A DNA stretch of 64,000 nucleotides, taken from NCBI RefSeq assembly GCF_947501405.1, contig NZ_CANMVK010000003.1, positions 310,001 through 374,000 of the forward strand. The letters are read 5' to 3'. Numbering within the stretch: the first letter of the stretch is position 1; each line of letters begins with the position of its first letter. Shown piece by piece: positions 1 to 64,000 of this stretch. The position numbers and the translations under genes were made by a program. The notes beneath the pieces are model-generated. The model searched no databases. It saw only the letters and a program-made list of their open reading frames with translations, and had not been told where the DNA came from. The DNA is from an uncultured Hoeflea sp. (GTDB taxonomy: Bacteria > Pseudomonadota > Alphaproteobacteria > Rhizobiales > Rhizobiaceae).

Positions 1-216
1 GCAATCGCCTGGGTGCTTCGCGGCGGCCGGGTGACATCGGCGCTGATCGGCGCCAGCAAACCGCAGCAGATCATCGATTGTGTCGGTGCGTTGGACACTC
101 TCGATTTCACCGAAGCCGAACTCACCGAGATCGACTCCTTTGCAAATGATGCGAACATCAATTTGTGGGCGGCATCGTCCGAACGGGAAGGCCCAGCGCG
201 CAAGAAAAAGCCCTGA
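1..216 (+). CDS. Aldo/keto reductase, C-terminal end only (YghZ-like)
   Basis: The reading frame is open from the first base and ends at TGA 214-216, so only about 71 C-terminal residues are present; the GTG at 13 is internal. The sequence VTSALIGASKPQQI followed by LDTLDFTEAELTEID and INLWAASS matches the end of the aldo/keto reductase family, particularly the YghZ / L-glyceraldehyde-3-phosphate reductase branch, where this stretch contributes to the NADPH-binding C-terminal part of the barrel. Substrate cannot be judged from this fragment. It converges with slyX. The family call is firm, the subfamily moderately so. Confidence 0.85.
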   Translation, partial: AIAWVLRGGRVTSALIGASKPQQIIDCVGALDTLDFTEAELTEIDSFANDANINLWAASSEREGPARKKKP

Positions 217-295
217 GACTGACGCGTCTCAAGTCGCGGACGATGTATAGCCGATGGCGGCCCGGACTGCGGGCACACCCGGACAGCATTCAAAA

Positions 296-508
296 CTACC
301 AGTGCGGCGGCTTCTGGTTGGCCGGTGGCGCATCGGCGGTGTCTTCAAGCTCTTCGAAACGGTCGCTGAGCCGGGACGGTTCCCGGCGCAGTTTCTCGCT
401 CGCTTTCCAGCTTTCTGTGAGCTGCCGCGAGAGGTCCTCGATCGCCGTCTGTTGATGGGCCACCAGCTCCTCGAGCCGCACCAGCCGTTCCTCATTGTCC
501 CCGGTCAT
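296..508 (-). CDS. slyX: SlyX family protein
   Basis: A 70-residue protein beginning MTGDNEERLVRLEELVAHQQ, followed by a heptad-like coiled-coil segment (residues about 5-50) and a Pro-rich tail ending in PPHW, the usual SlyX ending. The family is small, cytoplasmic and of unknown function. The start at 508 is chosen because the ATG overlaps the TGA of the thioesterase gene (ATGA) and has GGAG 9 bases upstream. A longer version starting at 538 would overlap the thioesterase gene more deeply and adds no family sequence. Likely cotranscribed with the thioesterase and alcohol dehydrogenase genes. Confidence 0.85.
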   Translation of the reverse strand: MTGDNEERLVRLEELVAHQQTAIEDLSRQLTESWKASEKLRREPSRLSDRFEELEDTADAPPANQKPPHW

Positions 509-939
509 CGTGAAATCTCCGCGAGCCGGTCGCGCCACACCTGCGGCAATTTCACCGGCCGCCGGCTGTCACGATCGACATAGACATGGATGAAAGCGCC
601 ATCGGCAAAGGCGAGGGTCTCGTTATTTCGAAACAATCCGATCGCATAGGTAACGGACGAGGTTCCAAGCCGGTCCACGGCGATACCGGCGGCAATCCGG
701 TCGGGGAAGGCGGCTTCCGCATGGTAGCGGCAGCGGGTTTCGACCACCAGTCCGATCACCGATCCGCTTTGGGGATCGAGCAATTCAGCCTCCATCAGCC
801 ATTGATTGATCGCCGTGTCGAACAGCTTGTAGTGCACCACATTGTTCATGTGGCCGTAAATGTCATTGTCTGCCCATCGGGTTTGCAGGCCGATAAAGAC
901 CTCGAAGTCACTGCGCTCGGGCGCGGGAGGCCGGCTCAT
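505..939 (-). CDS. Acyl-CoA thioesterase, 4HBT hotdog-fold family (YbgC/FadM-like)
   Basis: A 144-residue single hotdog-domain protein. The segment QTRWADNDIYGHMNNVVHY holds the catalytic Asp of the 4-hydroxybenzoyl-CoA thioesterase family (D in ADNDIYGH) on the central helix, and the ETRCRYHAEAAFPD stretch fits the following strands. It is expected to hydrolyse a short or medium acyl-CoA in the cytoplasm; the substrate is unknown. The start at 939 is preferred over 981 because AGGAGG lies directly upstream and the upstream in-frame codons do not resemble the family. Its 3' end overlaps slyX by 4 bases; its 5' end lies 10 bases after the alcohol dehydrogenase stop, so the three probably form one operon. 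Confidence 0.85.
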   Translation of the reverse strand: MSRPPAPERSDFEVFIGLQTRWADNDIYGHMNNVVHYKLFDTAINQWLMEAELLDPQSGSVIGLVVETRCRYHAEAAFPDRIAAGIAVDRLGTSSVTYAIGLFRNNETLAFADGAFIHVYVDRDSRRPVKLPQVWRDRLAEISR

Positions 940-949
940 GGCATCCTCC

Positions 950-2122
950 TCACCAGGCGGCCCGGTAAATGGCGAGCGCATCCGCCTCGCTCACCTCACG
1001 GGGATTGTTTACCAGGAGCCGGGTCTGTTTCATCGCTTCGGATGCCATGTTCGGCAGCGCCTCTTCGCCAATGCCGCAATCGCTGAGCCGCTGCGGCAAA
1101 CCGAGCCGCGCCGACAGATCCGCCAGTCCGGTAATGAAGTCTGCAGCCAGCGCCGGTGAGGCCTCGCCGTTTAGATCCGGAAATGCGAGCGGGGCCAGCT
1201 CCGCGTAACGCCGCCAGCTCTGATTGGCCTCTTCAGCGATGTTGAACTTGAGCACCTCGGGCAACACCAGCGCGTTGGAGAGCCCGTGGGGGATGTGAAA
1301 CATTCCGCCGATCGGATAGGCAAGCGCATGGACCGCTGCCACCGGCGAATTGCCGAACGCCATGCCTGCAAGCATCGAGCCAAGCAGCATCGCCTGGCGT
1401 GCCGTCCGATTTCCCGGTTCGTGCAGCACCACCGTCTCAATGTTTGCGCCCAACAGGCTCATCGCCTCGCGGGCAAGCATCGCCGAGAGCGGATTGTTGT
1501 TGGCGCTTTTGGAGGCATAGGCCTCGATTGCGTGCACCATGGCGTCAATCCCCGTGGCGGCGGTGATCGGCGCAGGCAGTCCCAGGGTCAGGTCCGCATC
1601 GAGCACTGCGACATCGGGGAGCAACAGCGGTGAGGATACTCCGCGTTTTTCATTTTCGCCGACGGTGATAATCGACACCGGCGTGGCTTCCGAACCGGTT
1701 CCGGCCGTGGTGGGAACCAGCACCAGCGGCAGCCGCGGACCCTTGGCATTGCCCACGCCCCAGGCAGCTTCGAGGTCCTCCCCCGATCCGGCAAGCAGGG
1801 CGGCGAGCTTGGCCACATCCATCGACGATCCGCCGCCGAACCCGACCAGTCCGGTGGCACCGGCTGCCCGCGCCATGTCGATGGCAGCATGCAACGTTGA
1901 CAGCGACGGATCGGCCTCGACCGCATCGAAGACCGTGACCCGCGCACCCTGGTTCTCGAGACTGGCGATCGCCGCTCGTTCGAGCCCGAGCGCGCGCAGG
2001 CCGGGATCGGTGACGAAAAGCACGTCCGCGCCCAAAATACCGCCGGTCAACGCGCCCAGTTCAGTGGCGGCGCCGGGCCGGCAAATCAGCCGCGCGGTGG
2101 TGTTGAAAACAAAAGGCTGCAA
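950..2122 (-). CDS. Iron-containing alcohol dehydrogenase
   Basis: A 390-residue group III (Fe-ADH) dehydrogenase. The NAD(P)-binding motif GGGSSMD is at residues 97-102 and PTTAGTGSE at 137-145. Metal ligands are visible in GIDAMVHAIEAYAS (Asp193, His197) and in the later HIPHGLSNALVLP segment. The length matches the family (about 380-390). The enzyme interconverts an alcohol and an aldehyde; the exact substrate is not predictable. It is first in a minus-strand operon with a thioesterase and slyX, and divergent from the nucleoside ABC transporter. Acting on aldehydes produced by nucleoside catabolism is possible but is only inference from position. Confidence 0.9.
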   Translation of the reverse strand: MQPFVFNTTARLICRPGAATELGALTGGILGADVLFVTDPGLRALGLERAAIASLENQGARVTVFDAVEADPSLSTLHAAIDMARAAGATGLVGFGGGSSMDVAKLAALLAGSGEDLEAAWGVGNAKGPRLPLVLVPTTAGTGSEATPVSIITVGENEKRGVSSPLLLPDVAVLDADLTLGLPAPITAATGIDAMVHAIEAYASKSANNNPLSAMLAREAMSLLGANIETVVLHEPGNRTARQAMLLGSMLAGMAFGNSPVAAVHALAYPIGGMFHIPHGLSNALVLPEVLKFNIAEEANQSWRRYAELAPLAFPDLNGEASPALAADFITGLADLSARLGLPQRLSDCGIGEEALPNMASEAMKQTRLLVNNPREVSEADALAIYRAAW

Positions 2123-2233
2123 AGGCGTCTCCCCAAATCATTCTGGACTTTGCTTTCAGAACTGTCGAGACTAGGCCAAAGGTCGCGGCCGTGACAGGGG
2201 CGAGCTATGGCAACGACAAAAAGACGAGGGCAC

Positions 2234-3765
<1,532 letters not shown>

Positions 3766-3769
<4 letters not shown>

Positions 3770-4899
3770 GCGCGCCCTATGCCAAGCTGCCGGCCTGGGT
3801 CGATTACGGCCTGATCCCGCTGATCAATCTGGTGGTGGCCTTTCTCGTCGCAGGCCTCGTCGTGCTCGCCGTCGGCGAAAGCCCGTTGCGGGCCGCGGCG
3901 TTGCTGATTGAAGGCGCATTCGGTTACGGCGAAGGCATCGGCTTTACGCTGTATTACGCCACCAACTTTATCTTCACCGGGCTTGCAGTGGCGGTCGCCT
4001 TCCATTGCGGGCTGTTCAATATCGGCGGCGAAGGTCAGGCCTATGTGGCGGGCCTGGGGGTCGCGCTGCCGATCCTGTGGCTGGACCAGATCATGCCCTG
4101 GTATGTGGTGTTTCCCGCCGCCATCGTCGGTTCGGCCATTGCCGGGGCCGCCTGGGCATTCATTCCCGGCTGGCTGCAGGCCAAGCGCGGCAGCCATGTG
4201 GTGATCACCACCATCATGTTCAACTTCATCGCCTCAAGCGTGATGGTCTATTTGCTGGTTGACGTGCTCAAGCCGGCCGGCTCGATGGCGCCGCAAACCC
4301 GCACCTTCGCCGAGGGCGGACAATTGCCGCGGCTTGACTGGCTGCTGGCAATCTTCGGGCTCGATATCGGCGGCGCGCCGTTCAACCTGTCCTTTCTGCT
4401 GGCGCTGGTCGCAGCCTTCGTGGTCTGGCTGGTGATCTGGCGCACCAAGCTCGGCTATGAAATCCGCACCATGGGGCACAGTCCGAAGGCGGCGCGCTAC
4501 GCCGGCATCAAGGAAAGCCGCATTGTCATCATCACCATGCTGATGTCGGGCGGGCTGGCCGGCATGATGGCGCTCAACCCGATCATGGGCGATCAACACC
4601 GCATGGCGCTCGATTTCGTGGCCGGAGCCGGATTTGTCGGCATCGCCGTGGCGCTGATGGGACGGTCGCATCCCGTCGGCATTGTGCCCGCAGCAATCCT
4701 GTTCGGCATGCTCTATCAGGGTGGCGCGGAAATCTCCTTCGAGATGCCGCAGATCTCGCGAGACATGATCACAATCATTCAGGGCCTGGTGATCCTGTTC
4801 GCCGGCGCCATGGAAAACATGTTCCGTCCGGCGATTACCACATTTTTTGCCACTTTGGGCGGTGCCCGCGACGCCAAACCTGCACCGGCGGTGGAGTGA
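3766..4899 (+). CDS. Nucleoside ABC transporter, permease subunit 1
   Basis: A 377-residue integral membrane protein of the branched-chain/ribose type permease family (BPD_transp_2), similar in architecture to YufP/NupB. About ten hydrophobic segments are visible, with the conserved cytoplasmic stretch RTMGHSPKAARYAGI that contacts the ATPase and FNIGGEGQAYVAG near the N-terminus. It overlaps the ATPase gene by 4 bases (ATGA) and is followed after 4 bases by a second permease, giving a heterodimeric channel. No substrate-binding protein gene of the BMP family is adjacent. Confidence 0.92.
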
Positions 4900-4903
4900 G
4901 ACC

Positions 4904-5875
4904 ATGGAATATTTCGACACGCTCATCGTCATCCTGCAATCGACCGTCCGGGTTTCGGTGCCGCTAATTCTGGCAGCCCTTGCGGGGCTTTACTCGGAAC
5001 GCTCGGGAATTTTCGACATTGGCCTTGAAGGCAAGATGCTGGCGGCCGCCTTTGCCGGCGGCGCAGCCGCGGCGGTGACCGGGTCGGCGCTGATCGGCCT
5101 GGGGGCGGCGATCCTGGTATCGGTGTTTCTGGCCCTGGTTCACGCCTTCGCCTCGATCACCCAGCGCGGCAACCAGATCGTTTCGGGCGTAGCGATCAAC
5201 TTCATCGCGCTCGGCGCCACGGTGATTTTAGGTCAGGCCTGGTTCCGCCAGGGCGGGCGTACGCCGCAGCTTGGCGAGGGCGCCCGGTTTTCGACCGTCG
5301 AACTGCCGTTTGCCGCCGAAATTGCCAATGTGCCGATCCTGGGCCCGATCTATTCGAACCTGCTGTCAGGCCATTTCCTGCTCACCTATCTGGCCTTCGC
5401 GCTGGTGCCGTTCACCTGGTGGGTGCTCTATCGCACCCGCTTCGGCCTGCGCCTGCGGGCCGTGGGTGAAAATCCGGGCGCAGTGGATACCGCGGGCATT
5501 TCAGTCACCTGGATGCGGTATCGGGCCGTGATCTGCTGCGGCATCCTGTGCGGCATTGCCGGGGCCTATCTGTCGATGGCGATGACCGCAGGCTTCGTCA
5601 AGGGCATGACTGCCGGCAAGGGCTTCATCGCGCTGGCAGCGCTGATCTTCGCCAAATGGAAGCCGGTCAATGTGATGTTCGCCTGCTTGCTGTTCGGGTT
5701 CCTCGATGCCATGTCGATCCGCATGCAGGGCAATGAACTGCCGCTGATCGGCGAGGTGCCTGTGCAGTTCATGCAGGCGCTGCCCTATGTTCTGACCGTC
5801 GTCCTTCTGGCGGGCTTCATCGGCAAGGCGATCCCGCCCAAGGCCGGCGGCGTTCCCTATGTCAAGGAACGATGA
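4904..5875 (+). CDS. Nucleoside ABC transporter, permease subunit 2
   Basis: A 323-residue membrane protein of the same permease family (YufQ/NupC-type), with FDIGLEGKMLAAAFAGG near the N-terminus and LRAVGENPGAVDTAGI as the conserved cytoplasmic coupling segment. The start at 4904 begins MEYFDTLIVI, directly after the previous stop; an in-frame start at 4847 would overlap the first permease by over 50 bases and adds non-family sequence. The gene ends inside the start region of cdd, linking transport and cytidine deamination in one operon. Confidence 0.92.
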   Translation: MEYFDTLIVILQSTVRVSVPLILAALAGLYSERSGIFDIGLEGKMLAAAFAGGAAAAVTGSALIGLGAAILVSVFLALVHAFASITQRGNQIVSGVAINFIALGATVILGQAWFRQGGRTPQLGEGARFSTVELPFAAEIANVPILGPIYSNLLSGHFLLTYLAFALVPFTWWVLYRTRFGLRLRAVGENPGAVDTAGISVTWMRYRAVICCGILCGIAGAYLSMAMTAGFVKGMTAGKGFIALAALIFAKWKPVNVMFACLLFGFLDAMSIRMQGNELPLIGEVPVQFMQALPYVLTVVLLAGFIGKAIPPKAGGVPYVKER

Positions 5876-5876
5876 G

Positions 5877-6269
5877 ATGGCGCGGGAATTGTTCGAAGCC
5901 GCCCGGGATGCGATGGCCAGATGCCACGCGCCCTACTCGAAGTTTCCAGTGGGGGCTGCGATCCGCGCCGATGACGGCGCCATCTATGCCGGTGCCAATA
6001 TCGAGGTGATTGCTTTCCCCGAGGGCTGGTGCGCTGAAACCACGGCCATCGGTCACATGGTGATGGCCGGCGGCAAACGCATCCGCGAAGTGGCGGTAAT
6101 CGCCGAAAAGCTTGATCTGTGCACGCCTTGCGGCGGCTGCCGGCAGCGGCTGGCGGAGTTTTCCGATGCCGACACGCTGGTGCATCTTTGCGATTCGAAC
6201 GGAGTTCAGAAGAGCTTGCGGATGGATGAACTGCTGCCCTTTGGCTTTACCACGGAGGTTATCGGATGA
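5877..6269 (+). CDS. cdd: Cytidine deaminase
   Basis: A 130-residue homotetrameric-type cytidine deaminase that converts cytidine and deoxycytidine to uridine and deoxyuridine. YSKFPVGAA begins the substrate pocket; CAET carries the first zinc Cys and catalytic Glu, and PCGGCRQ supplies the other two zinc cysteines. The start at 5877 has AAGGA 8 bases upstream and matches the usual length; an ATG at 5859 would add six residues and overlap the permease by 17 bases. The 3' end overlaps punA by 4 bases. Confidence 0.95.
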   Translation: MARELFEAARDAMARCHAPYSKFPVGAAIRADDGAIYAGANIEVIAFPEGWCAETTAIGHMVMAGGKRIREVAVIAEKLDLCTPCGGCRQRLAEFSDADTLVHLCDSNGVQKSLRMDELLPFGFTTEVIG

Positions 6270-7063
6270 ACCGGGTTACCGACGTGCTGACCGACCGGCT
6301 GCGAGGATTAATGCCGCGGCGCGCCATCGTGCTGGGTTCTGGGTTGGGGCCTTTGACCGAGACCGTGACGGATGCGGTGCGCATTCCCTATGGCGATTTG
6401 CCCGGATTTCCCGAGGGCGGCGTGTCCGGTCATGCCGGGGAGGTGGTGGCGGGCCATCTGGGCAAGACACCGGTGATCATGCTGTCAGGCCGGGTTCACT
6501 ATTACGAACACGGCAGGGCGGATGCCATGCGCGCACCGCTGGAGGCCTTGCAGGGCATTGGCGTGACCGATCTGGTGCTGACCAACGCGGCCGGTTCGCT
6601 GCGCGAGGACATGCCGCCGGGCTCGGTGATGCGGATTGTCGACCACATCAACTTCTCAGGCAGCAATCCGTTGTTCGGCGAACCCAGCGACCGACGTTTC
6701 GTCGGCCTGACCAACGCTTATGACACCGAGTTTGGGAAGCGCATGAAAGCTGCTGCCGAAGCAACCGGAACGCCGTTGCACGAAGGCGTCTATATGTGGT
6801 TTTCGGGCCCCAGCTTCGAAACGCCGGCGGAAATCCGCATGGCGCGGACATTTGGCGCGGATGCCGTGGGCATGTCGACGGTGCCCGAAGTCATCCTGGC
6901 GCGCTTTTTAGGCATGAAGGCCACGGCAGCTTCGGTGATTACCAACTATGCGGCCGGCATGACCGGCGGCGAATTGAGCCATCAGGAAACCAAGGACATG
7001 GCGCCTGTCGGAGGCAAGCGCCTCGCGGCGATCCTGACGCGGGCCATCGGAGACCTTGCATGA
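6266..7063 (+). CDS. punA: Purine-nucleoside phosphorylase (trimeric, family 2)
   Basis: A 265-residue enzyme that phosphorolyses inosine, guanosine and their deoxy forms to base plus (deoxy)ribose 1-phosphate. It shows the phosphate-binding segment GSGLGPL near residue 24, SGRVHYYEHG, and the purine-binding region MWFSGPSFETPAEIRM followed by GADAVGMSTVPE. These are signatures of the PunA/XapA class rather than the hexameric DeoD class. It overlaps cdd and deoC by 4 bases each, so translation is probably coupled across the operon. Confidence 0.95.
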   Translation: MNRVTDVLTDRLRGLMPRRAIVLGSGLGPLTETVTDAVRIPYGDLPGFPEGGVSGHAGEVVAGHLGKTPVIMLSGRVHYYEHGRADAMRAPLEALQGIGVTDLVLTNAAGSLREDMPPGSVMRIVDHINFSGSNPLFGEPSDRRFVGLTNAYDTEFGKRMKAAAEATGTPLHEGVYMWFSGPSFETPAEIRMARTFGADAVGMSTVPEVILARFLGMKATAASVITNYAAGMTGGELSHQETKDMAPVGGKRLAAILTRAIGDLA

Positions 7064-8085
7064 CAATCAAATCCGCCGAGGCCACGGTGTCCGAAGCCAC
7101 AGCAACCGGATCGCAACTGGTATCCCTGGAACCGGTGCACAAGCGCAATGTGGGAACCGATTTCCTGCCGGCGATGTTTGAGAACATCTCGGTCAATTTG
7201 TCGGCTGCCGAGCGGCGAATCGCCACGCTGGGCGCGCGGCGCACGGTCAAGAAGGCCTGGCAGGCGGCATGGCTGATCCGGGCGATCGAGTGTATCGACC
7301 TGACCACACTGGCTGGTGACGACACGCCCGGCAAAGTCGAGCGGCTCTGCGCCAAGGCCCGCAATCCGCTGCGCGCCGATCTGGTCAGGGCGCTCGGCCT
7401 TGGGGATTACAAACTGACCACCGGTGCTGTCTGCGTCTATCCGATGATGGTGGCGACTGCGGTGAAGGCGCTGGAAGGCTCGGGGGTTCCGGTGGCGTCG
7501 GTTGCGACCGGGTTTCCCGCAGGCCTGACGCCGATGAAGGACCGGCTGGCCGAAATCAAGTTCGCGGTTGGCGAAGGCGCTGAGGAGATCGATATCGTGA
7601 TTTCCCGCCGCCACGTGCTGACCGGCGATTGGGTGGCGCTCTATGGCGAGGTGCGGGCCATGCGCGAGGCCTGCGGCGAGGCGCATATGAAGGCGATCCT
7701 TTCGACCGGCGAACTCAAGACGCTCAGCAATGTCTACAAGGCCTCGATGGTGTCGATGATGGCGGGCGCCGATTTCGTCAAGACCTCGACCGGAATGGAA
7801 GCGGTCAACGCGACGCTGCCGGTCAGCCTCGTCATGGTGCGCGCGGTGCGCGATTATCTCGACTTCACCGGTCAGATTTGCGGCTTCAAGCCGGCTGGCG
7901 GGATCCGCAGCGCCAAGGAAGCGATCGCCTGGCTGGTGCTGATGAAGGAGGAGCTTGGCCACGATTGGCTGAAGCCCGATCTGTTCCGCTTTGGCGCAAG
8001 CTCGCTGCTGGGCGACATCGAGCGCCAGCTCGAACACAATGTGACCGGTCGCTATTCGTCGGCCGACCGCCACGGTATGGCGTGA
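7060..8085 (+). CDS. deoC: Deoxyribose-phosphate aldolase (long form)
   Basis: A 341-residue aldolase cleaving 2-deoxyribose 5-phosphate to glyceraldehyde 3-phosphate and acetaldehyde. The Schiff-base lysine is K241 in FVKTSTGME; the proton-relay lysine is in FKPAGGIRS. It is longer than the E. coli enzyme (about 259) and resembles the eukaryote-like DERA class with an extended N-terminus (VGTDFLP near residue 31). The start at 7060 overlaps the punA stop as ATGA; a much earlier in-frame start at 6796 would lie wholly inside punA and is rejected. It is followed by an aldehyde dehydrogenase gene that could remove the acetaldehyde. Confidence 0.95.
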   Translation: MTIKSAEATVSEATATGSQLVSLEPVHKRNVGTDFLPAMFENISVNLSAAERRIATLGARRTVKKAWQAAWLIRAIECIDLTTLAGDDTPGKVERLCAKARNPLRADLVRALGLGDYKLTTGAVCVYPMMVATAVKALEGSGVPVASVATGFPAGLTPMKDRLAEIKFAVGEGAEEIDIVISRRHVLTGDWVALYGEVRAMREACGEAHMKAILSTGELKTLSNVYKASMVSMMAGADFVKTSTGMEAVNATLPVSLVMVRAVRDYLDFTGQICGFKPAGGIRSAKEAIAWLVLMKEELGHDWLKPDLFRFGASSLLGDIERQLEHNVTGRYSSADRHGMA

Positions 8086-8095
8086 GGAGGCGGCG

Positions 8096-10486
8096 ATGAA
8101 CGAGATCAGGGAAATTCTGGACACTATGGATTACGGACCCGCGCCGGAGGACGACAAGGATGTGCGCGCCTGGCTCGCCGGACACGAGGACGGCTTCGGT
8201 CATTTTGTCGGCGGCAGCTTTACCAAGGCAAAGGGCGAGAGCTTCGAGGTCCACAATCCCGCCAATGGCGAGACCCTTGCCAAGGTGGCGATTGCCGACG
8301 CCAAGGATGTCGACAGGGCCGTCAATGAAGCCAGCAAAGCGCTGAAGAAATGGCAGGCGCTATCGGGCAATCAGCGCGCGCGTCACATCTATGCGCTGGC
8401 CCGTCATGTGCAAAAGCATGCCCGCTTTCTCGCGGTTCTTGAAACGCTCGACAATGGCAAGACCATCCGCGAAACCCGCGACATCGACATTCCGCTGGTG
8501 GCACGACACTTCTATCATCATGCCGGCTGGGCGGAACTGTGCGAAAGCGAATTTCCCGGTTACGAGGCTGCCGGCGTGTGCGGGCAGATCATTCCGTGGA
8601 ATTTCCCGCTTTTGATGCTTGCCTGGAAAGTGGCGCCGGCTCTGGCCGCGGGCTGCACGGTGGTACTCAAATCCGCCGAACACACACCGCTGACGGCGAT
8701 TGCCTTTGCTGAAATCTGCGCCGGGGCGGGGCTGCCCGCGGGCGTGTTCAACCTGGTCAATGGCGCGGGCGAAACCGGTGCGGCGCTGGCGGGTCACGAG
8801 GGGATCTCCAAGCTCGCCTTTACCGGTTCCACCGAAGTGGGACGAATCCTGCGCAGGCAAACCGCGGGATCGGGCAAGAAGCTGTCGCTGGAACTTGGCG
8901 GAAAGTCGCCGTTCATCGTGTTCGACAATGCCGACATCGACGCCGCCGTCGAGGGCGTGGTCGACGCGATCTGGTTCAACCAGGGCGAAGTCTGCTGCGC
9001 AGGGTCGCGGGCCATCGTGCAGGAAGGCATCGCCGAGAGGTTTCACGCCAAGCTGCGCGCCCGGATGGAAAAGCTCAGGGTCGGCGATCCGCTTGACAAG
9101 TCCATGGACATGGGCGCGGTGGTCGCGCCGGTGCAGATCAGGGAGATTTCCGCGAAGGTCGAAGCCGGAATCGCCGAGGGAGCCAAACTCTGGCAGCCCA
9201 GCTGGGCGAAAACCATTTCCAATGCCGATGGCTGCTTTTATCCGCCGACACTGTTTACCGATGTTGCGCCGTCCTCGACGCTGGCCCAGGAGGAGATTTT
9301 CGGCCCGGTCCTGGCGTCGATGACATTCCGCACACCCGCCGAAGCCGTGCAACTGGCCAACAATTCGCGCTACGGGCTTGCCGCATCGGTCTGGTCGCAA
9401 AACCTTGACGAGGCCTTCGATGCGGCGCGGACACTGAAATCCGGCATCGTCTGGATCAACGCCACCAACCTGTTTGACGCCTCCGCCGGGTTCGGCGGTT
9501 ACAAGGAGAGCGGCTTCGGGCGCGAGGGCGGCCGCGAAGGCATGCTCGAATACCTCACACCATCGTGGCAGAAGAAGGCCAAACCGTTGCCCGGCAGCGA
9601 CCCCCTGCCCGCGCCGGTCCCGGTTCCCGGTGGCGGCAATCCCGGTCTCGACCGCACGGTCAAGATGTATATCGGCGGCAAGCAGGCGCGGCCCGATTCG
9701 GGCTATTCCTATCCGGTCACTGGCAAGGGCGGTACACGTCTGGGCGAAGTGGGGCTGGGCAACCGCAAGGACATCCGCAATGCGGTGGAAGCCGCGCACA
9801 AGGCCTCCGCCTGGAGCGGAATGACCGGGCATGCGCGCGCACAAGTGCTCTATTTCCTGGCTGAGAACCTGGAACTCCGCGCCGCAGAGTTTGCGGGACG
9901 TCTGGCGGAGGCCGGGGCGTCGTCATCGGCAGCGAAACGCGAAGTCGAGGCATCCGTGGCGCGGATCATGCATTACGCCGCCTGGGCTGACAAATATGAC
10001 GGGGCGGTACGCGCGCCCGACAAGCGGCTCTTGACGCTGGCGCTCAATGAGCCCTGGGATGTGATCGGCATTTCCTGTCCGGATCAGGCTCCGCTGTTGT
10101 CCTTCGTTTCGCTGGTGATGCCGGCCATCGCCATGGGCAACCGGGTGGTGGTGACGCCCTCGCCGCAGCAGCCGCTATCGGCTTGCGATCTCTATCAGGT
10201 GCTCGACACCTCGGATGTGCCGGGCGGCGTGATCAACATCGTAACCGGCGATCGCGACACGCTGGCCGACACCATGGCCAAGCACGATGATGTTGCAGCA
10301 CTCTGGTATTTCGGCGCGGGACAAGGTGTCGAGATGGTCGAGCGCGAATCAGCCGGCAATCTCAAGCCGGTCTGGACCGACAATGGCAAGGCGCGGGACT
10401 GGTTCGATCCGGCACAGGGCCAGGGACGGGAGTTTTTGTTCCGGGCGGTGCGGATCAAGACGATCTGGACCCCGTTCGGGGTATAG
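8096..10486 (+). CDS. Two-domain aldehyde dehydrogenase (ALDH16-like)
   Basis: A 796-residue protein with two tandem ALDH-fold domains. Domain 1 (about residues 40-490) is complete: IPWNFPLLM cofactor loop, ELGGKSPFIVFDNAD with the general-base Glu, and QGEVCCAGSR with catalytic Cys300. Domain 2 (about 520-796) retains the fold (NEPWDVIGISCPDQAPL) but is shortened and has no QGxxC catalytic loop, so it is presumably non-catalytic. This arrangement is that of the ALDH16 family. It sits between deoC and deoA with 10 and 7-base gaps; oxidation of acetaldehyde made by DeoC is the natural inference. SD GGAGG precedes the ATG. Confidence 0.9.
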   Translation: MNEIREILDTMDYGPAPEDDKDVRAWLAGHEDGFGHFVGGSFTKAKGESFEVHNPANGETLAKVAIADAKDVDRAVNEASKALKKWQALSGNQRARHIYALARHVQKHARFLAVLETLDNGKTIRETRDIDIPLVARHFYHHAGWAELCESEFPGYEAAGVCGQIIPWNFPLLMLAWKVAPALAAGCTVVLKSAEHTPLTAIAFAEICAGAGLPAGVFNLVNGAGETGAALAGHEGISKLAFTGSTEVGRILRRQTAGSGKKLSLELGGKSPFIVFDNADIDAAVEGVVDAIWFNQGEVCCAGSRAIVQEGIAERFHAKLRARMEKLRVGDPLDKSMDMGAVVAPVQIREISAKVEAGIAEGAKLWQPSWAKTISNADGCFYPPTLFTDVAPSSTLAQEEIFGPVLASMTFRTPAEAVQLANNSRYGLAASVWSQNLDEAFDAARTLKSGIVWINATNLFDASAGFGGYKESGFGREGGREGMLEYLTPSWQKKAKPLPGSDPLPAPVPVPGGGNPGLDRTVKMYIGGKQARPDSGYSYPVTGKGGTRLGEVGLGNRKDIRNAVEAAHKASAWSGMTGHARAQVLYFLAENLELRAAEFAGRLAEAGASSSAAKREVEASVARIMHYAAWADKYDGAVRAPDKRLLTLALNEPWDVIGISCPDQAPLLSFVSLVMPAIAMGNRVVVTPSPQQPLSACDLYQVLDTSDVPGGVINIVTGDRDTLADTMAKHDDVAALWYFGAGQGVEMVERESAGNLKPVWTDNGKARDWFDPAQGQGREFLFRAVRIKTIWTPFGV

Positions 10487-10493
10487 GTGAGCC

Positions 10494-11804
10494 ATGCTTC
10501 CCCAGGAAATCATCCGATCCAAACGCGACGGCGGTGAGCTCGATCCGGGCGATATCGCCGCCTTCGTTACAGGGCTTACCGATGGCAGCGTCAGCGAAGG
10601 CCAGGTGGCGGCGTTGGCTATGGCGGTGTTCTTCAATGGCATGAGCCGTGCGGAGGCGGTGGCGCTGACATTGGCGATGCGTGATTCCGGCGAGGTGCTC
10701 ACCTGGCCGGATCTCGATCGGCCGGTGGTCGACAAGCATTCCACGGGCGGGGTCGGTGACAATGTCTCGCTGATGCTGGCGCCGATCGCCGCGGCTTGCG
10801 GTCTGGCGGTGCCGATGATCTCGGGACGCGGGCTTGGCCATACCGGCGGCACGCTCGACAAGATGGAAGCGATCCCCGGCTACCAGGCGATGCCGGACAA
10901 CGCGCTGTTCCGCAAGGTCGTGGCCTCCTGCGGCTGCGCCATCATTGGCCAGACCGGCAATCTGGCGCCGGCGGACAAGCGGTTTTACGGCATTCGCGAT
11001 GTCACTGCGACCGTGGAATCGGTGCCGTTGATCACCGCATCGATCCTGTCGAAAAAGCTCGCCGCCGGGCTTGGAGCACTGGTGCTCGACGTCAAATGCG
11101 GAAACGGGGCTTTCATGGACAATCCCGAGCGGGCGGAGGAACTGGCGCGCTCGCTGGTCGATGTGGCCAATGGCGCGGGTATGCCGACCACAGCACTGGT
11201 CACTGACATGAATCAGCCTTTGGCAAGTGCCGCCGGCAACGCGGTCGAGGTGATGAACGCAGCCGAATTCCTGACCGGAGCGGCACGCGATCCCCGGCTT
11301 GAAGAGGTCACCATTGCGCTGGCGGCTGAAATGCTGGTTTCGGGCGGGTTGGCGGCTGATCCATCCATGGGCGCCGCAATGGCCCGAAAAGCCCTTGATG
11401 AAGGCCATGCCGCGGAGTGTTTCGACCGCATGGTGGCAGAGCTTGGCGGTCCGGCGGGATTTCTTGATGATCCCGGCAAGCATCTTTCGTCAGCACCGCT
11501 GAGTGCCGAATTTGAGGCATCCGAAGCCGGCTATATAATTGGCTACGATACACGAGGCGTCGGACTGGCGGTGGTGGAATTGGGCGGCGGGCGGACACGC
11601 CCCAGCGACCCTGTGGATCACGCGGTGGGTCTGACCGGCCTGCTGCCGGTCGGGACCCGGATCGAGGCGGATACGCCGATTGCCAAGATACATGCGCGCA
11701 GCGAAGACCAGATCCGCGGGGTTCAAGAGCGTCTGCGCGCGGCGATCATTATCGGCGAGACCGCGCCGCATGCTTCACCGGCGGTGCTCAGTCGTCAGGA
11801 TTGA
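10494..11804 (+). CDS. deoA: Thymidine phosphorylase
   Basis: A 436-residue enzyme converting thymidine or deoxyuridine plus phosphate to base and 2-deoxyribose 1-phosphate. The family signature is clear: DKHSTGGVGDN at residues 80-90 (phosphate binding), SGRGLGHTGGTLDKME, and the C-terminal beta-strand domain (PSDPVDHAVGL). The length equals that of E. coli DeoA (440). It is the last gene of the plus-strand transport/salvage operon and converges with an aspartyl protease gene 24 bases away; no strong terminator is visible in that gap. Confidence 0.95.
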   Translation: MLPQEIIRSKRDGGELDPGDIAAFVTGLTDGSVSEGQVAALAMAVFFNGMSRAEAVALTLAMRDSGEVLTWPDLDRPVVDKHSTGGVGDNVSLMLAPIAAACGLAVPMISGRGLGHTGGTLDKMEAIPGYQAMPDNALFRKVVASCGCAIIGQTGNLAPADKRFYGIRDVTATVESVPLITASILSKKLAAGLGALVLDVKCGNGAFMDNPERAEELARSLVDVANGAGMPTTALVTDMNQPLASAAGNAVEVMNAAEFLTGAARDPRLEEVTIALAAEMLVSGGLAADPSMGAAMARKALDEGHAAECFDRMVAELGGPAGFLDDPGKHLSSAPLSAEFEASEAGYIIGYDTRGVGLAVVELGGGRTRPSDPVDHAVGLTGLLPVGTRIEADTPIAKIHARSEDQIRGVQERLRAAIIIGETAPHASPAVLSRQD

Positions 11805-11828
11805 GAGAAACAGGATCATCGAGAGCCG

Positions 11829-12386
11829 TTACAGCGCCAGTTCGAGGGTGTTGCCCCTGACCCTGTAGGAATCGAGTTTCGACATGAAGCTCATGCCGAT
11901 CAGGGTCGAGGACAGCGCCTTGTCGTCAAGCACGAAAGCCTCGACACGATTGACCGAGATCGATCCCACATCCATGCGATCGAGCACAACCAGCGCCGCC
12001 CGGGTCTTGCCGTTGGCGGTGTTGACCTCATGCTTGAAATCAGCGGAAGTCAGGCCCAGGCCGAGATTGCGGGCGGTGGAGGCGTTGAGCGCCACATAGG
12101 TCGCGCCCGTGTCGATCAGGCCGCGCACATTGCGGCCATTGATGCGGAAATCGGCGGAGAAATGCCCGGCCCGATCCATCGGGATGCTGGCCGCGCGCAC
12201 GCCCGTGGTGTAATGGGCGCGCGGCGCTTGGGCGGCCTTGGTGACCTTTGCAGCCTGAACGGACGCCGGCGCAGAATTTGGTGCGCCCGCATCTGTGTCG
12301 GTAAATCGGGACAGATCCTGGGCATATTGCGGCAGGCCAGCGATGCCGAGCACCGCGCAGGAAATAATGAAGATCTTTTTGAACAT
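11829..12386 (-). CDS. Retropepsin-like aspartic protease, membrane-anchored (TIGR02281-type)
   Basis: A 185-residue protein with an N-terminal hydrophobic anchor or signal segment (FKKIFIISCAVLGIAGL), a low-complexity Ala/Pro linker to about residue 65, and a single retropepsin-like domain. The catalytic triad is D92-T93-G94 in LIDTGATYVAL, followed by LIGMSFMSKLDSYRV as the second family block. A single domain implies activity as a dimer, probably in the periplasm. This clan AA family is common in alphaproteobacteria; targets are unknown. It lies downstream of upp with a 149-base gap. Confidence 0.85.
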   Translation of the reverse strand: MFKKIFIISCAVLGIAGLPQYAQDLSRFTDTDAGAPNSAPASVQAAKVTKAAQAPRAHYTTGVRAASIPMDRAGHFSADFRINGRNVRGLIDTGATYVALNASTARNLGLGLTSADFKHEVNTANGKTRAALVVLDRMDVGSISVNRVEAFVLDDKALSSTLIGMSFMSKLDSYRVRGNTLELAL

Positions 12387-12535
12387 GCCGCCACTCCATA
12401 AATCAGGAGCATATTGGACATGGATATCGCTAACGGGATGTGAAATTCAGGGCACTGTCCCGGAAAACCGTCGCATGTGGTTAAGCACCTGCAAACGCTT
12501 CGCCCGGACACCGAAGAACGGTTACAGCCTGCAGC

Positions 12536-13177
12536 CTATTTGGTGCCGTACATGCGGTCTCCGGCGTCGCCGAGTCCGGGAACGATATAGCCTTTTTCAT
12601 TCAAATGGCTGTCTATCGAAGCGGTGTAGATCGGCACGTCGGGATGGGCTGCGTGAAAATTGCGGATTCCCTCGGGCGCGGCCAGCAGGCACAGAAAGCG
12701 GATATTGTGGGCTCCACGCTCCTTGAGCTTGTCGATCGAGGCGATTGAGGAATTGCCGGTCGCCAGCATCGGATCGACGACGATCACCAGCCGGTTGCTG
12801 ACATCCTCGGGCGCCTTGAAGTAATACTCGATGGCCTCAAGCGTTTCATGATCGCGATAAACGCCGACATGGGCGACGCGGGCGGAGGGAACCAGGTCCA
12901 GCATGCCCTCGAGCAGTCCGTTGCCGGCGCGCAGGATCGAGGCGAACACAAGCTTCTTGCCCTCGAGCACCGGTGCATCGATTTCGGCAAGCGGGGTCTC
13001 GATGCGCTCCACCGTCAGGTCCAGATCGCGGGTCACTTCGTAGCACAAAAGCGTCGAGATCTCCCTGAGCAGGCGCCGGAAGCCCGCGGTCGAGGTTTCT
13101 TTCTTGCGCATGATCGTGAGCTTGTGCTGCACCAGAGGATGATTGATGACCGTTACGCCGTCCATGTTACCGCCCAT
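12536..13177 (-). CDS. upp: Uracil phosphoribosyltransferase
   Basis: A 213-residue enzyme making UMP from uracil and PRPP. It begins with the usual [14 protein letters not shown], contains [13 protein letters not shown] and the PRPP-binding loop [12 protein letters not shown], and ends with the uracil-binding [13 protein letters not shown]. The start at 13177 has GCGGA upstream; ATG 13165 ([10 protein letters not shown]) is an alternative four residues shorter. It salvages the uracil released from uridine, complementing cdd. It is separated by 173 bases from add, so it may have its own promoter. Confidence 0.95.
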
Positions 13178-13350
13178 TTTGTTCCGCTTTCACTAATCTT
13201 GACAGGTACGGTTTGCGCCGCCTGTGATTGTTGCATCGGCCAAAGATTATCCTTCATGGCCGTATTGCCTCGGCGCGGCCGGTCCGCTGCCATAAACCGG
13301 ATCCGATTTAGACACCGATTGGCAGCGCGCGGCAACCATTGCGGCGACCT

Positions 13351-14322
13351 TCAGGAGAGCTGTCCCAAGAGAATTGCCCGGGTCGGCTCATCGACAAAGG
13401 CCGCTTCAAGAGAGGTTCGGGTAAAACCGGTCAGTGTTGCTGCGTCATAGCCCCAGGTCTGGGCCACCAAATCATACTCATGGCCGATGGATGAGCCGAA
13501 ATGCGGCGGGTCATCGGAGCTCAGCGTCACTTTCACGCCGGCGCGGCGTAGCTGGTCGAACGGATGCTCTGCCATTGTTTTGAAAAGCTTGAGCGCCATA
13601 TTCGATCCGGGACAGACTTCGAGCACCACCTCTTCCTCTGCAATGCGCCGGACCAGATTCTCATCTTCAATGGCGCGGACGCCGTGGCCTATGCGCGATG
13701 GCCGGACATGGTCCAGCGCGTCGCGCACACTGTCGGCGCCGGCCAGTTCACCGGCATGAATGGTGATGCCTAGCCCCGCGTCGCGGGCGATATCAAAGCT
13801 ACGGGCGAACTCGGCGACACGACCGAAGCGCTCCTCGCCGGCCATACCGAAGCCGGTGATCAACGGGTGCGGCCTGCTGGCAGCGAAGCGCGCCGCCGCC
13901 TCGACAGACTCCACACCAAGGTGACGAACGCCGACCACAATCATCCGGCACTCGATCCCTGTGGCGGATTTGGCGGCAGCGATCCCGTCGGCCAGGCCAT
14001 CGATATAGGCACTGGCAGAAAGTCCGGCGGCCGTGGCGTGATCGGGAGACACGAAGATCTCGGCGTAAATGGCGTTCTGTGCCGCGATTCCCTCAAGGTA
14101 GGTCCGCGCCAGAAGCGCATAATCTTCCTCGGTGCGAAATAGCGCCGCAGCACCGTCATAGGCGGTCAGGAATTCGGTAAAATCCGACCAGACATAGCGG
14201 TCACCCTGAATGAAACCGGAGACGTCGGCGCCGTATTTTTGAGCCTGGGTCCGGACCAGCTCCGGGGAGGCCGCGCCTTCGATATGGCAATGAAGCTCGG
14301 CTTTTTTGACATCCATGGTCAT
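13351..14322 (-). CDS. add: Adenosine deaminase
   Basis: A 323-residue zinc metalloenzyme converting adenosine to inosine, which PunA then splits. The zinc ligands are in AELHCHIEG (H11, H13), catalytic residues in HAGE, and the C-terminal metal/base segment is SSDDPPHFG. The ATG at 14322 overlaps the deoB stop as ATGA and gives the family N-terminus; upstream in-frame sequence lies inside deoB and is rejected. It is translationally coupled to deoB. Confidence 0.95.
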
Positions 14323-15539
14323 AGAAAACTGCTCCCGTTGGCCAGCGACGGCAGGCCCAGATGCGCCGCCAGTGTTGCGCCGATATCGGAAAAACTGGAC
14401 CTCACACCCACATTGCGGGCGGCAATGCCCGGGCCGAAACCCAGGATCGGAACCCGCTCGCGGGTGTGGTCCGTGCCCCGCCAGGTGGGATCGCACCCGT
14501 GATCAGCGGTCATGAGCACCAGATCACCGGGCTTGACCAGCTTGGCGAACCGCGGCAGTTCCGCGTCGAGCGCCTCCAGCGCAGCTGCGTAACCGGCCAC
14601 GTCCCGGCGGTGTCCGTAGAGCATGTCGAAATCGACGAAATTGGTGAACACCAGATCGCCGTCACCGGCTTCCTGCGCAGCCTTGAGCGTGGCTTCGAAC
14701 AGTGCCGCATTGCCGCTCGCCTTGCGCAGATCGGTTACGCCCTGATGGGCAAAGATGTCGCTGATCTTGCCGACAGCGAAAACCCGGTTGCCATTGGCGC
14801 TGACATGATCGAGGAGTGTCGGCCCCGGCGGCGGCACGGAAAAATCGCGCCGGTTGCCGGTGCGGTCGAACCCCGCCTCGGGGCTGCCGACGAATGGCCG
14901 CGCGATCACCCGGCCGATGTTCAGCGGATCAACCAGCCGGCGGACGATCCGGCACAATTCCAGCAGCCGTTCGAGGCCGAAACTCTCTTCGTGAGCAGCG
15001 ATCTGGAACACGGAATCCGACGATGTGTAGCAAATCGGCTTGCCGGTGCGCATATGTTCGGCGCCGAGGCTGGCGATGATCTGCGTGCCCGAGGCATGGC
15101 AATTGCCCAGGATACCGGGAAGCTCACCTTCGGAGACAATCGCGGCCACAAGATCGTCGCTGAAGGCTGCACCCTCATCGGGGAAATAGCCCCAGTCAAA
15201 CATGACCGGTTGGCCGGCGATCTCCCAGTGGCCCGATGGCGTGTCCTTGCCATGCGAGACCTCGCTCGCCGCGCCATACAGTCCACGCGGACGCGTGGCT
15301 GGTTCCCAGCCGGCGGGAATGCTGCCGGACGCCGCCAGCGCCGCTTCCGCAAGGCCGAGCGATTGCATATGCGGCAACGCCAAAGGACCCTTGCGCAGAT
15401 CGGATCGATCCGCCAGCCCGGCGGCGCAGTGCTCGGCAATGTGGCCGAGCGTGTCGGCGCCGAGATCGCCATAGGCCTCGGCATCGGGCGCGCCGCCAAC
15501 GCCAAAGGAGTCGAGTACGAACAAAAATGCGCGGGCCAT
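14319..15539 (-). CDS. deoB: Phosphopentomutase
   Basis: A 406-residue alkaline-phosphatase-superfamily enzyme that interconverts (deoxy)ribose 1-phosphate and 5-phosphate, linking PunA/DeoA products to DeoC. The N-terminal metal-binding segment [16 protein letters not shown], the central TPSGHWE segment, and [18 protein letters not shown] with C-terminal metal ligands are all present. The length matches family members (about 405). It is first in the minus-strand deoB-add pair; the 205 bases upstream form a divergent promoter region shared with a binding-protein gene. Confidence 0.96.
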
Positions 15540-15744
15540 GCAGGATTCTCCAGATTGGCCTGCAGATTAGAGCATCCACGGAGCAAATGGAATCGCCACG
15601 CGGCGGCGAAATTACGGCCCGTATTCCGGATGGCTGCCATTCGCCGTGCGGCCAGATTCGGGATCTCTGCGCTGGCGGCTGTTGCCGGTAACCTTGTTTT
15701 CACCATGTCGGCTCAAGGCCAACGGGCTGTGCTATAGAACCGCC

Positions 15745-16671
15745 ATGTTCGCCACCGCGCCGCTTGCGTTCAGACACGGAATTGCCGGATTGCTCATCTG
15801 GGCCGGAACAGGCGCGGCTGCGTTTGCGCCCGAACGGGCGCGGGCCGACTATCGCGACAGTGTGGAAGTGTTGCGCATTGGCCTGGCTGAAAATCATGTC
15901 GCTGCAGCCAATCCACTGAAGCTTGCGGCCGTGCGACGTACCTTCGCCAAGGCGCTGGGTATTCCGGTCGAAATCGTAACCATGCGCGGCTACGCCGCCC
16001 TGATCGACGCCCATGCCAGCGGCCAGGTGGGCTACGCCATTCATTCAGCGCGCTCCTTCGCGGCCACTTACGCAGCCTGCGGCTGCGTGCAAGCACTCAG
16101 AACCCCGGTGGCCAGCGATGGATCGACCGGGTTCCGGTCGATTCTTGTGGTGCGCGAAAATATCGAAAAGCCGATCGATGAACTCAGGATTGCCTATTCC
16201 AATGAGGATTCGGTCTCCGGCTGGCAGATCCCGCGTCAGGCCATCGCTTCAGGCAGCCTGGATGCGCCGCAGCTCGTGCGCGCGGGCAGCGTGGCCGCGG
16301 TGATCGAGCTTTACCAACGCGGCGAAGTCGACGGATTCTTCAGTTGGCTGCCGGAGATTGAGGACGCTGCGGGGGCAGATCTCAAGCAGCTGTTCGGAGG
16401 CTGGAACCAATCAGCGCTGCAAGCTTCCGACCCACTTCGGCTGATGTGGTCGTCGCAAAGCGTTCCCTATGGGCCACATGCGATCCACAACGGGATGCCC
16501 GATGATCTCAAGCAGGCGCTGGGCGCCTTTCTCGATCAGATGCCGAGCACTGCACCGGGTTTGCTTGATATAATGGAGCCGGTTTTTTCCGGTGGCTACG
16601 TGGTGCCGGATCCGGATGCCTATGAGGGACTTGACGGGCTGGTACGGCCACCCGCCGTCAATGGGGGATGA
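15745..16671 (+). CDS. PhnD-like phosphate/phosphonate-type ABC substrate-binding protein, orphan
   Basis: A 308-residue predicted secreted protein: a hydrophobic signal-type segment (HGIAGLLIWAGTGAAAF) ends near ARADY, about residue 33. VLRIGLAENHV and VEIVTMRGYAALIDA resemble the first lobe of PhnD/PtxB-type binding proteins (PF12974), and the GQVGYAIHSARSFA stretch resembles the hinge where ligand-contacting residues usually sit. There is no ABC ATPase or permease next to it. The ATG at 15745 is chosen because it directly precedes the signal peptide; no good SD is seen. Phosphonate binding is not established; many orphan members have unknown ligands. Confidence 0.72.
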   Translation: MFATAPLAFRHGIAGLLIWAGTGAAAFAPERARADYRDSVEVLRIGLAENHVAAANPLKLAAVRRTFAKALGIPVEIVTMRGYAALIDAHASGQVGYAIHSARSFAATYAACGCVQALRTPVASDGSTGFRSILVVRENIEKPIDELRIAYSNEDSVSGWQIPRQAIASGSLDAPQLVRAGSVAAVIELYQRGEVDGFFSWLPEIEDAAGADLKQLFGGWNQSALQASDPLRLMWSSQSVPYGPHAIHNGMPDDLKQALGAFLDQMPSTAPGLLDIMEPVFSGGYVVPDPDAYEGLDGLVRPPAVNGG

Positions 16672-16746
16672 AAGCCCCGCCGAACGGATGGCGCAGCCAG
16701 GCGACAATCATAAATCTCACATGGGACAGCTGAAGCAGTGCTGCGC

Positions 16747-17373
16747 TTAACAGTTGGAGCAGGGAATGCTCGCACCAAGCCGCTGACGCAGATGGTAGGT
16801 CTTTTTCATTTTGAGCGTGCGCAATTCGACATCCGACAATCCGGGCATGATCAGCAGCAGATCATGATCGAACTCCAGTTCGGTGCGGATCAGAAACGTG
16901 TTGGGGATCGCCAGATCGGTTGCCAGGGTCTGCGCCGACCCCACCGCATAAGGCCGGCTGCCATCATCCTGCCATGACCACGTGGCGGTGGCCTTACCCG
17001 AACCGTCTATCGCTACGCCCGTTACCTTGACCTTCAGCCCATCGGACCGGAACGGTGTCATGACGCTTTGTGCGACATTGACCATGGAATCGAGATAGGT
17101 CTTGTCGACCGAGTTTTCCTGGGTGATCAGGTCCGCCACGGTGCTGGAAGCGCGCGCCAGCTTCTTGTTGACCGACATGGCCACGGAAATTTCCAGCGAT
17201 CCCATATAGAGCACGATAAGAACAGGCGCGATAAGCGCGAATTCAACTGCGCCGGCGCCGGCGCGGTCGCCGCGCAATCTGGTGATGGCGCGTCTTAGTC
17301 CCATGAGAAAGCCGGGCCCGGTCGCCAATTCGGGCCGTGGCGCCGGTGCGCTGTGATCGGTATTCGGGCTCAT
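16747..17373 (-). CDS. TadE/TadG-family pilus assembly protein (TadG-like)
   Basis: A 208-residue protein with a Pro-rich N-terminus, the TadE-like motif GAGAVEFALIAPVLIVLYMG (about residues 39-58) forming one membrane helix, and an extracytoplasmic domain. The motif resembles pseudopilins processed near GAVEF. The start at 17373 overlaps the preceding gene's TGA as ATGA; a longer frame to 17490 would run inside that gene. It is likely a minor component of a Flp/Tad type IVb pilus, cotranscribed with the TadE-like gene. Confidence 0.82.
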   Translation of the reverse strand: MSPNTDHSAPAPRPELATGPGFLMGLRRAITRLRGDRAGAGAVEFALIAPVLIVLYMGSLEISVAMSVNKKLARASSTVADLITQENSVDKTYLDSMVNVAQSVMTPFRSDGLKVKVTGVAIDGSGKATATWSWQDDGSRPYAVGSAQTLATDLAIPNTFLIRTELEFDHDLLLIMPGLSDVELRTLKMKKTYHLRQRLGASIPCSNC

Positions 17374-17999
17374 GGGTAATCCTCGTTGCGGAATGCAGCG
17401 GTGGCCACCATCAGATAGTCGCGCGGCATCTCGCCATCCTTGCGCACATTGGTGATGAAAGGACGAACCAGATCGGTCATCACCTCCCACCGGTAGTAGG
17501 CGCGGACAATGTTGATGGTCCCCGGACCGCCGGGATCATACTTGAAACCCGTGGGATCGAGATCAGCAAACATATCGCCGCTCACACGGGGAATGTATTT
17601 GGGAATTGTCGCAAAGTTCGCAAACTCCCTGACATCAAGGTACAGTTTTTGATCATTGGGATCTTCAACCGCAGGGCATTTGATCATCAGGCTGATCTCA
17701 TCGCAGAATCTGGCGCGGAACTGGTTTTCCGTCAGATCGGTGGGGCGTCCCATGGCGAATGTGATCTGGCCGGTGCGTACCTGGCGGCTTAGGGTGTCGA
17801 CCGCGTTTTCCAGCAATTGTTCCCCAGCGAAGGCGATGAAGGCCTCGATGGTCGCAAAGATCAGCAGGAAAAACGGAAAGGCCAGCAATCCGAACTCGAT
17901 CGCCGCCGCGCCGTCCCGCGCCCGCTTGAACCTGGCAATGCATCGCCGCATCCGCCGAAACGATCGCGGTTTGCCGTTTTGCTCATCGAAGTTCATCAT
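17370..17999 (-). CDS. TadE-like pilus assembly protein
   Basis: A 209-residue protein with a basic N-terminus, then DGAAAIEFGLLAFPFFLLIF, the TadE-domain processing site plus membrane helix (about residues 29-48), and an extracytoplasmic region with two cysteines (FCDEISLMIKCP) that could form a disulphide. TadE and TadF proteins are pseudopilins of the tight-adherence pilus. It is first of a two-gene operon with the TadG-like gene. A CtrA-box-like repeat lies about 90 bases upstream. Confidence 0.82.
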   Translation of the reverse strand: MMNFDEQNGKPRSFRRMRRCIARFKRARDGAAAIEFGLLAFPFFLLIFATIEAFIAFAGEQLLENAVDTLSRQVRTGQITFAMGRPTDLTENQFRARFCDEISLMIKCPAVEDPNDQKLYLDVREFANFATIPKYIPRVSGDMFADLDPTGFKYDPGGPGTINIVRAYYRWEVMTDLVRPFITNVRKDGEMPRDYLMVATAAFRNEDYP

Positions 18000-18084
18000 T
18001 GACTCCCAGACATTCGTTGTCTGGAAACAAGCTTAGGGCAAACTAGTTGACTATTGGTAACACGGGGGGTGAAAACCACGGCAC

Positions 18085-18109
18085 GCTGGTTAACCGAACG
18101 CTAACCAGC
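18085..18109. promoter_or_regulatory. Inverted repeat with a CtrA-box-like core upstream of tadE-like gene
   Basis: GCTGGTTA at 18085-18092 is repeated inverted as TAACCAGC at 18102-18109, separated by 9 bases. The core reads TTAA-N7-CTAA, one base from the CtrA consensus TTAA-N7-TTAA. It lies about 90 bases before the tadE-like start and about 40 bases after the end of the CpaC-like gene, so a terminator role for the latter is an alternative, although no T-run follows on the minus strand. Confidence 0.4.
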
Positions 18110-18147
18110 TGCGCGCGCGGGTCCTGAAGGGCGGCGTGTGCCAGATC

Positions 18148-18561
18148 TCAGGGTGTGGGAGCTTGGCCGGGTGTGTGCTCTTCGCAAGAGGGTGAGCAGG
18201 AATAGACCGACCGGGTTGTCTGCTTGAAGACGCGCAGCGTGTTTGCCTCATCGACCGACACCAGTATCCGCTCATCGACAATGGCATCGCCTTCCTGATC
18301 GAGAATGACCAGATTGGTGGTGCCGTAGGATTTGCCGGTCAGGACAATGGTGCGCGGGTCGGACACCGTGACATCGGCCACGCCGGCGTTGCCGATGATG
18401 ACCTTGCTGACCGTGCGGTCGAGCTTGAGGATACGGGCATGATCCATAAAGACCCGAATGACGTCGCTGTCGGCACTGGCGGGAAGCGACGACAAGGCTG
18501 CAAGCGCCAGACCGCACGCCGCGATCGTCAGCCGGCGTCGAACAGGGATAGGTTGGGTCAT
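18148..18561 (-). CDS. Pilus assembly protein, CpaC/RcpA N-terminal-like domain only
   Basis: A 137-residue predicted secreted protein: signal peptide (LTIAACGLALAALSSLPASA, cleaved near residue 30), then one N-terminal domain of Tad-pilus secretins (PF13629-like), with SKVIIGNAGVADVTV and KSYGTTNLVILD as the recognisable segments. It lacks the secretin barrel domain of full CpaC/RcpA (over 450 residues), so it cannot form a pore alone. The C-terminus has a Cys pair (YSCSPSCEE). The start at 18561 has GAGGA 7 bases upstream. A role as periplasmic accessory of the pilus is inferred. Confidence 0.75.
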   Translation of the reverse strand: MTQPIPVRRRLTIAACGLALAALSSLPASADSDVIRVFMDHARILKLDRTVSKVIIGNAGVADVTVSDPRTIVLTGKSYGTTNLVILDQEGDAIVDERILVSVDEANTLRVFKQTTRSVYSCSPSCEEHTPGQAPTP

Positions 18562-18734
18562 GCCGAATCCTCGAGGTTTCAGGTGTTGTCTCCCAAAATC
18601 GCTCGGATTGGTGAATGAAGGCTTAAAGCCGGAAGATGTTGTTGGCCTTCCTGCGCCTGCGCCATGCAATTCCTGCCCTCATGAAGAGCCGTAAACGCGA
18701 CGCGTTCATACGAAACTTGCGGTCGCCGCAAAGA

Positions 18735-19439
18735 TCAGTCGTCCCGGGCTCCGGATTTCAGCCACAGCGCCTTGTCTCCAATCCGCGCGACCAATGCCGC
18801 ATGGGCTTCAAGCTCGCTCATAGTCAAGCGCGGCGGAAGCGCTGTCGGCCGGGCGCCGATGTCGACGGCGTCGTGCTGCTGAGTGGCCTGGTCGTCCGCT
18901 GTGTCCGCTGACAATCCGAGTGCCGCCTGCCGTCCTCCGAGCATCTCGATATAAACATCAGTCAGCAGTTCGGCGTCGAGCAACGCACCGTGTTTTTCGC
19001 GGTGGGAATTGTCGATGCCATAGCGACGGCACAGCGCATCAAGGCTGTTGGGGCCCATTGGATGGCGGCGCCGGGCTAGCGCCAGCGTGTCGACAACCAG
19101 TCCCGGATCGACCGCGATCAGACCGATGCGCCGGTATTCAGCATTGAGAAATCCCATATCGAAACTGGCATTGTGGGCCACATAACGCGCGCCATCGAAG
19201 AAACCGGCTATTTCCTCGGCCACATCGGCAAATTTGGGCTTGTCGGCCAGGAAGGCGTCGGTGATGCCGTGCACCGCCAAGGCGTCTGGATGAACCTGAC
19301 GGCCATCGGGGTTGACGAACAGATGCAGCGTACGCCCGGTCGGAAACTGGTTTTCCAGCTCGACACAGCCAATCTCGATAATCCGGTCGGTTTGATTGTC
19401 GAGGCCGGTGGTTTCCGTATCAAAGACGATTTCACGCAT
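18735..19439 (-). CDS. dnaQ: DNA polymerase III epsilon subunit (proofreading 3'-5' exonuclease)
   Basis: A 234-residue DEDDh exonuclease. Exo I motif FDTETTGLD (D7, E9), Exo II HNASFDMGFLN, and Exo III HREKHGALLDAELL are all intact. The C-terminal portion after about residue 180 is a linker plus alpha-subunit binding segment. It proofreads in the replicative polymerase core. SD AGGAG precedes the ATG. It is the last gene in a minus-strand run with coaE, aroE, maf and the PEP synthase regulator, the usual rhizobial order beside the origin. Confidence 0.95.
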   Translation of the reverse strand: MREIVFDTETTGLDNQTDRIIEIGCVELENQFPTGRTLHLFVNPDGRQVHPDALAVHGITDAFLADKPKFADVAEEIAGFFDGARYVAHNASFDMGFLNAEYRRIGLIAVDPGLVVDTLALARRRHPMGPNSLDALCRRYGIDNSHREKHGALLDAELLTDVYIEMLGGRQAALGLSADTADDQATQQHDAVDIGARPTALPPRLTMSELEAHAALVARIGDKALWLKSGARDD

Positions 19440-19457
19440 GCGGAACTCCTGTTGTGA

Positions 19458-20042
19458 TCACGAGGCGAGAAGCGCTGAAATGACCTTGGCGACCTGACGC
19501 CGGGCCGCTTCGAGGCCCTCACCGGTATCGATGACGTAATCGGCACGGGCCCGCTTTGCAGCGTCCGGCGTCTGCCGCGCCACGATAGCTTCGAACTTGT
19601 CCTGCGTCATCCCGGGCCGGGCCAGGACCCGATCGCGCTGGATCTCAGGATCGCAGGTGACCACCACCACGGTGTCAACGCGCGACTGAGCGCCGGTTTC
19701 AAACAGCAGCGGGATGTCGACCAGCGCCAGTGTGTGGCCCTCGGCACGGGCGCGCTCGACGAAGGCCTGTTCGCGGGCGCGCACCAGCGGATGGACGATG
19801 GCTTCCAGGGTCTTGAACCCGCCGGGATCGGCGAGCAGTTTTTGCGACAGGATTTCACGGTCCACCTGACCCGCAGGCGCCGCACCCGGAAAAGCAGCCT
19901 CGATTAGCGGCGCGGCCTCGCCGCGATAAAGATCATGAACGATCTCATCGGCACTGATCACCGGCACGCCCTCAGCCTTGAACATCTCGGCTGTGGTGGA
20001 TTTGCCCATGCCGATGGAACCGGTCAGCCCGATGACAATCAT
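19458..20042 (-). CDS. coaE: Dephospho-CoA kinase
   Basis: A 194-residue P-loop kinase performing the last step of coenzyme A synthesis. GLTGSIGMGKST (residues 5-16) is the Walker A; SADEIVHDLY follows, with LVDIPLLFETG as the CoA-domain motif and RADYVIDTG near the C-terminus. The start at 20042 overlaps the aroE stop as ATGA and matches the family N-terminus MIVIGLTG. Confidence 0.96.
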   Translation of the reverse strand: MIVIGLTGSIGMGKSTTAEMFKAEGVPVISADEIVHDLYRGEAAPLIEAAFPGAAPAGQVDREILSQKLLADPGGFKTLEAIVHPLVRAREQAFVERARAEGHTLALVDIPLLFETGAQSRVDTVVVVTCDPEIQRDRVLARPGMTQDKFEAIVARQTPDAAKRARADYVIDTGEGLEAARRQVAKVISALLAS

Positions 20043-20896
20043 CTTCCCACTCCCATGTCGTCGATTACCAACCGGCGCAATTCGTCGGTGCATGCGGGGG
20101 TGACGCCGAACCATTTTGCGAACCCGGGGACCGCCTGATGCAATAGCATGCCGAGCCCGTCGGCGGTTGCAAGCCCTTGAGCGGCGGCCATTGCCATAAT
20201 CGGCGTGACAAGCGGCACATAGACGATATCTGTCACCAACGCGCCATCGGTCATAATGGTGAAGTCAATCTCAGGCACGGCAGAACCGCCCATGCCGAGC
20301 GACGTCGTGTTGACGAACAGATCGGCACCGGTCAGCAGCTCGGACAGCTCCTCCATCCGATGGCCGCTGACAGCTTGGCCAAACCGGTCAGCCAGCTCGC
20401 GCGCACGATCGACGGTGCGGTTGACGATCCGGATCGACGTGAACTTGCGGGCCAGCAACGCATGAACGATGGCGCGGCTTGCGCCGCCGGCGCCCAGCAC
20501 CAGTGCGGTTTTGCCCTGGTCCCAGCCGGGCGCGCGGTCGTCTAGATTGGCGCGGAAGCCATGGGAATCGGTGTTGGTGGCGCACAGGCGGCCCTGATCC
20601 AGCCACAGCGTGTTGACCGCGCCGATTTGGGTGGCGGTGTCGTCGATTTGATCAACAAGCTCGGCGATGGCCTGTTTGTGTGGGATGGTGACATTGCCAC
20701 CGGTGAACCCGGCGCTGCCGTCCCTGAGTGCGGCGACGAAACCCGCCAGTTCGCCCGGGCGGACATGGACGGGATCGTAAGAGCCTGCAATTCCCGCAAC
20801 ATCAAGCCAATGGCGGTGGATCAGCGGCGATCGGGAATGATCGATGGGATCGCCGATTACAAAGGCGCGGGGGAGAGGCGGACTGATCTCAGTCAT
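20039..20896 (-). CDS. aroE: Shikimate dehydrogenase
   Basis: A 285-residue NADPH-dependent enzyme reducing 3-dehydroshikimate in aromatic amino acid synthesis. [10 protein letters not shown] binds shikimate, NVTIPHKQ carries the catalytic lysine, and [13 protein letters not shown] is the dinucleotide-binding loop followed by NRTVDRA, whose Arg selects NADP. The start at 20896 lies within the last bases of maf (8-base overlap); sequence further upstream belongs to maf in another frame. Confidence 0.96.
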
Positions 20897-21482
20897 CGAT
20901 GACCGCCAACTCCCTGAGCTGTGCCAGCAATGGCAGCAGCGGCAGACCGATGATCGCAAAATAGTCGCCATCAAGGCGCTCGAAAAGCTGGATCCCGGAG
21001 CCTTCGATCTGATAGGCGCCGACCGAGCCCAGCACCTGCTCGCCGGCGCAGGCAAGGTAGCGGCCGACAAACCCGGGATCGAGCTTGCGCATGGTCATTC
21101 GGGCGACCGACACGTGCCGCCACAGGGTTTCGCCATCCCTGGCTAGAACCACCGCACTGTTGAGCGCATGGGTCTGGCCTGACAATCTAAGCAGGCGCCG
21201 CCGCGCGTAGTCCATATTGGCGGGCTTGTGCAGGATTTCACCTTCAAAGGACATGGTCTGATCCGAGCCGATCACCATCGCGCCGGGATGACGGGCGGAT
21301 ACGTCCTGGGCCTTGGCCTCGGCCAGAATGGTGGCGACATCCTCGGCATTCATGCCATCGAGTGTTGCTTCCACCACGCGTTCGTCAATCCGGGCCGCTT
21401 CAGCCTCGAAGTCCAGCCCAGCATTTTCCAGCAGGGTTCTTCTGAACGGGCTCGCGGATGCAAGAATAAGGCGGGCGGACAT
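20889..21482 (-). CDS. maf: Maf-like nucleotide pyrophosphatase
   Basis: A 197-residue Maf/Ham1-fold protein. [16 protein letters not shown] is the substrate-binding N-terminal motif, DERV and GSDQTM supply the conserved acidic residues. The family hydrolyses non-canonical or modified nucleoside triphosphates as house-cleaning; the branch here (lacking the LASxSPRR of YhdE exactly) may be closer to YceF. The ATG at 21482 with GGAG upstream is preferred to a TTG at 21503. Confidence 0.9.
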
Positions 21483-21515
21483 GGAGGCTCCAGTCGGACT
21501 CAAGGTGTGTCGCAG

Positions 21516-22337
21516 TTAGCGCCACTTTGGCCGCAAGGCAAGAATGGCGGCGGCGGTCTCTTCGATCGACCGACGGGTCACGTCGATCACCGGCCAGTTA
21601 TTCCGCTCGCACAGCGAACGGGCGTATTTGAGCTCCTCACTGATTAACGCCCGGTCGGTGTAATGCTCGCCCTGATAGCCCATGGTCGATCCAAGGACCC
21701 GGTTTTGACGCACATGGGCGATGCGGTCGACAGAAGCGATCAACCCAACCACCAGCGGTTTGGTGGCGGCAACCAGACCGTCGGGCAAGGGCACACCATG
21801 GACAATCGGGATATTGGCGGTCTTGATGCCGCGATTGGCAAGGTAGATCGATGTCGGCGTCTTGGAGGTGCGGCTGATGCCGATGATCACAAGATCAGCC
21901 TCGTCGAAATCCGCCGGTAGCTGTCCGTCGTCATGATCGAGCGTGAAATTGAGCGCATCGATGCGTTTGAAATACTCCTCATCCATGGTGTGCTGGGCGC
22001 CAACCCGGCGGCGCGACGGTGCACCGAGATAGGATTGAAACACATTGATCACCGGCTCCAGTACCGAGACACTGGGCAATCCCATGTCGCGGCATTTCAA
22101 TTCGATGATCGCGGCCAGTTCGCTGTCGACGATGGTGTAGAGCACAATGCCAGGGGCGCCATCGATGGCATCGAGGACCGCAAACAGCTGTTTTCGGTTG
22201 CGGATCAGCGGATAGACATGTTCCAGCGCCTGCGCGCCCTGAAACTGTGCGGCGGCGGCCCGGCCGGCGGCCATCAGCGTCTCACCGGTCGAATCGGAGA
22301 TGAGATGCAGATGAAAATAGTTTTTTGCCTGCTCCAC
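21516..22337 (-). CDS. Pyruvate, phosphate (water) dikinase regulatory protein (DUF299/PPRP)
   Basis: A 273-residue bifunctional kinase/pyrophosphorylase predicted to inactivate and reactivate PEP synthase or pyruvate-phosphate dikinase by threonine phosphorylation. It begins with the family N-terminus [14 protein letters not shown], contains [15 protein letters not shown] (nucleotide-binding loop) and IVHGVPLP. The GTG at 22337 is chosen: it has GGAG 6 bases upstream and gives the expected [12 protein letters not shown] start; a TTG at 22376 is a poorer option. It is the first minus-strand gene left of the putative origin. Confidence 0.9.
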
Positions 22338-22708
22338 AGGATTCTCCGGGACATGTTGATAACCAGGGACAGCCAAGAGCTAAGGGAGCGGCCGGCCAGA
22401 AGGCAAGGGAAGAAGGCGATGTTTTTCCACAATGGCAGGAATGTGGAGCGAAAACCGGCCGGGCTGCAGAGATCCGGGGATAACTTTGCGGACCGGTCGC
22501 CGTGGTCGCCGAAGACGATGCGAAAAACCGGCAACTTCCGGTGTTTAGGGACGATATACCGCTGCGGCATTGATGCTGATTGTTCTTTTCAGTTGCCGCG
22601 GTCTATATGGACAAACTGTGGATGGGCTGTGGACAAATGCGGATCCCCGTGACTCACAGACTCATAGAATCAGAATCCTTTTCAATAGGGATTTATATTT
22701 AGGGATGG
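22338..22708. other. Putative chromosomal replication origin (oriC) beside hemE
   Basis: A 371-base gene-free stretch between the divergent PEP synthase regulator and hemE genes. DnaA-box-like sequences are TTTTCCACA at 22423-22431 (fits TTWTNCACA), and on the other strand TGTGGACAA at 22628-22636, TGTGGATGG at 22617-22625 and TGTTGATAA at 22354-22362, each one or two bases off. An AT-rich run lies at 22660-22706. In Caulobacter and in rhizobia the origin is next to hemE, and here gene direction diverges from this point and parAB with parS lie within 10 kb. No clear CtrA site is seen. The region must also hold the hemE promoter. Confidence 0.65.
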
Positions 22709-23752
22709 ATGATGACAAAGTCCGGTGATCGCAAGGTGATGAAGGTGTTGGCCGGGGAAACCGTGTTCCCGCCACCGATCTGGTTGATGCGTCAGGCAGG
22801 CCGATATCTGCCTGAGTACCGGCAGACGCGAGCTTCAGCCAAGGGTTTTCTCGATCTTTGCTACACGCCTGATCTGGCTGTGGAGGTGACGTTACAGCCG
22901 ATCCGCCGTTTTGGCTTTGATGCGGCTATCCTGTTTTCCGACATTCTGGTCATTCCCGATGCGCTGGATCGCAATGTGCGGTTTGTCGAGGGAGAGGGTC
23001 CTTTGATGGATCCGATCTCTCCCGACAAGATTGCCGATCTCGATGGATCGCGGCTGCATGAGCATCTGTCACCGGTCTATGAGACGGTAAGGCGGCTGCG
23101 TGCGGAGCTGCCTGAGGAGACGACCCTGCTGGGGTTCTGTGGCGCCCCTTGGACGGTGGCGACCTATATGATTGCCGGCCACGGCACCCCTGACCAGGCG
23201 CCGGCGCGGCTGTTTGCGATGCGCCATCCCGAGGCCTTCGAAAAGCTTTTGGTTATGCTGACCGATCTGTCGGCGGATTATCTGATTGCGCAGATCGATG
23301 CGGGCGCCGATGCGGTGCAGATCTTCGATTCCTGGGCAGGCGTGTTGAGTGAAACGGATTTCGCACGTTACTCGGTCGAGCCGGTAAAACGGATCGTGGC
23401 GCGGATCAACAGGGAGCGGCCCGGCGTGCCGGTGATTGGCTTTGCCAAGGGCGCTGGCGCCTTGCTTCAGAACTACCGGTCTGCGACCGGGGTGAATTGC
23501 GTGGGGCTTGACTGGACGGTTCCTGCAGCGCTTGCACAAGACATCCAGAAGGGCGGCGCGGTGCAGGGCAATCTTGACCCGCTGCGAATGGTGGCTGGCG
23601 GGGCGGCGCTCGATCAAGGCGTTGACGCGGTGCTCGAAACGCTGGGACAGGGCCCGCTTATTTTCAATCTCGGCCACGGAATTACGCCACAGGCGGATCC
23701 GGAGAATGTCACCCGGCTGATCGAACGGGTTCGGGGTGCGGCGCAGTCTTGA
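22709..23752 (+). CDS. hemE: Uroporphyrinogen decarboxylase
   Basis: A 347-residue haem-pathway enzyme that decarboxylates uroporphyrinogen III to coproporphyrinogen III. The signature [16 protein letters not shown] is at about residues 23-38, the catalytic Asp is in [12 protein letters not shown], and [13 protein letters not shown] is the second signature. AGGGATGG precedes two consecutive in-frame ATGs (22709, 22712). It overlaps hemJ by 4 bases. Confidence 0.97.
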
Positions 23753-24294
23753 CCACGGATATCGCAACCAGCGCCTCAGAGGGCAGTAAGGCGAGACGCA
23801 AGGCCTTCATCTCGATTACGATCGTGCTTTTGGCCGCGGCGGCAGCCTGGTGGTTTGAGCCGGTCTGGCTCTATGAGTGGATCAAGGTGCTGCATGTGGT
23901 TGCTGTAATTTCCTGGATGGTAGGCCTGTTTTATCTGCCGCGGCTTTTCGTCTATCACGCCGACGCCGAACAGGACGGTGAACCGGCTGCGACCTTTGTC
24001 ATCATGGAACAGCGGCTTCTCAAGGTGATTATGGGTCCGGCGATGATGGTCTCTTGGGCGGCGGGATTGTGGTTGGCCTGGAGCGCTTTCGGGTTTTCCG
24101 CTTGGTGGCTGTGGCTCAAGATCGCAGGCGTGATCGGCCTGACCGGTTTTCACGTGTTCCTGAGCCGATCGGCGAAGCGGTTTACGGTTGGTGAAAACCG
24201 GATGACTGCTCGGCAGTGGCGCATGGCCAATGAGATCCCGACGGTTTTGATGGTGCTGGTGATCATCATGGTGATCATTAAGCCCTTCGGCTAA
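23749..24294 (+). CDS. hemJ: Protoporphyrinogen oxidase HemJ
   Basis: A 181-residue membrane protein with four predicted helices. [20 protein letters not shown] contains the conserved haem-ligand-type His and the family hallmark; [13 protein letters not shown] follows, and a Lys/Arg-rich loop ([15 protein letters not shown]) precedes the last helix. HemJ oxidises protoporphyrinogen IX to protoporphyrin IX, one step after HemE products are processed. The start appears to be TTG at 23749 overlapping the hemE stop (TTGA), with no ATG before the first helix; weak initiation coupled to hemE is likely. Confidence 0.88.
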
Positions 24295-24352
24295 GCGGTT
24301 CAGGCCAATGTGGCGACATAGGGCTGAAATGTCGCGACGGAAGGGCTTGCAG

Positions 24353-24368
24353 CGTTTCACGTGAATCG
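24353..24368. other. parS: parS-like centromere site 1 (imperfect)
   Basis: CGTTTCACGTGAATCG matches the ParB target TGTTTCACGTGAAACA at 13 of 16 positions, including the whole left arm. It lies in the leader between hemJ and rho. Confidence 0.7.
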
Positions 24369-24485
24369 CTATCTAACATCCAACACCCCTTCTGGCGGGC
24401 GCCAGTTTCTGTCTGGACGGCTTGATGAGCCGTATCGCTTTGCCCGCCTTCTCCCATGTTGTCATAACCCGGACCTGGATTTCCC

Positions 24486-25751
24486 ATGCAGGAAATGAAG
24501 CTTCAAGAGCTCAAGAACAAGACTCCCACTGATCTTCTGGCCTTTGCCGAATCGCTGGAGGTGGAAAACGCCAGCGTCATGCGCAAGCAGGAGCTGATGT
24601 TCGCCATTCTCAAGCAGCTCGCTGCGCAGGATGTCGAGATCATCGGCGAGGGCGTGGTCGAAGTGCTGCAGGACGGGTTCGGCTTCATGCGCTCGGCCAA
24701 TGCCAACTATCTGCCGGGCCCGGATGACATCTACATCTCGCCCTCCCAGATCAGGCGGTTTTCGCTCAAGACCGGCGATACGGTGGAAGGCCCAATCCGC
24801 GGCCCGAAGGAGGGCGAGCGCTATTTTGCGCTTCTCAAGGTCAACACGATCAATTTCGACGATCCCGAGAAGATCCGCCACAAGGTGCATTTCGACAATC
24901 TGACACCGCTTTATCCCGATGAGCGGTTCCGGATGGAACTGGACAATCCGACCAGCAAGGACATTTCCTCACGGGTGATCGATCTGGTCGCACCGCTGGG
25001 CAAGGGTCAGCGCGGGCTTATCGTGGCGCCGCCGCGCACCGGTAAGACGGTGCTTCTGCAGAATATCGCCCATTCGATCACCGCCAATCATCCCGACTGC
25101 TATCTCATCGTTCTGTTGATCGACGAACGGCCGGAAGAGGTCACAGACATGCAGCGCTCGGTGAAGGGCGAAGTGGTGTCGTCGACCTTCGATGAACCGG
25201 CCGTCCGCCATGTCCAGGTCGCCGAGATGGTGATTGAGAAAGCCAAGCGTCTTGTCGAGCATGGCCGCGACGTGATCATCCTGCTTGATTCGATCACTCG
25301 TCTGGGCCGGGCCTACAACACTGTGGTGCCGTCGTCGGGCAAGGTGCTGACCGGCGGTGTTGACGCAAATGCACTGCAGCGCCCGAAACGCTTCTTTGGT
25401 GCCGCGCGCAACATCGAGGAAGGCGGCTCTCTCACAATCATTGCCACCGCGTTGATCGACACCGGTTCGCGGATGGATGAAGTGATCTTTGAAGAGTTCA
25501 AGGGCACGGGTAACTCGGAAATCGTTCTGGATCGCAAGGTCGCCGACAAACGTATCTTCCCGTCGATGGACATTCTCAAATCCGGTACCCGTAAAGAAGA
25601 TCTGCTGGTCCCACGTCAGGATCTCCAGAAGATTTTCGTACTGCGACGGATCCTGGCGCCAATGGGCACCACCGATGCGATCGAGTTCCTGATCGACAAG
25701 CTCAAACAGACGAAGACAAACAGCGATTTCTTCGACTCGATGAACACCTGA
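24486..25751 (+). CDS. rho: Transcription termination factor Rho
   Basis: A 421-residue hexameric RNA helicase that ends factor-dependent transcripts. N-terminal Rho_N helical region ([19 protein letters not shown]), the cold-shock-like RNA-binding domain ([19 protein letters not shown]), then the ATPase core with Walker A APPRTGKT and Q-loop segment [12 protein letters not shown]. The length equals E. coli Rho (419). The 191-base leader contains a parS-like site and a small hairpin (CTGGCG/CGCCAG at 24392-24405), where autoregulation could act. Confidence 0.97.
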
Positions 25752-25794
25752 CGAATCCGGCATCCGCCCGATTCGATTCGGAGCCGGTATAGAT

Positions 25795-27132
25795 ATGCGA
25801 AACACAATCTTTGCATTGTCCAGTGGTGCGCCACCTTCCGGTGTCGCGGTTGTTCGTATTTCGGGCCCCAATGTTCGATTCGGACTCGAAACATTGGTTG
25901 GGTTCGTGCCGGAGCCGCGGAACGCCAGATTGTGTGACATCAAGTCACCCGGCGGTGACCTGCTCGATCGCGGTCTGGTGCTCTTTTTTCCAGGCCCTGC
26001 ATCCTTCACTGGCGAGGATGTCGCAGAGTTTCAGATCCATGGCAGCCGAGCTTCGATCGAAGCAGTGCTTGGCGCGCTCCGCGAACTCTCCGGTTATCGC
26101 CCGGCCGAGGCCGGCGAATTTACCCGCCGGGCTTTTGAGCATGGGCGGATGGACCTAACTGCGGTTGAAGGCCTGTCAGATCTTATCCGTGCTGAAACCG
26201 AGGCGCAGCGCAAGCAGGCGTTGTTTCAAGCCGACGGCGGGCTTCATGCGATTTATCAGTCATGGGCAGATAGGCTGACCCATGCCCGCGCAATGATTGA
26301 GGCCGAGCTGGATTTCTCTGATGAGGAGGATATTCCCGGTTCTGTATCAGACAGAATATGGCCTGATGTTGCGGCTCTGCTCGATGAGATCCGCAAACAT
26401 CTCAGCCAGGCGGCGGTGGCGAAGACCATTCGGCACGGTTTTCATGTTGCATTGATAGGTGCGCCAAATGCGGGGAAATCCTCGTTAATCAATCATTTGG
26501 CGCAGCGCGACGTGGCGATCGTGTCCGCGACGCCGGGAACCACGCGGGACGTGGTGGAAGCGAGACTGGATGTTTACGGGCATCTGGTGGTGCTTCTGGA
26601 TACAGCCGGTATTCATGAGACCGACAATCCGATTGAGCAAGACGGTATACGCCGCAGCCTGGCCGTTGCGCAGCGTGCTGATTTGGTGCTCAGTCTGGAA
26701 GACCCATTCTCTACCGAACCGAATCGGAAATTTGAAAAGACTGCTTTGGCGTTTGACGATGTGGAAACGGTGCGCATCTACACCAAAGGCGACTTGGGAA
26801 GAGACGAGGATGTGGAGATGGCATCGGGCGGGCTTTCCATCTCAGTGGTCGACGGGTCCGGAATTGACGAGTTGCTCGAGTTGATAGCGGAGCGGCTTTC
26901 AAGGCTGGAAGGCGGTGCTGACGCGGGGCTCCCCACCCGCGCTAGGCATGAGGCTTTGCTGAGAGATTGCGCTGGAGAAATCGATAACTGTCTAGGTACT
27001 GATGGAGATCTCGTGGAAGTCCGTTCTGATCATCTCCGCCGCGCAGCACTATATCTGGGCCGGATTACGGGGGCCGTAGATGTTGAGGATCTGCTGGGTG
27101 TGATTTTTCAGGAATTTTGCGTAGGAAAATGA
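25795..27132 (+). CDS. mnmE: tRNA modification GTPase MnmE
   Basis: A 445-residue GTPase that with MnmG installs carboxymethylaminomethyl groups at U34 of tRNAs. Folate-binding N-domain to about residue 118, helical domain interrupted by a G domain (about 215-370): G1 GAPNAGKSS at 222-230, G2 TPGTTRD, G3 DTAG at 269-272. The usual NKxD is TKGD at 330-333. The C-terminus FCVGK provides the catalytic Cys. Its stop codon is part of a parS-like site. Confidence 0.96.
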   Translation: MRNTIFALSSGAPPSGVAVVRISGPNVRFGLETLVGFVPEPRNARLCDIKSPGGDLLDRGLVLFFPGPASFTGEDVAEFQIHGSRASIEAVLGALRELSGYRPAEAGEFTRRAFEHGRMDLTAVEGLSDLIRAETEAQRKQALFQADGGLHAIYQSWADRLTHARAMIEAELDFSDEEDIPGSVSDRIWPDVAALLDEIRKHLSQAAVAKTIRHGFHVALIGAPNAGKSSLINHLAQRDVAIVSATPGTTRDVVEARLDVYGHLVVLLDTAGIHETDNPIEQDGIRRSLAVAQRADLVLSLEDPFSTEPNRKFEKTALAFDDVETVRIYTKGDLGRDEDVEMASGGLSISVVDGSGIDELLELIAERLSRLEGGADAGLPTRARHEALLRDCAGEIDNCLGTDGDLVEVRSDHLRRAALYLGRITGAVDVEDLLGVIFQEFCVGK

Positions 27133-27145
27133 TTCACGTGGAACA
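27130..27145. other. parS: parS site 2
   Basis: TGATTCACGTGGAACA, 14 of 16 matches to TGTTTCACGTGAAACA; begins at the mnmE stop codon. Confidence 0.8.
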
Positions 27146-27176
27146 TGGTGATGCGGGTTCGGATCGGTCTATGGTG

Positions 27177-27192
27177 TGATTCACGTGAAACA
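27177..27192. other. parS: parS site 3
   Basis: TGATTCACGTGAAACA, one mismatch to the consensus; 47 bases after the previous site, in the mnmE-mnmG gap. Confidence 0.9.
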
Positions 27193-27288
27193 CTCTGCGC
27201 CGCCCTGATTAGACTGGCTGCAGGGGTGGGATACCTCGTCAGGTCGAATGTATGTTTGGACGTGGCCCAACGGTGACATCGAAAAGAC

Positions 27289-27304
27289 CGTTTCACGTGA
27301 AACA
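27289..27304. other. parS: parS site 4
   Basis: CGTTTCACGTGAAACA, one mismatch at the outermost base; the 14-base palindromic core is perfect. It lies 58 bases before the mnmG start. Confidence 0.92.
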
Positions 27305-27361
27305 TTTGCGACTTGACTTGTCGGTGGGATTCGCCAAAACCGTGCGCCTTGGAGTGATGCG

Positions 27362-29236
27362 ATGAATTATGATGTCATTGTTATCGGTGGCGGACATGCT
27401 GGAAGCGAAGCGGCTGCGGCTGCGGCGCGTCTAGGTGCGCGTACGGCTCTGGTTACCCACAAGCGGGAAACGATCGGTATCATGTCTTGCAATCCCGCGA
27501 TCGGCGGGCTTGGGAAAGGCCATCTGGTTCGCGAAATCGACGCGATGGATGGCATTATGGGACTCGCCGCTGACCGGTCGGGAATTCAATTCCGGATGCT
27601 CAATCGCCGTAAAGGCCCAGCGGTCTGGGGCCCGCGAACCCAGGCAGACCGCGCACTCTATCGACAGGCGATTCAGGATCTTATCTCCGCCACCACCGGA
27701 TTGGAGATTGTCGAAGCGGAAGTCGATGATCTGGTCCAAGACGGCGATCAGGTGCGCGGTGTTGTGTTGGCAGACGGGCGCAAACTGACAGCCGGCGCGG
27801 TGGTGTTGACCACAGGAACCTTTTTGCGCGGTGAGATCCATATTGGTGATCAGAGGATTCCCGCAGGGCGTATGGGAGAAACGCCGGCGCTCGGGCTGTC
27901 CAGTACTCTTGAACGCGCCGGCTTTGTGTTGGGGCGGCTAAAAACCGGAACACCTGCGCGGCTTGACGGCGACAGCATCGATTGGACCAGAGTGCAGTGG
28001 CAGTCTCCCGACGCGGAACCGGTTCCATTTTCATTTATGACTGATCGTATCGAGGTTCCTCAAATCCGTTGCGGGATCACCCGGACCACCCCCGAAACAC
28101 ACAGGATCATTCAGGACAATATTCATAGGTCCGCCATGTATTCCGGCCAAATTGCCGGTGTTGGTCCGCGCTATTGCCCCTCGATTGAGGACAAGATCGT
28201 CCGGTTTGGCGAGCGCGATGGCCACCAGATTTTCCTTGAACCGGAAGGTCTTGACGATTCCACGGTTTATCCCAATGGAATTTCGACATCCTTGCCCGAG
28301 GACGTACAGGAGAAGTTTCTGCGAACCATCCCGGGATTGGAGAACGTCAAGATCCGGCAACCGGGTTATGCGATTGAGTATGATCACGTCGATCCGCGCG
28401 AACTCGATCATTCACTTCAAACCCGCCGTATAAAGGGTTTGTACCTGGCGGGTCAGATTAACGGAACCACAGGATATGAAGAAGCGGCAGCTCAAGGTTT
28501 GGTGGCGGGGCTCAATGCTGCTTTGGGTGTTCAGAACCGGTCTGCTTGTCTGTTCAGCCGCAGTGACAGCTATATTGGTGTGATGATTGATGATCTGACC
28601 ACTCGCGGGATCACTGAGCCGTATCGGATGTTTACTTCGCGCGCTGAATATCGCTTGTCTTTGCGGGCCGACAATGCCGAGCAACGGCTGACTCCGAAGG
28701 CTATTGAACTCGGCTGCGTATCGGAAGCGCGCCGAATGAAGTTTGAAGCCTATATCGATTCGTTGACGAAATGTTTGTCTGCCTTGAAATCGCTGGAGCT
28801 AACGCCGAACGAGGCGGCAGGTCAGGGCATTGCGCTGAACAAGGACGGTATACGCCGGTCGGCCTATCAACTGCTCTCCTATCCGAACGTAGATCTGGAT
28901 CAGATCCTGACAGTTTGGCCGGAGTTGCGAAAGCATGACGGCAAAGCGTTATCCGCTTCGGCAGTGGACGCCACTTATGCAGTCTATCTCGATCGGCAAC
29001 GCCAGGACATTGCGGAACTGCGGATGGAAGAGGGCAGGTTGATCCCCGAGGGTTTCGACTATGCAAGCCTGCCAGGATTATCCAATGAGTTGAAGCAGAA
29101 GCTCGACCGCGTGCGGCCGCCATCGATAGGCCATGCGGGACGTATTGATGGTATGACACCAGCTGCAATTGCGCTTCTTCTTGCGACCGTCAAGCGCAAC
29201 TCCCACCACATGTCGACTGGTTCAGACGGTCTGTGA
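27362..29236 (+). CDS. mnmG: tRNA uridine-5-carboxymethylaminomethyl enzyme MnmG (GidA)
   Basis: A 624-residue FAD protein, partner of MnmE. The FAD-binding [10 protein letters not shown] is at residues 9-18; [20 protein letters not shown] and [16 protein letters not shown] are the two family signatures, the latter containing the region near the catalytic cysteines. The C-terminal helical domain that binds MnmE is complete. Codon use in this gene and mnmE is visibly less GC-biased at third positions than in the flanking genes. Its TGA overlaps the rsmG ATG. Confidence 0.97.
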
Positions 29237-29883
29237 TGGAAGGATCGGCGTCGCCATTGATGTTGGAACTTGGGGATTCCGGGTTTGTTTCACGTGAAAC
29301 ATGGGATCGGTTCAACATCTACGCGGATCTGGTGCGGAAGTGGCAAAACCGGATCAATCTGATTTCGCCCAAGACCCTCCCGGACCTTTGGGATCGCCAC
29401 ATTCTTGACAGTTTGCAACTGGCGCGGCTCGCGCCAGAGCCGAAGACTTGGGTGGATATGGGCTCCGGCGCGGGTTTTCCGGGTATGGTGACCGCCATCC
29501 ATCTGGCGGCGAAGGGCGAAGGCTGGGTTCATCTGGTTGAAAGCAACAACAAAAAGGCTGCATTTCTGCGCCAGGCAATCACCCTGACTGGCGCCCGGGC
29601 AAGTGTGCACCCGTTGCGCATCGATGCGGCAAAGCCTGAAGTTTTGCATCCCGATGCGATTTCAGCGCGGGCACTGGCTTCGCTTCCCGATCTTCTGGGC
29701 CACTGCGAACGCTTCGCCATCGTCAATCCGAAACTCGAGATGTGGTTTCACAAAGGACTGGATTATCAGCAGGAAGTGCGATCAGCGCGTGACCAGTGGC
29801 GCTTTGATCTGGTAGAACATCAAAGTCTTCTGCAGGATGGCTCGGTCATCTTGCAGATCAGCAATCTTGCCAGGCACATCTAA
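29236..29883 (+). CDS. rsmG: 16S rRNA (guanine527-N7)-methyltransferase RsmG (GidB)
   Basis: A 215-residue SAM-dependent methyltransferase. WVDMGSGAGFPGMV is the SAM-binding loop, LVESNNKKAAFLRQ follows, and ISARALASLPDLL is the catalytic-region motif. The N-terminal LINLISPKT-type segment (RINLISPKTLPDLWDRHILDS) is the family block. The ATG at 29236 overlaps the mnmG stop (TGATG); GTG 29233 or ATG 29260 are alternatives. A perfect parS lies inside the coding sequence and is translated as VSRET. Confidence 0.95.
   Translation: MEGSASPLMLELGDSGFVSRETWDRFNIYADLVRKWQNRINLISPKTLPDLWDRHILDSLQLARLAPEPKTWVDMGSGAGFPGMVTAIHLAAKGEGWVHLVESNNKKAAFLRQAITLTGARASVHPLRIDAAKPEVLHPDAISARALASLPDLLGHCERFAIVNPKLEMWFHKGLDYQQEVRSARDQWRFDLVEHQSLLQDGSVILQISNLARHI
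29286..29301. other. parS: parS site 5, perfect, inside rsmG
   Basis: TGTTTCACGTGAAACA, identical to the consensus ParB-binding palindrome, within the 5' coding part of rsmG. Confidence 0.96.
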
Positions 29884-29900
29884 GCTGCGGACCCTTTTCG

Positions 29901-30695
29901 ATGCCCCATTCGAAGAACCGGATCATCACCATCGCCAATCAGAAGGGCGGCGTGGGAAAGACTACGACAGCTATCAATCTGGCCACGGCTCTCGCAGCGA
30001 TCGGTGAGGAGGTGCTGATCGTCGACATCGATCCGCAGGGTAATGCCAGCACCGGGCTGGGGATCGAACGCAAAGACCGCGGTGTGTCGGCCTACGATCT
30101 GTTGACCCAGAACGCCACCGTGGCAGAGACCGCAGTGCAGACCGCAGTTCCGCATCTGAGCATCATTCCCTCAACAATGGACCTTCTGGGGGTCGAGATG
30201 GAGATCGCCGGCGTTCAGGACCGGGTGTTCCGGCTGCGCAAGGCCCTGCAATCAGACGCAGCCCAAGCTTACGATTACATCCTGATCGACTGCCCGCCCT
30301 CGCTCAACCTCCTGACCATGAACGCGATGGCGGCGGCCCATTCGATACTGGTGCCGCTGCAATGCGAGTTTTTTGCCCTGGAAGGCTTGAGCCAGTTGCT
30401 GGAAACGGTTGGTCAGGTACGAGATTCGCTTAATCCGGCGCTGGATATTCAGGGCATTGTCATGACCATGTATGATTCGCGCAACAATCTCGCGCTTCAG
30501 GTGGTTGACGATGTGCGGGCGCATCTGGGCGACAAAGTCTATCGCACGCTGATTCCGCGCAATGTGCGCGTTTCCGAGGCGCCATCCTATGGCAAACCGG
30601 CGATCCTTTATGATCTCAAATGCGCCGGCAGCCAGGCCTATCTGCAATTGGCGTCAGAAGTGATTCAGCGCGAGCGCAATCGCAAGGCTGCCTGA
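29901..30695 (+). CDS. parA: Chromosome partitioning ATPase ParA
   Basis: A 264-residue Walker-type ATPase. The deviant Walker A KGGVGKTT is at residues 15-22, Walker A' VDIDPQGNAST follows at about 41-51, and Walker B is ILIDCPPSLNL. It dimerises on nucleoid DNA and pulls ParB-parS complexes during chromosome segregation. The gene is 17 bases after rsmG and 20 before parB, and the chromosomal type is confirmed by its origin-side neighbours. Confidence 0.97.
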   Translation: MPHSKNRIITIANQKGGVGKTTTAINLATALAAIGEEVLIVDIDPQGNASTGLGIERKDRGVSAYDLLTQNATVAETAVQTAVPHLSIIPSTMDLLGVEMEIAGVQDRVFRLRKALQSDAAQAYDYILIDCPPSLNLLTMNAMAAAHSILVPLQCEFFALEGLSQLLETVGQVRDSLNPALDIQGIVMTMYDSRNNLALQVVDDVRAHLGDKVYRTLIPRNVRVSEAPSYGKPAILYDLKCAGSQAYLQLASEVIQRERNRKAA

Positions 30696-30715
30696 CGAAG
30701 CGGTAGGCAGCGGGA

Positions 30716-31627
30716 ATGGATATGAAAATGGCAGATGATGCATCGAAAAAGCGTTTGGGAAGGGGTCTGGCGGCATTGATCGGCGAGATCGACCAACCGG
30801 TCTCGTCGCCGGCGAAAGCTGCGGTTTCGGCGGACCGGATGGCTCCGATCGAGCATGTTACCCGCAATCCGCGCAATCCGCGCCGCAATTTCGATCCGTC
30901 CGATCTCGAGGATCTGTCGCGGTCGATCCGGCAGCACGGGGTGGTCCAGCCGGTGGTGGTGCGACGTGCGGAGACTGATCGGTATGAGATCATCGCCGGA
31001 GAACGGCGCTGGCGGGCGTCGCAAATGGCCGGGCTGGTGGAGATTCCGGTCATCGTCCGGGACGTCGATGACAAGACGGCCCTTGAAATCGCCATCGTCG
31101 AGAATGTGCAGCGCGCCGATCTCAATGCGTTGGAAGAGGCGCAGGGCTATGAGCAGCTGATCGCCCAGTACGATTACACCCAGAACGATCTGGGCGAAGT
31201 GATTGGCAAGAGCCGCAGCCATGTCGCGAATTCGCTCCGGCTGCTCAAGCTGCCGCCGGAGGTGCAGACAATGCTGTCTGAGGGTGCGCTGTCGGCCGGG
31301 CATGCCCGCGCGATCGTCTCCACGCCAGATCCTGTGGCTTTGGCGGGCCAGATCGTCGATGGTGGATTGTCGGTTCGTGACGCCGAGAGATTGGCGCAGC
31401 GGCAATCGGAGCGTACCGGTCAGGACAGCGCGCCGGAAACCAAATCCGCCAGTGGCGCCGAGGCCAAGGATGCCGATACGCTGGCTCTGGAGAAGAGCCT
31501 GTCCGATGTGCTCGGTCTGAAAGTGCAGCTGGCGCATAAGGGCATGGGCGGGCAAATGCGCATCGACTACAAATCGCTCGAACAGCTGGATGAACTTTGC
31601 CGGCTATTGGGTGAAAATCGCGAGTGA
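30716..31627 (+). CDS. parB: Chromosome partitioning protein ParB
   Basis: A 303-residue CTPase clamp binding parS. LGRGLAALIGE near the N-terminus is the ParA-stimulating motif; IIAGERRWRASQMAGL holds the GERRxRA CTP-binding box; ENVQRADLNALEEAQGY and the helix-turn-helix (EVIGKSRSHVANSLRLLKLP) bind parS; the C-terminus is the dimerisation domain. ATGs at 30716, 30722 and 30728 are all possible; GGGA lies best placed for 30722. The five parS sites upstream are its targets. Confidence 0.97.
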   Translation: MDMKMADDASKKRLGRGLAALIGEIDQPVSSPAKAAVSADRMAPIEHVTRNPRNPRRNFDPSDLEDLSRSIRQHGVVQPVVVRRAETDRYEIIAGERRWRASQMAGLVEIPVIVRDVDDKTALEIAIVENVQRADLNALEEAQGYEQLIAQYDYTQNDLGEVIGKSRSHVANSLRLLKLPPEVQTMLSEGALSAGHARAIVSTPDPVALAGQIVDGGLSVRDAERLAQRQSERTGQDSAPETKSASGAEAKDADTLALEKSLSDVLGLKVQLAHKGMGGQMRIDYKSLEQLDELCRLLGENRE

Positions 31628-31682
31628 TTTCAAAGCATTGTGCCACATAATAGGCGGGAATGCGTCACTGTTTTCGGTCGTA

Positions 31683-32711
31683 CTAGCGGCTGAGCAAACA
31701 GGTTCGTAGCAGGGCCTGCCGGGCAATCGAGGCTTCCAGTTGCGGCCGCCGCCGGGTCTCAAGCACGGCTTGGGACAGGCGCCGCATTTCTGCGTTGATG
31801 GCATCAAGCCTCCAGTGCCGCAGCGCGCGTTCGACCACCGGTTTGCGCTTGAAATGGATGCCGCGGCCTTTCTCGGCCATCACTTGTGCCGGCTGTCGCG
31901 CGTGGTTTTCAACCAGCGCCCGCATGGCGTCGAGCTGCTCGAATTGAACCAAACACCCGCGCAACACCAGAAACACCGAGGTCTTGGAGGTGAGAATCCG
32001 CTCGAGCGCGGCTTCAAGCCGCGCCGGTTGACCGCTGAAAACGGCCTCGATTGCGTCATCAACGGACAATGCCGCGACATCGCCAATGGCAGCCAGAACA
32101 TCTTCATCGGTAACCGTGCCGGAGCCGTGACAATATAGCGCCAGCTTGCGCAACTCGCCACGGCTGGCGAGCCGGTCACCGCCGAGCAGTTGCGCCAGCC
32201 GCTGTCGCGCGTCGCCTTGAATGGTAAGGCCGGCGGCGCCCAGTTCTTCATCGATTAGCGCCTGAATTCCTCTGGCATCGTCGGCATAACAGGGAATGGC
32301 CAGCGCGGTCTTGGCGTTTTCGACGGTCTTGCGCAGGGAAGAGCCCTTTTTCAGATCGCCGGCTTCGATGAGCAGATGCGAGGAACCCGGATCGGTTCCC
32401 GACAGCGCGGCAATGGATTCCACGAGGCCGCGGTCATTGCCGGCATTCCTGATCCACACCAGGCGGTCGCCGCCAAACAGGCTGATTGCGCCGAATTCAT
32501 CGGCGAGGCGGCCGGGATCGCCGGACAGATCGGAGGCCTCCAGCTTCAGGACTGCGAAATCGTCACCGAGATCTACGCCGGTCTTTGCAGCAATTTGCTT
32601 CGCCCGCTCGGAGACCAGCCCGCGATCGGGTCCGTAAACCAGAACTATGCGATAGGGCGTGCCCTGGCGTTTGGCGAAAGCGGCAAACTCGTGGGCCTTG
32701 ATCTGTGCCAT
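31683..32711 (-). CDS. holA: DNA polymerase III delta subunit
   Basis: A 342-residue clamp-loader subunit that opens the beta clamp. Domains follow the family: an N-terminal AAA-like fold (YRIVLVYGPDRGLVSERA, about residues 20-38; no functional P-loop), FGGDRLVWIRN, LLGGDRLASRGELRKLALYC as the domain II signature (about 176-195), and the C-terminal collar domain. It converges with parB at a 55-base gap and follows lptE by 21 bases. Confidence 0.94.
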   Translation of the reverse strand: MAQIKAHEFAAFAKRQGTPYRIVLVYGPDRGLVSERAKQIAAKTGVDLGDDFAVLKLEASDLSGDPGRLADEFGAISLFGGDRLVWIRNAGNDRGLVESIAALSGTDPGSSHLLIEAGDLKKGSSLRKTVENAKTALAIPCYADDARGIQALIDEELGAAGLTIQGDARQRLAQLLGGDRLASRGELRKLALYCHGSGTVTDEDVLAAIGDVAALSVDDAIEAVFSGQPARLEAALERILTSKTSVFLVLRGCLVQFEQLDAMRALVENHARQPAQVMAEKGRGIHFKRKPVVERALRHWRLDAINAEMRRLSQAVLETRRRPQLEASIARQALLRTCLLSR

Positions 32712-32732
32712 GGCGCCGATCCGCGGCCCGGC

Positions 32733-33236
32733 TCAGCGTGGCAACACAGAGGCGACATCTGCCTGGATCATGGCCGCAACGGCTCGGGCCGCGCGATTTT
32801 CGGCCTCAAGCTTGGCGCGCTCCTGAGCAAAGTGCTGTGACGGCAGATCGAGCTGTGCATCCGCGGCGCGGCTGCCGGATTTGAGGGTTTCTCCGGTGGC
32901 GACGGTTATCAGCGTGTAGCTGGCGGTGACCGTGGTGCGTGCGGCGGAAAACTCGTTGTCTATGCCACCGGGCAACAGACCGGCGGTGCTGGAGCTGACG
33001 CTTAAATCAAGACGGTAATCGGCATCAGTACGTTCACCGCCAAACCCCAAAACCAGATTGTTGCGGACCAGTTGTTCCACACGCGAATCAGCGACCGAGA
33101 CGGTTACCGAACGGTCCTGTGCCGAGATCGAGCCATAAAGTGGTTGTGCCTGGCATCCCGCAAGCAGGACGGCGCCCAGCGCCAAAGCCGCAGCTTTCGC
33201 CATCCAACGCTGTTCAACGGCTTCAAACGACGACAT
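32733..33236 (-). CDS. lptE: LPS-assembly lipoprotein LptE
   Basis: A 167-residue lipoprotein: hydrophobic signal followed by lipobox LLAGC with the lipidated Cys28. The remaining domain matches LptE ([12 protein letters not shown], then [12 protein letters not shown]), which plugs the LptD outer-membrane barrel during LPS export. The start at 33236 has GGAGG 8 bases upstream and overlaps the end of leuS by 14 bases. The leuS-lptE-holA order is standard in alphaproteobacteria. Confidence 0.9.
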
Positions 33237-35853
33237 TAACGATCCTCCCGGGAACGATGATGAGCTTGCGCGGCGGGTTGCCGCTGGTGGCCGCCCGGAC
33301 GATGTCCAGCGCCAGAACTGCCTGTTCGACGGCAGCTTGATCGGCATCGCGGGCAATTGTCAAATCGCCACGCTTTTTGCCGTTGATCTGCACCGGCAGC
33401 GTGATCTGGTCGTCGGTCACCAGCGCCTGATCGTAACCGGGCCAGGGGGTTGTCGATACCATCCCGTCATTGCCCAGCAATTGCCAGCATTCCTCGGCAA
33501 AATGCGGCATCATCGGCGCCATGAGCTGGATCAGCTGATTGGCGGCCTGGCGGCAGGCGGAGCGAAGCGCGTCATCGGCCTTGTTCGCGGCAACATCGTT
33601 CAGCGGGCCGGCCAGCGTGTTGACCAGCTCATAGAGCCGGGCGATCGCCTTGTTGAAGGCAAGCTTATCGATGTCTTCGCCCACGGCCTTGACCGTCTTG
33701 TGTGCCGCGCGGGAGACCTCGAGAGCGCGGCCATTGTCACCGGCCTGCGGTTCAGCGGTCTTGAGCTGGTTCGCGGCTTCGCCAAGCAAGCGCCAGATGC
33801 GCTGCACAAAGCGGTGCGCGCCCTCGACGCCGGCCTCTGTCCAGATGACGTCGCGTTCGGGCGGAGAGTCAGACAGCATGAAAAACCGTGCCGTGTCGGC
33901 ACCGTAACCGTCGATAATATCGTCGGGATCGATGACGTTCCTTTTCGATTTCGACATCTTCTCGATCGAGCCGATGGTCAGTTCCTGGCCGCTGGAAGTC
34001 TGGCGGGCAATGCGTTGGCCGTCGCGGTCCTCGATCGTTACATCGGCCGGCGCGATCCACTCGCCCTTGCCGTCATGCTCGGCGCGATAGGTCTCGTGCA
34101 CGACCATGCCTTGCGTAAACAGGCCCTTGAACGGTTCTTTAAGTTCCACATGGCCGGTCTTGCGCATGGCGCGGGTGAAGAAGCGCGAATAGAGCAGATG
34201 CAAGATCGCGTGCTCGATACCGCCAATGTACTGATCCACCGGCAACCAGGCGCTGGCAACCGCAGGATCGGTGGGCGTGTCGTGGCGCGGCGCGGTAAAG
34301 CGGGCGAAATACCACGACGAATCGACAAATGTGTCCATGGTGTCGGTTTCACGCCGGGCGCCGGCGCCGCATTCGGGACAGGCCACGTGCCGCCAGGTCG
34401 GATGATGATCGAGCGGGTTGCCCGGCTTGTCCAGCGTCACGTCATCGGGAAGCTCAACCGGCAGATCCTTGGCAGGTACCGGCACCACGCCACAGGCATC
34501 GCAGTGAATCACCGGAATCGGTGCACCCCAATAGCGCTGGCGCGACAGGCCCCAGTCCCGCAAACGGTAATTGGTCCGGCGCGCGGCTTGTGGCGCGTCG
34601 CCCAGGGTTTGGGATTCCAACAGGTCGGAGACCTTGTCAAAGGCGGCGGCCGGCGTCAGCCCATCAAGGTCACGGGAGTTGATCATCACCCCGTCGCCGA
34701 CATAGGCCTCGTCGGTGATGTTGAAGACCGCCGCATCGGCACTGGCCGGCATCACCACCGGAATGACCGGCAAATTGTATTTGCGGGCGAAATCCAGGTC
34801 GCGCTGATCGCCCGAGGGACAACCGAAAATCGCACCTGTGCCGTAATCCATCAGCACGAAATTGGCGATGTAGACCGGCACGGTCCAATCGGGGTCGAGC
34901 GGATGCGCCACTTCGAGCGGTGTTTTCAGTCCGATCTTCTCGGCGGTTTCCAGTGCTGCCAGGGAGGTTCCGGCGCGGCGGCACTGGTCGCAGAACTCGG
35001 CAATCGCCAGATCCTTTGCGGCTAACTCGCGGGCGATCGGGTGATCGGCGGCGATCGCCAGGAAGGAGGCGCCGTAGAGCGTGTCGGGCCGGGTGGTGTA
35101 AACCTCGATGTCACTTGCGCCACCGGCCTTTGCCGGCTCGGTGATCTCCCAGCGCAGCATCAAACCCTCGGATTTGCCGATCCAGTTTTTCTGCATCAGC
35201 CGGACTTTTTCCGGCCACTGGTCCAACTCGTCGAGCGATTGCAGCAGATCCTCGGCAAAATCGGAGATACGGAAAAACCACTGCGTCAATTCGCGCTGTT
35301 CAACCAGGGCTCCGGAGCGCCAGCCGCGACCATCGATAACCTGCTCATTGGCGAGCACGGTCATGTCGACCGGATCCCAGTTGACTTTAGAGTTGCGGCG
35401 ATAGATCAGCCCGGCCTCGAGGAAATCAAGAAACAGCGCCTGTTGCTGTTTGTAGTAATCGACATCGCAGGTGGCGAATTCGCGGCTCCAGTCCAGCGAC
35501 AGGCCCATGGATTTGAGCTGGGCGCGCATGGCGTCGATATTGGCGTAGGTCCATTCGCGCGGGTGTACCTTGTTCTGGATCGCCGCATTCTCGGCGGGCA
35601 TGCCGAAGGCGTCCCATCCCATGGGATGCAACACATTGAAACCGCGCGCCCGTTTGTAGCGCGCCACCACATCGCCCATGGCGTAATTGCGGACATGACC
35701 CATGTGGATGCGGCCCGACGGGTAGGGAAACATCTCCAGCACGTAGTATTTCGGGTCAGGACTGCCGGTGTCCGTCTCGAAAATCCGCGCCTCTTCCCAA
35801 ACCTGCTGCCAGCGGCGTTCGGCCTGTTTGGGATTGTATCTTTCAACTGCCAT
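33223..35853 (-). CDS. leuS: Leucyl-tRNA synthetase
   Basis: An 876-residue class I synthetase. The HIGH motif appears as [13 protein letters not shown] near residue 51, the CP1 editing domain sits centrally, a zinc-type segment CDACGV is followed by CPECGAG, and KMSKSKRN is the KMSKS loop near residue 632. The C-terminal anticodon-binding domain is complete ([16 protein letters not shown]). It is first in an operon with lptE and holA. Confidence 0.97.
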
Positions 35854-36091
35854 ATTGGATCACCAGAAACCCTGCCCGATTTGGCCGCGACCTTCACCAT
35901 GAAACCCGGCAAGCGTCAACCATTGAGCCCGCATCTGGTGCATGTTCAAAGACATCGTTGTGTTCATTTTAATCCCGGCGTGGTCTGAACCCCACACGGG
36001 CATGCGGCAATCGGCGCGGCGCATTGGCAAGCTTAGCGGGCTGCGCTAACACCGGGCACCGGATCGTCGCGACACCGCAAGGAGCAGCAAA

Positions 36092-36751
36092 TTGGATGTC
36101 ACCGAGAATCTTGAGCATGTGCGCGCTGCGGTAGCAGCGGCCGAACGCGATGCCGGCCGAACGGCCGGATCAGTGGGGCTGATTGCAGTGTCCAAGACCA
36201 AACCGGCAGAAGAGATCAGGCAGGCAATCGCGGCCGGGCAACGGGTGTTCGGGGAGAACCGGGTTCAGGAGGCGCAATCGAAGTGGCCGGAGCTGAAAGC
36301 GCAAACGCCGGATATCGAGCTGCACCTGATTGGTCCGCTGCAATCGAACAAGACCGCAGATGCGGTGGCGCTGTTTGATGTGATCCAGACGGTGGACCGG
36401 GAGAAGATCGCTCGCGAAATCGCCCGCGAGATTGCCAAGCAGGGCCGGACGCCTGGCCTGTTCATTCAGGTCAACACCGGTTCGGAGCCACAAAAGGCCG
36501 GGATCGAACCGGAGGCAGCCGCTCAGTTCATCGATCTGTGCCGCAATGAGCTGGGTCTTTCGATCCGCGGATTGATGTGCATTCCGCCGTTTGAAGACAA
36601 TCCGGGGCCGCATTTCGCGCTTCTGAGAAAGATCGCGAAGGCAGCGGGGCTTGAGGAGTTGTCGATGGGGATGTCGGATGATTTCGAAACGGCGATAGCT
36701 TTCGGAGCGACCCATGTCCGTGTTGGATCGGCGATTTTCGGAGCCCGCTGA
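36092..36751 (+). CDS. YggS family pyridoxal phosphate homeostasis protein
   Basis: A 219-residue fold-III PLP-binding protein. LIAVSKTKPAEEIRQAI contains the PLP lysine (K35), followed by FGENRVQEAQSKW, HLIGPLQSNK, and the phosphate-binding end MGMSDDFETAIAFGATHVRVGSAIFG. The family keeps free PLP in balance and affects amino acid metabolism. The start is TTG at 36092 with GGAG 8 bases upstream; no ATG is available before the conserved domain. It lies alone between leuS (divergent) and a long gene-free stretch. Confidence 0.93.
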   Translation: MDVTENLEHVRAAVAAAERDAGRTAGSVGLIAVSKTKPAEEIRQAIAAGQRVFGENRVQEAQSKWPELKAQTPDIELHLIGPLQSNKTADAVALFDVIQTVDREKIAREIAREIAKQGRTPGLFIQVNTGSEPQKAGIEPEAAAQFIDLCRNELGLSIRGLMCIPPFEDNPGPHFALLRKIAKAAGLEELSMGMSDDFETAIAFGATHVRVGSAIFGAR

Positions 36752-36857
36752 AACCGATCGAGGGCTGCAGCGTGCAGTAAAAAGAGTTGCATCTCCGATG
36801 CCGTCCCCGCATTGATCGGTGGTGTTCGCTCCCGGGCTTTCAGGGCGCTTGTTTAAT

Positions 36858-36874
36858 CCATACCTTGAGTATGG
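36858..36874 (+). repeat. Palindromic 17-base motif, copy 1
   Basis: CCATACCTTGAGTATGG: arms CCATAC and GTATGG around CTTGA. Copy 2 is in inverse orientation 136 bases away and differs at two positions. Operator-like, function unknown. Confidence 0.55.
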
Positions 36875-36993
36875 TGCGTGCATTGGGCCACAATCATCCT
36901 CAGTGAGGCACGCGTAAAGCCGAGCGCTTGGAATCTGTCCGATATCGCCAGATCTTGATGGGTGACAGAGGTCCGAGCGTCATCAATAATGCA

Positions 36994-37010
36994 GCATACT
37001 CAAAGTATGG
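36994..37010 (-). repeat. Palindromic 17-base motif, copy 2
   Basis: Read on the minus strand, CCATACTTTGAGTATGC; 15 of 17 bases equal copy 1. On the plus strand the arms CATACT and AGTATG flank CAA. Confidence 0.55.
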
Positions 37011-37172
37011 AATGCGAAACCGGACCGGCCATGGCAAGGAACGCTCCTGGCCCCCGAGCCTATGCGTCAAGGCCGGGCGCGGGCGGTATTCAGCCTGAGG
37101 CGACCGTGATTTTTACGGCACATTCGGACTTACTTGACGGGGAGCGCGGGAATTGATGTGCTGCTGCAGGTG

Positions 37173-37188
37173 CTCAAATCGATTTGAG
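37173..37188. promoter_or_regulatory. Perfect 16-base palindrome upstream of prpE
   Basis: CTCAAATCGATTTGAG is its own reverse complement and lies about 96 bases before the prpE start, a usual place for a dimeric repressor or activator site. No T-run follows, so a terminator is unlikely. Confidence 0.5.
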
Positions 37189-37283
37189 GCCAAAACCTAG
37201 CATATTGTCTAGTTTCCGGCGGGGTCACGTCCGCCTAGGGTGCGCCGGATTTGCATTGATCGGCAGCGTTGGAGGAGGGTGTC

Positions 37284-39194
37284 ATGGCGAGCGCTTATGG
37301 TGAAGTCTATGCGGAGTGGCGTGCGGATCCGGAAAAATTCTGGATGGATCAGGCCGCTGCGATCGACTGGTTTACCAAGCCGGAGGCGGCTTTCGATCCC
37401 TCGATGGGCGCATACGGAAGCTGGTTTACCGGCGGGATCACCAATACCTGCCACAATTGCCTTGACCGGCATGTGAGTGCTGGACGCGGCGAGCAGGCGG
37501 CGATCATCTATGACAGCCCGATCACCGGCGCCAAGCGCACCATCAGCTATGCCGAGATGCTTGCGGATGTGGAAGCTTTCGCCGGTGCGCTGTCGGACAA
37601 GGGCGTGGCCAAGGGCGACCGGGTGGTCATCTATATGCCGATGGTGCCCGAGGCGCTGGTGGCGATGCTGGCCTGCGCACGGCTCGGTGCCATTCACTCG
37701 GTGGTGTTTGGCGGCTTTGCGGCTTCCGAGCTCGCCACCCGGATCGAGGATAGCCAGGCCAAACTGGTGGTGTCCGCGTCCTGCGGTATCGAACCGGGGC
37801 GGATCGTCGCCTACAAGCCGCTGCTGGATGAGGCGATTGAGCTATCGGCCCACAAACCCGAAGCAACGGTCATCGTGCAGCGCGACGAACACCGCTGCGA
37901 ACTGATCAAGGGCCGGGACCATGATTATCACGCTTTGATGCAGGCCAACGCCGGGCGTAAAGTCGCCTGTACGCCGGTGGCGGCGACCGATCCGCTCTAC
38001 ATTCTCTACACATCCGGGACCACCGGACAGCCCAAGGGCGTGGTGCGCGACAATGGCGGCCACATGGCGGCTTTGCACTGGTCGATGAATGCGATTTACG
38101 GCGTCAAGCCGGGCGAGGTGTTCTGGGCCGCTTCCGACATCGGCTGGGTGGTCGGCCATTCCTACATCGTCTATGCGCCGCTGTTGCATGGCAACACCAC
38201 CATCGTGTTCGAGGGCAAGCCGGTGGGTACGCCCGATGCCGGCACCTTCTGGCGGGTGATCGCCGAGCACGACGTTGCGGTGTTGTTCACCGCTCCGACG
38301 GCATTCCGGGCAATCCGTAAGGAAGATCCGCAAGGAAGCCTGATCAAGGATTACGACCTGTCCGGCTTCCGGGCGCTGTTTCTGGCCGGTGAGCGCGCTG
38401 ATCCCGACACCATCCAATGGGCCGAGCGGCTACTTGGAGTGCCGGTGATCGACCACTGGTGGCAGACTGAAACCGGCTGGACGATTGCCGGAAACCCGAT
38501 GGGTCTCGGCCTGCTGCCGATCAAGCACGGATCGCCGGCGGTGCCGATGCCGGGCTACGATGTTCAGGTGATCGATGATGCGGGCCACCCGGTCGATGCG
38601 GGGACGCTGGGCAACATCGTGGTCAAGCTGCCGCTGCCGCCGGGCTGCCTGCCGACCTTGTGGAACGCCGAGGCGCGCTTCCAGGATGCCTATCTCGCTG
38701 AGTTCCCGGGCTACTACAAGACCGCGGATGCAGGCTATATCGATGAGGACGGCTATCTCTTCATCATGGCACGCACCGACGACATCATCAATGTCGCCGG
38801 TCACCGGTTGTCGACCGGTGGCATGGAAGAAGCCGTGTCCGGACATCCGGATGTGGCCGAATGCGCCGTGATCGGCATCGCCGACACCATGAAAGGCCAG
38901 ATCCCGGCCGGTTTCATCGTCATCAATTCCGGCGTCGAGCGCTCGGAAGAAGATGTCGAGAAGGAAGTGGTCAAGCTGGTGCGCGAAAAGATCGGGCCGG
39001 TGGCAGCCTTCAAGACGGTGATGGCGGTCAAACGGTTGCCCAAGACCCGCTCGGGCAAGATCCTGCGCGCCACCATGCAGAAGATCGCCGATGGCGAAGG
39101 CTGGAAAATGCCGGCCACCATCGATGATCCCGCCATTCTCGACGAGATCACCGAAACCCTGTCACAGCGCGGGATCAAGAAACCCGACGCCTAG
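37284..39194 (+). CDS. prpE: Propionyl-CoA synthetase (acyl-CoA synthetase, PrpE type)
   Basis: A 636-residue ANL-superfamily enzyme activating propionate (and probably acetate) to the CoA thioester via an acyl-AMP. YTSGTTGQPKG is the ATP-binding P-loop, WWQTETGW the A5 motif, YKTADAG with RTDDIINVAGHRLSTG the hinge region, and KTRSGKILR the C-terminal catalytic lysine site that is often acetylated. The segment LPLPPGCLPTLWN favours PrpE over Acs. The start at 37284 has GGAGG upstream. It follows a repeat-rich leader and precedes an SDR gene. Confidence 0.88.
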   Translation: MASAYGEVYAEWRADPEKFWMDQAAAIDWFTKPEAAFDPSMGAYGSWFTGGITNTCHNCLDRHVSAGRGEQAAIIYDSPITGAKRTISYAEMLADVEAFAGALSDKGVAKGDRVVIYMPMVPEALVAMLACARLGAIHSVVFGGFAASELATRIEDSQAKLVVSASCGIEPGRIVAYKPLLDEAIELSAHKPEATVIVQRDEHRCELIKGRDHDYHALMQANAGRKVACTPVAATDPLYILYTSGTTGQPKGVVRDNGGHMAALHWSMNAIYGVKPGEVFWAASDIGWVVGHSYIVYAPLLHGNTTIVFEGKPVGTPDAGTFWRVIAEHDVAVLFTAPTAFRAIRKEDPQGSLIKDYDLSGFRALFLAGERADPDTIQWAERLLGVPVIDHWWQTETGWTIAGNPMGLGLLPIKHGSPAVPMPGYDVQVIDDAGHPVDAGTLGNIVVKLPLPPGCLPTLWNAEARFQDAYLAEFPGYYKTADAGYIDEDGYLFIMARTDDIINVAGHRLSTGGMEEAVSGHPDVAECAVIGIADTMKGQIPAGFIVINSGVERSEEDVEKEVVKLVREKIGPVAAFKTVMAVKRLPKTRSGKILRATMQKIADGEGWKMPATIDDPAILDEITETLSQRGIKKPDA

Positions 39195-39383
39195 GGCGCG
39201 GCGTTTCTTACAATAGCGAAGCCAGCCGCCGGGCGCTTCGAGCTAAATTCCGGCGCGCTTTGGCCGTGACTTTGCGAACGCGCAGTTCGCGGTGGACGCT
39301 TGCGCGATTTGGTTCTACGGATCAGTCCAATCTGATGCGAACCTGCGCTAGCGGGTCCGTTGTTGTTGACGGAAGGACTGATC

Positions 39384-40169
39384 ATGAGACTGGATGGACG
39401 TACCGCGATCGTCACTGGCGGCGCCAAGGGAATCGGGCTGGCCATCGTACGCCGACTGGCTGCAGAAGGCGCGCGGGTGATGATTGCCGATATCGACGAG
39501 ACCGCCGGCGCGGCCGCGGTGGAGGCGATTGGCAATGGCGGCGAGGTGCGGTTCACAGCCACGGACGTGTCCGAACGGCTTGATGTTCACAATCTGGTGG
39601 CCAAGACCATCGATGCTTTTGGGTCGATCAATGCGTTGGTCAACAATGCCGGAATCGTTCATGCGGCCGATTTTCTCGAGCTTGAGGAAGCCGATTTCGA
39701 TCGGGTGCTCAATGTCAACCTCAAGAGCGCATTTCTGTGTGGCCAGGCGGTGGCGCGGCATATGGTCGAGCAGATCGCCAATGGCAGCGAGCCCGGCTCG
39801 ATCGTCAATATGTCATCGCTCAATGACACCTTGGCGATTGCCAATCAGGTTCCCTACACGGTGTCGAAGGGCGGCATCAGCCAGTTGACCAAGGTGATGG
39901 CGTTGTCGCTGGCCGAACATGGAATTCGCGTCAATGCCGTGGGGCCCGGTTCGATCATGACCGATCTGCTGGCCTCGGTCGCCAACAATCCGGATGTTCG
40001 CACCCGGATCTTGTCGCGCACACCACTGGGGCGAATCGGAGAACCGTCGGAAATTGCTGCGATCACCGCATTCTTATTGTCGGCGGATGCCAGCTATGTC
40101 ACCGGCCAGACGATCTACGCTGATGGCGGCCGTATGCCGCTCAACTACACGGTTCCGGTCAAGGAATAG
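39384..40169 (+). CDS. SDR family oxidoreductase
   Basis: A 261-residue short-chain dehydrogenase. The Rossmann loop TGGAKGIG is near residues 12-19, the NNAG motif follows, and the catalytic Ser and YxxxK are in NMSSLNDT and VPYTVSKGG. C-terminal YVTGQTIYADGG is the classical SDR ending. The start at 39384 has GGAAGG upstream. Substrate is unknown; neighbours give no firm hint. A bidirectional terminator follows the stop. Confidence 0.9.
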   Translation: MRLDGRTAIVTGGAKGIGLAIVRRLAAEGARVMIADIDETAGAAAVEAIGNGGEVRFTATDVSERLDVHNLVAKTIDAFGSINALVNNAGIVHAADFLELEEADFDRVLNVNLKSAFLCGQAVARHMVEQIANGSEPGSIVNMSSLNDTLAIANQVPYTVSKGGISQLTKVMALSLAEHGIRVNAVGPGSIMTDLLASVANNPDVRTRILSRTPLGRIGEPSEIAAITAFLLSADASYVTGQTIYADGGRMPLNYTVPVKE

Positions 40170-40187
40170 TTCCGGAACCGCGGCACA

Positions 40188-40216
40188 AAAAAACCGGACA
40201 AAAGTCCGGTTTTTTA
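40188..40216. terminator. Bidirectional rho-independent terminator
   Basis: An A-run and ACCGGAC at 40188-40200 pair across AAAA with GTCCGGT plus a T-run ending at 40216. The A-run on one side and T-run on the other let it serve both the SDR gene (plus) and trcR (minus). Confidence 0.9.
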
Positions 40217-40237
40217 CATTCCTCAAAGCCGAATCAT

Positions 40238-40936
40238 TCAGCCCTTGTCGTCGCTATCTTCCTCGGTGTCGCTGCGCTTCATCGAGGTCAGTTTGGCGAA
40301 GACCGCATCGGCGTCGATCTCCTTCTCACCGGTTTCCTCGACCGGATCCGCGACCTCGGTTTCACGGGCCGACACCAGAACGCTGTCCTGGGCGTCTTCG
40401 CTGACCGGTCCGCGGGTCTTGGCGGCGCGCTCGACCTCGAGATCAAGGTCGATCTGGGTGCATAGGCCCAGCGTCACCGGATCCATCGGCGCCAGATTGG
40501 CAGCGTTCCAGTGGGTGCGGTTGCGGATCTGCTCGATGGTCGATTTGGTGGTGCCCACCAGCCGCGAAATCTGCGCGTCCTTGAGTTCGGGATGGTTGCG
40601 CACCAGCCACAATATGGCGTTGGGCCGGTCCTGGCGCTTGGAGACCGGTGTGTAACGCGGTCCCTTGCGTTTGGTCTCAGGCACTCGCACCTTGGGTTCG
40701 GACAATTTCAGCCGGTGTTCCGGGTCGGCCTCGGCCTCGGCGATTTCCTCGCGCGAAAGCTGCCCGGTGGCCACCGGATCGAGCCCCTTGATGCCTTGCG
40801 AGGATTCGCCGTCGGCAATCGCCTTGACCTCGAGCGGGTGCAATTTGCAGAACTGGGCGATCTGATCGAAGCTCAGCGCCGTGTTGTCAACAAGCCAGAC
40901 GGCGGTTGCCTTCGGCATGAGAAGTTGTTGAGCCAT
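40238..40936 (-). CDS. trcR: Cell cycle transcriptional regulator TrcR (DUF1013)
   Basis: A 232-residue alphaproteobacterial regulator. It begins MAQQLLMPKATAVWLVDNTA, the invariant DUF1013 start, with LSFDQIAQFCKLHPLEVKAI as a helix-turn-helix-like segment, a second one in LKDAQISRLVGTTKSTIEQI, and an acidic C-terminal tail. TrcR associates with RNA polymerase in Caulobacter and rhizobia and influences cell-cycle genes. AGGAGG lies 9 bases upstream of the ATG at 40936. Sequence upstream to 41074 is in frame but unlike the family. Confidence 0.92.
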   Translation of the reverse strand: MAQQLLMPKATAVWLVDNTALSFDQIAQFCKLHPLEVKAIADGESSQGIKGLDPVATGQLSREEIAEAEADPEHRLKLSEPKVRVPETKRKGPRYTPVSKRQDRPNAILWLVRNHPELKDAQISRLVGTTKSTIEQIRNRTHWNAANLAPMDPVTLGLCTQIDLDLEVERAAKTRGPVSEDAQDSVLVSARETEVADPVEETGEKEIDADAVFAKLTSMKRSDTEEDSDDKG

Positions 40937-41178
40937 GAATACAATCCTCCTGTCCGTCCGCGCCGGGGTCGCGGGCCGTGGATGAAACCACCATTTCCGG
41001 GAAATCGGCGTCCTTATAACCGCAAGCCGGAGCAATTGCAATTCGCCCGCGACGGTTTCATCGACCCGGTCCAATGTCTAATTGCCGCGCCGATTTGCCC
41101 TGTTATTAATGGTCGCCATCCAAACCGGGTTGCGCCTAAGATGCTGCGTAACGCGTTGCCGTTTGTGAGGAGGTTGAA

Positions 41179-43131
41179 ATGCCGCAGAAAACGTACAAGG
41201 TCCTGAAGGACGCCAAGGCAAGGGCCTTGATCGAAGATGACACCTACCAGAAATGGTACAAGCAGAGCGTCAACGATCCCGAAAAATTCTGGGACAAGCA
41301 CGGCAAGCGGATTGACTGGTTCAAGCCCTATACAAAGGTCAAGAACACCAGCTTCACCGGCAAGGTGTCGATCAAATGGTTCGAGGACGGCCAGACCAAC
41401 GTTTCTTACAACTGCATCGACCGTCATCTCAAAAAGCGCGGCGACCAGGTGGCGATCATCTGGGAAGGCGACAATCCCTATGACGACAAGAAGGTCACCT
41501 ATCGCGAGCTCTATGACCAGGTCTGCCGGCTCGCCAATGTGATGAAGTCCAAGGGCGTCAAGAAGGGCGACCGGGTCACCATCTACATGCCGATGATTCC
41601 CGAAGCGGCCTATGCGATGCTGGCCTGCACCCGCATCGGCGCGATCCACTCGATCGTTTTCGGCGGCTTCTCCCCGGATGCGCTGGCCGGCCGTATCAGC
41701 GACTGCAAATCAACCTTCGTGATCACCGCGGACGAGGGGCTGCGCGGCGGCAAGAAAGTGCCGCTCAAGCACAACACCGATCTGGCCATCGAGATCGCCG
41801 AGCGCGACGGGGTGGTCGTCAAGGATGTGCTGGTGGTTCAGCGCACCGCCGGCAAGATCGACTGGTACGATGCCCGCGACACCTGGTATCATGAGGCTGT
41901 GGCGGCGGCGAAGCCCGATTGCCCGCCGGCCAAGATGAAGGCGGAAGATCCGCTGTTCATCCTCTACACCTCGGGATCGACCGGCAAGCCCAAGGGTGTG
42001 CTGCACACCACTGGCGGCTATCTGGTCTACGCCTCGATGACCCATGAATATGTGTTCGATTACCATGAGGGCGACACCTACTGGTGCACGGCCGATGTGG
42101 GCTGGGTCACCGGCCACTCCTACATCGTCTACGGACCGCTCGCCAATGGCGCCACCACGCTGATGTTCGAAGGGGTCCCGAATTATCCTTCGCCGAGCCG
42201 GTTCTGGGATGTGGTCGACAAGCACAAGGTCAACATATTCTACACAGCACCGACCGCGATTCGCGCGCTGATGGGCGCGGGCGACGAGCATGTGAAGAAA
42301 TCCTCGCGCAAATCCTTGAGGACGCTGGGCTCGGTGGGCGAACCGATCAACCCGGAAGCGTGGGAGTGGTATTACAATGTGGTGGGCGGCAGGAAATGTC
42401 CGATCGTTGACACCTGGTGGCAGACGGAAACCGGCGGGATTTTGATCACGCCGCTTCCGGGGGCGACCAAACTCAAGCCGGGCTCGGCGACACGGCCGTT
42501 CTTCGGCGTCCAGCCGCAACTGGTCGACAGTGACGGCGACGTGCTCGCGGGCACGGCCGAGGGCAATTTGTGCATCACCGATTCCTGGCCGGGGCAGATG
42601 CGCACGGTCTATGGCGATCATGAGCGCTTCATCCAGACCTATTTCTCGACCTACAAGGGCAAGTACTTCACCGGCGACGGCTGCCGGCGGGACGAGGACG
42701 GCTATTACTGGATCACCGGCCGGGTCGACGACGTGATCAACGTTTCCGGTCACCGGATGGGCACGGCGGAAGTGGAAAGCGCGCTGGTCTCCCATGATTC
42801 GGTGTCGGAAGCCGCCGTGGTCGGTTATCCGCATGACGTGAAGGGTCAGGGCATCTATTGCTACATCACGCTGATGGAAGGCCAGCAGGGCGACGATGCG
42901 TTGCGCAAGGCGCTGGTCAACCACGTTCGCCATGAAATCGGACCCATCGCCTCGCCCGACAAGATCCAGTTCTCCCCGGGCCTGCCGAAGACCCGCTCGG
43001 GCAAGATCATGCGGCGAATTCTGCGCAAGATCGCTGAAGACGAGTTCGGCGCGCTGGGCGACACCTCGACACTGGCCGATCCCAGTGTAGTCGACGATCT
43101 GATCGACAACCGTCAGAACAAGAAGGGCTGA
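41179..43131 (+). CDS. acsA: Acetyl-CoA synthetase
   Basis: A 650-residue AMP-forming synthetase converting acetate, ATP and CoA to acetyl-CoA. [11 protein letters not shown] is the P-loop, WWQTETGG the A5 motif, [20 protein letters not shown] with [10 protein letters not shown] the hinge, and [11 protein letters not shown] the C-terminal lysine (usual acetylation site). The length equals E. coli Acs (652). GAGGAGG precedes the ATG. It could use the acetate expected from DeoC and the aldehyde dehydrogenase upstream, but it is 30 kb away from that operon. Confidence 0.96.
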
Positions 43132-43135
43132 TTGG

Positions 43136-43155
43136 CTGATCGCCATGGCGATCAG
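43136..43155 (+). terminator. 20-base perfect palindrome just after acs
   Basis: CTGATCGCCATGGCGATCAG starts 5 bases after the acs stop and can form an 8-bp stem with a CATG loop, followed by TTTG. It may end acs transcription, but the T-run is short. Confidence 0.45.
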
Positions 43156-43176
43156 TTTGCTCCCTGGCAAAAACAT

Positions 43177-43213
43177 GAACGCCCGTCCGGAGGCGGCATT
43201 CGGGCGGGCGTTC
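43177..43213. other. Long GC-rich hairpin downstream of acs
   Basis: GAACGCCCGTCCG (43177-43189) pairs with CGGGCGGGCGTTC (43201-43213) over 13 positions with one mismatch or G-U pair and an 11-base loop. On the minus strand a T-run follows three bases later, so it could act as a minus-strand terminator. Confidence 0.5.
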
Positions 43214-43283
43214 CCGCGTTCAAGCACCCGTGTCTTGCAATTGGGCTGTTTCCGATCCAAAGTGACGGTGTCTTTAACGTATG

Positions 43284-43297
43284 AAAGGAGGTGATCC
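43284..43297 (+). promoter_or_regulatory. Extended ribosome-binding site: 14-nt complement of the 16S rRNA 3' end
   Basis: AAAGGAGGTGATCC is the exact reverse complement of the conserved 16S rRNA tail GGATCACCTCCTTT. The GGAGG core is 7 bases before the ATG at 43299. A second in-frame ATG (43281) begins just before it. Confidence 0.75.
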
Positions 43298-43298
43298 G

Positions 43299-43364
43299 AT
43301 GTCGAGTGATTCCCAAATGCCGGTTCGGTCGATCCGGGTCGCCGGTCTTCGGAGCAGCCTCTGA
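43299..43364 (+). CDS. Small peptide of 21 residues, or leader/regulatory RNA reading frame
   Basis: A 22-codon frame (with stop TGA 43362-43364) begins MSSDSQMPVRSIRVAG and ends LRSSL. It is preceded by an exceptionally complementary ribosome-binding site and followed by about 75 untranslated bases and a strong terminator, so it looks like a complete small transcription unit of roughly 200 bases. An in-frame ATG at 43281 would add six residues (MKGGDP). The peptide is basic, with no membrane segment. I do not recognise its family; a regulatory RNA with an incidental frame is the main alternative. Confidence 0.5.
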   Translation: MSSDSQMPVRSIRVAGLRSSL

Positions 43365-43440
43365 AGCACCGGTGAGTTCGGTCAAGCCCCTGATCCGAAA
43401 CAGGATCCGGGCAGGCGTCCAACCGGCGCCGGAATTCACG

Positions 43441-43468
43441 AAGGCCACCCCTTGCGGGTGGCCTTTTT
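43441..43468 (+). terminator. Rho-independent terminator of the small transcription unit
   Basis: AAGGCCACCC (43441-43450) and GGGTGGCCTT (43456-43465) form a perfect 10-bp stem with loop CTTGC, followed by T to 43468. Confidence 0.92.
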
Positions 43469-43606
43469 CATGGATGCCTTGTGTCCCGTGCCTACCGTTC
43501 AGACGTGCCGGAAGCAGAAGGCCGCATTGCAAATCCGCCGATATGGCAGTCTGCCGATATCTCTGGTCTATTAGCGGCACGCGGAAACCGGGCGGCGCGC
43601 GTTCTT

Positions 43607-44080
43607 TCAGGAAGCCGGACAGGTTTTCTTGCGCCGCTTGCCACCTTGATAGGGGACAGCCAGTCCGCTTTCGAGCATGGCTGCGGCGACATCGTGGCTG
43701 TCGGCTTTCAGATCGGCCAGCACGCGGCCGTAGTATTTGCCGCCCGCCACATTGATCAGTTCGACGGTTTTTAACCCCCCGACCAGCCGTTCAAGCTCAT
43801 TGCGCGCGAGATTTGCGGCCTGCCTTTCGCTCAGGCAGCGCGATCGCCGCTCCGGGGTGTCGATGCCGCGCAACCGCACCGAGACGCGGATCGCATGGCC
43901 GGGCCAGGGATGGGCGTCGACCAGCACCGTATCGCCATCGATCACGCGGACCACCTGGGCGGGCACTGGTCCAGGCACATATTTCCACTTCGATTCGGCC
44001 GCCACCACCGGCTGCGGCGCCGCCATCAGGGCGGTTGCAACGCAAAACAGAGCGTAGAAAGCGAGAATCGGTCGGGTCAT
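43607..44080 (-). CDS. Thermonuclease family protein (SNase-like), secreted
   Basis: A 157-residue protein with a signal peptide (ILAFYALFCVATALMAAPQ, cleavage near residue 28) and one staphylococcal-nuclease-type domain. VVRVIDGDTVLVDAHPW and VRLRGIDTPERRSRC carry the calcium-binding Asp and catalytic Arg/Glu; GKYYGRVLADL is the later conserved block. It is probably a periplasmic nuclease or a nuclease-fold binding protein. An 18-base perfect palindrome begins 4 bases upstream of the ATG. Confidence 0.86.
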   Translation of the reverse strand: MTRPILAFYALFCVATALMAAPQPVVAAESKWKYVPGPVPAQVVRVIDGDTVLVDAHPWPGHAIRVSVRLRGIDTPERRSRCLSERQAANLARNELERLVGGLKTVELINVAGGKYYGRVLADLKADSHDVAAAMLESGLAVPYQGGKRRKKTCPAS

Positions 44081-44083
44081 GAG

Positions 44084-44101
44084 AAAGGAATATATTCCTT
44101 T
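44084..44101. promoter_or_regulatory. 18-base perfect palindrome at the nuclease gene start
   Basis: AAAGGAATATATTCCTTT equals its reverse complement and abuts the start codon of the nuclease gene (3-base gap). It could be an operator or fold in the mRNA over the initiation region. Confidence 0.55.
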
Positions 44102-44127
44102 ATCTCACAGGTGGCAATGCGCGTGGA

Positions 44128-44385
44128 CTAGAAATCGATCGCCCGGCCGTCGATCTCCCAGTCGCCATAACGGGCCGGATCCGCGCCGCCACGGCCGCCC
44201 AGTTCCTTTTCAGAGGGCTGCTGCTTTGCATCCCTGGCCTTGCGCCGTGCTTTGGCCTCGGCCAAAGCGCGCTGCGCGGCGGCCGGCAGAGCGCGCTGCG
44301 GCGCCGGTTCGGTTTCGGTGTCAACGGGCGCGCTTTGATCAAGGTCGATTGGCATCTCGATGGTCCGTGGAAAACGGGTTTGCAT
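44128..44385 (-). CDS. DUF1674 protein, succinate dehydrogenase assembly factor 4-like
   Basis: An 85-residue cytoplasmic protein with an Ala/Arg-rich helical middle (AAAQRALAEAKARRKARDA) and the invariant C-terminus GGADPARYGDWEIDGRAIDF characteristic of DUF1674/SDHAF4 (Sdh8). In eukaryotes this factor protects flavinylated SdhA before complex II assembly; the same role in bacteria is inferred. The start could instead be ATG 44355, ten residues shorter. It is not near sdh genes. Confidence 0.88.
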   Translation of the reverse strand: MQTRFPRTIEMPIDLDQSAPVDTETEPAPQRALPAAAQRALAEAKARRKARDAKQQPSEKELGGRGGADPARYGDWEIDGRAIDF

Positions 44386-44506
44386 TGAACATTGTCTTGT
44401 CAGCTCCCATGTTTAGCGACAAAAGCAGTGAAAACCAATGCCAGCGCGAGGCGTCCCCAAGCGGGGTCGTGTGCGGCTATCGGGCAGCCGGAAAGGAGAC
44501 AGCTTC

Positions 44507-45451
44507 ATGAACCTTGTTCGCACAGCCATGCTGCTGGCGCTGATGACGGCGCTGTTTATGGGCGTGGGTTATCTCATCGGCGGCGCTGGCGGCATGATGA
44601 TCGCCTTTGTGATCGCTGCTGCGATGAACCTGTTTTCCTACTGGAACTCCGACAGCATGGTGCTCAAGATGCACAATGCCGTCGAGGTCGACGCCAAGAC
44701 CGCGCCGGAATTATACCAGATGGTTGCCGATCTGGCCCAGAATGCCGAGCTGCCGATGCCGCGGGTGTTTGTGATTCGCAATGCGCAGCCCAACGCCTTT
44801 GCCACGGGCCGTAATCCGGAAAATGCGGCCGTTGCCGCGTCCACAGGCCTGCTGGAATCTCTGAGCGAGGAAGAAATCGCTGCTGTCATGGCGCATGAAC
44901 TCGCGCATGTGCAAAACCGCGACACCCTGACCATGACGATCACCGCGACGCTGGCCGGTGCGATTTCCATGCTCGGCAATTTCGCGCTGTTTTTTGGCGG
45001 CAACCGCAACAACAATCCGCTCGGCTTTATCGGTGTGCTGGTGGCCATCCTGGTGGCGCCATTCGCGGCGATGCTGGTGCAGATGACCATCAGCCGCACC
45101 CGCGAATACGCTGCCGACCGGCGCGGCGCGGAAATCTGCGGCAATCCGCTGTGGCTTGCGTCGGCGCTTAAGAAAATCGCCACGCGCGCGGGCCGTATCG
45201 TCAACGAGGATGCGGAACGCAACCCCGCGACCGCGCATATGTTCATTATCAATCCCCTGAATGGCCAGCGCATGGACAGCCTGTTCTCCACCCACCCGGC
45301 GACCGAAAACCGGATTGCGGCGCTTGAAGCCATGGCGCGGGATTTTGCCGGCGCCGGCGCCGCGCCGGAACCGCAGCCTGCCCGGACACGCACGCCGAGC
45401 CCCGGTCCCTGGGGACGCGACGGCGATGGCAAGCAGGGGCCATGGTCTTGA
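44507..45451 (+). CDS. htpX: Membrane zinc protease HtpX
   Basis: A 314-residue M48 metalloprotease for membrane protein quality control. Two N-terminal helices, zinc motif HELAH at 130-134, two more hydrophobic segments, and a third zinc ligand in [14 protein letters not shown]. The C-terminus has a Pro/Arg-rich tail ([14 protein letters not shown]). GAAAGGAG precedes the ATG at 44507; upstream in-frame sequence to 44438 is not family-like. It overlaps rsmB by 10 bases, the common rhizobial arrangement. Confidence 0.95.
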
Positions 45452-46848
45452 GCCCGGCGGCGCCGGGAAAACACAAAACCCGGCGCAAGCCTTCGCGAGC
45501 GAGCTCGCGGGATGGCGCGGTAGTGGTTGACGGCAAGCCCGGGCTTGCGGCGCGACAGGCCGCAACGCGGCTGTTGGCGGCGGTGATTGAAAGCCGTGCC
45601 TCGCTGGATGGGCTGCTCGATCCTTCCGGCGGCAATCCGGCCTTTACCGGGCTCGGCGAAGCGGACCGGCTTTTAGTTCGGGCGATCGTGCTGTCGGCGC
45701 TTCGGTATATACGGGTCATTGACCGCTTTGTCGATCAGTTGGTCGACACACCGTTGCCCGAGGGCGCGAAGGCGCTTCGTCATGTGTTGCGGGTGGGCGC
45801 AACGCAGATCCTTTTTCTCGACGTTCCCGACCGGGCAGCTGTCGACCTTGCCGTTACCCAGGCCAACTCCGATCCGCGCAACCGCCGTTTCGCAGGCCTG
45901 ATCAATGCTTTGTTACGGCGGATAAGCCGGGAGAAAGACAGCCGGCTTCACGAATTGATCGAAACCACGCCGGCGTTTCCAGATTGGTTTGAAAGCCGGA
46001 TTCAGACCGCCTATCCCAACGATGCCGCGGCCATCCTGTCGATCCTGACGCATCCTCCGGCGATCGATCTGACGGTGAAGTTCGAACCGGGCGACTGGGC
46101 CGAGCGGCTGGGCGGCGTGGTGTTGCCAACCGGGTCGGTGCGGATCGCCCGTCCGGAAGGTCCGGTCACCGGACTTGCCGGCTATGAGGAGGGCGGTTGG
46201 TGGGTGCAGGACGCAGCGGCCAGCATCCCCGTGCAGATGTTTTCGCGCCTCAAGGGTCTGGAGATTGCCGATCTGTGCGCGGCGCCCGGTGGCAAGACTG
46301 CGCAACTTGCGCTCGGCGGCGCGCGGGTGACGGCCTGCGATCAATCGGCCAACCGTCTCGCGCGGCTCAAGGGCAATCTCTCCCGGTTGGGTCTTGAAGC
46401 GGATATGCGGCTGACGAGGGCGCAGGATCTGGTGGCGCCTGAGGGGTTTGACGGCGTGCTGGTGGATGCGCCCTGCTCTTCGACCGGCACCGTGCGCCGG
46501 CATCCCGACATTCCCTACACCAAGGGACCCGAGGACATCGTGCGGCTTGCGCGGGTGCAGCGTGAGTTGCTCGATCATGCCTCCGGGCTGGTGCGGCCGC
46601 AGGGTGAGCTTGTGTTCTCCAATTGCTCGATCGATCCTGAGGAAGGCGAAGAGATGGTTGCCGGGTTTCTGGCCGATCATCCGGGTTGGAAGATCAAGCC
46701 TGTTAAGCCTGAGCGCTGGCCGGGGCTCGCAGCCGCGATTACCGAAAAGGGTGAGATCCGCACGCATCCGGCAATGCTGGAACATGATGACCCCGGTCTC
46801 ACCGGTCTCGATGGATTTTACGCGGTGGTGCTGATCCGCCGGAATTGA
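45442..46848 (+). CDS. rsmB: 16S rRNA (cytosine-C5)-methyltransferase RsmB-like
   Basis: A 468-residue NOL1/NOP2/Sun-family enzyme. N-terminal NusB-like helical domain (about 35-170), then the methyltransferase: [16 protein letters not shown] (SAM binding), [15 protein letters not shown] (motif IV Cys) and [12 protein letters not shown] (motif VI catalytic Cys). It overlaps htpX by 10 bases, suggesting coupled translation. The first 30 residues are basic and unlike the family. Confidence 0.92.
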
Positions 46849-46953
46849 GCGCGAATCTGATCCCGACCACAACCTTGCGTGACAAAGCTGTGCACAGAAG
46901 CGATTGCGCATGGCGTTTGAACAATCGGACCACTGTGTTACGATTCTGGTCCG

Positions 46954-48699
46954 GTGGAGGGGCCGGGACCGGTTTTCAGGGATTCCCGATTGGCATTTTC
47001 AGTCCTCGATTCGCAACGCTCGGCCTATCTGTATGGGGCGGAAGCCTGGCGACGATTCGTGCGCCGCGCCGCTTTGGGCCGGATCAGCGCCATGCGTTTT
47101 GCCGGCAGTGCGCCGGACCGTCTGGTGGTCGCGCCGATCGATCTGCGCATTGCCGATCCGCACATCGCCGGGGAAATCTATTCCGGCCGCTTTGCGCTTG
47201 CCGGCAAGCTTGTGGACACCGAAGGCGCAAGTCCGTTCCAGATGGAGCCCGCCGATCCGGTCTTCGCGCGCAGCCTGCATGGCTTTGGCTGGCTTCGGCA
47301 TATGCGCGCGGCAGATCACGATCTGGCCTTCGCCAATGCCCGCGCTCTGGTTGACGACTGGATCACCGTGGAAGGCCGCCGGCTGAGCGGGCTTCCGCAC
47401 GCGCCGGAGGTGGTGGCCACCCGGCTGATTTCGTGGTTTTCACACTCGCCGATCGTGCTGCGCGGCGCCGATCACGGTTTCTACCGGCGCTTCCTCAAGA
47501 GCATTGCGCTGCAAATCCGTTATCTTAGGCACATTGCCGGTGCGATGCCCGCAGACGCGACGCGGTTCAAGGCGCGGATCGCATTGGCCATGGCAAGTCT
47601 TTGCCTGCCCGCAGGCTCCGGCGCGGTGCGCAGCGCCGCGCGTCATCTCGATGCCGAATTCGACCAGCAGATCCTGCCTGATGGCGGCCACGTGTCGCGC
47701 AATCCCATGGTGTTGCTCGACCTGCTTACCGATCTGCTGCCGCTGCGGCAAACCTATATCAATCTCGGGCAGAAGCCGCCGCGTCACATGGCGGCCGGGA
47801 TGGACCGGATGTTTGCGGCTCTGCGGTTTTTCCGCCACGCCAATGGTGAACTGGCGCTGTTCAACGGCGCTTCGGCAGTTTCGGCGGACCGGCTGCTCGC
47901 AGTGCTGCGCTATGATGAGACATCAGGTGCCCCGTTTCGCGAAATGCCGCATCTGAATTTCCAGCGGCTGGCGGTGTCGGATGTGGTGGTGCTGGCGGAT
48001 ACCGGTGCCCCGCCGGTCAGTGTCGCTTCGGCTTCGGCGCATGCGGGTTGCCTGTCGTTTGAGCTGTCTTCGGGCGGCAACCGCTTTATCGTCAATGCCG
48101 GAGCCGCCGTGCATGCCTCGCCCGATTATGGCGCCCTGGCGCGGCTGACGGCGGCGCACAGCACCGTATCTCTCAACGACAGTTCGTCATTGCGGATTTC
48201 GCAATCGGGTTATCTCGGCCCGGTCGTCATTGGCGGCGTGCGGCGAGTGCTGGTCGAGCCGTTGGATGAGAGCGGCAAACATCTGGGCTTCAGCGCGACC
48301 CATGACGGTTATCTGGGGCCGCTGAGGCTGCTGCATCGCCGCAAGATGCGGCTGCTTGTATCCGGGCATGAGATTCAGGGTCGCGACCAGTTGCTCAAAT
48401 CCGATCACAGCCCGGCCGATGCCGGCGACAAGACCGTGGCGGTGGCGCGGTTTCACATCCATCCCACCATCGCAGTGGCGCAATCCGACGACGGGGCAAT
48501 CCACCTGACGGCCGCTGATGGTGAAACCTGGGCGTTTCTGGCTCGCGATGTAACGCCGGAGATCGAGGACGACGTTCACTTCGCCGATCTGGCAGGCGCC
48601 CGGGCCAGCAAATTGATCAGCCTGAGCTTCGTCGCCGGCGAACGATCCCAGGTCGACTGGAAACTGCTGCGGATCGCCCTGCCCCGCGCATCGGAGTGA
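46954..48699 (+). CDS. Heparinase II/III family protein
   Basis: A 581-residue protein with an N-terminal (alpha/alpha) toroid region (LHGFGWLRHMRA to about residue 350) and a C-terminal beta-sandwich (heparinase II/III-like, from GCLSFELSSGGNRFIVNAG). In characterised polysaccharide lyases of this family the Tyr/His in the corresponding region catalyse elimination; HSTVSLND fits that motif. No signal peptide is seen. The start is uncertain: GTG 46954 or TTG 46990. It is conserved between rsmB and purH in rhizobia; its substrate is unknown. Confidence 0.82.
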   Translation: MEGPGPVFRDSRLAFSVLDSQRSAYLYGAEAWRRFVRRAALGRISAMRFAGSAPDRLVVAPIDLRIADPHIAGEIYSGRFALAGKLVDTEGASPFQMEPADPVFARSLHGFGWLRHMRAADHDLAFANARALVDDWITVEGRRLSGLPHAPEVVATRLISWFSHSPIVLRGADHGFYRRFLKSIALQIRYLRHIAGAMPADATRFKARIALAMASLCLPAGSGAVRSAARHLDAEFDQQILPDGGHVSRNPMVLLDLLTDLLPLRQTYINLGQKPPRHMAAGMDRMFAALRFFRHANGELALFNGASAVSADRLLAVLRYDETSGAPFREMPHLNFQRLAVSDVVVLADTGAPPVSVASASAHAGCLSFELSSGGNRFIVNAGAAVHASPDYGALARLTAAHSTVSLNDSSSLRISQSGYLGPVVIGGVRRVLVEPLDESGKHLGFSATHDGYLGPLRLLHRRKMRLLVSGHEIQGRDQLLKSDHSPADAGDKTVAVARFHIHPTIAVAQSDDGAIHLTAADGETWAFLARDVTPEIEDDVHFADLAGARASKLISLSFVAGERSQVDWKLLRIALPRASE

Positions 48700-48945
48700 T
48701 TCAGAGCACCTTCGTGGTGGCGCAGTCGCGATACGGACTCACCCAGGCCTTGCAGGGACGCCGCATCTCCTTGAACAAACGTGTGAGACTAGGCTGCTCA
48801 GCTGCATTACATCCTGACTTCCTGTTGCGCCGCGTTGCCGGCGCGCGCTGGATAAGTCCTTTTTCCACATTCCGCCGCGCTGGCTCCTGTGGTACCGCAA
48901 GCCGCGTCCCGAAAAACGGGCCGGTTGACAAGACGAGGATGACCC

Positions 48946-50562
48946 ATGGCCGTTGTTTCCAAACACCACCCTGCGCCGGATCTGGTGCGGATCCGCCGGG
49001 CGCTGCTTTCGGTGTCCGACAAGTCCGGGCTCACGGATTTTGCGCGCGGGCTGGCTGAAGCGGGCGTGGAACTGGTTTCCACCGACGGTACCCGCCGGGC
49101 GCTGGAACAGGAGGGCCTCGCGGTGCGTGATGTCTCCGAGCTGACCGGATTTCCCGAAATCATGGATGGCCGGGTCAAGACCCTGCATCCGGGTGTTCAT
49201 GGCGGCTTGCTCGGCATCCGCGATGATGACGAGCATCGCGCCGCGATGCGGGCCCACGGCATTGCCGAGATCGACCTCGTGGCGATCAATCTCTACCCGT
49301 TCGAGGCAACCGTCGCCAGCGGCGCGGATTCGGCAACCACGGTGGAGAACATCGATATTGGAGGCCCGGCAATGATCCGGGCCTCGGCCAAGAACCACGC
49401 CTATGTGACCACACTCACCGATCCTGAAGATTATCAGCGCGTGCTTGACGCGCTCGCAAGCCACGATGGTGCGGTTCCGCTCAGTCTGCGCCAGGAACTG
49501 GCCGCTTTGGCCTTCGCGCGGACTGCGGCCTATGACGCTGCGGTGTCGGGATGGTTTGCACGCGACCTGTCGATGCCCGCGCCACGCCACCGGGCTTTTG
49601 GCGGGCGGCTCGGCGAAGTCATGCGCTATGGTGAGAACCCGCATCAGCAGGCGGCCTTCTACACCAATGGCGACAACAGGCCGGGTGTCGCCAGCGCCAC
49701 GCTGCTGCAGGGCAAGCAACTGTCTTACAACAACATCAACGACACTGACGCGGCCTTTGAACTGGTCAGTGAATTCGATCCCGCTTCAAAGGCTGCCTGC
49801 GCCATCATCAAGCACGCCAATCCCTGCGGCGTGGCGCTTGGTGACACGTTGACCCAAGCCTATCACCGGGCGCTGGCTTGCGATTCCACATCGGCATTCG
49901 GCGGCATCATCGCGCTCAATCAGCCACTTGACGCGACGACCGCCGAAGAGATCGTCAAGCTGTTCACGGAAGTCATTATTGCGCCGGATGTCAGTGAGGA
50001 AGCGCGGGCTCTGCTGAGCGCCAAGAAAAATCTGCGACTGATGATCACCGGCGGGCTGGCCGATCCCCGGCAGCCCGGAATGACGGTTAAATCCGTCTCA
50101 GGCGGCCTTTTGGTTCAGGATCGTGACAATGGCCATGTGGCGCCCGGGGATCTCAAGGTGGTCACCAAACGCGCGCCGGATGCCCGCGAGCTCGCCGACA
50201 TGGCTTTCGCCTTCCGTGTTGCCAAGCATGTGAAGTCCAACGCCATCGTCTATGCGCGCGATGGCGCTACGGTGGGCATCGGTGCGGGCCAGATGAGCCG
50301 GGTCGATTCCGCGCGCATTGCCGCCCGCAAGGCGGTCGACGCCGCGGCCGCACTGGGGCTCGATGCACCGCTGACCCTAGGCAGTGTGGTGGCTTCGGAT
50401 GCGTTCTTCCCCTTTGCCGACGGGCTATTGTCGGCCATCGAGGCGGGGGCGACCGCAGTCATCCAGCCCGGTGGATCAATGCGCGATCAGGACGTCATCG
50501 ACGCCGCCGACGAGGCCGGCGTCGCCATGGTGTTTACCGGCATGCGGCATTTCCGGCACTAA
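48946..50562 (+). CDS. purH: Bifunctional AICAR formyltransferase / IMP cyclohydrolase
   Basis: A 538-residue enzyme catalysing the last two steps of IMP synthesis. The N-terminal cyclohydrolase (MGS-like) domain has [13 protein letters not shown] and [14 protein letters not shown]-type sequence ([16 protein letters not shown]); the transformylase domain has KHANPCGVA with the catalytic Lys-His and [10 protein letters not shown]. Length and motifs are complete. The 246-base leader holds no recognisable ZTP riboswitch core. Confidence 0.97.
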
Positions 50563-50616
50563 CGAACGGCCTTTCGAGCCCGGCGATGGCCTATTTGGCG
50601 CGTTGCTTGATCCGGT

Positions 50617-52038
50617 CTATTGGGCGATGTTGATGGCCGGTTTGCCGCGGGGCTGATCGGCGGGATAAGGCGTGATCCACAACACCCATAGCCCCACCGC
50701 GAAAAACAGGATGATGGTGGCCATGCCCAGTCGCGGCGATCCCGATGCCGCGGTGACGCTTGCCACCAGAAACGGCGCCAGAAAGCTGGTGGCGCGGCCT
50801 GCCAGCGCGTAGATGCCGAAATAGCGGCCGGCCTCGCTTTCGGAAACGCTGCGCGCCATATAGGCCCTCGACGAGGCCTGCACCGGCCCGAAGGCGATGC
50901 CGATCAACAGGCCGAAGGCAATATAGGCTTTCTCTGCCGCGGTGCCGAACATGCCGCCGGCATCGGCTGCGCCAAAGGCCAGAACGCCGAACAGCGTGTA
51001 ACCCGGCCCGGTCGAGACGATGCCGATGGTGGCAATCAGCAACAGAAAAATGGCGATCAGCACCACCGATTTCGAGCCGAGCCTGGTGTCGAGCCGGCTG
51101 GCATAGAGGCAGGAAAAGATCGCGACCACGTTGAGCATGATGCCGTAAACGCCGATTTCGGTGATTGTCCAGCCAAACATCGCCGCAGCGAAGCCGCCGC
51201 CCAGCGCCAGCAGCGCGTTGACGCCATCCTGATAGATCATGCGGGCGATCAGAAAGCGGAAGATGCCGGCGCGTTGGCGCACCTCTTTCAGCGTTGCCTT
51301 GAGTTCGATCAGCCCGTCGCGCACCGCAACGCTCATTGCCCGGCGTCCGCCAGCATCGGGCGTGAACAAGAACATCGGCAATATGAAGACTGCGTACCAA
51401 AGCGCTGAGATTGGCCCCGAAGCGCGCGCATCCTCGCCCATTGACGGATCGAGGCCGAACAGGGGCTCGACACCGATCAGCGTTCTTCCGGTTTCAGGGG
51501 AGGCGGCGAGAAAGGCGATGATGAAAATCAGCACGATCATGCCGCCAAGATAGCCCAGACCCCAGGCAAGATTGGAAATGCGGCCGATCTGGGCTTTCGG
51601 CACCAGCCTGAGCAGCATCGAATCGTTGAACACGATCGAGAATTCGGCGGCCACGGAGGCCAGCGTGAACAGCGCCACCACCGCAACCAGATTGGAGCCG
51701 GGGGCTGCGAACCAAAGGCCGCACAGCGCCAGAATCTTGATCACTGCAAAGAATGCGATCCAGGGTTTGCGCGGCCCGGTCTGGTCGGCGATCGATCCCA
51801 AAACCGGAGACAGCACGGCGATTAAAAAACCGCCCGCGGCGATGCCGTAGCCCCAGGCCGCCTGGCCGGAGGCCGGATCGCTGGCCATGCGGCTGATGAA
51901 ATAGGGGCCGAAAATGAAAGTGGTGACCACGGTAAAGAACGGCTGCGCCGCCCAGTCGAACATCATCCAGCCATATACGCCCCTGCGGGGAACACCGCCT
52001 GCGCCGTCAGCCGCGCCGCGCGCCAGTTCATCGCTCAT
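50617..52038 (-). CDS. MFS transporter, UMF1 (Atg22-like) family
   Basis: A 473-residue membrane protein with about twelve hydrophobic helices. GWMMFDWAAQPFFTVVTTFIF is the UMF1 N-terminal hallmark, SPVLGSIADQTGPRKPW the MFS loop 2-3 motif, and PVQASSRAYMARSVSESEAG a later conserved stretch. The fungal relative exports amino acids from the vacuole; the bacterial substrate is unknown. The start at 52038 has GGGGG upstream. It starts 27 bases after the NAD-GDH stop, so both may be cotranscribed, hinting at amino acid movement. Confidence 0.87.
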   Translation of the reverse strand: MSDELARGAADGAGGVPRRGVYGWMMFDWAAQPFFTVVTTFIFGPYFISRMASDPASGQAAWGYGIAAGGFLIAVLSPVLGSIADQTGPRKPWIAFFAVIKILALCGLWFAAPGSNLVAVVALFTLASVAAEFSIVFNDSMLLRLVPKAQIGRISNLAWGLGYLGGMIVLIFIIAFLAASPETGRTLIGVEPLFGLDPSMGEDARASGPISALWYAVFILPMFLFTPDAGGRRAMSVAVRDGLIELKATLKEVRQRAGIFRFLIARMIYQDGVNALLALGGGFAAAMFGWTITEIGVYGIMLNVVAIFSCLYASRLDTRLGSKSVVLIAIFLLLIATIGIVSTGPGYTLFGVLAFGAADAGGMFGTAAEKAYIAFGLLIGIAFGPVQASSRAYMARSVSESEAGRYFGIYALAGRATSFLAPFLVASVTAASGSPRLGMATIILFFAVGLWVLWITPYPADQPRGKPAINIAQ

Positions 52039-52065
52039 CTGCAACCCCCGTTTGCGGCGATTCTG

Positions 52066-55000
52066 TCACGGGCGGAGGGAGCGGGCAAGATCGCTCATCA
52101 TACCCGCGGCGACAGTCAATTTGGCAACGGTCAGTTCGCCGCTTTCGGTCAGCGACAGAATCTGGCCGCGCACGTGGGCGATGCGCTCGGCATTGGCCTC
52201 GAGCCATGCGGCTGCGGGATCGGACGCCTTCGGATTGCCGGTCAGCGCGGTGCTGGCGATAAAGCGGCGTGCCTGGGCGATTTCGTCGAGACTGCGGGCC
52301 AGCGCCAGACCCTCGAAGTGATCGGAAACCGGGATCCGGTCCACCGACGCCACGATCCGGCCGATCCGGAACGCCTCGGTGACCGCGAAAAACGCCTTCA
52401 TGGCGCGCTCCAGCTCGGTGTTCGACATCGAGGCGACATGGCAGATATCGGGGGCCAGCGTCAGCCCATGCAGGGCTGCGATCTGGTCGGCCAGCTTTTC
52501 GGGAACCGCATGGGCCACCAGATCGGCCTTGGTGGCCTCGGCCACCTCCCGCATGAAATCGGGCATTGCGGCAGAGAGCTTGTTGGCAAGTTTTGCAACA
52601 CCTTCCCGCATGGCATTGATGGCCTCGCCAAGATCGCCCTGTTCGCCGTCGGTCTTGAGTACCCAGGCGGTCACGGTTCTCAGCGCATCGCCGACCCTGG
52701 CATAGAGCCGGTTCTGCACATGGCCGGGAATCTCTGTGTCGAGATCGTCAACTGCATCATAGATCCGGTTGAGCGACAGCCCGTCGCGGGCCAGCACGAA
52801 GGCCTTGACAATATCGGCTGCCGGCGCGCCGGATTTGTCACCGAGCCCGATGATGAAGGCCGGGCCGCCGCGGTTGATCGCATCATTGCCCAAAAGGGTG
52901 GAAATGATCTCGCGGCGCAGACGGTGGCCGGCGATGTCGTCCTGATGCGCTTTGAGCATGCGCTTGGGGAAGTAGGATTTCAGCGTCTCTGTGAAATAGG
53001 GATCGTCCGGCAGCTCGCTGGCAACGATTTCATCAAACAGCACCAGTTTGGCATAGGACAGCAGCACCCCGATCTCCGGCCGGGTCAGGGTCTGGTCGCC
53101 TGCCAGCCGTTCGGCCACGAGCACATCATCGGGCAGATCCTCGACTGAGCGGTTGAGCAACCCCCTGCCCTCAAGATTGGTCATCACCCGGTTGAGTTCG
53201 CCAACGCCTGCAGCGCCTTGCGCTTCGGCCAGCGAGATCGCCAGGGTCTGCAGATAGTTGTTGCGCAGCACCAGTTCGCCGACTTCTTCGGTCATGGCCG
53301 CCAGCAGCGTGTTGCGTTTGGGCCGGGTCAACCGGTTCTCGCGCATGGCGGCCGCCAGCGCGATCTTGATGTTGACCTCCACGTCGGAGGAATTGACGCC
53401 AGCGGAGTTGTCGATGGCGTCGGAATTGCAACGCCCGCCAAGCAGCGAATAGGAGATGCGGCCCTTTTGGGTGACCCCGAGATTGGCGCCTTCGCCGATC
53501 ACCTTGGCACGAACCTGGCGGGCCAGAATGCGGATCGGATCATTGGCCCGGTCGCCGACTTCCGCGTCGCTTTCGCCAATGTCCTTGATGTAGGTGCCGA
53601 TGCCGCCGAACCACAGAAGGTCGATTTCCATCGACATGATCGCTGTCATGATTTCCTGGGGCGTGGCCTTGCGGTGCGACAGGCCGATGACTGCGGCCGC
53701 CTCGGCGGTCAGGTCCACTGATTTGAGCGAGCGCGGGATGATCATGCCGCCCTTGGACAGCTTCGAGGTGTCGTAGTCCTGCCAGCTTGACCGGCCCATG
53801 TCGAACAGCCGCTTGCGCTCGGCAAAGCCGGTGTCGCAATCGGGGTCGGGATCGATGAAGATATCTCGATGGTCGAAGGCCGCGACCAGCCGGATCTTTT
53901 CAGACAGCAGCATGCCATTGCCGAACACATCGCCGGACATATCGCCGACGCCGGCCGCGGTGAACGGCGTGGTCTGGATATCGATGTTCATTTCGCGGAA
54001 ATGACGTTTGACTGCCTCCCAGGCTCCGCGCGCGGTGATGCCCATCTTCTTGTGATCGTAGCCGGCCGATCCGCCCGATGCGAAGGCGTCATCGAGCCAG
54101 AAATCGCGGTCCTGGCTGATGGCGTTGGCGGTGTCGGAGAAGGTCGCCGTGCCCTTGTCGGCGGCGACCACGAAATAGGGATCGTCGCCATCGTGGCGAA
54201 CCGTATCAGACGGGGCAATGATGGCGTCGCCGACAATGTTGTCAGTCACCGACAATAGAGTGCGGATAAACAGCTTGTAGGCCTCGCGGCCAGCTTCGAA
54301 GACCGCGTCGCGGCCACCGTCCGTGGGCAGCCGCTTGGGATAGAAGCCGCCCTTGGCGCCGACAGGAACGATCACTGCATTCTTGACCTGTTGCGCCTTG
54401 ACCAGGCCCAGAACCTCGGTTCGGTAGTCCTCCGAGCGGTCCGACCAGCGCAAACCGCCGCGCGCCACCGGGCCGAAGCGCAGATGCACGCCCTCCACCT
54501 CCGCGCCATAGACGAAAACCTCGCGGAATGGCCGGGGTTCAGGCAAGCCCTCGAGCGCCTTCGGGTCGAGCTTGATGGCCAGCGCCGGGCGCGGTGAACC
54601 GTCATCGCCGGTCTGAAAATAGTTGCTGCGCAGCGAGGCCTGAATGGCGTTGACATAGCGCCGGAGAATCCGGTCGTCATCGATGCTCGGCACTTCGGCA
54701 AGTGCCGTCTCGATCGCCTCGATGAGAGCAGCGCCTTGCTTGTCGCGTGCGCCGTTCTTGATCCCGGTTTCAAACCGGTTGTGAAACAAATTGTACAATT
54801 TCTGGGCCACGCCCGAATGCCGGTTGAGGCAACGGGCCATATATTCCTGAGAATAGGGAATGCCAGCCTGACGCAAATAGCGGGCATAGGCGCGCAGAAC
54901 CATGGCTTGACGTGCCGTCAGAGCGGCGGTGGAAACCAGCCGGTTGTAGCCATCATTGTCCGTCTCGCCGTGCCACACCGACAGGAACGCATCTTCGAGC

Positions 55001-56856
55001 CTTTTGCCATCGGCCTCAAGTTCGATCACCCGGCCGTCTTCATGGGCGATCTCCATGTCGTGGACCACCACGGTGCTGGACTGGCCCGCGTGCTCATCGA
55101 GAAAGATTTCATGCGTCTGTTCGCTGATCACCTGAAATCCGAGATTTTCGAGCAGCGGCACCCGGCGCGACAACACCACCGGTTCGCCGGCGTGGAAAAT
55201 CTTCAGCGCAAGGCGATCGTCGCCCGAATCCTGACCGCGATAAAACGCAATGCGGATATTGCCGGGCTCGGCGCAAGCGACAATGTTGTCAAGATCGGCG
55301 AGCGCTTCCTCGGGCCGGAAACGCTCCTTGTAGGACTGGCTGACGCTGATGCGCAGCGCGGCATCGCCGCCAAGGGCACGGAACTGGTCCTCCCAACGGG
55401 TGACAATGGAGCGGATATCGCGTTCGAGCTGTTCCTGGGAGATTTGCGGCGTCTTGCCCTCGGAGCGGCCGATGATGAAATGAACGCGCGCCACGCCGCC
55501 TTCCGGAAAGGCGGGATAGTAAGCCGACACACGGCCGTTGTAGACCGTTTTGAGATAATGGCCGATGCGCTCGCGGGCGATGGAATCATACTGGTCGCGC
55601 GGTACATAGACGATCAGCGAGACGAACCGGTCGAAGCGGTCGATGCGTGGCAGCACCCGAACCCGCGGCCGGTCGGCCAATTCGTTGATCTGCATGCAAA
55701 AGCGCGCCAGCAGCGACGCATCGATCTGGAACAGATCATCGCGCGGATAGGCTTCCAGGGTGTTGAGCAGCAGCTTGCCGGAATGGCTGGCGGGATCATA
55801 GCCGAATTCGGCGGTCACGGCCTCGACCTTGGAGCGCAGCAGCGGGATCCGCGCTACCGAACGGGTGTAGGCGGTGGAGGTGAACAGGCCAACGATCCGC
55901 AATTCGCCGGTGATGCGGCCGCGGATGTCGAAGCGCTTGATGCCGATATAGTCCATATAGGCGCGGCGGTGGACCACCGAACGGACATTGGCCTTGGTGA
56001 CGATCAGGAAATCGGGACCCTGCAGAAAATCGAGGATTTCCGGAGTGGTGGTGACCTGGTCCTTGCCCAGTCGCAGCACCCGCAGTTCGGGATCGGACAG
56101 GATGCCCAGGCCTTCGCCCGATGAGCGGCTCAAGGCGGCCTCGTCGCCCTCACCGGAATAGACATATTCGCGCATGCCCAGAAAGGTGAAGTTGTTGTCG
56201 CGCAGCCAGGCAATGAACGCCAGCGCCTCCTGCCGGGCCGGTTCGGTCTTTTTGTCGACGTCGAGGGCCACCAGGTCTGCCGCCGCATGGTCGATCATCG
56301 CCAGCATTGGTTTCCAGTCCGAGACTGCGGCGTGGACATGATTGAGCACGTGGCGCACCCGCGCGCTCAGCTCGTCGGCAGCCGTCTGGCCAAGCCGCGG
56401 CATGTGGATCTGGATGTGACTGACGCGATCTTCGGGCTCGCTGCCATCGCCATGGGAGAAAAGCACTGTCGGCGCTTCGTCGGCAACAACCAGAATTGGA
56501 TGCAGCGCCATGAAGATGTCGCGGATCTGCGAGGTTACCTCGCCCATCACGGAATCGTAGAGAAACGGCTTGTTGCGGGTGGTGATCACCAGGATCGAGA
56601 CATCTTCGCCGTCACTGGTGGGCTGTGCCGCGTCGACCAGGCTCATTCGCGCGTCCTTGCCATCCCAGGCGCGGAGCTCTGTCTCGGCAAGCACAGTCGC
56701 CGCCGCCAGACTTTCCGGCGTCAACAATTCGAGGTCATCCTTGCTGACGCGCGAAAACAGCACCTCGGGATTGACATGGGGCTTTTTGCCCCTGGCCGCG
56801 ATCGACGCGGCCTCCGCAAGCAGCTCGACTGCCTCGCGGGTGTTCTCGACCCCCAT
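52066..56856 (-). CDS. gdhB: NAD-specific glutamate dehydrogenase, large (180-kDa) type
   Basis: A 1596-residue enzyme oxidising glutamate to 2-oxoglutarate and ammonia with NAD. N-terminal ACT-like regulatory regions occupy roughly the first 500 residues. The catalytic core is marked by PVARGGLRWSDRSEDYRTEV, VGAKGGFYPKRLP with the substrate lysine region, and GVGDMSGDVFGNGMLLS at the nucleotide-binding loop. The C-terminal helical region follows. The size matches L_180-class enzymes of Caulobacter and rhizobia. GGAGGG precedes the ATG. It is divergent from an AhpD-like gene. Confidence 0.96.
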   Translation of the reverse strand: MGVENTREAVELLAEAASIAARGKKPHVNPEVLFSRVSKDDLELLTPESLAAATVLAETELRAWDGKDARMSLVDAAQPTSDGEDVSILVITTRNKPFLYDSVMGEVTSQIRDIFMALHPILVVADEAPTVLFSHGDGSEPEDRVSHIQIHMPRLGQTAADELSARVRHVLNHVHAAVSDWKPMLAMIDHAAADLVALDVDKKTEPARQEALAFIAWLRDNNFTFLGMREYVYSGEGDEAALSRSSGEGLGILSDPELRVLRLGKDQVTTTPEILDFLQGPDFLIVTKANVRSVVHRRAYMDYIGIKRFDIRGRITGELRIVGLFTSTAYTRSVARIPLLRSKVEAVTAEFGYDPASHSGKLLLNTLEAYPRDDLFQIDASLLARFCMQINELADRPRVRVLPRIDRFDRFVSLIVYVPRDQYDSIARERIGHYLKTVYNGRVSAYYPAFPEGGVARVHFIIGRSEGKTPQISQEQLERDIRSIVTRWEDQFRALGGDAALRISVSQSYKERFRPEEALADLDNIVACAEPGNIRIAFYRGQDSGDDRLALKIFHAGEPVVLSRRVPLLENLGFQVISEQTHEIFLDEHAGQSSTVVVHDMEIAHEDGRVIELEADGKRLEDAFLSVWHGETDNDGYNRLVSTAALTARQAMVLRAYARYLRQAGIPYSQEYMARCLNRHSGVAQKLYNLFHNRFETGIKNGARDKQGAALIEAIETALAEVPSIDDDRILRRYVNAIQASLRSNYFQTGDDGSPRPALAIKLDPKALEGLPEPRPFREVFVYGAEVEGVHLRFGPVARGGLRWSDRSEDYRTEVLGLVKAQQVKNAVIVPVGAKGGFYPKRLPTDGGRDAVFEAGREAYKLFIRTLLSVTDNIVGDAIIAPSDTVRHDGDDPYFVVAADKGTATFSDTANAISQDRDFWLDDAFASGGSAGYDHKKMGITARGAWEAVKRHFREMNIDIQTTPFTAAGVGDMSGDVFGNGMLLSEKIRLVAAFDHRDIFIDPDPDCDTGFAERKRLFDMGRSSWQDYDTSKLSKGGMIIPRSLKSVDLTAEAAAVIGLSHRKATPQEIMTAIMSMEIDLLWFGGIGTYIKDIGESDAEVGDRANDPIRILARQVRAKVIGEGANLGVTQKGRISYSLLGGRCNSDAIDNSAGVNSSDVEVNIKIALAAAMRENRLTRPKRNTLLAAMTEEVGELVLRNNYLQTLAISLAEAQGAAGVGELNRVMTNLEGRGLLNRSVEDLPDDVLVAERLAGDQTLTRPEIGVLLSYAKLVLFDEIVASELPDDPYFTETLKSYFPKRMLKAHQDDIAGHRLRREIISTLLGNDAINRGGPAFIIGLGDKSGAPAADIVKAFVLARDGLSLNRIYDAVDDLDTEIPGHVQNRLYARVGDALRTVTAWVLKTDGEQGDLGEAINAMREGVAKLANKLSAAMPDFMREVAEATKADLVAHAVPEKLADQIAALHGLTLAPDICHVASMSNTELERAMKAFFAVTEAFRIGRIVASVDRIPVSDHFEGLALARSLDEIAQARRFIASTALTGNPKASDPAAAWLEANAERIAHVRGQILSLTESGELTVAKLTVAAGMMSDLARSLRP

Positions 56857-56945
56857 TCCCGTCCCTCCAAGACTTGATCTTTCGTCGAAACCTAGCAGAA
56901 GTGTCAGGCAAAGCGACCAGATTTCGCAGCGATGGAGGAATTGTG

Positions 56946-57521
56946 ATGAAAAACGCGCCGGAAGCCGTTACCGCGCTGACAATCGAGCAGGAAACGCCGC
57001 TGAGCGAGGCGATGGAGGCCTATTTCGCCAAATGCGAGGAAAAAATCGGCATGGTGCCCAATGTGCTGCGGGCCTACAGCTTCAATTCCGCAAAGCTCGA
57101 AGCGTTTGCGGCTCTGTACAACGACCTGATGCTCGCCCAGTCCTCACTGAGCAAACTCGATCGCGAGATGATCGCGGTGGCGGTTTCGTCGATCAACAAA
57201 TGTTACTACTGCCTGACCGCGCATGGCGCGGCAGTCCGGCAATTGTCCGGCAATCCGGAACTCGGCGAGCAGATGGTGATGAACTACCGTGCCGCAGCAC
57301 TCGAGCCGCAGCAGCGCGCCATGCTGGATTTCGCGGTGTTGATGACAGAAGATCCGGCGCGCATCGAGGAGGCCGACCGGCAGGCGTTGCGCGACGCCGG
57401 CTTCTCCGACCGTGACATCTGGGACATCGCCGCGGTGGCCTCGTTTTACAACATGTCCAACCGGATGGCCTCGGCCACCGACATGCGGCCCAATCCGGAG
57501 TATCACGCCATCGCCCGATGA
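56946..57521 (+). CDS. AhpD-like peroxidase-related protein (carboxymuconolactone decarboxylase family)
   Basis: A 191-residue all-helical protein. The redox motif is in SSINKCYYCLTAHGAAVRQL (CxxC with downstream His), as in AhpD alkylhydroperoxidases and the TIGR01926 peroxidase-related group; the C-terminal DIAAVASFYNMSNRMASATD is the group's second signature. The ATG at 56946 has GGAGG 8 bases upstream; frame upstream to 56874 overlaps the divergent promoter region. Peroxide or thiol chemistry is expected; the real substrate is unknown. Confidence 0.9.
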   Translation: MKNAPEAVTALTIEQETPLSEAMEAYFAKCEEKIGMVPNVLRAYSFNSAKLEAFAALYNDLMLAQSSLSKLDREMIAVAVSSINKCYYCLTAHGAAVRQLSGNPELGEQMVMNYRAAALEPQQRAMLDFAVLMTEDPARIEEADRQALRDAGFSDRDIWDIAAVASFYNMSNRMASATDMRPNPEYHAIAR

Positions 57522-57663
57522 TGCGGCGGTGGAGTGCCGCGGGACGGCCATGGCCAGGCCTTGCCGGGCCGGATGATATGAGAATTCCGGCGCGCGGGAT
57601 TTCAATCCGGCTGCGGCTGTGATGCAATGACGGGCAAGAAACCGGTCCGGCAGGGTGGTGAAG

Positions 57664-57909
57664 ATGAAAGATGATGACGAAACGGTCCGCGAAGCCAGGC
57701 GCACGCTCGACCGGATAGGCGAGGAAGGCGGGCTGTCGGCCACTCCGGTAATGAAATCGGCGGCGGGCAGCGTTCGCGATCATTTCACCGCCGAAGACGC
57801 TGACAAGACCGACCCGACCGAGGTCTGGGGCACGCGGATTGCCCGCGTGCTGGCGCTGGTGGCGTTTGTCGGGCTGATCTGGTTTCTGTTCGGCCAGCTT
57901 TCGCAATGA
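57664..57909 (+). CDS. Small membrane protein, unknown function
   Basis: An 81-residue protein: a charged cytoplasmic N-terminal half (DDDETVREARRTLDRIGEEG) and one C-terminal membrane helix (IARVLALVAFVGLIWFLFGQL), giving a tail-anchored topology. I recognise no domain. ATG 57664 is chosen over GTG 57655. Its stop overlaps the pdxY start as ATGA, so both are translated from one message; real coding is supported by that coupling and by codon bias. Confidence 0.7.
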   Translation: MKDDDETVREARRTLDRIGEEGGLSATPVMKSAAGSVRDHFTAEDADKTDPTEVWGTRIARVLALVAFVGLIWFLFGQLSQ

Positions 57910-58799
57910 GCACCCAGCCTGACGGCAAACCGCGGGTCCGCCCCGCGGTGATCGTGATATCGAGCCATGTCGTGCGCGGGTCGGTGGGCAACCGCGCGGC
58001 GGTCTTTGCGCTGGAGACGCTGGGATTTCCGGTCTGGGCGGTGCCGACGGTGGTGCTGCCCTGGCATCCGGGTCATTCGCCTGCAACCAGGATCGTTCCC
58101 GAGCGCGAGACGTTCGCAGCGCTGATTGATGATTTGTGCCGGGCGCCCTGGCTGGGTGAGGTCGGCGCGGTGCTTTCAGGCTATCTTGGCGACGCCGGTC
58201 AGGCCGGGGACATCGCCCGGCTGGTGGGTGCGGTGCGAGCCGTCAATCCGCAGGCACTTTATATGTGCGATCCGGTGATCGGCGATATTGGCGGGCTCTA
58301 TGTGCCCGAGGCGGTTGCGCGGTCGATTGCCGACAAGTTGGTCGCCATTGCAGATATCGCAACCCCGAATGTCCATGAGCTTGCCTGGCTGGCGAATGCG
58401 CCAGCCGCCGATATGGCGGCGATGCTGCCTATGGCGCAGACTCTTGGCCCGGCGCAGGTGCTGATCACCTCTGCGCCCTCGATGATGGCCGGAAGCACCG
58501 GCAATCTTCTGGTTCGCGGCGGCAGGGCCCGCATGGCTGAACACCGGCTCATTCCCAATGCGCCCAACGGGCTGGGCGATCTGATGTCGGCCACGCTTCT
58601 GGCGCGGCTGATGGAAGGCCTGGACGAGGAAGAGGCGTTGCGCCTGGCAACCTCCGCGGTGTTCGAGATCCTCGCCCGCACGGCGCGACGCGGTGCGGAT
58701 GAGCTGACGCTCGAGACCGACGCCCAGAGCCTGCGCACGCCAATGGCCATGGTCAATATGCGTCAGCTCGCGGCGACCGCGGGCCGCGGCAGGGCGTGA
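57906..58799 (+). CDS. pdxY: Pyridoxal kinase
   Basis: A 297-residue ribokinase-fold enzyme phosphorylating pyridoxal to PLP. ISSHVVRGSVGNRAAVFALE is the N-terminal substrate motif, WHPGHSPATRI the lid, YMCDPVIGD the ATP-site motif, ATPNVHELAWL follows, and NGLGDLMSATLLARL contains the anion hole and catalytic Asp. It overlaps both neighbours by 4 bases. Confidence 0.93.
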   Translation: MSTQPDGKPRVRPAVIVISSHVVRGSVGNRAAVFALETLGFPVWAVPTVVLPWHPGHSPATRIVPERETFAALIDDLCRAPWLGEVGAVLSGYLGDAGQAGDIARLVGAVRAVNPQALYMCDPVIGDIGGLYVPEAVARSIADKLVAIADIATPNVHELAWLANAPAADMAAMLPMAQTLGPAQVLITSAPSMMAGSTGNLLVRGGRARMAEHRLIPNAPNGLGDLMSATLLARLMEGLDEEEALRLATSAVFEILARTARRGADELTLETDAQSLRTPMAMVNMRQLAATAGRGRA

Positions 58800-59539
58800 C
58801 CGGGCATCGCGGCGAAACCGGCACAATCGCCGGTGTGGATGGCTGCCGCGCCGGTTGGATCGCCCTTGTCCAAACGGCTGGTTCAGACCCGCGTGTTGAG
58901 ATCCGGCGGAGTTTTGCCGATCTGGTCAACGGTCTTGGAGCGGGCGCTGTGATCGCCGTCGATATGCCGATCGGCCTGCCCGACAAGATCAGCGGTGCGG
59001 GCCGTGGGCCTGAGCAGATGGTTCGCCCTTTTCTCGGGGCCCGGCAATCGAGTGTGTTTTCAATCCCCGCCCGCGGCGCAGTGGAAGCCCAAAGCTACGC
59101 GGAGGCTTGTGCGAAGGCACTGGAGACCTCCGACCCGCCCCGCAAAGTGTCCAAGCAGGCGTTTTTCCTGTTTGCCAAGGTTCTTGAGATCGACGCGTTG
59201 CTGCGCGCCGATGCCGGGCTTCGCGCAAGGGTGATCGAGTGCCATCCGGAGTTTTCCTTTTGCCGGCTCAATGGTGACGCGCCGATGCAGACGCCGAAAA
59301 AGATCAAAGGTGCGGTCAATCCCGCCGGCATCGCCGAACGCGTCGCGTTGCTTGAACGTTATGGTTTGGACGGAAGCCTGTTTGCAAAAGCGCCGCCGCG
59401 CGGTGCGGCAATGGACGATCTGGTCGATGCAGCGGTCAATCTGGTGATGGCGCGCCGTCACACCGAGGGGCGGACAAGGCCGTTTCCCGACCCGCCCTTG
59501 CAAGATCGCCATGGGCTCCGGGTCGCAATTTACGGATAG
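58796..59539 (+). CDS. DUF429 domain protein
   Basis: A 247-residue protein with an RNase H-like fold predicted for DUF429. GVDGCRAGWIALV near the N-terminus carries the first conserved Asp, IAVDMPIGLPD the second, and ECHPEFSF and AMDDLVDAAVNLVMA the later conserved acidic blocks, an arrangement seen in predicted nucleases. The start is GTG at 58796 overlapping the pdxY stop (GTGA). Function unknown. Confidence 0.85.
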   Translation: MTGHRGETGTIAGVDGCRAGWIALVQTAGSDPRVEIRRSFADLVNGLGAGAVIAVDMPIGLPDKISGAGRGPEQMVRPFLGARQSSVFSIPARGAVEAQSYAEACAKALETSDPPRKVSKQAFFLFAKVLEIDALLRADAGLRARVIECHPEFSFCRLNGDAPMQTPKKIKGAVNPAGIAERVALLERYGLDGSLFAKAPPRGAAMDDLVDAAVNLVMARRHTEGRTRPFPDPPLQDRHGLRVAIYG

Positions 59540-59657
59540 ATCGGGCCAATAACGGCACAAAGCTTGGCATTTGCACGGTCGCGCAACCGGGAAATCAGGG
59601 TCGTCCAGATCGAATGGCTGATTGATCTTCGGCCGCTCATTGGCTATTGGCGGGGGC

Positions 59658-60308
59658 ATGTCGACATTTCCGACCAAGCTTCTTGAAGGCTATCAGACAT
59701 TCATGGGCGGCCGTTATACCGCCGAGCGCGAGCGCTACCGGGACCTGGCCGAGGCCGGGCAGGAACCGCATACGCTGGTGATCGCCTGTTGCGATTCGCG
59801 CGCAGCACCCGAGACCATTTTCAATTGCGGCCCCGGCGAGATGTTCGTAGTCCGCAATGTTGCCAATCTGGTGCCGCCCTATGCGCCCGATGGCAGTTTT
59901 CATGCCACCTCGGCTGCGCTCGAGTATGCGGTTCAGTCTCTCCGGATCCGGCAGATCGTCGTGCTTGGCCACGGCCGTTGCGGCGGCATCAAGGCGGCGC
60001 TCGATTCCAATGCCGCGCCGCTGTCGCCGGGCGATTTCATCGGTCAGTGGATGGGATTGCTCAAGCCGGCGGCACAGCAGATTCAGGACAGTCTGCTTTT
60101 GACCAGCGGCGAGCGGCAGTTTGCACTCGAGCATATTTCGATCCGCAATTCGATCGTCAATCTGCGCAGCTTTCCTTGCGTCAAGATACTCGAAGAGCGC
60201 GGCAAGCTGGCGATTCACGGCGCCTGGTTCGACATCTCAACCGGTGAGTTGTGGGTGATGGATCCTGCGAGTGGAGATTTTGCCCGGCCGGAGCCGCTGT
60301 CTGCTTGA
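59658..60308 (+). CDS. Beta-carbonic anhydrase
   Basis: A 216-residue zinc enzyme hydrating CO2. Zinc ligands are C45 (in CCDSR), H105 and C108 (in GHGRCGG), with the catalytic Asp-Arg dyad D46-R48. VRNVANLVPPY is the conserved active-site strand. ATG 59658 with GGGGG upstream is preferred to an upstream ATG at 59622. It probably supplies bicarbonate for carboxylases. Confidence 0.95.
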   Translation: MSTFPTKLLEGYQTFMGGRYTAERERYRDLAEAGQEPHTLVIACCDSRAAPETIFNCGPGEMFVVRNVANLVPPYAPDGSFHATSAALEYAVQSLRIRQIVVLGHGRCGGIKAALDSNAAPLSPGDFIGQWMGLLKPAAQQIQDSLLLTSGERQFALEHISIRNSIVNLRSFPCVKILEERGKLAIHGAWFDISTGELWVMDPASGDFARPEPLSA

Positions 60309-60377
60309 CACTTGGTGCTGATCAACGGTTCCATGGTGCCGACCGTGCACTTTTGTGCGGCTATCCGGAGCCCGATC

Positions 60378-60824
60378 ATGAACTTCGCATCCCCGCTGTC
60401 AGGAATTCTTGCCCGTACTGTGGGCCTCGCGCTGATTGCGGCTCTGGCCATTGCTCCGTCCTCGGTGCAGGCCAGCGAGGCCCTGCTTGAGCGCTGGTAT
60501 GCGGCGCTGTTTGCCGTTGACCGGCCGGCGATTGAAGCGCTGCTCGACGAGCGGGCGGTAATCGAGCTTGAAGATCTCGGGGTAACCCAGACCAAGGCGG
60601 AGTTTATTACGGCGCTGGACGAATGGGAGGTGATTGCCGGGGATGCAAATCTCGCCTGGCAGCTTGATCCGGAAGCAGAGGCCAGCGATATCCAGGCGAC
60701 CGCTCTTGTCTGCTACCGGTTTACCGACAATGAATTGATGATCCGGGAGATCTTCAACTTCGAAAACGCCCTGATCGTCCGCAGCGTTCAGACCACCATT
60801 GGTGAAAGCTGCGACGATTTCTGA
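60378..60824 (+). CDS. Predicted secreted protein, NTF2/SnoaL-like
   Basis: A 148-residue protein with a signal peptide (LARTVGLALIAALAIAPSSVQA, mature from about residue 33). The mature part (ALLERWYAALFAVDRPAIEAL, then KAEFITALDEWE) resembles the cone-shaped NTF2-like fold in which a helix pair precedes beta strands; two Cys (VCYRF and ESCDDF) could be disulphide bonded. GGAG lies 8 bases upstream of ATG 60378. No specific function can be assigned. Confidence 0.7.
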   Translation: MNFASPLSGILARTVGLALIAALAIAPSSVQASEALLERWYAALFAVDRPAIEALLDERAVIELEDLGVTQTKAEFITALDEWEVIAGDANLAWQLDPEAEASDIQATALVCYRFTDNELMIREIFNFENALIVRSVQTTIGESCDDF

Positions 60825-60987
60825 TCTCTGGTCGATCCCATCGAACCTCCAACTCAGATGATCCGACAATGGGATTGCCGCTGGTCAGTCCTGAGGAATG
60901 CGGTCAGGCAAAAGATGGATGGAACTGGCAGCGCCCTGTTCGAAAGAACGCCGCCAACAACCATTGCTGATCAGAGCCTTGCAGCGA

Positions 60988-61806
60988 TCAGCTGTCGATC
61001 GCGGCGCCGATTTTGGCGATCGCTTTCTGATAGACGCCGGCTGCGTTCCATCCCCTGATCGCACGGAAATTGCCCTGGCCCGGCTGATAGCCGGCACCGC
61101 GCCGCCAACCGTGGCCGCGGAGGAAATTGGCGGTCGAGGCCAGCGCGTCGGCGGAAGATTTGAGGTTGATTCTGCCGTTGCGGTCGCCGTCCACGCCGAA
61201 GCGGATCACATTGGCGGGCAGAAACTGGGTCTGGCCGATCTCACCATGGGCCGCGCCCTTGAAATCGGGGCTGATCCAGCCGCGCTGGATAAGCTGAAGC
61301 TGCGCATAGAGCTGTTCGGTGAAAAAGGCCGAGCGGCGGCAATCATAGGCCAGCGTGGCCACCGCCGACATGGTGTGCTGATTGCCGGTAAAACGTCCGA
61401 AGCCCGATTCCATGCCCCAGATCGCGATCAACGGGCCGGCGGGCACGCCGTATTTCTTTTCAAGGGCGGTAAACAGCCGTGCGTTCTTCTTCTTCAGCCG
61501 CTTGCCTTGCGAGATGATGGTGTTGGCGCCACGCTTTTTCATGAACTGGTCGAAGGAAAGCTTGAAGCTGCGCTGATTGCGATCAAGAGAAATGGTCTTC
61601 TTGGCGTAGCGGACATTCTTGAACGCCTTGTCGATGGTTCGTTGTGAAATGCCCGCCCGTGCCGCTTCTTTCTTGAACTGGGTCACCCAGGCGGAAAAGC
61701 CGCTGGCGTTGTTGCCGCATTTGGCTGCCTGCGCGGGCGTGCTCAAGCTCATGGCGATGAGCGCCGCGGCGCCCCAAAGCGTCAGTTTTCCAACCTTGTT
61801 ATGCAT
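60988..61806 (-). CDS. Lytic murein transglycosylase (MltB/SLT_2 family)
   Basis: A 272-residue secreted enzyme. Signal peptide to about residue 28 (AALIAMSLSTPAQA), then the SLT_2 domain: FSAWVTQFKKEAARAGIS, IAIWGMESGFGRF with catalytic Glu133, and GEIGQTQFLPANVIRFGVD. It cleaves peptidoglycan glycan strands to 1,6-anhydromuropeptides. No C-terminal peptidoglycan-binding domain is present. The start at 61806 directly precedes the signal peptide and has GAGGGA upstream. Confidence 0.92.
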   Translation of the reverse strand: MHNKVGKLTLWGAAALIAMSLSTPAQAAKCGNNASGFSAWVTQFKKEAARAGISQRTIDKAFKNVRYAKKTISLDRNQRSFKLSFDQFMKKRGANTIISQGKRLKKKNARLFTALEKKYGVPAGPLIAIWGMESGFGRFTGNQHTMSAVATLAYDCRRSAFFTEQLYAQLQLIQRGWISPDFKGAAHGEIGQTQFLPANVIRFGVDGDRNGRINLKSSADALASTANFLRGHGWRRGAGYQPGQGNFRAIRGWNAAGVYQKAIAKIGAAIDS

Positions 61807-61901
61807 GCGTTCTGTCCCTCGCGTGACGTAAAACCGGCCCAGCGCGGACATTGCCAGCGATTCGGCCAAAAGTCACGGGCCGGGCCAATCGCGGGCACGC
61901 G

Positions 61902-61936
61902 AAAAAGACCCGCCATTGTTGGCGCAATGGCGGGTC
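61902..61936 (-). terminator. Rho-independent terminator of asd
   Basis: On the minus strand GACCCGCCATT and AATGGCGGGTC form an 11-bp perfect stem with an 8-base loop (61907-61917 with 61926-61936), followed by TTTTT (61906-61902). Confidence 0.93.
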
Positions 61937-61981
61937 GGGTCGAAATGTTTATGGCGAGGAAGCGTCTTGCTGCCGGCCGGA

Positions 61982-63013
61982 TCAGGCGGCGACGCGCGGC
62001 GAAATCAGCCGCCGGTTGATCAGCAGTTCGGCGATCTGGATGGTGTTGAGTGCGGCACCCTTGCGCAAATTGTCCGACACCACCCAGATATTGAGGCCGT
62101 TTTCAACGGTGGCGTCTTCGCGAATGCGAGATATGAAAGTGGCATCCTCGCCGGCGCTTTCATAAGGCGTGATGTAGCCGCCGTCCTCGTGCTTGTCGAT
62201 GACCTGGCAGCCCGGCGCATCGCGCAGGATGTTGCGGGCTTCCTCGGCACTGATTTCGCTTTCGAATTCGATGTTGACCGATTCCGAATGACCGATGAAC
62301 ACCGGCACGCGCACGGCGGTGCAGGTGACCTTGATCTTGGGATCGAGCATCTTCTTGGTCTCGGCCAGCACCTTCCATTCTTCCTTGGTGTATCCGTCTT
62401 CCATGAAGGAATCGATGTGCGGGATCACGTTGAAAGCGATCCGCTTGGTGAATTTCTGGCTGCTGATCGGATCGGCGACGAAAACGGCCCGGGTCTGGTT
62501 GAACAGCTCATCCATGCCATCCTTGCCGGCACCAGAGACCGACTGATAGGTTGACACCACCAGACGCTTGATTTTGGCGTGATCATGGAGCGGCTTGAGC
62601 GCCACAACCAGCTGTGCGGTCGAGCAGTTCGGATTGGCGATGATGTTGCGCTTGGTGTAGCCCGAAATCGCATCGGGGTTCACTTCCGGCACGATCAGCG
62701 GCACGTCGGCGTCGTAGCGCCAGGCCGAGGAATTGTCGATGACGACGCAGCCTTGGGCGCCGATTTTGGGCGACCATGTCTTGCTCACGGAGCCGCCGGC
62801 GGACATCAGGCAGATATCAGTGCCGGAAAAGTCGTAGGTTTCGAGGTTCTTGACCTTCAGCGTCTTGTCACCGAACGACACCTCGGTGCCGACGGAACGG
62901 CTCGATGCGAGGGCTACGACTTCGCTGACAGGAAAGTCGCGTTCGGACAGGATGTTGAGCATTTCGCGGCCGACATTGCCCGTCGCCCCGGCGATAGCGA
63001 TTTTGAAACCCAT
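61982..63013 (-). CDS. asd: Aspartate-semialdehyde dehydrogenase
   Basis: A 343-residue NADP-dependent enzyme of lysine, threonine and methionine synthesis. AGATGNVGREML near residues 8-19 binds NADP; the catalytic Cys130 is in IIANPNCSTAQLV; PVFIGHSESV holds the substrate-binding His region. Length is typical (340-345). The 204-base upstream stretch separates it from the ClbS-like gene and shows no clear riboswitch. Confidence 0.97.
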   Translation of the reverse strand: MGFKIAIAGATGNVGREMLNILSERDFPVSEVVALASSRSVGTEVSFGDKTLKVKNLETYDFSGTDICLMSAGGSVSKTWSPKIGAQGCVVIDNSSAWRYDADVPLIVPEVNPDAISGYTKRNIIANPNCSTAQLVVALKPLHDHAKIKRLVVSTYQSVSGAGKDGMDELFNQTRAVFVADPISSQKFTKRIAFNVIPHIDSFMEDGYTKEEWKVLAETKKMLDPKIKVTCTAVRVPVFIGHSESVNIEFESEISAEEARNILRDAPGCQVIDKHEDGGYITPYESAGEDATFISRIREDATVENGLNIWVVSDNLRKGAALNTIQIAELLINRRLISPRVAA

Positions 63014-63217
63014 GGTTCCCGTGCTCCTCTCTCCCCTCGTTAGCGGTCAAGCGCCACTCTTCCCGCCCCGGGGAGAGTGAGGGGCGGAACGGGTCAGATC
63101 GTGGTTTTGGTTTTGATCATAGTGCGCATGGTGGCGGTGTTTTGATGCAAGCGCCGGCAAATGTCAATTCACCAAGGGGTCGGACTTTTGACCCACCCGC
63201 AACCTCGCTGCCGTGGC

Positions 63218-63715
63218 TCAGCGCTTGCGGGATTTCAAGGTCTTGCGGATGTACTTTCCAGCCGAGCGGTAGTGGCTGGCTCCGGCGGCCTCCGCCCAGC
63301 GTCCGGTGGTCCAGTGGTTCTCGCCGCCCTTCATCGGGCCGCCATAGAGCTCGGCATCCGAAAGCGCCGACAGGAATCTCGTCAAACGATGGTGGTTTTC
63401 ATAAAGCATCTCGCGGGTGTCATCCCAGGTCAGGTTTTTCTGGGCTGCGCGAAGATCGGCATTGTAGGCCTTTAACTGGTTCCACTTGTATCCCGGTGCG
63501 GGGAAGGCCACCTGTTTTCCCGCCTGCCCGTCGGCATACCAGCCCAATAAAAGTTCGATCCAGTGTGCGCGATGGCCAATCACATCCTTGATCGAAGTAT
63601 CGTCGTCATCCGGCATCAGTGCGTCGGTTTCGGACAGATCGGCGATCAGGCGCGTAAGCTTGGCATATTCCCGGTCTGTTGCCGTCAGCAACTCTGTTTT
63701 GGTGGTGGCGGGCAT
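63218..63715 (-). CDS. ClbS/DfsB family four-helix bundle protein (formerly DUF1706)
   Basis: A 165-residue DinB-like four-helix protein. TKTELLTATDREYAKLTRLI, SIKDVIGHRAHWIELLLGWY with a conserved Asp-His pair, FPAPGYKWNQLKAYN, and the C-terminal HYRSAGKYIRK match the ClbS/DfsB group. ClbS of colibactin producers opens the cyclopropane warhead; most family members in other bacteria are uncharacterised, so only the family is assigned. Confidence 0.85.
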   Translation of the reverse strand: MPATTKTELLTATDREYAKLTRLIADLSETDALMPDDDDTSIKDVIGHRAHWIELLLGWYADGQAGKQVAFPAPGYKWNQLKAYNADLRAAQKNLTWDDTREMLYENHHRLTRFLSALSDAELYGGPMKGGENHWTTGRWAEAAGASHYRSAGKYIRKTLKSRKR

Positions 63716-63914
63716 GACGGATCTCCCTTTTCATCGCTGGCGGGCTCAAACACATTGGCGCAGCCGATTGTTCGAGATGTTTGCGATCCCGGCCATGATC
63801 CGCATCAAGGCTCGGGACTGAGTGGGTGGCTGCGCCTTTTCTTTTGCCGGCAACCTGCCAATATCGAGTTTTGAGAAGCCGGGTGCCAGCGCGCCCCACG
63901 GAGTAAGTAAGCCC

Positions 63915-64000
63915 ATGACTGATTTTCTGCTTCTGGCGTTTGTCTTTCTTGTCGCCGGCGTGGTGTCGGTTCCCATTGCCACCCGTCTGGGGCTGGGTTC
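63915..64000 (+). CDS. CPA2-family monovalent cation:proton antiporter, N-terminal fragment
   Basis: Only 28 complete codons are inside the window. MTDFLLLAFVFLVAGVVSVP followed by IATRLGLGS is the first membrane helix and start of the Kef-type (CPA2) antiporter/K+ efflux fold. GGAG lies 12 bases upstream of the ATG. The gene runs past the right edge. Confidence 0.7.
   Translation, partial: MTDFLLLAFVFLVAGVVSVPIATRLGLG

Follow-up and report, generated by a model that had tools for sequence, protein, structure and literature searches.

A candidate ribosome-loading small RNA related to CC2171, with an extended Shine-Dalgarno sequence and a short open frame, in Alphaproteobacteria

CC2171 (RF01867) is a small RNA family that Rfam files as gene; sRNA and for which we found no role; its description is not known to mention an open frame. 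Two papers bear on the family in the parts consulted (PMC11701678, PMC5596092), and one of them lists MH_s33 from Mesorhizobium huakuii 7653R, with a sequenced length of 215, as RF01867 CC2171 (PMC5596092). The relevant passages of that paper treat MH_s33 as an sRNA and leave the frame undiscussed, in which they differ from the account given here. SEP1 from S. meliloti, as presented in excerpts of a study of novel small open reading frames (sORFs), is a peptide of 23 aa with a pI of 4.18 that is conserved in Rhizobiaceae, was positive by Western blotting and had the highest translation efficiency (TE) of the 54 novel sORFs (PMC10117765). It resembles the 23-24 aa members of the element described below, from the family of our genome, in length and often in charge. 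The same excerpts describe rnTrpL/peTrpL as a dual-function sRNA with a translated frame that also comes from this bacterial class (PMC10117765). Unlike rnTrpL, a leaderless attenuator product, the unit studied here has a maximal Shine-Dalgarno (SD) sequence and no conserved downstream gene.

The stretch of DNA analysed, here called the window, comprises 64,000 nucleotides from an uncultured Hoeflea sp. and contains the acetyl-CoA synthetase gene acs (41179..43131, plus strand; Pfam AMP-binding, E 9.9e-90, and ACAS_N), followed on the same strand by a small unit and then by a convergent gene for an SNase-family nuclease (43607..44080, minus strand; Pfam SNase, E 4e-8). The original prediction, made from the letters of the window, was that this small unit combines a near-maximal SD with a 21-codon frame and with a terminator whose last base is 43468, and all three parts were confirmed in the sequence. 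The predicted RNA of about 200 nt (43270..43469, plus strand, its 5' end being putative) is supported by a match to RF01867 and by its folding, the 202-nt RNA folding better than 200 of 200 shuffled sequences (z -5.45). Within it, the extended SD GAAAGGAGGTGATCC (43283..43297) precedes a frame of 21 codons, MSSDSQMPVRSIRVAGLRSSL, with a TGA stop (43299..43364, ATG at 43299-43301), which relatives support by their openness and their stops. The intrinsic terminator (43441..43468), recognized by reading the sequence and in folds, has a perfect 10-bp stem (43441-43450/43456-43465) and a T-run at 43464-43468; a simple terminator scan did not flag it, we think because the stem overlaps the T-run, and the hairpin is nevertheless present in the folds. 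A sigma-70 scan flagged no promoter at the small unit, and reading suggests a putative one at 43235..43263 on the plus strand, with TTGCAA (43235), a spacing of 17 nt and a weak -10 box, CAAAGT (43258). A TTG box at -58 to -42 from the SD was found in 110 of 201 elements, compared to a mean of 26 in shuffled sequences. A GC-rich inverted repeat just 3' of acs (43178-43216), perhaps the acs terminator, ends upstream of the small unit.

The SD is near-maximal. The original prediction had AAAGGAGGTGATCC (43284-43297) complementing 14 consecutive bases of the 16S rRNA tail, which is borne out, and G43283 lengthens the complement of the tail GGATCACCTCCTTTC to 15 nt, so that the extended SD stops one base before the ATG at 43299. 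The tail itself was taken from a same-genus genome, the one of 41 assemblies searched in which it was located; it was not found in the other 40, the window's own among them, which we read as rRNA operons probably missing from those sequences. A single exact copy of the 14-mer is present in the whole genome (4.45 Mb), where about 0.03 copies are expected by chance (on the basis of 4^14), and up to two mismatches yield 42 sites compared to 18 for the reversed-pattern control, so that near matches by themselves mean little. An in-frame upstream ATG at 43281, which had been listed as a feature of the site, was present in one of 18 aligned sequences and was rejected as a part of the system; in two other aligned sequences an upstream ATG is shifted by one base and lies out of frame. 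Sequestration of the SD by an internal anti-SD was likewise rejected as a general feature, being limited to certain clades: an anti-SD hexamer lies inside the element in 9 of 17 Rhodobacterales-type members (mean z -2.7) and in all three Bradyrhizobium-type members (mean z -2.4), and in none of the 19 members of the window's MSSDS group.

To find relatives, we ran the nucleotide and covariance searches that had been proposed together with the original prediction, and these returned relatives across the order and the class as well as homology to RF01867. By DNA similarity, 30 of 61 genomes matched, 18 of the 30 within the genus (our own genome included), and the best match spanned the SD block in all 30; five additional rows were other matches, mostly to the terminator. 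Pattern searches, using the reversed pattern as a control, matched 18 of 61 genomes (reversed pattern, 0) and, with AAAGGAGGTGATCYRATGTC and up to two mismatches, 163 of 297 genomes of the order (reversed pattern, 4) and 69 of 289 genomes of the class (reversed pattern, 3), in the latter two mostly once per genome, counts that are slightly too high since some two-mismatch matches are second or unrelated sites. One such unrelated match inside the class, L110, leads a long frame. The pattern misses variant sites such as the GGAAGGTGATCC form, which occurs in 59 of 60 genomes, and in 57 of 57 near-complete ones, of one genus in the window's family. A scan of named genomes gave at least 119 stretches, and the matches listed include Sphingomonadales, Rhodobacteraceae, Hyphomicrobiales, Acetobacteraceae, Azospirillum and Caulobacterales. 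Since the elements were found through SD-containing patterns or DNA similarity, the conservation of SD and RTGTC among them is partly circular. The combination of SD and frame, whose conservation outside this strain was central to the original prediction, is present far beyond both strain and genus, and we conclude from sequence comparison that the small unit appears to be a real RNA unit, widespread in Alphaproteobacteria.

Outside the class, the pattern matched 20 sites in 18 genomes; the occurrence of the element there was rejected on inspection of nine of the 20 sites, these nine proving to be ordinary long frames. We take these nine frames to be 2-oxoacid:ferredoxin oxidoreductase beta subunits. 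Such beta-subunit genes from other classes of the phylum (L248-L256) have long SDs, for example CAAGGAGGTGATCTGATGTC, that apparently overlap the end of the preceding gene.

The original prediction had no named family for the unit, which needs correction in view of its homology to Rfam RF01867. The window matched the model at 43275-43464 with 35 bits (E 5e-6), below the gathering cut-off of 75 bits, and its whole genome gave a single, full-length match (model positions 1-159, E 1.7e-5). Two of 20 diverse loci scored above the cut-off (L065 with 89.6 bits, L081 with 81.1 bits), and in a second set of 20 loci 17 matched at E <= 0.01, six of them above the cut-off. Seven relatives above the cut-off (L065, L081, L068, L098, L101, L104 and L109) can be named as intermediates, sharing with the window the SD block, the short frame and the strand preceding the terminator. 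Across the class, 45 of 190 genomes matched at E <= 0.01, a few of them over the terminator alone, and seven were above the cut-off; among 14 control genomes there were two matches, to Caulobacter vibrioides and to the distant Deinobacterium chartae, and the one above the cut-off we take to be Caulobacter. CC2171 and the window unit have the same order of parts, a CAAC..GAAAGGAGGUGAUCC.GUGUC block followed by a pairing and then by a terminator, and the pairing in the model, CAUUGUC/GACAAUG, corresponds to the helix P1 described below. They differ in that the window, with 35 bits, falls short of the 75 bits required and that Rfam files CC2171 as an sRNA gene. Taken together, score and architecture identify the window unit as an RF01867 homolog outside the curated family, which in turn covers part only of the class-wide set of elements. 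One genome, G344, has two pattern matches that both fit RF01867, compared to the usual single copy.

We next consider the frame, whose behaviour bears on whether the peptide is the product. In a collection of 203 non-identical elements (one per identical 120-nt core, with at least 120 nt downstream required; L076 and L078 included), the start codon was ATG in 121, GTG in 81 and TTG in one, counts that are partly fixed by the search patterns. In every one of the 203, frame 0 ran open for 14 codons or more, as expected of an open frame kept against mutation, and it was closed by codon 36 in 201, while a stop ended frame +1 short of codon 12 in 57 of the 203 and frame +2 in 99; because related sequences are counted separately, we attach no probability to this openness. 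The two elements with longer frames, L179 (Azospirillum; 59 codons) and L083 (58 codons), have a hydrophobic N-terminal part, unlike the others. The stop was TGA in 128, TAA in 49 and TAG in 26 elements. All 17 Rhodobacterales-type frames stop at codon 19, by TAG in eight, TGA in seven and TAA in two, and 31 of 33 frames of the MSHG group have 18 codons, the stops over the 33 being TAA in 16, TGA in 16 and TAG in one. Along close-pair edges, 662 changes were counted in codons 7 to end, with 18 nonsense changes expected and 24 stop-codon switches; the zero nonsense changes seen are not used as evidence because the sequences were grouped by equal frame length. An open frame with stops that interchange at a fixed codon appears to be the trace of translation under selection.

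Selection on the peptide itself is a different matter. If the unit were a micropeptide gene, with the peptide as product, a strong SD for high yield and an RNA structure that merely tunes translation, purifying selection should be visible in the codons, and the synonymous bias suggested in the original prediction as a check was present in the window genus but absent in the other seven groups. For codons 7 to end, seven groups gave pN/pS values of 0.82, 1.07, 1.23, 0.88, 1.04, 1.14 and 1.27 (MSHG elements of 19 or 20 codons were excluded), with no third-position excess in any of the seven, whereas it was 0.38, with a third-position excess, among 10 distinct and very similar sequences of the window genus (this estimate and the comparison of stop positions used L001 and L004-L019, setting aside L021, a divergent member of the genus, and L020, a near relative). 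The strongly translated micropeptide that had been offered as one option is thus weakened by seven of eight groups with pN/pS near 1 and keeps its standing in the window genus, where the value allows for a constrained peptide. From one order to another the peptides vary widely in length and sequence, eight peptides found no match in NCBIfam, and four searched against Pfam found none there. On the other side, the frame is open with a kept stop, within the window's family the frames of 23-24 aa recurrently encode peptides of the form MSNEIS...QPS, and S. meliloti SEP1, going by excerpts of its description, could be the same locus (PMC10117765). The motif GGAGCAGCCTYC near the frame end encodes EQP in many relatives and lies in another reading frame in the window genus; because of this difference in frame, and because it forms a hairpin, it is at least partly an RNA feature. 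On balance we consider it unlikely that the peptide is the main product.

The RNA structure includes a long-range helix, P1, in which codons 2-7 pair with the strand just 5' of the terminator in the single folds of many divergent members, though not of all. In the window, the 5' strand GTGATTCC (43306..43313) covers codons 3-5 and the 3' strand GGAATTCAC (43431..43439) directly precedes the terminator, both strands on the plus strand and both supported by pairing tests, folds of the window and a consensus fold. Over 150 distinct pairs, the own P1 pairing had a mean of -15.2 kcal/mol compared to -9.8 kcal/mol for swapped partners, and in 141 of 150 it was stronger than 30 swaps were on average, a test confined to stems >= 7 and using a terminator finder that missed 18 of 203 elements (its first version, 45 of 203). 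For a permutation test we selected 27 representatives of 183, with 5' strands differing at 5 or more of 14 positions; their own P1 pairing averaged -14.8 kcal/mol, compared to -9.75 (sd 0.59) for permuted partners and -13.1 for the lowest of 20000 permutations. The own pairing beat the row mean in 24 of the 27, ranked in the top tenth in 19 and came first in seven, and was not better than the row mean in the remaining three, while a control stretch about 48 nt upstream gave no pairing signal in the same representatives (-9.5 versus -9.2). P1 thus shows covariation across the class; examples of its pairs are CATTGTC/GACAATG, CATTGCC/GGCAATG (L161) and CATGGTTCAGC/GCTGACCATG, and GAAAG/CTTTC in L130 where a relative, L136, has CGAGA/TCTCG.

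P1 and the terminator also appear in the consensus fold of the window group (18 sequences), together with a hairpin over the frame end, CTTCGGAG-CAGC-CTCTGAAG (43347..43366, plus strand). In this fold, 12 of 59 pairs have changed on both sides in at least one sequence, three pairs of the frame-end hairpin showing such two-sided change in single sequences, and P1 itself hardly varies. The window's own lowest-energy fold (-95.9) has P1 open and the 3' half of the SD paired, and the fold with P1 closed lies 2 kcal/mol above it, which may reflect either a limit of the folding model or a real two-state balance.

Our preferred reading, to which we assign a probability of about 0.45, is that the unit is a structured sRNA on which ribosome loading is selected, usually present in a single copy, homologous to CC2171 and widespread in Alphaproteobacteria. 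The maximal SD would serve to recruit a 30S subunit. Initiation requires the mRNA around the start codon to be single-stranded, and since P1 starts roughly 3-5 nt downstream of that codon, within this stretch, ribosome loading and P1 should be mutually exclusive; initiation would have to melt P1, so that the RNA would alternate between a closed state free of ribosomes and an open one that is translated. In most clades the peptide drifts whereas its start, stop and frame are retained, which makes ribosome occupancy, rather than the peptide, the likely selected output. The loaded RNA could then act in trans, by exposing its 3' strand or its interior, or by reporting or tuning free ribosomes. That it is a class-wide, ribosome-gated mini-mRNA, whose translation is itself the function and whose P1 reads out or buffers free ribosomes globally in trans, we regard as doubtful; an RNA controlling ribosome binding is possible. 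A statement by Schrader et al. (2014) counts against ribosome loading, namely that ribosome profiling shows the regions of Caulobacter ncRNAs, considered as a group, not to be translated (PMC4117421); CC2171 is not named in the part of that paper concerned. With the relatives included, the CC2171 kind becomes a widely conserved small transcription unit whose predicted site for ribosome docking is strikingly complete and whose frame, in most clades, is kept open while its sequence changes almost freely. Should the preferred reading hold, this would be a rare case of ribosome loading on a stand-alone RNA as a conserved function, and it would tie free ribosomes to an RNA conformation in a way that can be tested in Caulobacter and other model bacteria.

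The same SD and helix could also make the RNA a decoy for 30S subunits, a counterpart of 6S RNA in which the maximal SD would hold the 30S subunit and P1 would block initiation, lowering translation capacity or storing subunits. The resemblance to 6S RNA is one of analogy, both being RNAs that mimic an ideal initiation site of a central machine; 6S RNA differs in binding RNA polymerase and in having no frame, and we claim no homology. Complementarity that spans the 16S tail including GATCC argues for a decoy, as does a P1 that starts some 3-5 nt past the start codon, in a stretch that the 30S needs unpaired for initiation, but a pure decoy has no need of an open frame of at least 14 codons with a kept stop, and it would require an RNA abundance near that of ribosomes. 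We judge such a decoy to be quite improbable. A further reading is an ordinary base-pairing sRNA in which ribosome binding merely protects or times the RNA: the filing of RF01867 as gene; sRNA and the independent unit with a terminator hairpin are in its favour, but on inspection we noticed no conserved unpaired stretch, other than the SD tail, that is shared across the class, and the anti-SD hexamers are common in some clades only. We give this reading a small chance.

The neighbourhood of the element argues against a role in cis. Neighbour clusters were built from six-frame translations within 3 kb (about 1.5 kb a side at some loci), and acs and the window nuclease were checked against Pfam while the other genes were named by reading their sequences; on this basis acs lies upstream in 32 loci, including the two Acetobacteraceae loci L117 (Roseococcus) and L160 (Falsiroseomonas), a VUT/YhhQ-like gene lies upstream in 16 and an aminotransferase-like gene downstream in 13, an ArfB-like gene occurs in 14 loci (same-strand and downstream in 13), and a DUF188-like gene occurs in 12 (same-strand in 10). 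Because neighbours differ between orders, a cis role is unlikely, and regulation of a neighbour in cis was rejected as a class-wide explanation. A leader peptide or attenuator for a neighbouring gene would resemble the unit in its short frame followed by a terminator, but we found no conserved same-strand downstream gene of the kind a leader controls; the downstream gene is convergent in the window and differs between orders, which makes this reading very unlikely. The least probable reading is a type I toxin mRNA silenced by 5'-3' pairing, by analogy with the hok fold-back that keeps a toxin mRNA silent: it would account for a long-range 5'-3' helix near the start codon, but the peptides are, by reading, mostly not hydrophobic, and their sequences drift with pN/pS near 1 in most groups.

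Two minor observations concern the surroundings of individual loci. A gene that reads as an ArfB-like ribosome-rescue factor adjoins Rhodobacterales-type loci such as L111, L118 and L120, and in L023 the element has a match to the Rfam sRNA ar14 shortly downstream of it (1763-1884, minus strand).
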